Assembly (NCBI GenBank): GCA_016787545.1
Contig: JAEUUS010000737.1
Coordinates: forward strand, 1 to 34,258
Origin: Saprospiraceae bacterium
GTDB taxonomy: Bacteria > Bacteroidota > Bacteroidia > Chitinophagales > Saprospiraceae
Reading direction: 5' to 3'
DNA length: 34,258 nucleotides
Every line of letters begins with the position of its first letter. Positions within the stretch are counted from its first letter, which is position 1. Positions 1 to 34,258 of this stretch are shown here, piece by piece. Under the pieces are notes generated by a model that was given only the letters and a program-made list of their open reading frames with translations, was not told the DNA's origin and did not search any database. The position numbers were made by a program, and so were the translations under genes.

Positions 1-513
1 ATTCCGCCCACAGGCAAACCCATTCAATGGGAAGATGCCGATGCTGTGAATCTGTTGCCAAATGGAAAAACAGTCCGTCACGAAGCCACGAATCCGCACC
101 TGGCTTTGGTGCAAATTGGATATGGCTCTATGCTGAATCCGGCCACTCAAACCGTCATGCAGGTGTATGAGTTATTCGGGAAAGGCGATGTGCCAGGCAT
201 TTTGGCGATGTGCCAGGAAGATGTGGTTTTTGATATTCAAGACCATATTTTCGACAGCAAACAGCGCCTGTACAACGGCAAGACCGGGGTTAAAACGTTT
301 TTCACAGAACTGGGCGGCGCTTTTGCGTACAGCAAATTTCAGCCTGTGCGCTTTGTAGCAGATGGCGAGGATGTGTTTGTTACCCTCGACGTGGCATTTA
401 CGCATCTGCCAACAGGTAAAAAATACGCCTCCATGTACACCCATCAGTTCCGGGTAGTGAACGGTAAAGTAGCCATGTTCAAGGGTCTGGATGGATTTGC
501 CAAAAATTTCTAA
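1..513 (+). CDS. NTF2/SnoaL-like domain protein, 5' end outside window
   Basis: The reading frame is open from the first base of the window, so the true start lies upstream; the GTG at position 46 is internal. The 170 visible codons split in two. The first ~45 residues, starting IPPTGKPIQWED, look like the tail of a SnoaL-like (ester cyclase type) domain. The rest, from about VMQVYELFGKGDVPGIL, looks like a complete NTF2-like cone domain with the usual opening helix followed by beta strands. Proteins of this fold bind or isomerise small hydrophobic molecules, but no substrate can be named from the sequence. It lies 11 bases before a secreted alpha/beta hydrolase on the same strand, so the two are probably co-transcribed. 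The two-domain reading is an inference. Confidence 0.7.
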   Translation: MPPTGKPIQWEDADAVNLLPNGKTVRHEATNPHLALVQIGYGSMLNPATQTVMQVYELFGKGDVPGILAMCQEDVVFDIQDHIFDSKQRLYNGKTGVKTFFTELGGAFAYSKFQPVRFVADGEDVFVTLDVAFTHLPTGKKYASMYTHQFRVVNGKVAMFKGLDGFAKNF

Positions 514-524
514 GCCCCCAAGCC

Positions 525-1322
525 ATGAAAGCACTCTTGTCGTTATGGATGCTGTTTTTATCCATTTCAGCATTTCCACAAACGAATCAAGCCATGAAAA
601 ACGCTCAGCACCCAAAGCATTTTGTATTTGTTCCTGGTTCTTTTCACGGCGCATGGTGCTGGTATAAAATGCAGCCTTTGCTTGAAAAGGCCGGCCATAC
701 ATCTGAAGCCATCGATTTGCCGGCGCACGGACTGGATGCTACCCCGGTTAAAGAGGCAACGCTGGAAACCTACGTACAGGCGGTTTGTCAGGTGTTGGAA
801 AAATACACCGAACCGGTGGTATTGGTAGGGCATAGTCGGGCGGGCATAGTCATTTCTCAGGTGGCGGAGCGTATGCCGGATAAAGTGGATCAGTTGGTGT
901 ATTTGTGCGCTTTTTTGATTCCCAATGGCGAACCCATGGTGGCTACGGCGCTGCAGGATACCGGCTCTGTTCTGGTGAGCAACCTGATTTTCAACGAGCC
1001 GGAGGGTTGGCATTTCCCCAGAGCAAGTGCCTACAGGGATGCTTTTTACCACGATTGTACGCCCGAGGATGTTTACCTGAGCAGTCATTTGTTGACTCCG
1101 GAGCCTAATGCCCCGGTAGGCACGCCGTTAAGCTTGTCGGCCGAGCGGTATGGCAAGGTAGAAAAGCGGTATGTTTTTACCACGCAGGATCGGGCCATAA
1201 CCTACGATATGCAAAAAAGGATGGTGCAACGTACGCCTGTGAATAAGGTATTTGAATTGCATACCGGTCATTCTCCGTTTTTATCACAGCCTGCCGCACT
1301 GGCGGAGATATTGCTGAAATAA
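525..1322 (+). CDS. Secreted alpha/beta hydrolase (plant methylesterase/EstC-like)
   Basis: 265 residues. An N-terminal hydrophobic signal peptide (about residues 1-19) implies export to the periplasm or outside. The alpha/beta hydrolase fold is shown by an oxyanion-hole region FVPGSFHGAWCW (about 35-46), the nucleophile elbow GHSRAG with Ser104, an acid Asp222 in TTQDRAITYDMQ and the catalytic His249 in HTGHSPFLSQP. The VPGSFHGAWCW opening and GHSPFLSQP close resemble plant methyl-esterases such as SABP2 and bacterial EstC-type esterases, so ester hydrolysis is the likely reaction; the substrate is unknown. A second Met follows the signal sequence at residue 24, so a cytoplasmic form cannot be excluded. 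It follows the NTF2-like gene closely and faces the convergent ligase gene only 5 bases downstream. Confidence 0.8.
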   Translation: MKALLSLWMLFLSISAFPQTNQAMKNAQHPKHFVFVPGSFHGAWCWYKMQPLLEKAGHTSEAIDLPAHGLDATPVKEATLETYVQAVCQVLEKYTEPVVLVGHSRAGIVISQVAERMPDKVDQLVYLCAFLIPNGEPMVATALQDTGSVLVSNLIFNEPEGWHFPRASAYRDAFYHDCTPEDVYLSSHLLTPEPNAPVGTPLSLSAERYGKVEKRYVFTTQDRAITYDMQKRMVQRTPVNKVFELHTGHSPFLSQPAALAEILLK

Positions 1323-1327
1323 CCAAG

Positions 1328-2755
1328 CTACTTTTTCAGCAAGGCGTAATCAATCCGACTCTGGTGGCGCTTGTCTTTAGGCAATCCAGACAGGCGTACG
1401 GTACGATGAATGGGAAATGGGAATAGTTCGTTAAAGCGTTGAAAATCAGCCTCGTTTCCGCAGAAAAACAGCACATTTTGGTCATGAAGGCGTAGCCAGG
1501 TGGCCACCGGAGGCAGTTGGTTGTCGGCGCACCATTTTTCGCAGGTGAGTGGGGAAACCCATTCACCTGTTTCTTTCCAGGCTAAGCTCATCCGGCCGAA
1601 ATAATAGAGCATGCCCTGGCGCATATAACCGGCATCGCCGGTGCGGTGCCAGACGGTGCCGTTGATGAGGAGTTTGTTTTCGCGGAAAGCCTGTTCGTCT
1701 TTGTAATAATTAGCCAGCACATGAGGGCCAGCCACAATGATCTCTCCGATATGGCCCTCCGGCATTTCCTGCCATTGTTCGCCGTTGAGGTGAATGATTT
1801 TGACTGAGATATTGGGGTGGGGACTTCCCACAACCACCCCTTTTTCCTCCACACGGTATTGCTCCAGGTATTCCTGCGCCGTGAGTGTGGCGATGGGTTC
1901 GGCTTCAGTGCTGCCATACACGAGTTCAATGCGGGCAGGATCGATGTTTTGGGCAACAGTTCTGACGAAATCCGGCAGGAGCGTGGATCCGCCCAGCACC
2001 ACTTTCCGAAGGGTGTGCGGCTGCTGGATATTGGGTAAATAGGTGTTGAAATGCTCCACCGAGGCTGATACAACGGTGATGGGGCAAAAACGCTGTAAAA
2101 ATGCCCAGGCCGCTTTTTGGCCAGGCTTGGGCGGCAGAATGCTGGTGGCGCCCACAGCGAGGTTGCACATAGTGACAACCGGGAAGGAAGACAGGTGGAC
2201 GTCGCCGAGTTGCAGGCCGGTTTTGGCAATAATGGTTTGCAGTTGGATGTCCAGAAAACCATGGGTGCGGTTGGCTGCCTTGGGGTTTCCGGTGGTTCCG
2301 CTGGTAAAGGTGAGCAGTGCGGTTTCGTCGGGTGTTTTGGGGGAAACAGGGCGCTGCGTTGGTTTGGATTTTCCGAGCGAAAACACCCTGGGGAATAAGG
2401 ACCAGCTGAAAAACAGCCAGCGGGTCCAGGAAAACAGGGGAAGGGTAACAATGCCCTTGCACTCCGCTTTGCCGTAGGCGTAAGCTACCCTGGATTTGGG
2501 GAATATCTGATCTACCAGCACTACCCGACCGCCGAGGTAAAAAATGGCCAGGATGGTGGCGTATAATTCCACGGATACCGGAATCATCACCATCAGGTTG
2601 TCGTTGTTGCCATAACCTTTTTGTTCCAATGCGGCTACTTTTTGCCGAATCAGGTGAGCAAACTGTTCAAAAGTCCAGAGTCGCTTCCCGGTAGCGATGG
2701 CTACCCGGTTGGGATGGTTTTCGGCAATCTGGAAGAAGTGTTGGACGATGTTCAT
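1328..2755 (-). CDS. AMP-dependent acyl ligase (ANL superfamily, OleC/peptide synthase-like)
   Basis: 475 residues. Members of this superfamily activate a carboxylic acid with ATP to an acyl-adenylate and usually pass it to CoA or another acceptor. Visible motifs are the phosphate loop TSGTTGNPK (151-159) followed by RTHGFL, YGSTEAEP (280-287) and RTGD (371-374). The THG after the loop and the C-terminal RH-containing tail (458-475) resemble the OleC/PRK09274 subgroup. The tail reads KDKRHQSRIDY, so where a catalytic lysine is expected there seems to be Arg467; this alignment is by eye. The C-terminal domain is short for the superfamily. Its ATG overlaps the TGA of the upstream helical protein (ATGA), which points to translational coupling. 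The acyl substrate is unknown. Confidence 0.8.
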   Translation of the reverse strand: MNIVQHFFQIAENHPNRVAIATGKRLWTFEQFAHLIRQKVAALEQKGYGNNDNLMVMIPVSVELYATILAIFYLGGRVVLVDQIFPKSRVAYAYGKAECKGIVTLPLFSWTRWLFFSWSLFPRVFSLGKSKPTQRPVSPKTPDETALLTFTSGTTGNPKAANRTHGFLDIQLQTIIAKTGLQLGDVHLSSFPVVTMCNLAVGATSILPPKPGQKAAWAFLQRFCPITVVSASVEHFNTYLPNIQQPHTLRKVVLGGSTLLPDFVRTVAQNIDPARIELVYGSTEAEPIATLTAQEYLEQYRVEEKGVVVGSPHPNISVKIIHLNGEQWQEMPEGHIGEIIVAGPHVLANYYKDEQAFRENKLLINGTVWHRTGDAGYMRQGMLYYFGRMSLAWKETGEWVSPLTCEKWCADNQLPPVATWLRLHDQNVLFFCGNEADFQRFNELFPFPIHRTVRLSGLPKDKRHQSRIDYALLKK

Positions 2756-4188
2756 TTTGGGCTGAGTTTCTGTAGCGCGTCAATTTTTTCCAGCAACCAT
2801 TTTTTAGAGGTAGAGGCACTGCCCGCCATCACCTGGTCCCGGAATTTTTGGGTAGCCTTTTGTCCTGAAACCTTGAGATCCATGAGTTTTTTCACAAAAT
2901 TGAGGTAATTCATGTATTCTCTTTTGAGGGTTTTCGACATCACTTTGTTTCTCCTGATGTAAATTCTGAAGCTGTCGATCAGGGAATCCATGGCCATCAC
3001 TTCATTCAGTTCATAATAAGTTTGAATCAGGATTAATTTGGATCCCAGTACGTACACTACATCGTTGTATTCCACATTTCGCAGTAGCTCCAGCACATCA
3101 GGGTATTTTTTTTGGTGAAAATACAAGTAGGACAGATTAAAAGAGCGGGCATTTTCCCGAATTTTGGAAGGCAGAAAAGGGGTATAAGTTTCAATAAAAC
3201 GTTCTGTCCAGTCGAATTCACCCACACCCAGCGCTACGGTGACAATATTTTTGAAAATTCCTTCTGAAAGGCTTCCTTCTTCCAGGAGCAGGTCTTGTTG
3301 GATGATCTTTTTAAAGATTTCGAACATTTCCCGGTAGTATTCCCGTTTGCCCTGATTGATTTTGAGGGCACAATAATTCTGAGCTATAAAATAACATTTG
3401 CGCAAATCCCGACTACTTAGTTGTGTCGAACTGGAATCCAACGATTCCAAAAGCTGGTGGAAATGCGCCTCCTCTTCCGGTTCCAGCAAGCAATGTACCA
3501 CTTGCCTGTATACCTGTATCAAGGCAACATCCTGAAATCGCTCCTGATTGGCCATTTCCCAAAAACCTGCAGGAAGTTCCAGCGATTTCTGAGAGGCTCT
3601 GGCGCCCTGAAATAACAGCCAGCCAGCGTAAAGCTCCAGTTTTTGGGTCAGGTAAAAACACTCCAGGTAATAATCGGCGAATGAAAGACTATCGGCATAT
3701 CCACTTACGGTGAGGTATTTGGATGCTTTGTTAATGGTGTTGTTGAATAAATGGAATTGCGTGAGATAATATTCTGTAGACAACCCGGGCGATTCCAGCA
3801 ATAGGCGTTGAATCTGCCTTTCCACGCCCGACATATGTTTTTTGAGTTCAGGTTTGTCAAGCAAGCGTTGTAAATCAAGGGCCTCTGCCAGCGGGTTTTC
3901 TTTGCGGGATTCTGCTGCCAGAAATTGCAGACAAAGTTGATTCATATCGGAACACATGCGCCGAAATTGGGCATCGTTAAAACTTTGAACGGGATACAAT
4001 CGCTTCCACAATTGGAGTTTATTCCATTCAGCCACTTTTTGCTCCCTGATAGCCTGATCCAATACATCAAACAATAGCACCAGATCCGGCTGATCATTCA
4101 GGTAAGGCGACTCCAGGTACTTGCGAAAACGGTTGCGTTCCACCTTCGAAAGTATTTGCAATAGCGTGACTAATTTATCACTGATCAT
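2752..4188 (-). CDS. Conserved hypothetical protein, all-helical
   Basis: I do not recognise a named family. The protein is about 478 residues, rich in Leu, Glu, Gln and Tyr, and its regular spacing of amphipathic stretches suggests a helical-repeat (TPR- or HEAT-like) solenoid. No signal peptide or membrane segment is visible, so it is probably cytoplasmic. I chose the ATG at 4188 (MISDKLVTLLQ) because it begins the clearly protein-like part. The frame stays open to 4290, but those extra codons look like translated leader sequence. The gene overlaps the start of the acyl ligase by 4 bases (ATGA), so the two are made together and may work together. The partnership is inferred from gene order only. 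Confidence 0.65.
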   Translation of the reverse strand: MISDKLVTLLQILSKVERNRFRKYLESPYLNDQPDLVLLFDVLDQAIREQKVAEWNKLQLWKRLYPVQSFNDAQFRRMCSDMNQLCLQFLAAESRKENPLAEALDLQRLLDKPELKKHMSGVERQIQRLLLESPGLSTEYYLTQFHLFNNTINKASKYLTVSGYADSLSFADYYLECFYLTQKLELYAGWLLFQGARASQKSLELPAGFWEMANQERFQDVALIQVYRQVVHCLLEPEEEAHFHQLLESLDSSSTQLSSRDLRKCYFIAQNYCALKINQGKREYYREMFEIFKKIIQQDLLLEEGSLSEGIFKNIVTVALGVGEFDWTERFIETYTPFLPSKIRENARSFNLSYLYFHQKKYPDVLELLRNVEYNDVVYVLGSKLILIQTYYELNEVMAMDSLIDSFRIYIRRNKVMSKTLKREYMNYLNFVKKLMDLKVSGQKATQKFRDQVMAGSASTSKKWLLEKIDALQKLSPK

Positions 4189-4500
4189 AAGGATGGACTG
4201 ATTGTTGCTGTATTTTGCAAAGCAGATGACAAAGCCGGTGGATGCTGGGTGTAAAAAAGTGACAAATTTTAGCTTTATTTGGAACGTCAATTAATTGAAA
4301 ATCAATCTATTGATTTCATTTTTTAAATATTTTTTTTCCGGCAAGTTAGGAAAATTGTATTTAATTGCTTCCAAAATGGGTCGCACATTTGTATCATGGA
4401 AGTGTTACAGCTTCCTGTCGAATGAAAAACCAACCCAAACCCGGCTTTAACCGTCTTTTATTTTAATCCTGTACCTGAACATTCTCAAACTTGCAAGCAG
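4189..4500. promoter_or_regulatory. Divergent intergenic region with a palindrome
   Basis: This 312-base AT-rich gap separates the minus-strand helical-protein gene from the plus-strand T9SS cargo gene and must hold both promoters. I see an 18-base palindrome, AAATCAAT-CT-ATTGATTT, at 4299-4316, which could be an operator. A CACATTTG at 4384-4391 is one base off the Bacteroidota -7 box TAnnTTTG and could serve the cargo gene with a leader of about 100 bases. No good TTTG -33 box stands at the usual distance. No gene is seen here. Confidence 0.35.
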
Positions 4501-6819
4501 ATGAAAAAACAGCTTTACTTTCTGCTTTTATTAGGGTTTACAGGCCTATTAAATGCTTCCTTGCACGCACAATGTGATCGCGTGGCTTGGGTAGCCGGCG
4601 TTACACCTGGTTGCGGAGCCAAAATCATTGACCTCGACAACGGGGAAACCCTGCGTGCTGTGTCTGGAGCAGACGGTCTGACTGGAGGTCAGATTTTCAG
4701 TTTTACGGCTGAGGCCACCTCTTTACCACCAGGTTGCAATGCGGGTAATTTTCCGGTGGTAGCGCTCACCTGCATATCTGATCAGCTACCCTGCAAGGCA
4801 ATTTTTGCCCGTATTCCGGTACAAGATCAGTTACTGACCTACAAACTGGTAGCGCATATATATGATGCCAATGTTCAGGAATGTCATTGGGATTTTGGCG
4901 ACGGCCACACAGGCACAGGCGCCATTGTGGAGCATAGCTACGCTGCGGAAGGAGATTACAATGTTTGCCTTACCGTGACCGATGGTTTTGGATGTCAGGT
5001 ACAAACCTGCCAGACCCTCAACGCTACCAAATCGGATTACAACTGGTGTGGTTTTGATATACAGGTTACAGCAGTCGGCACGGAGCTTCAGGGCCGTTTG
5101 ATTCCAAATGCCAATGGTATAGAGCTCAGTAATATTGATTCCGTTCAATGGTTCACCAATAAATCCAGTCACCCCTTATCTGAGGCGCCAGCTTTTAGTG
5201 CTGCGCTTCCAGGCTATGGCACCTATACCATTTGCGCCAATTACAAGGTTATTGACCCCTTTGACGGAAGTATTTGCCGAGCCTCCCAATGCCGAACCAT
5301 TACGGTGGCAGAAATGGCCTGTCTCAACCCGTCTCTTGCAGATCCATCCAAACCGTGTCCGAGCGAAGCACAACTTAATGCACCTGTTTGCGGCTGCGAC
5401 GGATTGACTTATGCCAATGAATGTGAGGTACTTGCCTCTGGTGTAGCCAAGTGGTGGGCTGGCGCCTGTGGCTCCCTGATAAATTCCTGTGTCACCAAAA
5501 TGGAAGCCCAGATTCTGAGCGGTTCTCCCGATGCAGGATACCTGGCGCAATTTATCAATCAAAGCAATGGCAGCTTTACCTATGCTCAGCTGGATTTTGG
5601 CGATGGAAGTTCTCTTTGGGAGGGTGTTCTTTGGGATACCATTGTTCACCTGTACGATGCCGGTGGTATTTACAAAGCCAACCTGACCGTTTGGGGCAGC
5701 AGTGGTTGCATTTCTTCGGTAACGCAGCTCATCGTTACGGATGCGTCCATGATGAATGCGGAGACATTGCCACCGATCACGGATTATGTGCTGCCCGGCG
5801 ATGCCAACCGCGACTTCAAAGCCAACGTACACGATTTGCTTAATCTCGGGGTGGGCCATTATAATGGTGGCGCACCGCGCCCGAATGCTCATTCCAACTG
5901 GGTCCCACAATTTGCCCCGAACTGGGAAAACACCCTGCAAAACCACCTCAATTACAAGCACTTCGACGCTGACGGAAATGGCGTTGTGAATGAATTGGAT
6001 GCAGACGTGATCAATCAGCATTATGCAGCCATTGATACCACATCGGTTCCATACCTTCCGGATGCCCCGCAGTTGCGCATCGAGTTTGAAAATGATACGC
6101 TGGTTGTAGATCCGAATAACCCTGCGCCGGTAGAACTCACTGCAAGTATTTATGTAGGTAGTCCGAGCAAACCCGCGCTTGGGTTATATGGCTTGTCGTT
6201 TGCCCTGAAATATCCTGAATACGTAAACCACAACCCGGACACCGATTACGACGACGATTTCTTTGGCTCCACCAACCACCTGTTGTGGTTAGCCAAGGAT
6301 GTGCACTCGAGACAGCAACTGGATATGGGTGTAACCCGTAAAAACGGTATTGCTGCCAATGGCTATGGCAAAGTGGCCAAAGTGACTTTCAGCGCAGATG
6401 TTATCATCATCATTGATGTAATTTCTCGTGGCGAAAACAAGGTAATGCCATTCGTGGTGCCGATCCGCGGCGTAAAAGCCATTGACAAGAACGGCAACAA
6501 GTTTGAACTTTCTGTGCCGGAGCTTCAGGATACTATCTGGATCAAAACACTTAAAACGACCAAAACCCAGGAAGAAAAACTGCAGGCCAAGGTGCAACTC
6601 AGTCCAAATCCCGCCTCTGAAACAGCTACCCTCACCACCTCCGGCCTGGACATAGCATCCATAGAGGTGATGAATAGTTTGGGCCAAAAAGTACGCGACC
6701 TGCAAGCCTCCAACAGTGCCAACACCCAACTGGATGTTTCCGGCTGGACCAGCGGCGTGTACGCCCTCCGCATCCTAACAGATGAAGGATTGGTGGAGAA
6801 GAAGTTGGTGGTGAAGTGA
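4501..6819 (+). CDS. Secreted multidomain T9SS cargo: PKD, Kazal-like, PKD, dockerin-like, sorting domain
   Basis: 772 residues, exported through Sec and then the type IX secretion system. In order: signal peptide (about 1-24, ending HAQ); a PKD domain at about 102-173 with WDFGDGHTG; a Cys-rich Kazal-like module at about 284-323 containing PVCGCDGLTYANEC; a second PKD domain at about 334-413 with LDFGDGSS; a split pair of calcium-loop motifs, GDANRDFKANVHD near 431 and DADGNGVVNELDAD near 490, as in dockerin/EF-hand type repeats; a beta-rich cohesin-like stretch at about 520-690; and a T9SS type A sorting domain from about 698 (LSPNPASE to KKLVVK). It probably acts on the cell surface or outside in adhesion or binding; no catalytic motif is visible. 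The hairpin element A starts directly after its stop codon. Confidence 0.85.
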   Translation: MKKQLYFLLLLGFTGLLNASLHAQCDRVAWVAGVTPGCGAKIIDLDNGETLRAVSGADGLTGGQIFSFTAEATSLPPGCNAGNFPVVALTCISDQLPCKAIFARIPVQDQLLTYKLVAHIYDANVQECHWDFGDGHTGTGAIVEHSYAAEGDYNVCLTVTDGFGCQVQTCQTLNATKSDYNWCGFDIQVTAVGTELQGRLIPNANGIELSNIDSVQWFTNKSSHPLSEAPAFSAALPGYGTYTICANYKVIDPFDGSICRASQCRTITVAEMACLNPSLADPSKPCPSEAQLNAPVCGCDGLTYANECEVLASGVAKWWAGACGSLINSCVTKMEAQILSGSPDAGYLAQFINQSNGSFTYAQLDFGDGSSLWEGVLWDTIVHLYDAGGIYKANLTVWGSSGCISSVTQLIVTDASMMNAETLPPITDYVLPGDANRDFKANVHDLLNLGVGHYNGGAPRPNAHSNWVPQFAPNWENTLQNHLNYKHFDADGNGVVNELDADVINQHYAAIDTTSVPYLPDAPQLRIEFENDTLVVDPNNPAPVELTASIYVGSPSKPALGLYGLSFALKYPEYVNHNPDTDYDDDFFGSTNHLLWLAKDVHSRQQLDMGVTRKNGIAANGYGKVAKVTFSADVIIIIDVISRGENKVMPFVVPIRGVKAIDKNGNKFELSVPELQDTIWIKTLKTTKTQEEKLQAKVQLSPNPASETATLTTSGLDIASIEVMNSLGQKVRDLQASNSANTQLDVSGWTSGVYALRILTDEGLVEKKLVVK

Positions 6820-6828
6820 GGGTGGGTA

Positions 6829-7200
6829 TTTGGGGGTCATTTAGGTCATTTAGGTCATTTGGGGGTCATTTGGAGGTCATTTAGGTCATTTGGAGGTCAT
6901 TTAGGTCATTTAATCAACGTGGGTTGTCATCCAGAGCGCAGCGAAGGACCTACACAAGCCCGGTTCCCGAAATGCCTTGGCCCAATCCACCCGAATAGTC
7001 TGGCTTGTGTAGGTCCTTCGCTGCGCTCTGGATGACAATCCACGGTTATTCTGAATTAGCCATGTTGTTTGGCCAAATGACCCTCAAAATGACCCCAAAA
7101 TGACCTAAATGACCCCCAAATGACCTAAATGACCCCCAAAATGACCTAAATGACCCTCAAAATGACCCCAAAATGACCCAAATACCCCCAATACCCTTAA
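6829..7200. repeat. Hairpin element A: mirrored GGTCATTT tandem arms around a 37-bp inverted repeat
   Basis: This ~370-base region between two plus-strand genes is one long nested palindrome. The left arm (6829-6915) has eight copies of GTCATTT, mostly as GGTCATTT with A or GG spacers. The right arm (7073-7190) has about ten copies of the complement AAATGACC. Between them lie two perfect 37-base inverted halves, 6924-6960 (beginning TTGTCATCCAGAGCG) and 7002-7038 (ending CTGGATGACAA), with a 41-base spacer. The tract AACGTGGG outside the left half is matched imperfectly outside the right half. The core resembles the GTCATCC..GAGCG..GAAGGACC repeats common in Bacteroidota genomes. No gene is seen inside. 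A role as a transcription end or a REP-like mobile sequence is inference. Confidence 0.9.
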
Positions 7201-7206
7201 ATCCCT

Positions 7207-7214
7207 TACATTTG
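7207..7214 (+). promoter_or_regulatory. Bacteroidota -7 box (TACATTTG) 4 bases before the start codon
   Basis: TACATTTG fits the TAnnTTTG consensus of the Bacteroidota housekeeping sigma factor exactly. It lies 4 bases upstream of the ATG at 7219, so transcription would begin at or very near the start codon and give a nearly leaderless mRNA. No TTTG -33 box is seen at the usual distance; that position falls in the AAATGACC arm of element A. Confidence 0.55.
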
Positions 7215-7218
7215 CCCA

Positions 7219-8052
7219 ATGATCCTCTGGGCGAATATCTTCCTGGGGCTGGCCATTGTGTACGCCGGCCTGTGTGTGCTGTTCTATTTCGGACAGGATT
7301 TATTCTTTTTCCGCCCGGAGCGTTTGGCTAATACATTTAGGTATAAGTATCCTTTCCCGTTTACAGAAATCAATTTTGACATGGAAGACGGGGGCATGGT
7401 GAATGCTCTGCATTTCCGTGTACCCAACAGCAAGGGCGTGGTTTTTTACGTCAAAGGCAACTCCAGAAGCATCAAAGGATGGGGTAAATTCGCGAAGGAT
7501 TTTGTGGGTAAAGGCTTTGATTTTTTCATCCTGGATTTTCGGGGGTTTGGTAAAAGCAGGGGGCACAGGACAGAGCAAATTCTGTTCAACGACCTCCAGC
7601 ATGTGTACAAGTGGCTGGCGGATGAGTACACGGAAGACCGCATTGTGCTGTACGGCCGGTCGTTGGGCAGTGGTTTGGCTACCCGAATTGCTTCCTGGAA
7701 TCGGCCCAGATTGCTGATCCTGGATTGCCCGTATTATTCGTTTTTACACCATATCCGGCGTTATGGCTTCATTTTGCCGCTGCGCTGGTTGCTCCGATAT
7801 CAAATACGCACCGATCGTTTTATCCAAAAAGTGCGTTGCCCGATCCATATCCTGGGCGGAGCCAAAGACCGGCTCATTCCTTTCCGGCAAAGCGAAATGC
7901 TTAAAAACCTGGTTCCGGATAACATTACCCTGCATCCTATCGTTGGCGCGGGGCACAATAACCTGCCAGAATTTCCGGAATATCACGACCTGTTGTACGA
8001 TATCCTGCATGAGGCGTTTGAAGCGGAGCAACAGTGGAGAATGGCAGCGTGA
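7219..8052 (+). CDS. Membrane-anchored alpha/beta hydrolase (ABHD13/BEM46-like)
   Basis: 277 residues. One N-terminal hydrophobic segment (about 2-25) anchors the protein in the membrane. The rest is an alpha/beta hydrolase domain: nucleophile elbow GRSLGS with Ser148, acid Asp217 in GGAKDRLIP and catalytic His246 in GAGHNNLPEF. The segment FILDFRGFGKSRG is typical of the BEM46/ABHD13 group of serine hydrolases. The substrate is unknown; ester, thioester or lipid hydrolysis is possible. A perfect -7 box precedes the ATG by 4 bases and element A lies upstream. The next gene begins 39 bases downstream on the same strand. Confidence 0.8.
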   Translation: MILWANIFLGLAIVYAGLCVLFYFGQDLFFFRPERLANTFRYKYPFPFTEINFDMEDGGMVNALHFRVPNSKGVVFYVKGNSRSIKGWGKFAKDFVGKGFDFFILDFRGFGKSRGHRTEQILFNDLQHVYKWLADEYTEDRIVLYGRSLGSGLATRIASWNRPRLLILDCPYYSFLHHIRRYGFILPLRWLLRYQIRTDRFIQKVRCPIHILGGAKDRLIPFRQSEMLKNLVPDNITLHPIVGAGHNNLPEFPEYHDLLYDILHEAFEAEQQWRMAA

Positions 8053-8091
8053 GTGTGTTTCTTTTAATGACTTTAATTGATTGTTGACTGC

Positions 8092-9531
8092 ATGCAAAAA
8101 ATTGCACTATTACTTTTTTTGTGGGTTCCCGTGGCAATGATGGCCCAAAAAACCAACCCGCCGGCAGGCGCCGGTAAAGCCCCTGCCAAAACATCTGCTC
8201 CGGCAAAACCCGCTTCTCCAGCGCCTGCCAGCAATGCTCCGACGCCTAAACCAGCTTCGGCTACAGCCACCGCAAAAGATACTGCCATCACCAAACTGTT
8301 TGAAAAACCCGCAGAGATCAAATGGGTGAAAACCTTTAAAGGTCGCCTGGATGATGCCTCCGTGGTAGACCTTACCCTGGGTTTCGATGGCCGAAACTGC
8401 CGTGGATACCTCACCTATGCCAAAAGTCGCATCCGCTTTCAACTCTCCGGCACACTGGATACTTCGGGATTTGTACTACAGGAACGCGACTTATCGCGCA
8501 ATATCACCGGACAATTGAAAGGAACCCTGCAAAACCGCCGAATAGAGGCCGACTGGACCAATGCCGACAACACGCTGGGTAGTCGCCTTGAAGCAGAAGA
8601 ACTCGCGCCCGGGCAAACAGTTAGTCTGAATTGTTCCGACAATAAATGGAGCAGCCGGTACATCACCCGGTACAATGGCGCCCGTTGCGATATGGTGCTG
8701 GTGCGATCGCACAATGGTGGGCTCGACGGGTTTTTATGGGTCGAATCTGATGGACGCACCTATCGGCTGAAAGGAGAAATGAAACTCAGCGGCTCTTTTG
8801 AAATGGAGGTGTTGGGTTCCGGCGATCGTTTGGCAGCACTTCTAAGTGGAAAAATTACACCGGGGCAAAATGCAGAAGTGTTTTGGGTAGGCAGTGGTGA
8901 ACGACGCACCTTCAAATTTACCCTGAAAGACCATTTTTTGCTGGGTTGTTATGAATATGCCGATTATGCCACGAGCTACGATGTATTGTACCCCCGGACG
9001 CCTTGCCCGAGCTGCAATACCAAATTAGACGAACAGGTAAACCAGTGGATAGAACGCTGCCAATCTACCTTTAACGAGAAAAAAGTGAGCCTCGCTCCTG
9101 CCTCGCGTGCGCGCCAACGCGCCAGCGCATGGCCGGAAATTGCCAGTTGGACCGATCAGGTGTTCACCGGGTACATTACCTTTTCCGATACCTGGAATGC
9201 TCAACCGCAGGGGATGTCGTTCAATTATGACCTCAGAACCAACAAAGAACTCACATTAGACGACCTGTTCAATAAAGGTTTTAACGCGCAGAAATACCTC
9301 AGCGACTGGGCCGCCAGGGAAATGCCGAAATTGCCCGGCTTTGCCGGCGACCCAAAATATCGGGAATGGTTGAGCAAAGAAGGCTTTCCTTTGTTTACCC
9401 TTCGGCGGGAAGGGCTGGAGATCAGCACCCTGTTTCACCCGGAGTATGGCCGACAAACCCTTTTGGTGCCTTATTCCGGTCTTAAAACCTATTTTAGAAA
9501 AGACCTGCCAATCGCAGAGTTTTTAAAATAA
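8092..9531 (+). CDS. Secreted protein with Ala/Pro-rich linker and DUF3298-like C-terminus
   Basis: 479 residues from the ATG at 8092; an earlier in-frame TTG at 8077 gives a worse signal peptide. The signal peptide (about 1-19, ending MMAQ) is followed by a low-complexity Ala/Pro/Lys linker (about 20-65). The middle (about 75-280) is beta-rich with repeated G-x-L/F patterns and no family I can name. The C-terminal part (about 350-479), with VFTGYITFSDTW and ELTLDDLFN, resembles DUF3298 (RsiV-type) domains, which are periplasmic or surface ligand-binding modules. A PCPSC motif near residue 306 could bind metal or form a disulphide. It lies in a co-directional run with the hydrolase before it and a small gene 3 bases after it. 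Confidence 0.7.
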   Translation: MQKIALLLFLWVPVAMMAQKTNPPAGAGKAPAKTSAPAKPASPAPASNAPTPKPASATATAKDTAITKLFEKPAEIKWVKTFKGRLDDASVVDLTLGFDGRNCRGYLTYAKSRIRFQLSGTLDTSGFVLQERDLSRNITGQLKGTLQNRRIEADWTNADNTLGSRLEAEELAPGQTVSLNCSDNKWSSRYITRYNGARCDMVLVRSHNGGLDGFLWVESDGRTYRLKGEMKLSGSFEMEVLGSGDRLAALLSGKITPGQNAEVFWVGSGERRTFKFTLKDHFLLGCYEYADYATSYDVLYPRTPCPSCNTKLDEQVNQWIERCQSTFNEKKVSLAPASRARQRASAWPEIASWTDQVFTGYITFSDTWNAQPQGMSFNYDLRTNKELTLDDLFNKGFNAQKYLSDWAAREMPKLPGFAGDPKYREWLSKEGFPLFTLRREGLEISTLFHPEYGRQTLLVPYSGLKTYFRKDLPIAEFLK

Positions 9532-9534
9532 CCC

Positions 9535-9885
9535 ATGGAAGACTGGCAACTCGATTTTGAATGGCTGCGCACGCAACATTTGGTAAAAGACACCATGCGC
9601 AGAGAAACGATACCCGATCTGAACACCGTGTTGTTCCTGATTGGCATACAGGAATTGGGCAGATGGAAGCGGTCCTTCACCAAGGAAGAAAAACAGGACC
9701 TTATGCATATCGCCGTTTGTCGACTGCTCAGTCAGGAGGGCTATTTTGAGTTTGTTGGTCGCGACGAAGATGGCTGGCCGCACTACCGGCAGGCCCTGGA
9801 AATGCCGCCCCGCAACACAACGGAACAAGAAAAACTCCTGAAGATCAACGCCGTGCGCTATTTTCAGGAGTGGGAGAAGGAGTGA
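9535..9885 (+). CDS. Conserved hypothetical protein, 116 aa
   Basis: No named family recognised. The ATG comes 3 bases after the stop of the preceding secreted-protein gene, so the two are almost certainly co-transcribed. The protein is soluble, acidic and helix-rich, with Trp at both ends and the segment GYFEFVGRDEDGWPHY in the middle. No signal peptide, membrane segment or cysteine pair marks a function. Element B begins within 10 bases of the stop codon. Confidence 0.65.
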   Translation: MEDWQLDFEWLRTQHLVKDTMRRETIPDLNTVLFLIGIQELGRWKRSFTKEEKQDLMHIAVCRLLSQEGYFEFVGRDEDGWPHYRQALEMPPRNTTEQEKLLKINAVRYFQEWEKE

Positions 9886-9890
9886 TACGG

Positions 9891-10257
9891 AGTCATTTAG
9901 GGGTCATTTAATAGTCATTTAGTAGGTCATTTATTAGGTCATTTAAGGGGCATTTAATAGGTCATTTAGGGGTCATTTAGGGTGCATTTAATAGGTCATT
10001 TAATTAACGTGGGTTGTCATGCCGAGTACTCGGTACCTACACAAGCCAAGTTAATTGGGTGCATTGGGCCAAGGCATCCTGAGAACCAGGCTTGTGTGGG
10101 TCCTTCGCTGCGCTGCTAATGACACGCTGTGTTATTGTGGTATAGATCGCTGCCCAAAGGCTGCCTGCTGGCCTCTGGATGACAACCCAGGTTGGGTAAA
10201 TGGCCCCTAAATGACCTACTAAATGACCCCTAAATGCCCCCCCTAAATGACCTAAAT
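9891..10257. repeat. Hairpin element B: diverged relative of element A
   Basis: This sequence fills the gap between two convergent genes. The left arm (9891-10003) has ten copies of GTCATTT or GCATTT. It is followed by TAATTAACGTGGGTTGTCAT, which matches element A at the same place except for one base. The right arm (10196-10257) has about five AAATG(A)CC copies. The core halves at 10014-10047 and 10088-10124 share the ACACAAGCC and GGCTTGTGT ends but are less well matched than in A. A second right-half fragment, CTCTGGATGACAACCC, occurs at 10173-10188, so B may be a composite. The inner spacer holds GCATTGGGCCAAGGCAT, the reverse complement of the spacer of A, so the loop is flipped relative to A. 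A perfect palindrome CCGAGTACTCGG lies at 10022-10033. No gene is seen inside. Confidence 0.85.
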
Positions 10258-10260
10258 CGC

Positions 10261-10566
10261 TCAAACCTCCCTCCCCCAGCGTTGCATAAACTGTTCACGT
10301 TGTTCCGGATTCAGGCTATGCCAGCGCTGACGCATCCAGTGACCTCGATGTCCACCGCCACGCCATCCCCTGGGCCCCATGCCCCCGGTGAGTAGTCTAC
10401 CCAGGATCATCAGCCCCAGGGTTTGGAAAAAGCCAAGAACGGGCAATCCAAAAATTACTGCCGCCAGATTATTCCATAACAGCATCGTAACATAGGTACC
10501 TATGGTAAAAAACAAGGCAACAAATGCCACTCCTTTAGCCACCCATTTCCATTTTGTGTATTTCAT
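10261..10566 (-). CDS. Small membrane protein downstream of ECF sigma factor
   Basis: 101 residues from the ATG at 10566 (MKYTKWKWVAK); the frame is open further upstream but without coding character. There are two predicted membrane helices (about 9-29 and 34-58). They are followed by a basic tail rich in Gly, His, Arg and Trp (GPRGWRGGGHRGHW) and a short helix NPEQREQFMQRWG that recalls the helical motif of Spy/CpxP-type proteins. It lies 51 bases after the sigma factor gene on the same strand. By position it could be an anti-sigma factor, a stress sensor or a target of the sigma factor; the sequence alone does not decide. The His/Arg-rich tail could bind metal or nucleic acid. Confidence 0.65.
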   Translation of the reverse strand: MKYTKWKWVAKGVAFVALFFTIGTYVTMLLWNNLAAVIFGLPVLGFFQTLGLMILGRLLTGGMGPRGWRGGGHRGHWMRQRWHSLNPEQREQFMQRWGREV

Positions 10567-10617
10567 GTTTGTGTGTTTTTTAGTAAATGAAATGATTTTC
10601 AACACATTAAAACAGTG

Positions 10618-11181
10618 CTAACGCCTCTGCTCAAAATACTCCCTCAGCTTGAGTACCGCATATCGCTTTCGTGCCAGAAGGGTGTTGACTGGTGTTCCTG
10701 TTGCTTCAGACATTTCTTTAAAAGAAACCTCATTTAACTCGTGCGCTACAAAAACCTCCCGCTGCTCAGGAGGCAACAAAGACAACGCACGATCCAGTTC
10801 GTCCCAAAACTCCCGACTTTCCAGTAACCCATCAGGCAGATGGTCTGTCAGCCATTGATCCAAAGTCAGATCCTCCTCATTTTCTTCTCCGGTATCAGCA
10901 TCCGATTCCGCATTCAGCTGGCTGAACGGGATGGTTTTCTTTTTCCGGTAGTAATCCGTGATTCGGTTGCGGGCCGTAGCAAAAAGCCAACTTCCAACTT
11001 CCTCAATGGAATCCAGATCCGCCTGTCGGGTCAATTGCAGCCAAACATCCTGAGCAGTGTCTTCCGCAACCTCCAGATCGCTTATTCTGGATCGAATAAA
11101 CGCCAGCACGCGTCGGCCATACTGTCCGAACCAGGTTGTAATCTTGCTGTCGCGCTGCTGAGTTGTCAATTCGAGTTCCAC
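10618..11181 (-). CDS. ECF-type RNA polymerase sigma-70 factor
   Basis: 187 residues. Region 2 (about 20-95) holds the core-binding and -10 recognition segment with AEDTAQDVWLQL and SWLFATARNRITDYYRKKK. An acidic linker (about 100-120, EENEEDLTLDQ) follows. Region 4 (about 130-187) has LPPEQREVFVAHELNEVSF and the helix-turn-helix EMSEATGTPVNTLLARKRYAVLKLRE. The size and lack of region 3 place it in the ECF group, which direct RNA polymerase to stress or surface-related promoters. The start appears to be GTG at 11181, since an in-frame stop lies two codons upstream. The small membrane protein gene downstream is its likely operon partner. It is transcribed divergently from xseA. Confidence 0.88.
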   Translation of the reverse strand: MELELTTQQRDSKITTWFGQYGRRVLAFIRSRISDLEVAEDTAQDVWLQLTRQADLDSIEEVGSWLFATARNRITDYYRKKKTIPFSQLNAESDADTGEENEEDLTLDQWLTDHLPDGLLESREFWDELDRALSLLPPEQREVFVAHELNEVSFKEMSEATGTPVNTLLARKRYAVLKLREYFEQRR

Positions 11182-11328
11182 GTTTTAATGTGCTTGTACA
11201 AAGGATGACGGGGTAGATGCTCCAATATTGTAAAGCAGGAGAAAAATTATTTTAACTACCCTCAAATATTTGATTTTCAAGCCAATAGCAACCAAAAAAA
11301 ATCGATTAATAAAACGATTCCAAGTATC

Positions 11329-11336
11329 TATCTTCG
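11329..11336 (+). promoter_or_regulatory. Putative -7 box (TATCTTCG) just before xseA
   Basis: TATCTTCG differs by one base from TAnnTTTG and ends 4 bases before the xseA ATG, the same spacing as the box before the hydrolase at 7219. This would make the xseA mRNA nearly leaderless. No convincing -33 TTTG box is visible. Confidence 0.4.
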
Positions 11337-11340
11337 CTCC

Positions 11341-12567
11341 ATGCACACACACAGCCTGTTTGAACTCAACGAGCACATTCGCCGGATCATGGCGCTGAAT
11401 TTTCAGCAGCCCCTGTGGATTGTAGCTGAGCTGGCACAAGTGGGCGAATCCCGCGGTCATCGTTACCTGGATCTGGTACAAAAAGAAGTCACCGGCGAAA
11501 TAATGGCGCAGGCACAGGCAGCTATTTGGGCTTCCGAGTTTAGACAAATCAATGCCCGGATGCCGCAGGGTTTATCGCCACTTTTACAGGAAGGCCTCGA
11601 ATTGCGGATGCTGGTTCGACCCGAATTTCACGAACGCTACGGGCTGAAATTGCATATCACCGATGTAGATCCGGCGCATACTTTTGGCCAATTGGATTTG
11701 TTGCGGCGACAAACCATTCAAACCTTGCGGGAAGCTGGTTTGATGGATCTGAACAAGAAAATTCCCTTACCGTCCGTGATACAGCGCATTGCGGTTATCA
11801 GCAGCGAAACAGCCGCAGGTTTGCAGGATTTTCGGGAGCATCTTGAAGGTAATAATTTTGGATATGCTTTTGATTGCCAATATTTTACAGCATCTGTACA
11901 GGGAAAAAATGCGGAAACAGAACTGATGGCAGCACTTGACCAGGTAGCTGCGCGGCAGTCGGATTTTGATGCCGTAGTGTTGGTACGCGGAGGTGGCGCC
12001 CGACTCGACTTAATGGTCTTCGATGCGTTGGATTTGTGTCAAAAGGCGGCCCGGATGCCCATTCCCTTGTTAACCGGTATAGGCCATGATGTAGATGAAA
12101 GTGTGCTGGATTTGGTGGCGCATACCTCTCTTAAAACGCCCACTGCGGTAGCTGATTTTTTGGTACAGCACAATCTTTTTTTTGAAGGGGAAGTATTGGA
12201 GGCCGTGCAAACACTGGAGCAGATAGCGCTCAATACACTCAAAATTGTACAACTTGAACTGGATCGCGCCTACACCACCCTGCAGTATGCTGCCCGGGAA
12301 AACCTGAGGCGAAGCGCGCACGAGCTGGACAATGCGCAACAAAAAATTCCTTTGCTTACACACAATCTGCTTCAACAACAACAGCAAATGCTGGAACAAT
12401 ACCTCGCACTTTGCCAAAGCATGCACCCCCAACAGGTGCTGCAACGCGGATACAGCATTACCCGTAAAAACGGAAAAACAATCCGATCCCTTCAGGACGT
12501 AATTCCCGGGGATATGCTGGAAACCCTGTTAGCCGACGGAGCCATACATTCGAAAGTTACGGATTAG
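11341..12567 (+). CDS. xseA: Exodeoxyribonuclease VII large subunit
   Basis: 408 residues. The enzyme degrades single-stranded DNA from both ends to oligonucleotides in DNA repair and recombination. Residues 1-105 match the N-terminal OB-fold (LNEHIRRIMALNFQQPLWIVAEL, DVDPAHTFGQLDLLRRQTI). The catalytic domain follows with IQRIAVISSETAAGLQDF (about 146-163), the conserved VLVRGGGARLDLMVFD (about 213-228), GIGHDVDESVLD and HTSLKTPTAVADFLV. A long C-terminal coiled-coil and the ending LQRGYSITRKNGKTIRSL are as in the family. The length is normal. The usual partner xseB is not next to it: the 137 bases downstream are too short and the next gene is a cyclase. It is divergent from the sigma factor operon. 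Confidence 0.93.
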   Translation: MHTHSLFELNEHIRRIMALNFQQPLWIVAELAQVGESRGHRYLDLVQKEVTGEIMAQAQAAIWASEFRQINARMPQGLSPLLQEGLELRMLVRPEFHERYGLKLHITDVDPAHTFGQLDLLRRQTIQTLREAGLMDLNKKIPLPSVIQRIAVISSETAAGLQDFREHLEGNNFGYAFDCQYFTASVQGKNAETELMAALDQVAARQSDFDAVVLVRGGGARLDLMVFDALDLCQKAARMPIPLLTGIGHDVDESVLDLVAHTSLKTPTAVADFLVQHNLFFEGEVLEAVQTLEQIALNTLKIVQLELDRAYTTLQYAARENLRRSAHELDNAQQKIPLLTHNLLQQQQQMLEQYLALCQSMHPQQVLQRGYSITRKNGKTIRSLQDVIPGDMLETLLADGAIHSKVTD

Positions 12568-12704
12568 TTGTACGCAGAAAATTCCCTGATATTCTCAGAA
12601 TATTCGACATTTGCCAACCGCATTGCCAAAATCCATTAGGGAACGGCATAACAACTTTTCTAAAGCTTTCGTTCTTACAGCATCCCAGAAAGCCTGAATC
12701 CGTG

Positions 12705-14324
12705 ATGATGAGATACCTAACCGCCTTTTTTCTCCTTTTTTCAGGTCTGCACTTGCTTTCCGCACAATCGGTAGCGGAATTGGAAGCCCGATTCAACCGC
12801 TCTACTTCCAAAACAGATCGGCTGAACTACGCCTTTCAGATTGCTGAAAAATCATTAGCCGCCAATAATGCCAAAAAAGCTTCCGATTTCGCCATGCGTG
12901 CCAATCAACTGGCCGTGGAAGTGGGCGACAAACGTCGTGAAGCCGATGCTGCCGTTTTAGCTGCCGACGCAGAATTCCGTTTGCGCAACTACAAAGAGGC
13001 CGCCGGTCGTTTCAACCGCGCCTGGAATACAGCCCGCAACTATGGCTTTCGGGACCTGGTGCTTATAAGCTCCGAAAAGCTTCAGGATATTTCCATGAAG
13101 CAAAACGACCTGAAAGAAGCCTTGAAATGGAGCACTGAAACCGTCAAATACCTCAAGGAATCCGGAGGCGGCGTACGCGGTGGCGGCGAATCCCTGCGCA
13201 GATTGGAAAACCAGTTGGCCGCAGCAGAAGCCGACAACCGTTCTCTTCGGGAGCAATTGGCGTCAGCAACGGGTAAAACTGAAGTATTGCAAAACACCTA
13301 TCAAAGCCAGCTTAAAGAGGTAGAGGAAAAAACGCAATTGGTGCTCAGTGAAAAAGATGCAGCCCTTTCGCAGGCTTCGCAAACCGCGCTTAAAGCAGAT
13401 TCCGCCGCAAAAGTGTACTCACTACGGGTGAAAAACCTCACGGAAGATCAAATGATCGACTCCATTGTGAAGGCACAGCAGGAGCGCGAAATCCAGGAAA
13501 AAAAGACCCGTTTGGCCGAAGCGGAACTGCTCCGGGAGCAAAGTGAAAATATGCGCAATGTGCTGGCGCTGGTAGTGGTCTTTGTATTGTTTCTCGCGGT
13601 TCTGTTTTATGCCCGTTTCCGCGCCAAAAAACGCATGGCCAATGAATTATCGCAGAAAAACGCCCTCATTGAAGAGGAACAAAAACGGTCCAACAGCCTG
13701 CTGCTGAACATTCTCCCGCCTGCCATTGCGGAAGAATTGAAAGCCCGCAATAAAGTGGCCGCACGCAAGTACGATCAGGCTACGGTGATGTTTATTGACT
13801 TCAAAGGCTTCACCAATGTGGCAGAACAACTCAGTCCGGAGCGGCTCGTGGAAGAACTGGACCTCTGCTTTTCCAATTTCGACCAGATTATCAGCAAATA
13901 TCGCATTGAAAAAATCAAAACCGTAGGCGACGCCTATATCTGTGCCAGCGGCCTTTCCGATATGAACGCCAGTCCTTCCGATATCGTAAAAGCGGCCCTG
14001 GAAATGCAGGATTTCCTGCTGGGCCTCAAAGCCGAGCGCATGAGTCAGGGCTTGCCCTACTTTGATGCAAGGGTTGGCATACACACCGGTCCGGTGGTAG
14101 CCGGCGTGGTAGGCGCCAAAAAATTTGCCTACGACATTTGGGGAGATACCGTCAATACGGCCGCCCGACTCGAAGAGCAATGTGAACCCGGCCGCGTGAA
14201 CGTGAGCGAAGATGCCTTCTGGCTCGCCAAATATGAGTTTGAATGGCTGCACCGGGGTAAAATTCCGGCCAAAAACAAGGGCATGATGGACATGTATTAC
14301 GTGACCGGTATTAAACAATATTGA
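12705..14324 (+). CDS. Membrane class III adenylate cyclase with coiled coil
   Basis: 539 residues; GTG 12702 or ATG 12708 are possible alternative starts. A signal peptide (about 1-20, ending LLSAQ) exports an N-terminal helical-repeat (TPR-like) region (about 25-140). A long coiled coil (about 155-280) and a membrane helix (about 285-304, NVLALVVVFVLFLAVLF) follow. The cytoplasmic helix that leads into the catalytic domain contains NILPPAIAEELK, as in many bacterial cyclases. The catalytic domain has metal-binding Asp365 (VMFIDFKGFT) and Asp409 (KTVGDAYI), and the transition-state residues Asn484 and Arg488 in DIWGDTVNTAAR. Lys before TVGD and Asp477 before IWG fit ATP rather than GTP as substrate, giving cAMP. 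The sensor half lies in the periplasm and its signal is unknown. aroE follows after 7 bases. Confidence 0.85.
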   Translation: MMRYLTAFFLLFSGLHLLSAQSVAELEARFNRSTSKTDRLNYAFQIAEKSLAANNAKKASDFAMRANQLAVEVGDKRREADAAVLAADAEFRLRNYKEAAGRFNRAWNTARNYGFRDLVLISSEKLQDISMKQNDLKEALKWSTETVKYLKESGGGVRGGGESLRRLENQLAAAEADNRSLREQLASATGKTEVLQNTYQSQLKEVEEKTQLVLSEKDAALSQASQTALKADSAAKVYSLRVKNLTEDQMIDSIVKAQQEREIQEKKTRLAEAELLREQSENMRNVLALVVVFVLFLAVLFYARFRAKKRMANELSQKNALIEEEQKRSNSLLLNILPPAIAEELKARNKVAARKYDQATVMFIDFKGFTNVAEQLSPERLVEELDLCFSNFDQIISKYRIEKIKTVGDAYICASGLSDMNASPSDIVKAALEMQDFLLGLKAERMSQGLPYFDARVGIHTGPVVAGVVGAKKFAYDIWGDTVNTAARLEEQCEPGRVNVSEDAFWLAKYEFEWLHRGKIPAKNKGMMDMYYVTGIKQY

Positions 14325-14331
14325 ACTGGCC

Positions 14332-15072
14332 ATGCGCCGCTACGGACTTATCGGACGGTCGCTGGGCCATTCTTTTTCAAAGGGGTATTTCACAGAAAAA
14401 TTCCTTCTCGAAGGCATTGATGATGCCATTTACGAGCTTTTTCCACTCGAAAAAGTGGAGGACCTGAGCCTTCTTTTAGCCCAATACCCGGACCTCTGCG
14501 GCTTGAATGTGACCATTCCGTACAAAGAAACAGTGATGCCTTTGCTGCATCAATTAGACGACACCGCCCGGGAGGTTGGGGCAGTGAATTGCATCAAAAT
14601 AATGGAAAATGGCCGCCTAAAAGGGTTTAATACCGATGTTGCAGGGTTTGAGTATACGCTTATCCATTGGAACGGATGGAAACCGGATCTGGGCCCGGCA
14701 TTGATTCTGGGTACCGGAGGCGCTTCCAAAGCTGTGTCCTATGTGCTTCGCAAGCAAGGGATAGCCTTTCAGTTGGTATCGCGGAATCCATCTTCAGAAC
14801 AGGAACGCTCTTATGAATCGCTGGCTGATGATTTGACCGATTACCGTCTAATCGTCAATACCACGCCTGCAGGCACCTTCCCCGGAGTAGATCAGATGCC
14901 TCCCATTCCCTTAGATTTATTCCATAATGGGATGTTTGTCATTGATTTAATTTACAATCCCGCCGAAACGCTACTTTTGCACGAAGCCAAAAAGAGAGGC
15001 TGCATTGTCAAGAACGGCATGGAAATGCTCGAGCAACAGGCAGAAGCTGCCTGGGCCCTTTGGCAATCCTGA
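14332..15072 (+). CDS. aroE: Shikimate dehydrogenase
   Basis: 246 residues. It reduces 3-dehydroshikimate to shikimate with NADPH in the pathway to aromatic amino acids. Substrate-binding residues are in GRSLGHSFS (8-16), the catalytic Lys65 is in LNVTIPYKE (58-66) and Asp102 is in FNTDVAGF (99-106). The nucleotide-binding loop ILGTGGASKAV is at about 125-135, and NTTPAG near 181 and GMEMLEQQA near the C-terminus are typical. It is slightly shorter than the ~270-residue E. coli enzyme, as usual in Bacteroidota. It begins 7 bases after the cyclase gene and 21 bases before the proline dehydrogenase gene, so it is probably co-transcribed with them. Confidence 0.93.
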   Translation: MRRYGLIGRSLGHSFSKGYFTEKFLLEGIDDAIYELFPLEKVEDLSLLLAQYPDLCGLNVTIPYKETVMPLLHQLDDTAREVGAVNCIKIMENGRLKGFNTDVAGFEYTLIHWNGWKPDLGPALILGTGGASKAVSYVLRKQGIAFQLVSRNPSSEQERSYESLADDLTDYRLIVNTTPAGTFPGVDQMPPIPLDLFHNGMFVIDLIYNPAETLLLHEAKKRGCIVKNGMEMLEQQAEAAWALWQS

Positions 15073-15093
15073 TATCATCATCTGCCTGAAGCC

Positions 15094-16272
15094 ATGACCA
15101 AGATAGATTTTAGCAATACGGAAATTGCATTTGCCCACCTGAGTAACCAGGAATTACAAAAAACAGCCTGGCTGTTTCACATGATGAACAAGCCCTGGTT
15201 GGTAAAATACGGTTCAGCACTCGCCTTATGGGCCGTAGAAAACAACATTCCGCTCTCGGAATGGGCGGTTAAAAAGACCATTTTTTCGCAATTTGTAGGC
15301 GGCACTACCCTGCTCGACAGTCAGCCGAGCATTGAACGACTTGCAGATTTTAAAACGCTGACCATTCTGGATTACGGTGCAGAAGCCAAGGAAACGGAGC
15401 TCGATTTCAATCATACGATGAACGAGAACATCCGGGCCATTGATTTTGCTTCCCGTTCGGTAAAGAGCATCCCGGTAATCAGCACCAAAGTGACGGGCCT
15501 CATCAGATTTGGTTTACTGGAAAGGATGCAATCTGCACAGGCATTATCCCGTGATGAATTATCAGAATACCGGAATGCCTTGAAGCGCCTGGATGCGATT
15601 TGCTATCATGCCTCCACTAAAAATGTGGCGGTATTTATTGATGCCGAAGAAAGCTGGATTCAGGATGCCATCGACCACTTAGTGTGGCTTATGATGCGCC
15701 GGTACAACAAAAAACAGGTAGTGGTGTACAACACCTTCCAGATGTACCGCCACGACCGACTCAACTTCCTCACCGAAAGTTATGATCGGGCAGGGAAAGA
15801 AGGCTTCCAACTCGGCGCTAAACTGGTGCGCGGGGCTTATATGGAGAAGGAGCGCGCCCGCGCGCAGGAAATGGGTTATACAGACCCTATCAATCCGGAT
15901 AAAGCCGCTACCGACGATCTGTATAACACCGCGCTGCGTTTCTGCATAGACCATCTGGATACCATGGCCGTTTGTAACGCCAGTCATAATGCCGACAGCG
16001 CACAGTTAATGGTGGATTTGATGGATAAAAAAGGCATCGCGCACAACCACCCAAATACCCTGTTCAGCCAACTTTATGGCATGAGCGACAACGTAACCTT
16101 CAACCTGGCCGAAGCCGGCTTTCGTGTGGCCAAATACCTGCCATACGGACAAGTTAAAGAGGTAATTCCGTATCTCATCCGGCGCGCTCAGGAAAATACC
16201 TCCGTAACCGGCGATGCCGGTCGGGAACTCAAAATGGTGCGGGAAGAAGTGAAAAGGCGGAGAGGAGTATAG
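15094..16272 (+). CDS. Proline dehydrogenase (FAD-dependent)
   Basis: 392 residues, the usual length for the single-domain enzyme of Bacteroidota. It oxidises L-proline to pyrroline-5-carboxylate with FAD, passing electrons to the respiratory chain. Family motifs are VFIDAEESW (about 181-189), VYNTFQMYRHDRL (about 211-223), the FAD/substrate strand GFQLGAKLVRGAYMEKER (about 235-252), CNASHNAD (about 292-299) and the C-terminal YLPYGQVKEVIPYLIRRAQEN (about 349-369), where the paired arginines bind the proline carboxylate. The P5C dehydrogenase half is not fused and is not in this window. The gene ends the aroE run; a half repeat element follows its stop codon. Confidence 0.92.
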   Translation: MTKIDFSNTEIAFAHLSNQELQKTAWLFHMMNKPWLVKYGSALALWAVENNIPLSEWAVKKTIFSQFVGGTTLLDSQPSIERLADFKTLTILDYGAEAKETELDFNHTMNENIRAIDFASRSVKSIPVISTKVTGLIRFGLLERMQSAQALSRDELSEYRNALKRLDAICYHASTKNVAVFIDAEESWIQDAIDHLVWLMMRRYNKKQVVVYNTFQMYRHDRLNFLTESYDRAGKEGFQLGAKLVRGAYMEKERARAQEMGYTDPINPDKAATDDLYNTALRFCIDHLDTMAVCNASHNADSAQLMVDLMDKKGIAHNHPNTLFSQLYGMSDNVTFNLAEAGFRVAKYLPYGQVKEVIPYLIRRAQENTSVTGDAGRELKMVREEVKRRRGV

Positions 16273-16275
16273 GAG

Positions 16276-16304
16276 TGACGATTGACGATTACATGATTGA
16301 AGAG
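16276..16304. repeat. Half element D (GATTGACGATTACATG-ATTGAAGAGG)
   Basis: This tract sits between the convergent proline dehydrogenase and T9SS cargo genes. It matches one arm of element E (22774-22902) except that 8 bases (AGTACATG) present in E are missing. No opposite arm is seen, so on its own it cannot form the hairpin that E can. Confidence 0.7.
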
Positions 16305-16316
16305 GTCTATTTATTT

Positions 16317-17945
16317 TCAATGTACCACCACAAGTTTTTTCATCACAGGTTTTTGCGCATCTATGTAAGCCGCTATAATATAGGCCCCTGCCGCCCAATC
16401 CGATACATCCAATGGATATGCCTCCATACCAGGAATGAATGAAATTTCTTTTATTACCTGTCCGGCCATATTCCATACCTGTATCCTGATGCCCTCGCAT
16501 TGTGGCACATACAGCATCACTTCGTGATTGGCTGGATTGGGAAATATCCGAAATTCCTCGAAAGTATAGGTTGGCTTTGGCGGGTTCGGGTCGTCTATGC
16601 CGAGCGTGTCACATGGGCTGTCTTTTAGATCAAACAGGTTAAAGTTTGGAAAATAGTTAATGACGAAATATGACCAGCGAGGCAATGTCACCCCGCGCTG
16701 CTCAAAATCACAGGCCTGGCCAGCCTTGTTCGGTTCGTGTATTACGTGGATATAGCGTGTACTATTTGCAGGGTTTATGTATATCTTTCCGTCGGGTGCG
16801 TTGCGCATCTGAAAGAAATTGGTCGCAAAAAAACCTTCATCTAAAAACCTGTCCCACTCTTCTATCAGTTCGTATTCCCCGTTCTCTATATTCTCTTCGC
16901 ATAAGTCAAACTGGTAAAGCCCTTCATTGTTGTTGAAATAAAGGTAGCGGCTGTTAGGAGAAATGGCCAGCCCGCAAGCAACAATTGGCTCATCAGGATA
17001 GGCGCTGTAGGGTGGGAGCGGAATATACCTTCGAAAGGTCATTTCTCCCGAACATCGGTCAAAGTCGAAGACCTCTACGCCGCTAGACCGTATGACCCGG
17101 CAATATTTTGTGCCGTCAGGGGAGAAAGTTGCCTGCCCGGCCCATGATTCATAGCCGTATTCGTCTGGAATGATTTCTAGTAAAAAAGGAGGCACATCAA
17201 TATTTAAGTAACCTTTTATATTAAATGGTGGATAAGGCGGTGGAAACGTTTGCAGAACTGGCTCCTTAAACCCTTCTGGTGTGAGCAACATCTTCCAAAA
17301 CTGTCTATTTTTCCCCCTCGGCATCACTACCCACCAATCTCGACCGTTCCCATGCTTGACCGCAGCAATGGCATCGTGGAGGCTGTCGGCAACTATGGTC
17401 TGGTTTTTTTGTATTACTTTACCCAAGCCGTTATTTGCCATCATATCTATCTCAGTGAAGTAAAGACGGTCATTTAGTAGGTCGTAAGCATTTGTATCGG
17501 AAGTTTCAATTAGCCTTAGGTGTAACAACAAATGTGAGCCATTATTATTGGGAATAGGCAAAGTCATGTTGCCACTTCTTATGTAGAACAAACCCACATA
17601 TTCATCACATAATTGTTCATAATTACTTGAACCGAGATTTATTTCATCTCCGTTTTCCATCACCTCGTTCTGCTTGTTGAATATTGAGCAACCGTTGGTG
17701 TAGAAAAGCAGGTTGCCGGCCTCATCGTTTGCCACCGCCGAGATAGGTCCACCGAAAATGTCGAATTTTTCTATAGCATAACCAGATTCGCCGAACTTCA
17801 TGTACATACCGCCAAACTCCTCTGTATTGGGCTGGCCGGGTATCAAGGTTGGGTATCCCAAGACCCAAGTGCAGTCATTTTTTAGCTGGCCGAACAGGGG
17901 ATGAGCCTTAACGAGAACTAGTAAAATGAAAATTATTTTTTGCAT
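16317..17945 (-). CDS. T9SS type A cargo protein, beta-propeller-like
   Basis: 542 residues. A signal peptide (about 1-19, ending PLFGQ) is followed by a large beta-rich region (about 20-440). It contains segments such as AVANDEAGNLLFYTNGCSIF, GQATFSPDGTKYCRVI, GLAISPNSRYLYFNN and MRNAPDGKIYINP, the pattern of propeller blades. The C-terminal sorting domain runs from about 465 (FRIFPNPANHEV) to KKLVVVH, so the protein is exported by the type IX system and anchored or released outside. This family is abundant in Saprospiria and Cytophagia; its function is not known. The gene is more AT-rich than its left neighbours. Downstream is half element D, and upstream a 450-base gap with a gene remnant. 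Confidence 0.82.
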   Translation of the reverse strand: MQKIIFILLVLVKAHPLFGQLKNDCTWVLGYPTLIPGQPNTEEFGGMYMKFGESGYAIEKFDIFGGPISAVANDEAGNLLFYTNGCSIFNKQNEVMENGDEINLGSSNYEQLCDEYVGLFYIRSGNMTLPIPNNNGSHLLLHLRLIETSDTNAYDLLNDRLYFTEIDMMANNGLGKVIQKNQTIVADSLHDAIAAVKHGNGRDWWVVMPRGKNRQFWKMLLTPEGFKEPVLQTFPPPYPPFNIKGYLNIDVPPFLLEIIPDEYGYESWAGQATFSPDGTKYCRVIRSSGVEVFDFDRCSGEMTFRRYIPLPPYSAYPDEPIVACGLAISPNSRYLYFNNNEGLYQFDLCEENIENGEYELIEEWDRFLDEGFFATNFFQMRNAPDGKIYINPANSTRYIHVIHEPNKAGQACDFEQRGVTLPRWSYFVINYFPNFNLFDLKDSPCDTLGIDDPNPPKPTYTFEEFRIFPNPANHEVMLYVPQCEGIRIQVWNMAGQVIKEISFIPGMEAYPLDVSDWAAGAYIIAAYIDAQKPVMKKLVVVH

Positions 17946-18046
17946 GGGACAGATTCATAGTTTACAAATAGAATAGGGTGGCGCAAGGTATGCCCATTGG
18001 AAAGTTACTTAGTTGTCAGTTTCTTATAGATCATGCCTTTTGATAA

Positions 18047-18295
18047 ATACCCCTTCCTAACACGTTTGAAAGTATCCCTAACTACAACTCACACTTCAAT
18101 CAAGTTTGTAAATACATACATCACCCTTGGCGGAATATCACCAAGTCCGGAGTCAACAAAAAATACCTATCTGGAAAATACCGGCAGGAAATAATAAATG
18201 CCCAAATCAGTTTTAGGGTAAACGACCATCTGAAAAGTGTTTTTGAAAAAGGATGCGGATTAAAACTTTTCAAAGGTATATCAGTAAAAGGATAA
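18047..18295 (+). pseudogene. Orphan 3' reading frame, probably a broken gene remnant
   Basis: In the gene-poor stretch 17946-18315, one plus-strand frame is open for 82 codons after a stop at 18044-18046 and ends with TAA at 18293. It has no usable start codon. Its translation looks like protein, with NITKSGVNKKYLSGKYRQE and a basic end KLFKGISVKG, unlike the low-complexity translation of the other frames, one of which encodes a 53-residue frame from ATG 18033. I read it as the 3' end of a decayed gene, family unknown. It lies outside the transposon, whose left end starts 28 bases further right. The rest of the gap shows nothing I can name. Confidence 0.35.
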
Positions 18296-18315
18296 ATCCA
18301 ATGGAAAAAAGGTTA

Positions 18316-18323
18316 AAGTATAA
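18316..18323. repeat. Left 8-bp target duplication (AAGTATAA)
   Basis: AAGTATAA stands directly outside the left terminal inverted repeat. The identical octamer stands directly outside the right one at 22767-22774. Eight bases is the duplication length known for the IS1595 family. Confidence 0.9.
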
Positions 18324-18353
18324 AATGACTATCCGCAATTAGGAAACAAGATT
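18324..18353. repeat. Left terminal inverted repeat, 30 bp
   Basis: The outer end begins AATGACTATCCGC. All 30 bases are the exact reverse complement of 22737-22766, and the match stops at base 31 on the inner side. The stop codon of the HNH gene lies 44 bases inside. Confidence 0.93.
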
Positions 18354-18397
18354 TTCAAGTGATTGATTTTCAGGATATTATAATCAAAAAACCTTGC

Positions 18398-19561
18398 TCA
18401 TCGGTTTCCTTTTGCACGATTATGAGTATAACATAGCATTTGACAATTCTTTGTATCCGTAGCACCACCTTTACTCCATGCTGCTACATGGTCGGCATCC
18501 ATTTCTGAAATGCTCCATACCTTACTTTTGTTGGCACTATGGCCGATAGCACAAAGTGGGCAGTTAGATATACCTTTCTCTTTGGCTTCATCAGTTTGAA
18601 TCTTGTAAACAGACTTTTTAGTTGCTTCATCAAATACTCGAATGTCAAGTAATTTTTTTTCTGTTGAACCGCCAAGGATGTATTCAAAAATGCCCTTCCT
18701 ACTTTTAACATAAGGGTCGCCATAGAGATTTCGCACTTCTGCTGATACTTTTTTGGGGTCATACGGTTTTTCGTGATATGTCTCGTATAAACGCCCCCAT
18801 TCAAGTCCACACATCTCATTCTCTACATCAATAAATACAGTAGAAACCCAGTCAATAACACTCAAAAAGTAGGTTTTTAGTTCCTTTATGTTATTATCGT
18901 AACGATGCCTACTCATATAATCAACAATACTGCCTTTGCTTACCCAATCCAACGCGCTCTCTAAAAATGCTTGTCGGTTGACGCTTCCTTTTATGTATGC
19001 ACCCCATTTTTGGATGTTAGCATTCTGGCTGTTGCTAAATTCTGCCTTAGCAAGGGTTACAAATGAGCCAGAGAAAATAGCATTATTTAACTCTTGTTCG
19101 TTAAGGGGAATGCCAGCTATATTTATAGTACGAAACCAATTTTTTATCTCACTTTCTTCTCCCTCACACTCGTAAATAGTGAGTTTAGTGTTTAAAATCT
19201 TAGATTTTTTATCTGCTGCAATTCCATCAAAATATTGCTCCAAACCGTTTTCATCTTTGTAAGCAAATTTATTAGTTAGGTATCGGCCAATGCTTGTAAT
19301 ACGCTGTTGCCCATCCAGAATTTCAAATTCATCTTCACTGACTTTCACGAAATATATTAAACCGAGAGGATAACCTTTGAGAAGTGAATCAATAACGGCA
19401 ACATCTTTTTTCCCATCAGCATAAATATAATTACGTTGATATTCCGGTTGTATGGTTAGCTTCCCTGAAAGCCCAAATAGGCCTTTGCCTTCAAGTTCAT
19501 TGTAGACAAAACCTTCACATATTTCCTTAACTGTAACGTCTATTCGTAATGTAGTTTTCAT
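18398..19561 (-). CDS. DUF262 + HNH endonuclease family protein
   Basis: 387 residues. The N-terminal DUF262 domain (about 10-150) has the ParB/GmrS-like motifs QPEYQRNY (38-45) and DGQQR (83-87), which in relatives bind or hydrolyse nucleotides. The C-terminal HNH nuclease has a zinc pair CPLC (334-337) and CYTH (377-380), the active-site DADH (355-358, His358), Asn372 and the terminal NRAKGNR. GmrSD-type DUF262-HNH proteins cut modified or foreign DNA in phage defence. Here the gene lies 4 bases after an EcoRI-family adenine methyltransferase in the same operon, so a restriction partner of that methylase is the natural reading. That pairing is inferred, not shown. It is the innermost gene at the left end of the transposon. 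Confidence 0.85.
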   Translation of the reverse strand: MKTTLRIDVTVKEICEGFVYNELEGKGLFGLSGKLTIQPEYQRNYIYADGKKDVAVIDSLLKGYPLGLIYFVKVSEDEFEILDGQQRITSIGRYLTNKFAYKDENGLEQYFDGIAADKKSKILNTKLTIYECEGEESEIKNWFRTINIAGIPLNEQELNNAIFSGSFVTLAKAEFSNSQNANIQKWGAYIKGSVNRQAFLESALDWVSKGSIVDYMSRHRYDNNIKELKTYFLSVIDWVSTVFIDVENEMCGLEWGRLYETYHEKPYDPKKVSAEVRNLYGDPYVKSRKGIFEYILGGSTEKKLLDIRVFDEATKKSVYKIQTDEAKEKGISNCPLCAIGHSANKSKVWSISEMDADHVAAWSKGGATDTKNCQMLCYTHNRAKGNR

Positions 19562-19565
19562 ATAA

Positions 19566-20693
19566 TCATCTTTTTTTAATGAAAATGCGCTTGTATGTCT
19601 TTTGGCCGTCTACATAGGGTTCATTGTGCTTCTTAAAATGTGGTATCTTGTATTTTTCATCAACTACTCCATTGTCACTTGCTCCAATGATTTCAAACTG
19701 AGCGGGATTATACTTATCTAAAAAAGTAATCGGCACTCCCATAACACCAGTATAATCACTTGGAATTGCATCTGAATATGGGACTTCAATAGCATCATAA
19801 TTATCATATTTTCTGTATTCTTTCCCCTTGATTTCTTTATGAGAACTAAATTTAATATTGTCTTTCATTGTCATCAAAGGTAATGGTTGATGTCTTCTAC
19901 CGTGATCTAAATTTGTGAGCCAAAGACAATTATTTGTGGCAACGATTCGCTTCCCATCTTCATCAATACGAGCCTCTGTACCATATAACTCGTATGATTC
20001 TGGCACAATAAACCCAGAAATCCATCGTCCCATTCCAGTGCCAAGCCAGATTTTGTTCTCTTTAATTAAAGGAAAAACTTCCTTATATGTAATAGCATTT
20101 ATATTAGCAATTATTAAGAATTTTTTGTCATGCTCAATAAGTTGGCTAATATAGTCCTTAAACAGGCTAAATGGAGGATTTGTTATTACAATGTCAGATT
20201 TTTTTAATAAAGATATTGACTCTTTACTTCGAAAATCGCCATCTTCATTTAAAGGTTCCCATTCATTATGCCTATTCTCCTTTAACTGTAATGCTACATC
20301 TTTTAGGCTAAATTCGCCATCTCCATCTATGTCCCCAACCTCATTTATAATAAATTTGTTAGCAGTTATCTTCGGACGTCCTTTTTCTTTTGTGAGAGTC
20401 TTGTCATCACCAAATAATTCAAGTTGTGTATTGGCTACGGGAGAAGGCTTGTAACTGGTGGTAATAAGCTGTTTTAATCCAATACGTTTGAAATTTAAAA
20501 CGAAATAACGAAAAAAATTACTCTCGAACGGGTCGTCACAATTACAATAAACAACTTTATTTCGAAATACATCTGGGTCAAATTCTAAATATGCTTCAAC
20601 CTCCTTCTGGATGTCACTATATTGAGTATAGAACTCATCACTTTTTGATTTTTTTGCTTTATGCAATAATTTGTTTGTTGCATTTCTTGCCAT
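19566..20693 (-). CDS. EcoRI-family adenine-specific DNA methyltransferase
   Basis: 375 residues. It transfers a methyl group from S-adenosylmethionine to adenine in a DNA target site, protecting host DNA. The N-terminus DEFYTQYSDIQKEVEAYL (19-36) and VVYCNCDDPFESNFFRYFV (47-65) are the signature of the EcoRI methylase family. The catalytic motif IV is NPPF (172-175) in IVITNPPFSLFKDYI. The length is near that of EcoRI methylase (about 325), with an insert of charged, Asp-rich residues (DIDGDGEFS, 121-129). It is the first gene of a two-gene operon with the DUF262-HNH nuclease, and its promoter must lie in the 134 bases before the divergent transposase. The AT-rich composition fits recent transfer. 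The target sequence cannot be read from the protein. Confidence 0.88.
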   Translation of the reverse strand: MARNATNKLLHKAKKSKSDEFYTQYSDIQKEVEAYLEFDPDVFRNKVVYCNCDDPFESNFFRYFVLNFKRIGLKQLITTSYKPSPVANTQLELFGDDKTLTKEKGRPKITANKFIINEVGDIDGDGEFSLKDVALQLKENRHNEWEPLNEDGDFRSKESISLLKKSDIVITNPPFSLFKDYISQLIEHDKKFLIIANINAITYKEVFPLIKENKIWLGTGMGRWISGFIVPESYELYGTEARIDEDGKRIVATNNCLWLTNLDHGRRHQPLPLMTMKDNIKFSSHKEIKGKEYRKYDNYDAIEVPYSDAIPSDYTGVMGVPITFLDKYNPAQFEIIGASDNGVVDEKYKIPHFKKHNEPYVDGQKTYKRIFIKKR

Positions 20694-20772
20694 TGGTTGT
20701 TCTTGTTTTTAGGATTACGAGATTATGTGTTTTGAGTGTTTGTCATTAACACTCGCATTAACAATTAAACAC

Positions 20773-20803
20773 TTTGTAAATCGCTGATTTTTATGTACTT
20801 TTA
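20773..20803 (+). promoter_or_regulatory. Promoter of the transposase gene
   Basis: A -33 box TTTG (20773-20776) and a -7 box TACTTTTA (20796-20803, one base off TAnnTTTG) are separated by 19 bases, a Bacteroidota promoter layout. It points at the transposase ATG at 20828. The promoter at 21892 in the same element has identical spacing. Confidence 0.6.
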
Positions 20804-20827
20804 TAGAGTAATTTAAAAACAGCAGCG

Positions 20828-21757
20828 ATGAATCTTATCGAATTTATCAGCAAATTTCCCACGAACGAATCTTGCTAAATCCACTACGCAAACCTTCGAT
20901 TGGAACGTGGAATTGCTTGCAAAAAATGCGAAAAGCAAACACCACACTACTTCCTTGCATCAGTCAAAAAGTTTCAATGCAAGTGTTGTCGTTCCCGTAC
21001 CAACTTGAAGGCTGGCACGATGATGCAGGATTCCAACCTTCCTATTCGACTTTGGTTTCTTTGCCTTCATTTGATGACTGGTGTTAAAAAATCGTTTTCT
21101 GCTCTTGAAATGCAGCGTCAGTTAGGTGTAAAACGGTATGAGCCTGTTTGGTACATGATGCACAAAATCCGCTCTACTATGGGAAAACGGGACGCAAGAT
21201 ACCAACTCTCCAAAGATTTTGAGATTGATGAAGCATTTTTTGAAACGGTGGACTTTGAATACATCAAACACAAGAATGACGAACCTTTGAAAGCGGGTCG
21301 TGGCAGTCAACGCCAAACGAAAGTCCTTGTAATGGTTGAATCTGAAAAAATCGTTGAAGGTAAAAAGGGTAAAAAAGACCGTAAGATGGGTTTTGTGAAG
21401 ATGGTAGTCATTGACGACCTCTCATCCAAAACGATTAACCACGAGGTTGCTAAGGCTGCTAAACCCGAAACTACGGCAACGGGCGACGACTGGAAGGGAT
21501 ACCGCAAACTTGACCAAGTTATCAAACAGGTCAACCAACAAGTAGTGCCTCCAAAAGAAGCCGGAAAGGTTCTGCCTTGGGTACATACCATGATTGCAAA
21601 CTCGAAACGGATGGCAAATGGCGTTCACCACAGTATCAATACCAAGTATGCTCAAAACTATCTCAACGAGTTCTGCTACAAGATTAACCGCCACAACTTC
21701 CAATCCGATTTGTTTGATAGGGCTTTGATAGCGGGAGCAGATGATATTTGGTTCTAA
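20828..21757 (+). pseudogene. IS1595-family transposase, interrupted by an in-frame TAA at codon 17
   Basis: The frame starts at ATG 20828 (MNLIEFISKFPTNESC), meets TAA at 20876-20878 and continues in the same frame to 21757. Without the stop it would encode 308 residues, normal for the family. The zinc-ribbon follows directly (ACKKC, then FQCKCC), then LKAGTMMQDSNLPIRLWF and SFSALEMQRQLGVKRYEP. The catalytic residues are present: first Asp in FEIDEAFF, second Asp in TATGDDWKGYRK, and the later IANSKRMANGVHHSINTKY segment with the conserved Asn and Lys. A single change from AAA (Lys) would give the TAA. A TTG at 20900 could restart translation and keep the zinc ribbon but would lose the first helix. 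The gene is probably recently inactivated; a sequencing error is the alternative. Confidence 0.85.
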
Positions 21758-21785
21758 ACCTAAATTTTCAAAGAACTGATTTTGA

Positions 21786-21816
21786 AGCCTTCCCAAATTG
21801 AGAGGGCTTTTTTTTA
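21786..21816 (+). terminator. Intrinsic terminator after the transposase
   Basis: AGCCTTCCC and GAGAGGGCT form a nine-pair stem with one mismatch and a G-T pair around a short AT loop. An uninterrupted run of T follows on the plus strand. It lies 28 bases after the transposase stop codon. Confidence 0.7.
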
Positions 21817-21891
21817 AATATTCCAGCACGAGTGATTTGAACATTTTTTATTTTAAATGTTTCAATATGTTTCAAAAAAGTTTCGTAAAGA

Positions 21892-21922
21892 TTTGTTTTT
21901 AAAACTTAAAAATGTACTTTTG
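21892..21922 (+). promoter_or_regulatory. Promoter for the small gene at 21998
   Basis: TTTG (21892-21895), 19 bases, then TACTTTTG (21915-21922) is a perfect TTTG / TAnnTTTG pair. Transcription would start near 21929, giving a leader of about 70 bases before the ATG at 21998. Confidence 0.65.
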
Positions 21923-21997
21923 TATTAAATATGCCCTGACAGCAAGACATATTTTAATTATTCACAATTATTTTTTCACATTCTAACCACCGATTTT

Positions 21998-22159
21998 ATG
22001 CCACGCACATCAGCATGGCACAGCATTAAACAGTCTGTGCATCACAACAACACGAATTGCAACACTGGAAACAACATTGAGAAAGAGAACATTCGACAAG
22101 GGGATGGCGGAAAGCCATTATGTAAAGAATGCTCTGACCTCAACAAGGAAGGTAAATAG
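21998..22159 (+). CDS. Small Cys/His protein, 53 aa, transposon passenger
   Basis: The ATG at 21998 starts a 53-residue reading frame. The second half has a metal-site look: HHNNTNC near residue 15, the stretch GNNIEKENIRQGDGGKP and then LCKEC (41-45). The spacing of Cys/His pairs suggests a small zinc-binding protein. I believe similar short proteins with an HNN..C..GNNIE..GGK.LC..C pattern occur elsewhere in Bacteroidota, but I cannot check this here. A perfect promoter lies 76 bases upstream. Its last 20 bases overlap the end of the convergent gene at 22140. Function is unknown. Confidence 0.6.
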   Translation: MPRTSAWHSIKQSVHHNNTNCNTGNNIEKENIRQGDGGKPLCKECSDLNKEGK

Positions 22160-22490
22160 TACCAGTGTTTGAGTGTACCGAAAACGTCAACTCATTAAAC
22201 GGTCTGTCCCAGTTTTCTCCAATGGGAACACCGTTAGTTACTTCTGAATAGACATCTGTTTTTCGGTACACTCTTTTCGCTTCCGCGACATTCATCCTAT
22301 GGATGGTGCAAAGTTCGTATGCACGAATCAAATCAAACTCATCACCAAAAAAGCGAACTGTTGGCACATCATAACAGTGTCCCTTGCCGCCTTCACAAGA
22401 TTCAAAAGTCTTAAAACCATATTTGTTCAACAACACTACGACATCTCTAATTCCTTCATCTAAGGAATTTATTGCAAATTCATCTAACAT
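22140..22490 (-). CDS. Conserved hypothetical protein (FESCEGGKGH family), transposon passenger
   Basis: 116 residues from the ATG at 22490 (MLDEFAINSLDEGI); a TTG at 22505 would add five residues. The segment VVLLNKYGFKTFESCEGGKGHCYDVPTVRFFGD (about 18-50) is a conserved signature that I associate with small proteins of phages and mobile elements, with a C-terminal NELTFSV strand. No catalytic role is established for them to my knowledge. It is convergent with the 53-residue gene, overlapping it by 20 bases, and divergent from the 58-residue gene. As cargo of a transposon with a methylase and nuclease, it could be an accessory or anti-defence factor, which is speculation. Confidence 0.65.
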   Translation of the reverse strand: MLDEFAINSLDEGIRDVVVLLNKYGFKTFESCEGGKGHCYDVPTVRFFGDEFDLIRAYELCTIHRMNVAEAKRVYRKTDVYSEVTNGVPIGENWDRPFNELTFSVHSNTGTIYLPC

Positions 22491-22551
22491 AAAATACTGC
22501 TCCAATTTAGTCTATAAATATCATTCCCTCAACTTTTAAAATTTCTTCACC

Positions 22552-22728
22552 ATGTCAAAGAACAAAATCACACCACAGCAAAATCAGGCCAATACTCAAA
22601 ATGCGAACAAGGGTACTGCCGGAGTAAACAAGCAAAATGCACAAAATCAGGGGAATCGTGGTAAGCAACTCAATACCACACCGAATGATGCCAATACGAA
22701 TAAAGGAGGTGGGAAAAAGCCGGGCTAA
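22552..22728 (+). CDS. Asn/Gln-rich basic small protein, 58 aa
   Basis: The ATG at 22552 opens a 58-residue frame that is almost entirely Asn, Gln, Lys, Thr and Gly (MSKNKITPQQNQ to KGGGKKPG). It has no hydrophobic core, so it should be disordered and positively charged, perhaps nucleic-acid or polymer binding. It ends 8 bases before the right terminal inverted repeat. Low complexity makes the coding call uncertain; the clean ATG and the lack of stops in a repeat-like composition are the only support. Confidence 0.5.
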   Translation: MSKNKITPQQNQANTQNANKGTAGVNKQNAQNQGNRGKQLNTTPNDANTNKGGGKKPG

Positions 22729-22736
22729 CTGCCTTC

Positions 22737-22766
22737 AATCTTGTTTCCTAATTGCGGATAGTCATT
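22737..22766. repeat. Right terminal inverted repeat, 30 bp
   Basis: Exact reverse complement of 18324-18353; its outer end reads GCGGATAGTCATT. The 8-base target duplication follows directly. Confidence 0.93.
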
Positions 22767-22774
22767 AAGTATAA
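22767..22774. repeat. Right 8-bp target duplication (AAGTATAA)
   Basis: Identical to 18316-18323. Its last base is the first base of hairpin element E, so the transposon landed at the boundary of that palindrome. Confidence 0.9.
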
Positions 22775-22902
22775 TTACATGATTGACGATTACATGAGTA
22801 CATAATTGAAGAGGGGAGCGCTGGGCCAGGCATCCGTACGAATGCCAAGCCCAACGCCCCCCCTCTTCAATCATGTACTCATGTAATCGTCAATCATGTA
22901 AT
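22774..22902. repeat. Hairpin element E between transposon and convergent barrel gene
   Basis: The left arm (from 22774) reads ATTACATGATTGACGATTACATGAG and continues to ATTGAAGAGGGG. The right arm ending at 22902 is its near-exact reverse complement with one mismatch in the first ~40 bases. The inner part also pairs (GCGCTGGGC with GCCCAACGC, GGCAT with ATGCC), so the whole 129 bases can fold into one hairpin. Half element D at 16276 is a relative. It lies downstream of the minus-strand barrel gene and could end its transcript. Confidence 0.88.
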
Positions 22903-22934
22903 CAATTGTTCCTTCCGGAGTCACGCAACGATTT

Positions 22935-23609
22935 TCAATTCAGGAAAACCGTAAAGCCCACATCCAGCGTAATGCCGCTGTTGGTGTTTTTTTGCTCTAC
23001 CATATCTCCGAGGAAATCGTAGCTATCCTTGGTGATAAATACCCCATAGCCAAGTCCCAAATCAATAGAGACATGGTTATTCGGGAAAATGGCCAATCCG
23101 GCAGAGCCGCCAAAACGAGAAAGCTTGGTAGGATCATCGTCTTCCTCATCGTTAAACTTGGAGGACGCGGAGCCAAAAGAAGCGCCACCAGCGATAAAAA
23201 CTTTCATTTTACCGCCGGCTGGAATGTAATAACGTAGTTCCGGTCCGGCCATGAAGAAGTTGACGGAATACTCATCCGGATCATCACCGTTTTCTTTTTC
23301 CTTTTGATTCAGGAAATTCAGGTTTATCCCGGCTGAAAGGTTGTTGATCACAAAAAAGTGCGCGCTGCCGCTCAACCCGATGGTAGACGTTTTGTACTTG
23401 GTATCGCTTTCCTCGCCATTTGTTTCAGATTTGGAGGTTGTAAACCCAATACCCAATGCATTGGTTGAGGCTAGCAATCCACCGGCATCGCCCACCAAAG
23501 GAGAGAAATTGTGCAACCCCAAAGCGATGGTGCCTTTGTCGGTTTGTGCCTGAAGTACCACTACGGTAGCCAGCGCAAATAGCAGAGATAATAGATTCGT
23601 TTTTTTCAT
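22935..23609 (-). CDS. Outer-membrane beta-barrel (porin-like) protein
   Basis: 224 residues from the ATG at 23609; upstream codons lack coding character. The signal peptide (about 1-22) ends VVVLQAQ. The rest has alternating hydrophobic strands with Gly and aromatic belts, such as AGPELRYYIPAGGKMKVFIAGGASFG and HVSIDLGLGYGVFI. It closes with the strand SGITLDVGFTVFLN, as expected for the eight-stranded OmpA/OprF-like or PorT-type barrels of Bacteroidota. An acidic loop NDEEDDDPTK near residue 155 could bind cations. No transport substrate can be inferred. It is divergent from xerD and convergent with the transposon's right end. Confidence 0.8.
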   Translation of the reverse strand: MKKTNLLSLLFALATVVVLQAQTDKGTIALGLHNFSPLVGDAGGLLASTNALGIGFTTSKSETNGEESDTKYKTSTIGLSGSAHFFVINNLSAGINLNFLNQKEKENGDDPDEYSVNFFMAGPELRYYIPAGGKMKVFIAGGASFGSASSKFNDEEDDDPTKLSRFGGSAGLAIFPNNHVSIDLGLGYGVFITKDSYDFLGDMVEQKNTNSGITLDVGFTVFLN

Positions 23610-23727
23610 ACGTGGTGAATGGTTAGAGGTGAATAATTTTAATATCGGGACAAAGAAAACCTTTATTTCCATTCGAGGTACACAATTACCCCGCTTTTTG
23701 GCCGACCCCGGGAAATACCCAAAGACG

Positions 23728-23735
23728 TACCTTCG
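23728..23735 (+). promoter_or_regulatory. Putative -7 box (TACCTTCG) before xerD
   Basis: TACCTTCG differs from TAnnTTTG by one base and lies 5 bases before the ATG at 23741. The box resembles that before xseA (TATCTTCG). No -33 box is seen at the usual spacing. Confidence 0.4.
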
Positions 23736-23740
23736 CGCTC

Positions 23741-24655
23741 ATGAACTGGCCAGCCGCACAACATGCGTTTAAAGCTTATTTATTGTTGGAACGCTCCATG
23801 AGTCCACACACCATTGATGCCTACCTGAACGATGTAGGCAAATTTGTGCAATGGCTCGAACTGGAAGGCCGCCAAATCTCACCTCTGGCCGTAAAACCAG
23901 ACGATCTCACCCGGTTCATTCTCTGGGCCAATAACCTCGGACTGGAAGCCACCACGCAATCCAGACTGATCTCCGGATTGCGCGCTTTTTACAAGTTCCT
24001 CCTGGTGGAAGATATGCTGGACGACGATCCCACGGAGTTGCTGGAGAGTCCGCGCATGCGCCGTAAAATTCCGGAAGTACTCAGCGTTCACGAAATCCAG
24101 GCTATGCTCGATGTCGTTGATTTGTCTGACCCTCAGGGCCAGCGCAACCGGGCTATTCTGGAGGTGTTATACGCCTGCGGACTCCGGGTAAGCGAGCTGG
24201 TCAACCTCAAACTTACCCAGCTGTTCCTGGATGCCAGTTTTCTCAAAGTATTGGGTAAAAACAACAAGGAACGCCTGGTACCCATCGGGGCCGAGGCGGT
24301 AAAGTTTCTGAAAATTTACCTGGAGAATGTCCGCGCTTTGCAGGATAACATCAAAAAAGAAGCAGAAAATACGGTTTTTCTCAACAGAAGAGGCGGTAAA
24401 ATGAGCCGCGTCATGGTGTTCCTCATTGTCAAGGAAATGGCCGAAAAAGCCGGCGTCAGGAAAAACATCAGCCCACACACTTTTCGCCACAGTTTTGCCA
24501 CCCACCTTGTGGAAGGCGGCGCCGATCTGAAAGCTGTTCAGGATATGCTCGGACACGAAAGCATCACCACCACAGAGATTTACACCCACCTCGACACTGA
24601 GTACCTCAAGGAGACTATCTACCTTTACCACCCGAGATTGAAGATGAGTGCCTGA
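23741..24655 (+). CDS. xerD: Tyrosine recombinase XerD-type
   Basis: 304 residues. It breaks and rejoins DNA at the chromosome dimer resolution site (dif) during cell division. The N-terminal SAM-like core-binding domain (about 5-90, SMSPHTIDAYLNDVGKFVQWL) is followed by the catalytic domain. Its active site is complete: Arg149 (ACGLRVSEL), Lys173 (LGKNNKERLVP), His246 and Arg249 (HTFRH), His272 (LGHESITTTEIYTH) and nucleophile Tyr281. The length is normal. XerC cannot be fully excluded; in Bacteroidota the single ~300-residue protein of this type is usually labelled XerD. It could also serve other integrative elements, but nothing here suggests it belongs to the transposon, which uses a different enzyme class. 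Confidence 0.85.
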   Translation: MNWPAAQHAFKAYLLLERSMSPHTIDAYLNDVGKFVQWLELEGRQISPLAVKPDDLTRFILWANNLGLEATTQSRLISGLRAFYKFLLVEDMLDDDPTELLESPRMRRKIPEVLSVHEIQAMLDVVDLSDPQGQRNRAILEVLYACGLRVSELVNLKLTQLFLDASFLKVLGKNNKERLVPIGAEAVKFLKIYLENVRALQDNIKKEAENTVFLNRRGGKMSRVMVFLIVKEMAEKAGVRKNISPHTFRHSFATHLVEGGADLKAVQDMLGHESITTTEIYTHLDTEYLKETIYLYHPRLKMSA

Positions 24656-24666
24656 GTGGCTTTTTT

Positions 24667-24747
24667 CACCACTAAGGCACTTTAGGCACTAAGAGCATGT
24701 TGTTAATTACCCTCTTTCTTCTTAGTGACCTTAGTGTCTTAGTGGTA
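24667..24747. repeat. Inverted repeat H with CACTAAG units
   Basis: The left arm 24667-24693 (CACCACTAAGGCACT...CACTAAG) pairs with the right arm 24721-24747 (CTTAGTGACC...CTTAGTGGTA) at about 22 of 27 positions around a 27-base T-rich spacer. It lies between xerD and the EVE-domain gene, both on the plus strand. CACTAAG tandem tracts of this sort are widespread in bacterial genomes. Confidence 0.75.
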
Positions 24748-24786
24748 AAACCCCTCCAAAAACCAAACCACCCATCATCCAACAAT

Positions 24787-25200
24787 ATGAATTACTGGCT
24801 TGTAAAATCTGAACCTGACGTTTATAGTTACGACCAATTAGTAAAAGAAGGTCGCGGCCGCTGGGATGGCGTGCGCAATTACCAGGCGCGCAACAACCTC
24901 AGGGCTATGAAAAACGGCGATCTCTGCCTGTTTTATCATTCCAACATTGGCCTGGAAGTGGTGGGTATTGCCCGGGTTGCCACAGAGCATTACCCCGACC
25001 CCACTGCCGAAAAAGGCGACTGGTCTTGCGTGGATCTGGAACCTTTCAAGCCTTTAGCGCAGCCCGTCAAGCTTACTGAAATCAAAGCGCACCCTGCCCT
25101 GCAACAATTGCTTTTGGTCCGAAACGGACGTTTGTCGGTAATGCCCGTACTGTCCGACGAATTTTTCACCATACTCGGCATGGGCCAAACCGAACTTTGA
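24787..25200 (+). CDS. EVE domain-containing protein
   Basis: 137 residues from the ATG at 24787, where the family motif MNYWLVKSEPDVYSYDQL begins; upstream codons lie in repeat H. Further signature motifs are RWDGVRNYQARNNLRAMKNGDLCLFYHSN (about 36-64) and EVVGIARV. EVE domains have a PUA-like fold that recognises modified bases, and they are often fused to or placed near restriction enzymes that target modified DNA. This is the stand-alone form, similar to human THYN1. It lies 2 kb from the transposon but belongs to the host gene run. The next gene starts 3 bases after its stop. Confidence 0.9.
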   Translation: MNYWLVKSEPDVYSYDQLVKEGRGRWDGVRNYQARNNLRAMKNGDLCLFYHSNIGLEVVGIARVATEHYPDPTAEKGDWSCVDLEPFKPLAQPVKLTEIKAHPALQQLLLVRNGRLSVMPVLSDEFFTILGMGQTEL

Positions 25201-25203
25201 GCC

Positions 25204-25668
25204 ATGATCTATCAATATAACTTTGGAGGCAGAAATGTGAATCAGTTCCCTGGTGGCGGATTGGGCTGCCTCCTTTTTGCCATCCTGCTGATTGTAGGAG
25301 GCTATTATCTTTTACAAGGACTCTATTACCTCCTGCTTTGGGCCGCGCCGGCATTGCTGGTGCTGGCGGCCGTCATCAACTGGCGGGTTTTCCCGGATAC
25401 CATCAAAAGCTGGCTTGAAAGCATGAAATCAAACCCCGTCAGCGGACTTATTTCGCTGGCGCTGGCTATTTTGGTGTTCCCTTTTTTCTCTCTGTATATT
25501 TTTCTGAAAGCGCTCGGATACCGCAAAATGGAACAACTGCGCAAAGAATTCGGCACCCAGGAAGGCTACACCCGCGCAGAAGAAGAATATGTAGACTTTG
25601 AAGAAATTGAAAGCAAGCCAAAATCGACCCCCAGGATGAACGACGGGACGATGGACGATGAACGGTAG
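25204..25668 (+). CDS. Membrane protein of unknown function, 154 aa
   Basis: No named family recognised. The N-terminus is Gly/Asn-rich (about 1-20). Two or three adjacent hydrophobic helices span about 20-60 and another lies at about 75-100 (GLISLALAILVFPFFSLYIFL). The acidic C-terminal tail (about 120-154) is probably cytoplasmic. The ATG lies 3 bases after the EVE gene stop. The last ~10 residues (MNDGTMDDER) and the TAG stop are encoded by the start of hairpin element F, so the C-terminus appears to have been changed when the element arrived. Confidence 0.65.
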   Translation: MIYQYNFGGRNVNQFPGGGLGCLLFAILLIVGGYYLLQGLYYLLLWAAPALLVLAAVINWRVFPDTIKSWLESMKSNPVSGLISLALAILVFPFFSLYIFLKALGYRKMEQLRKEFGTQEGYTRAEEEYVDFEEIESKPKSTPRMNDGTMDDER

Positions 25669-25781
25669 ACGGCTTACGGTGGCGTTGCTCTTAGTATTCG
25701 TTTTTGTCTTTAGAAAAAGGAAAGAACAAATGCTAAGAGCAACGCCACCGTAAGCCGTCCACCGTAGGCCGTTTACCGTTC
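25660..25781. repeat. Hairpin element F with GACGG arms
   Basis: A perfect 27-base inverted repeat pairs 25668-25694 (GACGGCTTACGGTGGCG...) with 25733-25759. The right side continues with a second copy of the unit (CACCGTAGGCCGTTTACCG), also matched by the start of the left arm. The 38-base loop is AT-rich. It separates two convergent genes and touches both: TAG of the membrane-protein gene is inside it, and the TAG of the FG-GAP gene begins at its last base. Confidence 0.88.
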
Positions 25782-28700
25782 TATTTATACACCTGCAGCC
25801 CGCTGTTATTATTGGCTACTATAAAGCTGCGTTTGCCTCCGGCGCCTTTGATTACGGCCACGTCGCGCGCGTCGCGCATGGCCCAGAAGCCGCTCTCGAG
25901 GTTGTTTACCCAGCTGAAGTTGCCTTTGCCGTCGCCGGCCAGGAACACGCCGTTGCCGGCATCATAACGTCCGGTACCTACTTCCATGCCGTATTTATTG
26001 CCGGCCATCAATAAGTCCAGATGCCCGTCGCCATTCAGATCCTCGGCCACAATGCCCTGAATGGCAGAGGCCTGAGCCTGATAGGGCAGACTGTGGCGAA
26101 CAAATTTGCCTCCCTGATTTTCCCACCAGCAGGTTTCCAAGTCATTGGCTACCAGTTTGAGGGCATCTTTCAGGCCACTACCCCACATTTCTTCAATAGT
26201 GGTTTGGGAGTAGTTGATGGCGTAGAGGTATTTCTTTTTCAGGCTGGGCATTTGTTTCACCATTACCTCTTTTTGCACCAGCGGAAAATTCTTTTTCCCT
26301 TCATACAAAGTCACAATCGGGTCGAGGGTACCATTGTTGTCGAAGTCTTTGGCATAACAGCTGAATGGTGCATCCGGATTGGTGGTAAAACGGGTATTGA
26401 TCCCGAAATTGCCGGTAATCAGGTCCGAATCTCCGTCCTGATCCACATCGGCCAACTGAAGGCTGCACCACAGACCGTTGCTTTGGCCAAGTCCCATTTG
26501 TTCGGTCACGTTGCTCAGTTTGCCGCCATTCAGTTTAAACACGGATACCGGCATCCACTCGCCAACCGCCACCAGTTCAGCCTGCCCGTCTTTATCCAGA
26601 TCTGCCCAGGCCAGGTCGGTCACCATGCCACAACGGGCAAAATCGCCTCCAACTTCCTCGGTTACATCGGTCATTTTATTCCGGTCGTTGCGCAAAATCA
26701 GACTGCGCGGCGTAAGCGGCCATTTATCAGGCACCAAACGGCCGCCCACAAACAGGTCGGCATCGCCGTCCTTATCATAATCGTGCGCTACCACCCGCAG
26801 GCCGATATCGCCTACAGTGCTTGGAACAGCGCCATTGGCTTTGCTGAAATTGCCCTTGCCATCGTTCAGGTACAAACGGTTTTGCCAAAGCTTATCGCGC
26901 CCCTGCGCAGGTGCATCAAAACCTCCACTGACCACAAAAAGGTCCTGGTCCTGATCGCCATCAAAATCAAAAAACACAGCGCCGTGGTCTTCGTAAACTT
27001 TTTCTGCTTCCCAAAGCGCCTGATTGCTGGCCTTAAAACTGCCATCGGAGTTTTGAAGGAACAACGCGGCTGGCGCATTAAAAGCATTGCCCACAAAGAA
27101 ATCTTCAAGCCCGTCGCCATTCACATCAGCCTGAGCAGTGAGTGGCCCCAGCTCGCTTTCCATCCAAACCATCAGCGGATAGTTCTCAAAATCGTTGAAT
27201 TTGCTCTCCTTGTGCGCAAAGTTGACGCCTGAATTGCCTGTTTCGGCCATGAGTGTTTGCGCCGCTTTATCAGGCACCAGAGTGGCCACATATCCGCTGG
27301 CATTGGTCCAGTCCAGCTGAAGCCGCTGATTGGCAGTCACATTGGTCATCACCTGCGTTTTGCCATCAGGCCAGCGAACGCTGAGTTTAGCAATCTGGGA
27401 TTCCTGCCCCAGGCCAAAATGGATCAGGTGTTCCGAGCAGGAGAAAATGCCCCGGTTAGGACTGATTTCCTGGTATTGCATTTGCCCGTTGCCGTACTCA
27501 ATCAACACAGAAGCGCCTACGGCAAACGGATTTTGCGGACTGCCTTTCAGTTTGGCCTGGATGTAATTGCCCTTGTTCTGCTCACGAGCCTGGTTTTTGA
27601 ACACAAATGCAGGATCTTCCAGGTTGTTCACCACCAAATCCAGGTCGCCATCCAGATCGAGGTCTGTCCAGGCTGCCCCACAGGACCAGGTGGCTTTCAT
27701 GGTAGCCCAGTCGCCGCTTTTATCCTCAAATTTCCAGTTGCCTTTGTTCTGGAAAATGAAATCGCGAATCTTGTAGGAAGGCACGGAGTTCAGGTAATCG
27801 TCGAGGGTTTTGAACTCCTGCAGGATTTGCTGAGCCGACTTGTTTTTCTTCATGTCTTTCATGAAGTCGGCGTGGTCAATGTGGTGGATTTCGCGGCGGT
27901 AACCGTTGCTCACGTAAATATCGCGCAGGCCGTCGTTGTCGTAATCGGCCACCAGGTTGCTCCAGGACCAGTCGGTACGGAAAATGCCAGCCTGGCAGGC
28001 TACATCGCTGAAAGTTCCATTGCCGTTGTTGCGTTGCAAAACGTTGTGGGTAACGGGCTCCAGAATACCGTTTTGCACCAGCGAGAGGTAAAGGCTGTTG
28101 GTATTGGAAATTTTGAGGGTTTTGTGCCTGTAGTTATTGGCCGGCATCATATCCACCGCATAAATATCAATCAGGCCGTCGTTATCAAAATCAGAGATAT
28201 CCGTACCCATGGAAAACTGGGTGTTGTGGCGGATTCTTTTGTTGAGTTCGTCTGTAAACACGCCTTTCCCATTATTGAGATACAAGCGATCCGGCTGTAA
28301 AAAGTCGTTGGCTACGTAGACATCCGGTGCGCCATCGCGGTTCAAATCGCCTACTGAAACGCTCAGGCCGAAACCTCGGTTCCAGACACCGGATTGTTGT
28401 GAAACATCGGTGAATTTACCCCCGTCGTTGCGGTAAAACCGGTCTGAATCCAGTGGGTCCTTGGGTGAAAGGTTGGCAATTATATTGCCGTCTGGGCCTT
28501 GTTTCGACTCAATTTTGTTGGCAAAACCCATGTCTTTGGGGTAATTGAGCAAGTAAAGATCCAGGTCGCCATCGCCATCGCCGTCGAAGAAATTAGCGCC
28601 GGTGCTGGCGCTCATATCATCAAGCCCATACTCCTTCGCTTTTTCGGTGAAGGTCATGTTGCCGTTGTTGAGGTACAACTTGTTCCGGCGCTCGTCATTT

Positions 28701-29242
28701 TCAAACGGCCCGGCCCGGCACACATACAGGTCTAAAAAGCCGTCGGCATTGATGTCTACCGCAGCCGCTGCCGTTTCAAATCCTTCCTCTGAGCTTAATC
28801 CTGCCGCCTGGGTGACATCTTTAAACTTGAAACTACCCTGATTTTGGTACAGTCGGTTTTGCCCGTTGGTGCAGATGAAATAAATATCGGGCAGGTTATC
28901 GTTGTTGAAATCGCCTACAGCTACGCCACCACCGTTGTAGATGTTGATGTTGGTGGCAAAGTTATTGGCCTTGGTTTCTACGATTTGGTTTTGAAAATCG
29001 ATTCCGGTTTCTGAAGGCTCCAATAATTGCATCAGGGGTGATTTTGCCTTCAAGGTTTCTTCTACACCATGCATTTTACCCAATTGGTACACCTCCTCGT
29101 TACCGGGCCAGAATTTCCATACGGCAACACCAATAGCTACCAGTGCCAGCCCGGCAATCAGAATCCAGCGTTTCGGCAAGGATTTTCGGGAAACAGGCGC
29201 CGATTTGGCATTTTGCGTAACTTTTTTCGATTGTTTAGTCAT
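25781..29242 (-). CDS. Membrane-anchored FG-GAP/VCBS repeat protein with ASPIC-UnbV domain
   Basis: 1,153 residues, CRTAC1-like. A basic N-terminus and one membrane helix (about 26-43) anchor it; no lipobox is seen. The body is two seven-bladed-propeller-like sets of FG-GAP repeats with at least fourteen calcium-loop motifs, for example DFNNDNLPD, DFDGDGDGDLD-type near 200, DFDNDGLID, DYDNDGLRD, DVNGDGLED and DLNGDGHLD. An ASPIC/UnbV module (about 561-645, GNYIQAKLKG to NQRLQLDW) lies between the two sets. Such proteins in Bacteroidota are commonly near SusCD glycan-uptake loci and are thought to bind ligands at the surface; no SusCD is seen here. A -7 box TATTTTTG lies 23 bases before the ATG. 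Element G lies upstream and element F downstream. Confidence 0.88.
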   Translation of the reverse strand: MTKQSKKVTQNAKSAPVSRKSLPKRWILIAGLALVAIGVAVWKFWPGNEEVYQLGKMHGVEETLKAKSPLMQLLEPSETGIDFQNQIVETKANNFATNINIYNGGGVAVGDFNNDNLPDIYFICTNGQNRLYQNQGSFKFKDVTQAAGLSSEEGFETAAAAVDINADGFLDLYVCRAGPFENDERRNKLYLNNGNMTFTEKAKEYGLDDMSASTGANFFDGDGDGDLDLYLLNYPKDMGFANKIESKQGPDGNIIANLSPKDPLDSDRFYRNDGGKFTDVSQQSGVWNRGFGLSVSVGDLNRDGAPDVYVANDFLQPDRLYLNNGKGVFTDELNKRIRHNTQFSMGTDISDFDNDGLIDIYAVDMMPANNYRHKTLKISNTNSLYLSLVQNGILEPVTHNVLQRNNGNGTFSDVACQAGIFRTDWSWSNLVADYDNDGLRDIYVSNGYRREIHHIDHADFMKDMKKNKSAQQILQEFKTLDDYLNSVPSYKIRDFIFQNKGNWKFEDKSGDWATMKATWSCGAAWTDLDLDGDLDLVVNNLEDPAFVFKNQAREQNKGNYIQAKLKGSPQNPFAVGASVLIEYGNGQMQYQEISPNRGIFSCSEHLIHFGLGQESQIAKLSVRWPDGKTQVMTNVTANQRLQLDWTNASGYVATLVPDKAAQTLMAETGNSGVNFAHKESKFNDFENYPLMVWMESELGPLTAQADVNGDGLEDFFVGNAFNAPAALFLQNSDGSFKASNQALWEAEKVYEDHGAVFFDFDGDQDQDLFVVSGGFDAPAQGRDKLWQNRLYLNDGKGNFSKANGAVPSTVGDIGLRVVAHDYDKDGDADLFVGGRLVPDKWPLTPRSLILRNDRNKMTDVTEEVGGDFARCGMVTDLAWADLDKDGQAELVAVGEWMPVSVFKLNGGKLSNVTEQMGLGQSNGLWCSLQLADVDQDGDSDLITGNFGINTRFTTNPDAPFSCYAKDFDNNGTLDPIVTLYEGKKNFPLVQKEVMVKQMPSLKKKYLYAINYSQTTIEEMWGSGLKDALKLVANDLETCWWENQGGKFVRHSLPYQAQASAIQGIVAEDLNGDGHLDLLMAGNKYGMEVGTGRYDAGNGVFLAGDGKGNFSWVNNLESGFWAMRDARDVAVIKGAGGKRSFIVANNNSGLQVYK

Positions 29243-29264
29243 GTTGGATCATTGCATTAGAGTG

Positions 29265-29272
29265 CAAAAATA
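29265..29272 (-). promoter_or_regulatory. -7 box (TATTTTTG) of the FG-GAP gene
   Basis: On the minus strand TATTTTTG is a perfect TAnnTTTG box ending 22 bases before the ATG at 29242. It lies between that start codon and element G. No TTTG -33 box is seen at the usual distance. Confidence 0.45.
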
Positions 29273-29301
29273 GCGTTTGAGCCTGGATTTTATGTAAGAA
29301 T

Positions 29302-29423
29302 GACGGCCTACGGTGGACGGCTTACGGTGAACGTTGAATGGCGTACGGAGATGACATATCCACCCCAGGCCATATACCGTAAGCCGTCCTCCGTAAGCCG
29401 TCCACCGTAAGCCGTCCACCGTC
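29302..29423. repeat. Hairpin element G with GACGG arms
   Basis: The left arm 29302-29333 (GACGGCCTACGGTGGACGG then CTTACGGTGAACG) is mirrored by the right arm 29376-29423, which holds four CCGTAAGCCGTCC-type units. The left part is a 2-unit and the right a 4-unit version of the same motif as in F. The loop (29334-29375) is unrelated to that of F. It sits between the acyl-CoA synthetase stop and the FG-GAP promoter, both minus strand, and overlaps the synthetase TGA by 2 bases. Confidence 0.82.
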
Positions 29424-31245
29424 ACTCATACATCTCCTCAATCTCTTTCCGGCATTTCTCTAAAATGACCCGGCGTTTCATTTTGAGGGTTGGGGTTAGT
29501 TCAGCCTCTGTGCCATCTGTTTTAGTGGGTTCCCAGGGCTCTGCTACCAGGGCAAATTTTTTCAATTGGTCTACATGACTGAAGTGTGGATTTACGCGCT
29601 CCAACAGCATTTCGTACCTGTGTATCACCTTAGGGTTTCTGATCATTTCCGCGAGCGTTGTCCAGGCGATCTGATGCTTATGGCACCAGTCGCGCAAGCC
29701 TTGTTCAGCAGGCACAATGAGGGCGGAAACAAATTTCATGTTCTCCCCCACTACCATGGCTTGTTCCACCAGATGGTGCTCTTTCAGCATGGATTCAATG
29801 GGGGTAGGCGCCACATATTTGCCGCCACTGGTTTTGAGCAGTTCCTTTTTGCGGTCGGTAATTTTCAGGAATTTTTTGCCTCCGGGCCCGTCCACAAAGG
29901 TGCCCACATCGCCGGTAGCCAGCCAGCGTTCGCCATCAATCTCGCGGATCATCTCGGCGGTTTGTTCCGGTTTTTTGTAATATCCCAGCATTAAACCGGG
30001 CGATTTAGCGAGTATTTCTCCTTCACCAGGCCGGAAATCCGGGCCAAATTCCAGGCGCAGGTCCACACCAATAAGGGCTGGCCCAACTGTACCCAGCAAA
30101 GCCTCGCCAGGCCCGAAACCATTGATACTCAGGCCGGGCGCTACTTCGCTCAAGCCATATACCTCACGGACCGGAATGCCAGCCGCGTTGAAACTGCGCA
30201 GAATTTTGGTTGGACAGGCGCTGGCGCCGGTGGTCATGCCTTTCACGTTACCGCCCAGGGCTTCGCGCCATTTGGAGAAAATGAGTTTGTGGGCAATTTT
30301 CCATTGAAGGGCCTTCCAGCCGCTGTAGGTTTTGTCAAATTCCCAATCGTCGGTAAGGCTCAGGGCCCAGAAGAACAACCAGCGTTTGGGGCCTTTCAGT
30401 TCCAGACCTTTGTTGTAAATCCGGTCGTACACTTTTTCCAGGAGCCTGGGCACACAGGTAAAAAAATGCGGTTTTATGCTGCGCAAATCGCCGTCCTCAC
30501 CGCCCAGATTGTCGGTATTGGTGTAAGAAACGCTGGCGCCGGCAAAAGTATAGAGATAGGTGGCCACGCGTTCGTACACGTGGCTTACGGGCAAAAAGCT
30601 CAATACCCGGTCGCCAGCCACAATAGGCGCCATAGCGCGCACGGTTTCCACATTGTACACAATATTCCGGTGACTCAACATCACACCTTTGGGATTGCCT
30701 GTTGTACCGGAGGTATAAATGATGGTGGCCATATCATCCGGTTTTATCTGTGCCCGGTAAATATCCAATTCGGAAAAATCGGCGTCCGCCGGAGCCAGAA
30801 AACTTGTCCATAGACGTGCGCCAGCCTGGGGTTCAAACGTAAATACCTCCAACAATCCGGGGAGTTTTTCTTTGGCTGAAAGCACTTTCGAGCACAAGTC
30901 GCCATCCCCAACCACGCAATATTTGGCTTCGGACTCCTGAAGAATGTACTCGTATTCCCGCGAACTGATGGTTGGGTACATGGGCACATTGATCACTCCA
31001 ATCTGGAGCATGGCATAATCCAGCGCAACCCATTCAGGCGTGGTTTGATACACTACTGTGGCCACTTTGTCGCCGGGGCGCAAGCCCATGCGAAGCAATC
31101 CAATACTGGCCCGGTTGGCCAATTGCAGCATTTCTTTACTGGACAAATAGGTCCATTGGCCGTTTACTTTCCGACCGAAGGCTTTATCAAGCGGGTAATA
31201 TTGAGCTTGTTCAAGAAGATAATCGAAGAGGCGTTTATCGAACAT
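29422..31245 (-). CDS. Long-chain fatty acid-CoA ligase (FAA1/FadD-like)
   Basis: 607 residues. It activates long-chain fatty acids with ATP and CoA for lipid synthesis or beta-oxidation, on the cytoplasmic membrane side. Motifs are the phosphate loop YTSGTTGNPKGVMLSHRN (177-194), VYGLSEVAPG (about 365-374), ATGDVG, DRKKELLKTSGGKYVAP (about 465-481) with the catalytic-domain hinge and conserved Lys, and the C-terminal LTPTLKMKRRVI, which is typical of the FAA1 subgroup. The length is normal for Bacteroidota members. The stop codon TGA is part of the repeat unit TGACGGTGGACGG of element G. A ten-base inverted repeat lies just upstream of the start. Confidence 0.92.
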   Translation of the reverse strand: MFDKRLFDYLLEQAQYYPLDKAFGRKVNGQWTYLSSKEMLQLANRASIGLLRMGLRPGDKVATVVYQTTPEWVALDYAMLQIGVINVPMYPTISSREYEYILQESEAKYCVVGDGDLCSKVLSAKEKLPGLLEVFTFEPQAGARLWTSFLAPADADFSELDIYRAQIKPDDMATIIYTSGTTGNPKGVMLSHRNIVYNVETVRAMAPIVAGDRVLSFLPVSHVYERVATYLYTFAGASVSYTNTDNLGGEDGDLRSIKPHFFTCVPRLLEKVYDRIYNKGLELKGPKRWLFFWALSLTDDWEFDKTYSGWKALQWKIAHKLIFSKWREALGGNVKGMTTGASACPTKILRSFNAAGIPVREVYGLSEVAPGLSINGFGPGEALLGTVGPALIGVDLRLEFGPDFRPGEGEILAKSPGLMLGYYKKPEQTAEMIREIDGERWLATGDVGTFVDGPGGKKFLKITDRKKELLKTSGGKYVAPTPIESMLKEHHLVEQAMVVGENMKFVSALIVPAEQGLRDWCHKHQIAWTTLAEMIRNPKVIHRYEMLLERVNPHFSHVDQLKKFALVAEPWEPTKTDGTEAELTPTLKMKRRVILEKCRKEIEEMYE

Positions 31246-31250
31246 ATTTT

Positions 31251-31295
31251 CGGCAGGTTTGATACTCTAAGCGTGCAATTTCTGAAAACCTGCCG
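31251..31295. promoter_or_regulatory. Ten-base inverted repeat before the acyl-CoA synthetase
   Basis: CGGCAGGTTT (31251-31260) and AAACCTGCCG (31286-31295) are perfect inverted copies 25 bases apart, ending 5 bases upstream of the ATG at 31245. They could be a regulator site or an mRNA hairpin near the start. No run of T follows on the minus strand, so it is not a standard terminator. Confidence 0.4.
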
Positions 31296-31330
31296 GTATT
31301 GGATTTAACTTTTACCCCTTTTTTACATCT

Positions 31331-31846
31331 TTACCTTAAATACCGTTCCTCAAGCACCTTCATGTGATGCGCCTGATGCCCTATGATGATAAAAAACAGG
31401 GCGCGCACGGATACTTTCCAATTGCTGGCAGTGAGTAAAAAGGTGGATTGTTCTTCGGTACACTGATCGAGCAGGAAAAGGGTGTTTTCCCGCACTACTT
31501 TCCATTCTTTCAGTAAATCTTTGATGCTGCGCTGGTCTACTTTGGCTTCTTCCATCCAGAAATCCTGGTTGAATCCGGGCAATCCGGCCCGGTCGCCACG
31601 GATGCCCCACAAGGCCCGAAAGCTGAATACGCGTTCGGCATCGATGAGATGGATTAGCAGTTGTTTGATGGTCCATTTGCCGGGTTCGTACGTATGATCA
31701 CCTTTTTCTTCAGGCAAAGCGCCAAATACCTGCTGGGCCTCCCGGAAGGACTTTTTTAACAGGCTTTTCGCAGTACTGCGCGGCGGCACAGACTGGATGT
31801 ATCCTTCGTAGAAGGGCGCGTATTCACTCTTCCTGGGTCGCTTCAT
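31331..31846 (-). CDS. DinB-superfamily protein
   Basis: 171 residues forming the four-helix DinB/YfiT fold. The putative metal-binding histidines are His66 in LLIHLIDAERVF and His157 with His161 in IGHQAHHMKVLEERY; the position and sequence of both motifs are typical. The W-T-I-K-Q-L-L segment near 58-64 is also a family mark. Members include DNA-damage-inducible proteins and thiol transferases such as bacillithiol S-transferases; which applies here cannot be told. It lies 11 bases after the AtpI-like gene on the same strand and is probably co-transcribed with it. Confidence 0.85.
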   Translation of the reverse strand: MKRPRKSEYAPFYEGYIQSVPPRSTAKSLLKKSFREAQQVFGALPEEKGDHTYEPGKWTIKQLLIHLIDAERVFSFRALWGIRGDRAGLPGFNQDFWMEEAKVDQRSIKDLLKEWKVVRENTLFLLDQCTEEQSTFLLTASNWKVSVRALFFIIIGHQAHHMKVLEERYLR

Positions 31847-31857
31847 GAGTGAATGAG

Positions 31858-32238
31858 TTAGGAGCGGGCTAGTTTGGTCATGAACCAGACTTCAAAAGCC
31901 GTAAAAACAACATAGCACCACAGGAAAATGCCTACAAACCATTGATTGGTGGGATGGGCGGTTTGTTGGTAAATAAACAGTACGGCCAATGCCACCACCA
32001 TTTTACCAAAAACAGAAACAGAAACCAGATTGGTAAAAGCGTTGCGGTTTTTGCTACCGGCTGCGCTTTTGCCTGCATAATACAAACCCAGACAAATGAG
32101 CATAAACAAAGCTACGGAAACGACCGAGAAAACAGCGTGTTCCTTTGCAGGGGCGGCCAAAAAATGCAAACCTGCCAGCACCAGGCCGGTCAGCGCAGAA
32201 ATCAATAACAGTTTTTGAAAAAAGGAGGATGGTGGCAT
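31858..32238 (-). CDS. Four-helix membrane protein, AtpI-like
   Basis: 126 residues with four predicted membrane helices (about 9-29, 35-55, 72-92 and 101-121) joined by short loops, and a basic GKSAAGSKNRN loop. The topology and position after AtpZ resemble the small AtpI-type proteins that precede the F1Fo-ATP synthase genes and help assemble its c-ring or move Mg2+. The match is by topology and context, so the assignment is tentative. The ATG at 32238 directly follows a GACGG arm of element C, so its ribosome-binding region is repeat sequence. The expected next gene atpB is absent; a DinB gene follows instead. Confidence 0.55.
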   Translation of the reverse strand: MPPSSFFQKLLLISALTGLVLAGLHFLAAPAKEHAVFSVVSVALFMLICLGLYYAGKSAAGSKNRNAFTNLVSVSVFGKMVVALAVLFIYQQTAHPTNQWFVGIFLWCYVVFTAFEVWFMTKLARS

Positions 32239-32480
32239 AGACGGTGGACGGTAGACGGAGTGGGATTGCGAGAGTATTTATAGTAAAGTGAGTTGTCATC
32301 CCGCGCAGCGGGACCTACACAAGCCCGGCTACACACAATTTACTTGAGCATAGGAAGAACCACGAAGCTTGGCTTGTGTAGGTCCCGCTGCGCGGGATGA
32401 CAACCCAATTTGCCTTATAGTGAGAGTCTCACTCTGAGTGAGACTCTCACTATAAGGCTCACCGTCTACCGTCTACCGTC
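32239..32480. repeat. Hairpin element C: GACGG outer arms, TTGTCATCC core and a 21-bp palindrome
   Basis: The outer arms are GACGGTGGACGGTAGACGG at 32239-32257 and its near complement ending at 32480. Inside is a perfect 33-base inverted repeat, 32293-32325 (TTGTCATCCCGCGCAGCGGG...) and 32371-32403, with a 45-base spacer. The halves share TTGTCATCC and GGACCTACACAAGCC with elements A and B. A third hairpin lies at 32413-32457. The element spans the gap between two minus-strand genes: AtpZ ends inside its right arm and the next gene starts right after its left arm. Confidence 0.9.
32413..32457. repeat. Perfect 21-bp palindrome inside element C
   Basis: CCTTATAGTGAGAGTCTCACT (32413-32433), three bases (CTG), then its exact reverse complement (32437-32457). 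The stem of 21 perfect pairs with a 3-base loop is extremely stable and could end transcription or block reverse reading on either strand. Confidence 0.92.
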
Positions 32481-32717
32481 ATTTACTAACTGTTTGTACA
32501 AGGCGTACAGCGAGGCTGCCATAAAAAAGATGGTCAGAAAAACGGCCCAGGTAGGTCGTTCCAGTTGCAGTTTCTGGTCAATCCATTTGCCAATAAAGAC
32601 ACCTGCCAGGCAGGCGCCCAGGAGTTGGAAGGCCATTCCGCCGTATTTGGCAGTGGCTTTAATTGCGGACGTCCGCCGCTCCTGAGGCGACGGCTTTGGA
32701 GGCTGTTCCTGTGCCAT
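32466..32717 (-). CDS. AtpZ/AtpI-family small membrane protein
   Basis: 83 residues from the ATG at 32717 (MAQEQPPKPSPQERR); a TTG at 32738 is a possible earlier start. The hydrophilic N-terminus is followed by two membrane helices (about 27-46 with KYGGMAFQLLGACLAGVFIGKWID, and 57-76 with TWAVFLTIFFMAASLYALYKQL), the pattern of PF09527 proteins that accompany ATP synthase operons. The motif GxxxGxxxD after the first helix fits the family. The start lies 59 bases inside the bactofilin gene, so translation is coupled. The last residues NDGRR and the TAG are encoded by the GACGGTAGACGGTAG arm of element C. Confidence 0.75.
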   Translation of the reverse strand: MAQEQPPKPSPQERRTSAIKATAKYGGMAFQLLGACLAGVFIGKWIDQKLQLERPTWAVFLTIFFMAASLYALYKQLVNDGRR

Positions 32718-33144
32718 CGTTCGCGGTTTTGGAATCAAAGTGTTTCACTGTACCGTTGGCAGAGGCCCCGGCTTCCATTTTACAGGCTACATTGAATTTG
32801 GCGCCGCTTTGCACTATGAGTTTATTGGTGGTTACATCCCCGTCAATTTCGGCGGTTTCCCTAACGTTGAGCAGTTCTGCCACATACAGATTGCCTTTGA
32901 ATTGGCCTTCAATAACGGCATTTTGACAGCGGATTTCACCTTCCACCGAACCTGTTGGGCCGATAATTACTTTGCTGGTGCAACTGAGTTTGCCCTTGAT
33001 GGCGCCGTCTACCCGCAAATCACTGTCGCAACGCACAGTACCTTCAATCACCGTGCCTTTTACCAACGCATTCAGTGCGCCGGAAGGTGAAGCAGTAGCA
33101 ACGTTTTTTTTGGAGTCTTCAGTTTCTTTTGTAGTACCAAACAT
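32659..33144 (-). CDS. Bactofilin (polymer-forming cytoskeletal protein)
   Basis: 161 residues. Bactofilins assemble without nucleotide into filaments that scaffold cell-shape or envelope proteins. The DUF583 right-handed beta-helix core (about 23-130) shows the repeating pattern of G-x-V-x-G-x-I strands: VKGTVIEGTVRCDSDLRVDG, KVIIGPTGSVEGEIRC, NAVIEGQFKGNLYVAELLNV, AEIDGDVTTNKLIVQSGAKF. The N- and C-terminal tails are disordered (Thr/Ser/Ala-rich). In Bacteroidota it is commonly followed by AtpZ, AtpI-like and atp genes; here AtpZ overlaps its 3' end. Confidence 0.9.
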   Translation of the reverse strand: MFGTTKETEDSKKNVATASPSGALNALVKGTVIEGTVRCDSDLRVDGAIKGKLSCTSKVIIGPTGSVEGEIRCQNAVIEGQFKGNLYVAELLNVRETAEIDGDVTTNKLIVQSGAKFNVACKMEAGASANGTVKHFDSKTANDGTGTASKAVASGAADVRN

Positions 33145-33240
33145 AAAGCAGAAGTCGGTTAAAGCGCTATTTCAGCCATTTGAGATTGAACTCAACAAAC
33201 TGATCCTGCGCTTACGATGAGAGGATTGCAAAAATGAAAA

Positions 33241-33273
33241 AAATTCCCGGCGCTACCAAGCAACCGGGAATTT
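33241..33273. terminator. Bidirectional intrinsic terminator between PorP/SprF and bactofilin
   Basis: AAATTCCCGG (33241-33250) and CCGGGAATTT (33264-33273) form a ten-pair stem around 13 bases. A run of T follows on the plus strand and, read on the minus strand, another run of T follows the other side, so it works in both directions. It serves mainly the minus-strand PorP/SprF gene 37 bases upstream. A smaller stem GCCTCC-AAAC-GGAGGC lies at 33287-33302, right after that gene's stop codon. Confidence 0.8.
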
Positions 33274-33309
33274 TTTTATCCACATAGCCTCCAAACGGAG
33301 GCATATTTA

Positions 33310-34258
33310 TTAGAAGCTTGGGCAGTACACACCGCGACGCTCCGGTCCGCAGATCTTGTAGATCAGGGAGAATTCGAAGGCGCCGTTACCGTTTGTAGCG
33401 GTAAACAGGTTGGATGTGTTGATGTCGTAGCTGAAACCGATGTTAAACTGCTCGTAGTCGAAGCGGGTGCTCACGATCACGGCGTCCATCAGTTTGTTGT
33501 CGTTCAGTTTGTTGGCCAAACGTGCCCACAGACCAAACTGGAACGCCTGGTTGTAGCGACGGCTGTTGCCGAGCAGGAACTTGAAGGAGTTACCCACATT
33601 AACCTGCCAGGATGGACCCTGGAAGAAGGTTACTACGCCCGGGCTCAAACCAAATTTCTGAGCAGGCATGAATTCACCACCTGCGTGGAAAGTGAATTTG
33701 CTGTACAGCGGAATGTTGGCGTTTTCGAACGACTGGTTAGCGCGGTTCAAGTGACTGAACGCACCGCCAAAGTAGAAGTTGGCTTCTTTGCTCAACACGC
33801 TGAACCACAGGATACCTGCAGACAGATCGGCGAACAGGAAGCTTGGATCGGCGATGTTTTCGCCAGCCAGGGTTCCATCAAATCCACCATTGCCGTCGTG
33901 CTGGCTTGGCCATTGCAGGTTGTAGCTTTTGATGCTGCGGTTGCTCAGGCCGATGTCGGCGCCAAATACGAGGTAGTGTGCTTTTTTGCGGTAGCCACCC
34001 ATTTTTTTAGCGTAAGAACCGGACAAACGCGCCTGAATGGTAGCGAACTCGGAAGAACCGGCTTTATCGCCCCAAAGCGTACCGCCTACTCCAAAGTAGT
34101 CGTAACGACCTACCGGAAGCTTCTGATCGTAGGAAGCCGAGTAGGTGTTGTAAGCCCTGTTTTTAAGAATGGAAGCCCATTGGTTGCGGTAGTTAGCCAC
34201 GAAGCGGTGATTACAATTCATCACGCCAGTCATGGCTGGGTTCAAGTTCAATGGGCTT
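33310..34258 (-). CDS. PorP/SprF-family type IX secretion membrane protein, 5' end outside window
   Basis: The frame is open at the right edge, so the signal peptide lies outside; the first visible residues are SPLNLNPAMTGVMNCNHRF. That asparagine- and proline-containing block is the N-terminal signature of PorP/SprF proteins (SPL.LNPAMTG). The rest is a beta barrel with alternating strands, for example YFGVGGTLWGDKAGSSEFATIQARLSGSY, FGADIGLSNRSIK, SAGILWFS, FNIGFSYDIN, ending NGAFEFSLIYKICGPERRGVYCPSF. These proteins are in the outer membrane and help anchor or export T9SS cargo; some only serve specific adhesin partners. The window ends before any such partner could be seen. A terminator follows 37 bases downstream. 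Confidence 0.9.
   Translation of the reverse strand, partial: SPLNLNPAMTGVMNCNHRFVANYRNQWASILKNRAYNTYSASYDQKLPVGRYDYFGVGGTLWGDKAGSSEFATIQARLSGSYAKKMGGYRKKAHYLVFGADIGLSNRSIKSYNLQWPSQHDGNGGFDGTLAGENIADPSFLFADLSAGILWFSVLSKEANFYFGGAFSHLNRANQSFENANIPLYSKFTFHAGGEFMPAQKFGLSPGVVTFFQGPSWQVNVGNSFKFLLGNSRRYNQAFQFGLWARLANKLNDNKLMDAVIVSTRFDYEQFNIGFSYDINTSNLFTATNGNGAFEFSLIYKICGPERRGVYCPSF

Follow-up and report, generated by a model that had tools for sequence, protein, structure and literature searches.

An IS1595-family transposon with a predicted restriction-modification module whose methyltransferase carries exchanged, putative specificity segments

A conventional two-gene restriction system is generally regarded as locked to its target, because the nuclease and the methyltransferase must change target together. 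How such systems travel has been described in several settings. In the PaeR7I experiments, an insertion sequence and a restriction system moved jointly, with post-segregational killing, and chromosomal IS1/IS5 copies mobilized a plasmid (PMC3031569). IS1595 family members usually make 8-bp duplications (PMC8101967, PMC5704250), and Tn7052, which is mobilized by ISEc69 of this family, is reported to use A+T-rich 8-bp targets (PMC7835479). Passenger genes accompany an IS1595-type DDE transposase in tISCpe8 and MTnSag1/tISSag10, which are described as mobilizable, tISCpe8 being a lincomycin resistance element (PMC8101967/PMC5704250). Here, we describe an element from a Saprospiraceae genome, located within the whole 34,258-nucleotide stretch of DNA that we analyzed, referred to as the window. 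Like tISCpe8 and MTnSag1/tISSag10, it combines a transposase of this type with passengers; unlike them, its passengers are a restriction module and small uncharacterized genes, and in contrast to PaeR7I, one element encloses the module between its ends. Within article titles and the opening lines of abstracts, mostly outside subscription journals, we found no report of an IS1595 element that encloses a restriction module, nor of cassette swapping in this nuclease-methyltransferase family.

The element is 4,443 bp long, and its borders, proposed in a first-pass annotation from exact inverted ends and an identical flanking octamer, hold at base resolution (Table 1). The ends match at 30/30 positions, and identity stops at base 31. 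By a plain count with equal base frequencies (34258^2/2 divided by 4^30), approximately 5e-10 perfect 30-base inverted pairs are expected in the window by chance, with the 8-base repeat uncounted. It is therefore extremely improbable that the inverted ends and the octamer arose by coincidence around genes that had been collected independently; the exact 8-bp duplications of 13 relatives, 10 of which also share the tip motif, argue against coincidence as well, and we found no point in its support. The G+C content is 0.37, versus 0.48 and 0.50 in the two flanks. Since both the ends and the duplication are perfect, the insertion looks recent. No further copy of the 30-bp end, allowing up to 3 mismatches, occurs elsewhere in the assembly (86.7% complete, 741 contigs). 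We propose that an IS1595 transporter insertion sequence inserted beside a repeat-rich intergenic site, duplicating AAGTATAA, and that, by binding the 30-bp ends, its transposase would carry along all DNA between them.

Table 1. Positions in the window of the element's borders, genes, and putative recognition segments
Feature	Coordinates	Strand	Evidence
Target duplication, 8 bp, AAGTATAA, left copy	18316..18323	.	sequence
Left terminal inverted repeat, 30 bp, tip AATGACTATCCGCA	18324..18353	+	sequence; relatives' tip motif NNTGANTNTCCGC
R, 387 aa, GmrSD_N (DUF262) + HNH nuclease	18398..19561	-	PF03235, PF01844, PADLOC REase_II
M, 375 aa, EcoRI-family adenine methyltransferase, directly upstream of R	19566..20693	-	PF13651, PADLOC MTase_II
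M segment "tail," aa 336-375, putative cassette, type unshared by other systems compared	19569..19688	-	
M segment V2, aa 214-262, EcoRI-type putative recognition cassette	19908..20054	-	78% to best EcoRI-partnered M
IS1595-family transposase frame, from ATG at 20828	20828..21757	+	NF033547, PF12762
Small ORF, 53 aa, 3' end overlaps next gene	21998..22159	+	65% homologue in L130
Small ORF, 121 aa, family unknown	22140..22505	-	75% homologue in L130
Small low-complexity ORF, 58 aa, status uncertain	22552..22728	+	
Right terminal inverted repeat, 30 bp	22737..22766	-	sequence
Target duplication, 8 bp, AAGTATAA, right copy	22767..22774	.	sequence

Empty sites in related genomes, recognizable by a single octamer, had been suggested as a check of these borders. 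A search of 42 genomes from the genus for the neighboring OMP gene gave matches in 18; we took 8 of these 18 loci with wide flanks and compared the joined window flanks with them and with one more, among which there was no clean empty site. One genome (G017) has PRODH-OMP-xerD without the element, but the T9SS gene to the left of the element is also missing, so the insertion join is not readable there. Another (G015) has a T9SS homologue (66%), but the upstream DNA is not similar.

Judged by its transposase, the element is an IS1595-family transposon with passenger genes. The transposase scores well above the cut-offs of NF033547 (189.5 bits; cut-off, 75) and DDE_Tnp_IS1595 PF12762 (73 bits; cut-off, 27). 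Scanning 26 loci for similar ends gave a bracketing match at 15 and none at 10, with one locus (L087) unusable due to N runs; 13 of the 15 were kept, and two (L073 and L077) were left out as less clear. Three further loci scanned had no bracketing ends. Exact 8-bp A+T-rich duplications flank all 13 related elements, the ends of which are identical at 21 to 27 of 30 positions, and in 10 of them at least one end bears the tip motif NNTGANTNTCCGC. Shuffled sequences also gave matches in 0 to 7 of 20 runs per locus; therefore, the argument rests on position and tip motif rather than on the scan alone. Small cargo of other kinds is present in four of the 13, which come from two Saprospiraceae genomes. 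The first-pass assignment to the IS1595 type and its statement that some members bear passengers are thus both borne out. Among nine scanned proteins, mostly cargo of these related elements (the 89-aa cargo ORF of L017 was left out), one matched a helix-turn-helix regulator, a 208-aa protein gave two weak PADLOC matches (E 0.03-0.05), and the remainder had no defence-family match.

The transposon had also been called complete, which holds for the exact ends and duplication but not for the transposase, which stops early in frame. A TAA at 20876-20878 breaks the frame after 16 codons, leaving no uninterrupted single gene. This stop weakens the case for an intact, active member but leaves the IS1595 family membership of the sequence untouched, and it argues against present mobility. 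The first-pass annotation had passed over it. The longest open frame (20900-21757, TTG start, 285 aa) keeps the zinc-ribbon cysteines and the catalytic region intact. In the IS1595 family, the N-terminal zinc ribbon is missing only in the IS1016 group; here, PF12760 scores 13.9 bits, under its cut-off of 25.4, and the cysteines at ORF positions 7, 10, 27, and 30 are invariant in five aligned transposases. There is a considerable chance, though somewhat short of even, that this stop codon put an end to transposition and left the module as a chromosomal gene pair moving only by recombination or on other elements. The TAA itself, the single copy in the assembly, and the lack of a stop inside the match in the six closest other relatives (42 to 58% identity, four genomes) are in line with such a relic, although G048, among these six, is itself split across two frames. 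However, the ends are perfect compared to 21-27/30 in the 13 relatives, the duplication is also perfect, the TTG start spares the cysteines and catalytic region, and the TAA may be a sequencing error in the assembly.

The family models identify the two main cargo genes as they were first named, a DUF262-HNH nuclease (R) and an EcoRI-family methyltransferase (M). R matches PF03235 (72 bits), PF01844 (29 bits), and, across nearly its full length, PADLOC REase_II (275 bits); its DGQQR motif (83-87), D357, H358, N372, and N381 are invariant in 21 aligned sequences, including that of the window. M matches PF13651 (434 bits) and PADLOC MTase_II (409 bits), and its NPPF motif (172-175) is invariant in 22 aligned sequences, again including the window. 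With dN/dS values of approximately 0.05 for R and 0.10 for M against a related locus (L139), both genes appear to be under purifying selection, which agrees with the family models in supporting a predicted nuclease-methyltransferase defence module. Two of the three small genes noted earlier have conserved counterparts elsewhere: the 53-aa ORF has a homologue in L130 in the same arrangement, and the L130 homologue of the 121-aa ORF sits near a lone IS1595-type end. The 121-aa ORF has no match in Pfam, NCBIfam, PADLOC, PHROGs, or PDB. The third (22552-22728) has no family match and no homologue among the loci compared. No RNA families were found in the element, and promoter and terminator scans of it did no better than on shuffled sequences.

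Across 36 systems, R is well conserved, whereas two segments of M, V2 and the tail, fall into unlike types (8 for V2 and 23 for the tail), with identities that are bimodal rather than graded. V2 and the tail recombine largely independently of R: V2 type is unrelated to overall R identity (p 0.59), and no stretch of R tracks it (p 0.51). M of the window and of L139 are 94% identical in V2 and 19% in the tail, and compared to seven EcoRI-partnered methyltransferases, the window's best matches are 78% in V2 and 13% in the tail. EcoRI-type V2 occurs in the window, L139, and L183 and an EcoRI-type tail in L109 and L157, but the two occur together in 0 of 54 systems. M of L109 reaches 86% identity to M.EcoRI in the tail but 21% in V2. 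The EcoRI systems, in which the target is fixed, serve as a control. At a mean nuclease identity of 68% in both sets, V2 is 82% identical among EcoRI systems versus 32% here, and the tail 81% versus 18%, although this control consists of only 8 EcoRI pairs, two of them identical, after 6 of 14 loci without a full-length nuclease or methyltransferase ORF were dropped (L094, L095, L096, L216, L220, and L222). Within the EcoRI set, no parts of M are more conserved than V2 and the tail. A third variable segment, V1 (M aa 76-163), was considered and rejected as a recognition segment because it is also variable in EcoRI systems (mean, 43%) and its type tracks the R tree. In the second R group, 2 of 20 pairs were dropped by length (L146 and L150). 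A duplicate, L175, was left out of the R-correlation and R-tree tests and the 589 comparisons of the EcoRI control but counted among the 36 in the V2/tail type counts and the EcoRI-type comparison. L093, with M broken near the N terminus, was kept.

Because V2 and the tail are conserved under the fixed EcoRI target and swapped under a conserved R, they look like recognition cassettes, and the swaps suggest that R probably does not read the target itself. The alternative of an ordinary Type II system on a transposon, in which R reads the target of M itself, all relatives share one target or a small number of targets, and V2 plus the tail are just fast-evolving surfaces, seems unlikely. PADLOC labels both genes Type II, and an adenine methyltransferase does lie beside a nuclease gene. 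A faint signal of the R tree also persists in the V2 types (21 changes, against 23.9 on average after shuffling, with 15 of 300 shuffles giving a count this low), and R is not uniform: in 20-residue stretches, the share of pairs below 40% identity reaches 22% around residues 101-125 and 14% around residues 256-275. However, these two variable loops do not track V2 or tail type, and the bimodal identities and the EcoRI control argue against fast-evolving surfaces. Pairs with the same tail have slightly more similar R (+0.043, p 0.03). Taken together, the comparative data lean against a nuclease that reads its target independently of the methyltransferase.

We therefore lean, with moderate confidence, toward an IS1595 carrier and a mobile restriction-modification module in which M sets the target through V2 and the tail and directs R. 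M would methylate adenine in a target set by the two exchangeable segments, and R, a putative ParB-like NTPase fused to an HNH nuclease, would cut DNA with unmethylated M-specified sites, with contact to M or to DNA bound by M, not sequence reading of its own, most likely directing it. If R is directed by M, new specificities could arise through cassette swaps in M with R unchanged. A host that lost the element would face residual R, a risk that may help to retain even a transposition-impaired copy. Another proposal is that R is a sequence-blind modification sensor like SspE, with DUF262 reading the methylation state made by M and HNH nicking DNA without methylation. GmrSD, BrxU, and SspE, DUF262 proteins of known function, are described as responding to DNA modification (PMC12707154, PMC10952713), and the best PDB match of the R model is BrxU, albeit weak (E 1.4e-3, TM-score 0.23). 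We regard such a sensor as improbable, since the nuclease domain is HNH (PF01844) rather than DUF1524 and site-by-site self-protection is harder to explain without target reading. The predicted structures of R and M are of moderate confidence (mean pLDDT, 77 and 74), and a fold search with the M model turned up generic methyltransferase folds and nothing else, with no match at E <=0.001. A PDB sequence search gave no convincing match, and with no solved structure matching M by sequence, V2 and the tail are not placeable on DNA.

The M/R module also occurs on plasmids, a phage, viral contigs, and chromosomes. M and R lie on one strand in all 56 paired loci, with a gap or overlap of <30 bp in 46. 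At 68 other loci with R or M, we found no transposase ORF of at least 200 aa and no pair of ends with the IS1595 motif, and scanning 18 of them for a duplication plus ends yielded no match bearing this motif; many of the 68 are short stretches, and the strict motif is missing from 3 of the 13 true relatives, so this absence is not proof. Single 11-base motif matches at five loci and single looser matches at L102 and L108 were taken as chance. On balance, but a little more guardedly, we suggest that EcoRI-family methyltransferase/DUF262-HNH pairs form a compact class filed as Type II, with a nuclease blind to the target, V2 and the tail each setting part of the specificity and being swapped also with EcoRI systems, the nuclease unchanged, and the IS1595 element now one carrier. 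If so, changing cassettes in M under a conserved nuclease would escape the lock on two-gene systems with only two genes, and specificity swapping could help explain the spread across phyla on plasmids, phages, and a small transposon. V2 and the tail would provide a concrete handle on the DNA-reading parts of EcoRI-family methyltransferases, and with this element the known passengers of the IS1595 family come to include a restriction module.

The first-pass annotation called the system restriction-like, a wording that understates what look like specificity segments of M being shuffled under a conserved nuclease. The EcoRI system shares a methyltransferase of the same family (PF13651), with V2 up to 78% identical, but its nuclease is R.EcoRI rather than DUF262-HNH; in the window, M precedes R and the tail of M is unlike (13%). 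With GmrSD, BrxU, and SspE, R shares the GmrSD_N domain with its DGQQR motif and the weak fold match to BrxU. Unlike the DUF262 plus DUF1524 combination of GmrSD-type Type IV systems, however, HNH replaces DUF1524, and R is paired with an adenine methyltransferase. In Helicobacter pylori, methyltransferases reportedly change sequence specificity by moving domains, but within the methyltransferase repertoire of a pathogen, whereas here the exchange pairs with a conserved DUF262-HNH nuclease. Type III systems hold their specificity in exchangeable recognition segments and keep the cutting subunit, and the same is described for Type I restriction systems (PMC12707154). Unlike both, the window module consists of two compact genes, with no helicase and no separate specificity subunit, and recognition would sit inside the EcoRI-family methyltransferase.

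The element is bounded by exact inverted copies of 30 bases, the match breaking off at base 31, and AAGTATAA flanks both ends, which bears out the 4,443 bp that the first-pass annotation had defined from ends and duplication. Its G+C content is 0.37, versus 0.48 and 0.50 in the flanks, and no copy of the 30-base end beyond its own was found in the whole genome assembly at up to three mismatches. A palindromic REP-like repeat with the core TACATGATTGAAGAGG begins directly at the right duplication and recurs farther left, the two copies enclosing a T9SS gene plus the element. At up to one mismatch, the core has 58 copies in the window's genome and 41 and 94 in two other genomes of the genus, and is absent from 32 of 42 genus genomes. 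An otherwise syntenic contig of another genome (L132 in G017) lacks both the T9SS gene and the A+T-rich 378-bp stretch (G+C, 0.36) left of the element, so this interval has been altered more than once.

Positions of the element, its genes, and adjoining features in the window
Feature	Position	Strand	Description
REP-like repeat, left copy	16290-16305
T9SS gene and 378-bp stretch	16317-18323
Left duplication	18316-18323		8 bases
Left inverted end	18324-18353		30 bases
R	18398-19561	-	387-aa DUF262 (GmrSD_N)-HNH nuclease
M	19566-20693	-	375-aa EcoRI-family adenine methyltransferase (PF13651)
ATG in transposase frame	20828
TAA interruption	20876-20878		same frame
Transposase frame	20900-21757		possible TTG start at 20900
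Small ORF	21998-22159		53 aa
Small ORF	22140-22505		121 aa
Small ORF	22552-22728		58 aa
Right inverted end	22737-22766		30 bases
Right duplication	22767-22774		8 bases
REP-like repeat, right copy	22774-22902

With the IS1595 transposase model, the transposase frame reaches 189.5 bits (cutoff, 75), and it also matches PF12762. Three overlapping genome sets were searched for it; counting the window's own genome, 10 of 100 relatives matched at E 1e-10, 19 of 395 genomes of the class at E 1e-40, and 5 of 244 genomes of the family at E 1e-50. A scan for bracketing ends at 26 loci gave 15 matches (13 kept; 2 less clear and left out), none at 10 loci, and one unusable locus. Exact 8-bp duplications were a condition of the scan, and those of all 13 kept elements contain 6 to 8 A or T; 10 of the elements carry NNTGANTNTCCGC as the tip of at least one end, the exceptions being L020, L078, and L082. 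Nine are about 1 kb, with little space besides the transposase, and four, three in G050 and one in G022 (both of the window's family), are 1.4 to 2.7 kb with different small genes. The window's element exceeds all 13 in size, and it alone has ends that agree over all 30 bases. The ends, duplications, and varied cargo of the relatives thus uphold the assignment to IS1595 and the 8-base duplication given in the first-pass annotation.

The transposases of four aligned relatives start about 24 residues or more upstream of the window's frame. As an in-frame TAA follows the upstream ATG there, the window's copy may encode no full-length transposase; translation from a TTG would retain the zinc-ribbon cysteines and catalytic region, and it is conceivable that the TAA is an assembly error. 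A TAA flagged in a relative from another genome is the normal end of its frame, not a comparable interruption.

Homologues of the 53- and 121-aa ORFs (65% and 75%), overlapping in the same way, occur in another genus genome (L130 in G035), about 1 kb from a single end, AATGACTATCCGCA at L130:9559, which agrees with bases 1 to 14 of the end in the window; a second IS1595-type end was sought at this locus and not found. This arrangement near a lone end suggests a passenger pair that recurs. The stretch L130:8102-9559 may be what is left, with a single end, of a related IS1595 element; besides the pair it contains a 282-aa ORF that matched nothing in Pfam or PADLOC. Elsewhere the 121-aa protein is seldom found (in 2 of 42 genomes of the genus and 1 of 198 of the class, the window's own included in both), and no homologue of the 58-aa ORF was found among the loci compared.

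The nuclease-methyltransferase cargo was likewise recognized by domain models: R matches GmrSD_N and HNH, M matches the EcoRI family, and PADLOC models label both Type II. Compared with L139, the closest pair, R has a dN/dS of about 0.05 and M one of about 0.10, rough ratios because dS is above 1; both genes look to be maintained by selection for function. The R/M pair is common and mobile. It occurs on plasmid records of Enterococcus, Moraxella, Arthrobacter, Gordonia, and Phocaeicola; R is present in 24 viral contigs, with M adjoining in 21; and Flavobacterium phage vB_FspS_laban6-1 (L187) carries the pair near its tail tape measure gene, the nuclease being 76.6% identical. M and R share a strand in all 56 paired loci (window counted), with a gap or overlap below 30 bp in 46, and none of 68 other R/M loci had an IS1595 transposase ORF. 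At L100:7979-11829, an EcoRI-family methyltransferase precedes two ORFs that resemble a second methyltransferase and an AAA ATPase (judged by eye from their first residues); no DUF262 partner was found nearby, and this is possibly a different defense operon.

We compared 36 systems with related R (window counted), giving 349 pairs at R identities of 65 to 85%. Two segments of M, V2 (aa 214 to 262) and the tail (aa 336 to 375), are putative recognition cassettes and vary bimodally: V2 identity is under 50% in 312 pairs and 60% or more in 37, with none between, and the corresponding counts for the tail are 327 and 22. Four stretches of R, 63 to 89 residues each, never fall below 50%; shorter R windows vary, falling below 40% in up to 22% of pairs around residues 101 to 125 and up to 14% around 256 to 275. 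Clustering at 50% gave 8 V2, 23 tail, and 4 V1 (aa 76 to 163) types in 31 combinations across the 36 systems, counts that are not frequencies because the systems were best search matches rather than a random sample. V2 type shows no relation to R identity, either overall (P = 0.59) or in any window of 20 residues (P = 0.51); tail type and overall R identity are slightly linked (+0.043; P = 0.03), with no R window significant (P = 0.39). V1 type tracks R near residue 46 (P = 0.03). Mapped on the R tree, V2 type switches 21 times, against a mean of 23.9 in 300 shuffles, 15 of which were as low; the tail switches 27 times (27.8; 113 of 300) and V1 4 times (6.9; 0 of 300). A second R group of 18 systems also has a variable M middle and tail, with a moderate correlation of R and M identity (Spearman, 0.38) and no EcoRI-type V2 found. 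The variable tail of the L178 methyltransferase has a THTHTHTH run, perhaps a phase-variable repeat.

As a control, eight full EcoRI pairs (two identical) gave 26 comparisons at nuclease identities of 55 to 90%; the R.EcoRI-like partners were spotted first by eye and then by annotation, with further ones from viral contigs. Mean nuclease identity is 68% both here and in 589 DUF262-system comparisons, and segments N, C1, and C2 are alike in both sets (71, 76, and 75% versus 64, 70, and 70%), as is the variability of V1 (43% versus 50%). Mean identities of V2 and the tail are 82 and 81% among EcoRI systems versus 32 and 18% among DUF262 systems, and the two segments fall below 40% in 0 of 26 EcoRI pairs versus 87% (V2) and 95% (tail) of DUF262 pairs. 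If V2 and the tail read DNA, this is the pattern expected of a fixed target, presumably GAATTC in the EcoRI systems compared. EcoRI-type V2 occurs in 3 of 54 DUF262-partnered methyltransferases, the window's included, and an EcoRI-type tail in 2, never both. Such cassettes appear in other lineages as tails in L109 and L157 and as V2 in L183. The window's M is half EcoRI-like, with 78% identity to the EcoRI type in V2 but 13% in the tail.

The conservation of the nuclease beside a methyltransferase with swapped segments suggests that the target is not read by R itself; most likely, M would direct R to it. The main alternative is that R is a modification-sensing nuclease like SspE. The predicted structure of R is of moderate confidence and weakly matches BrxU, and that of M puts V2 in strands that follow the NPPF motif, with low local confidence. 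The literature searched, incomplete in coverage, yielded no report of EcoRI-family methyltransferases swapping cassettes or of an IS1595 element carrying a restriction module. IS1595 elements with passenger genes are already known (PMC5704250), and restriction systems on transposons have been reported (PMC4176335; PMC3031569).
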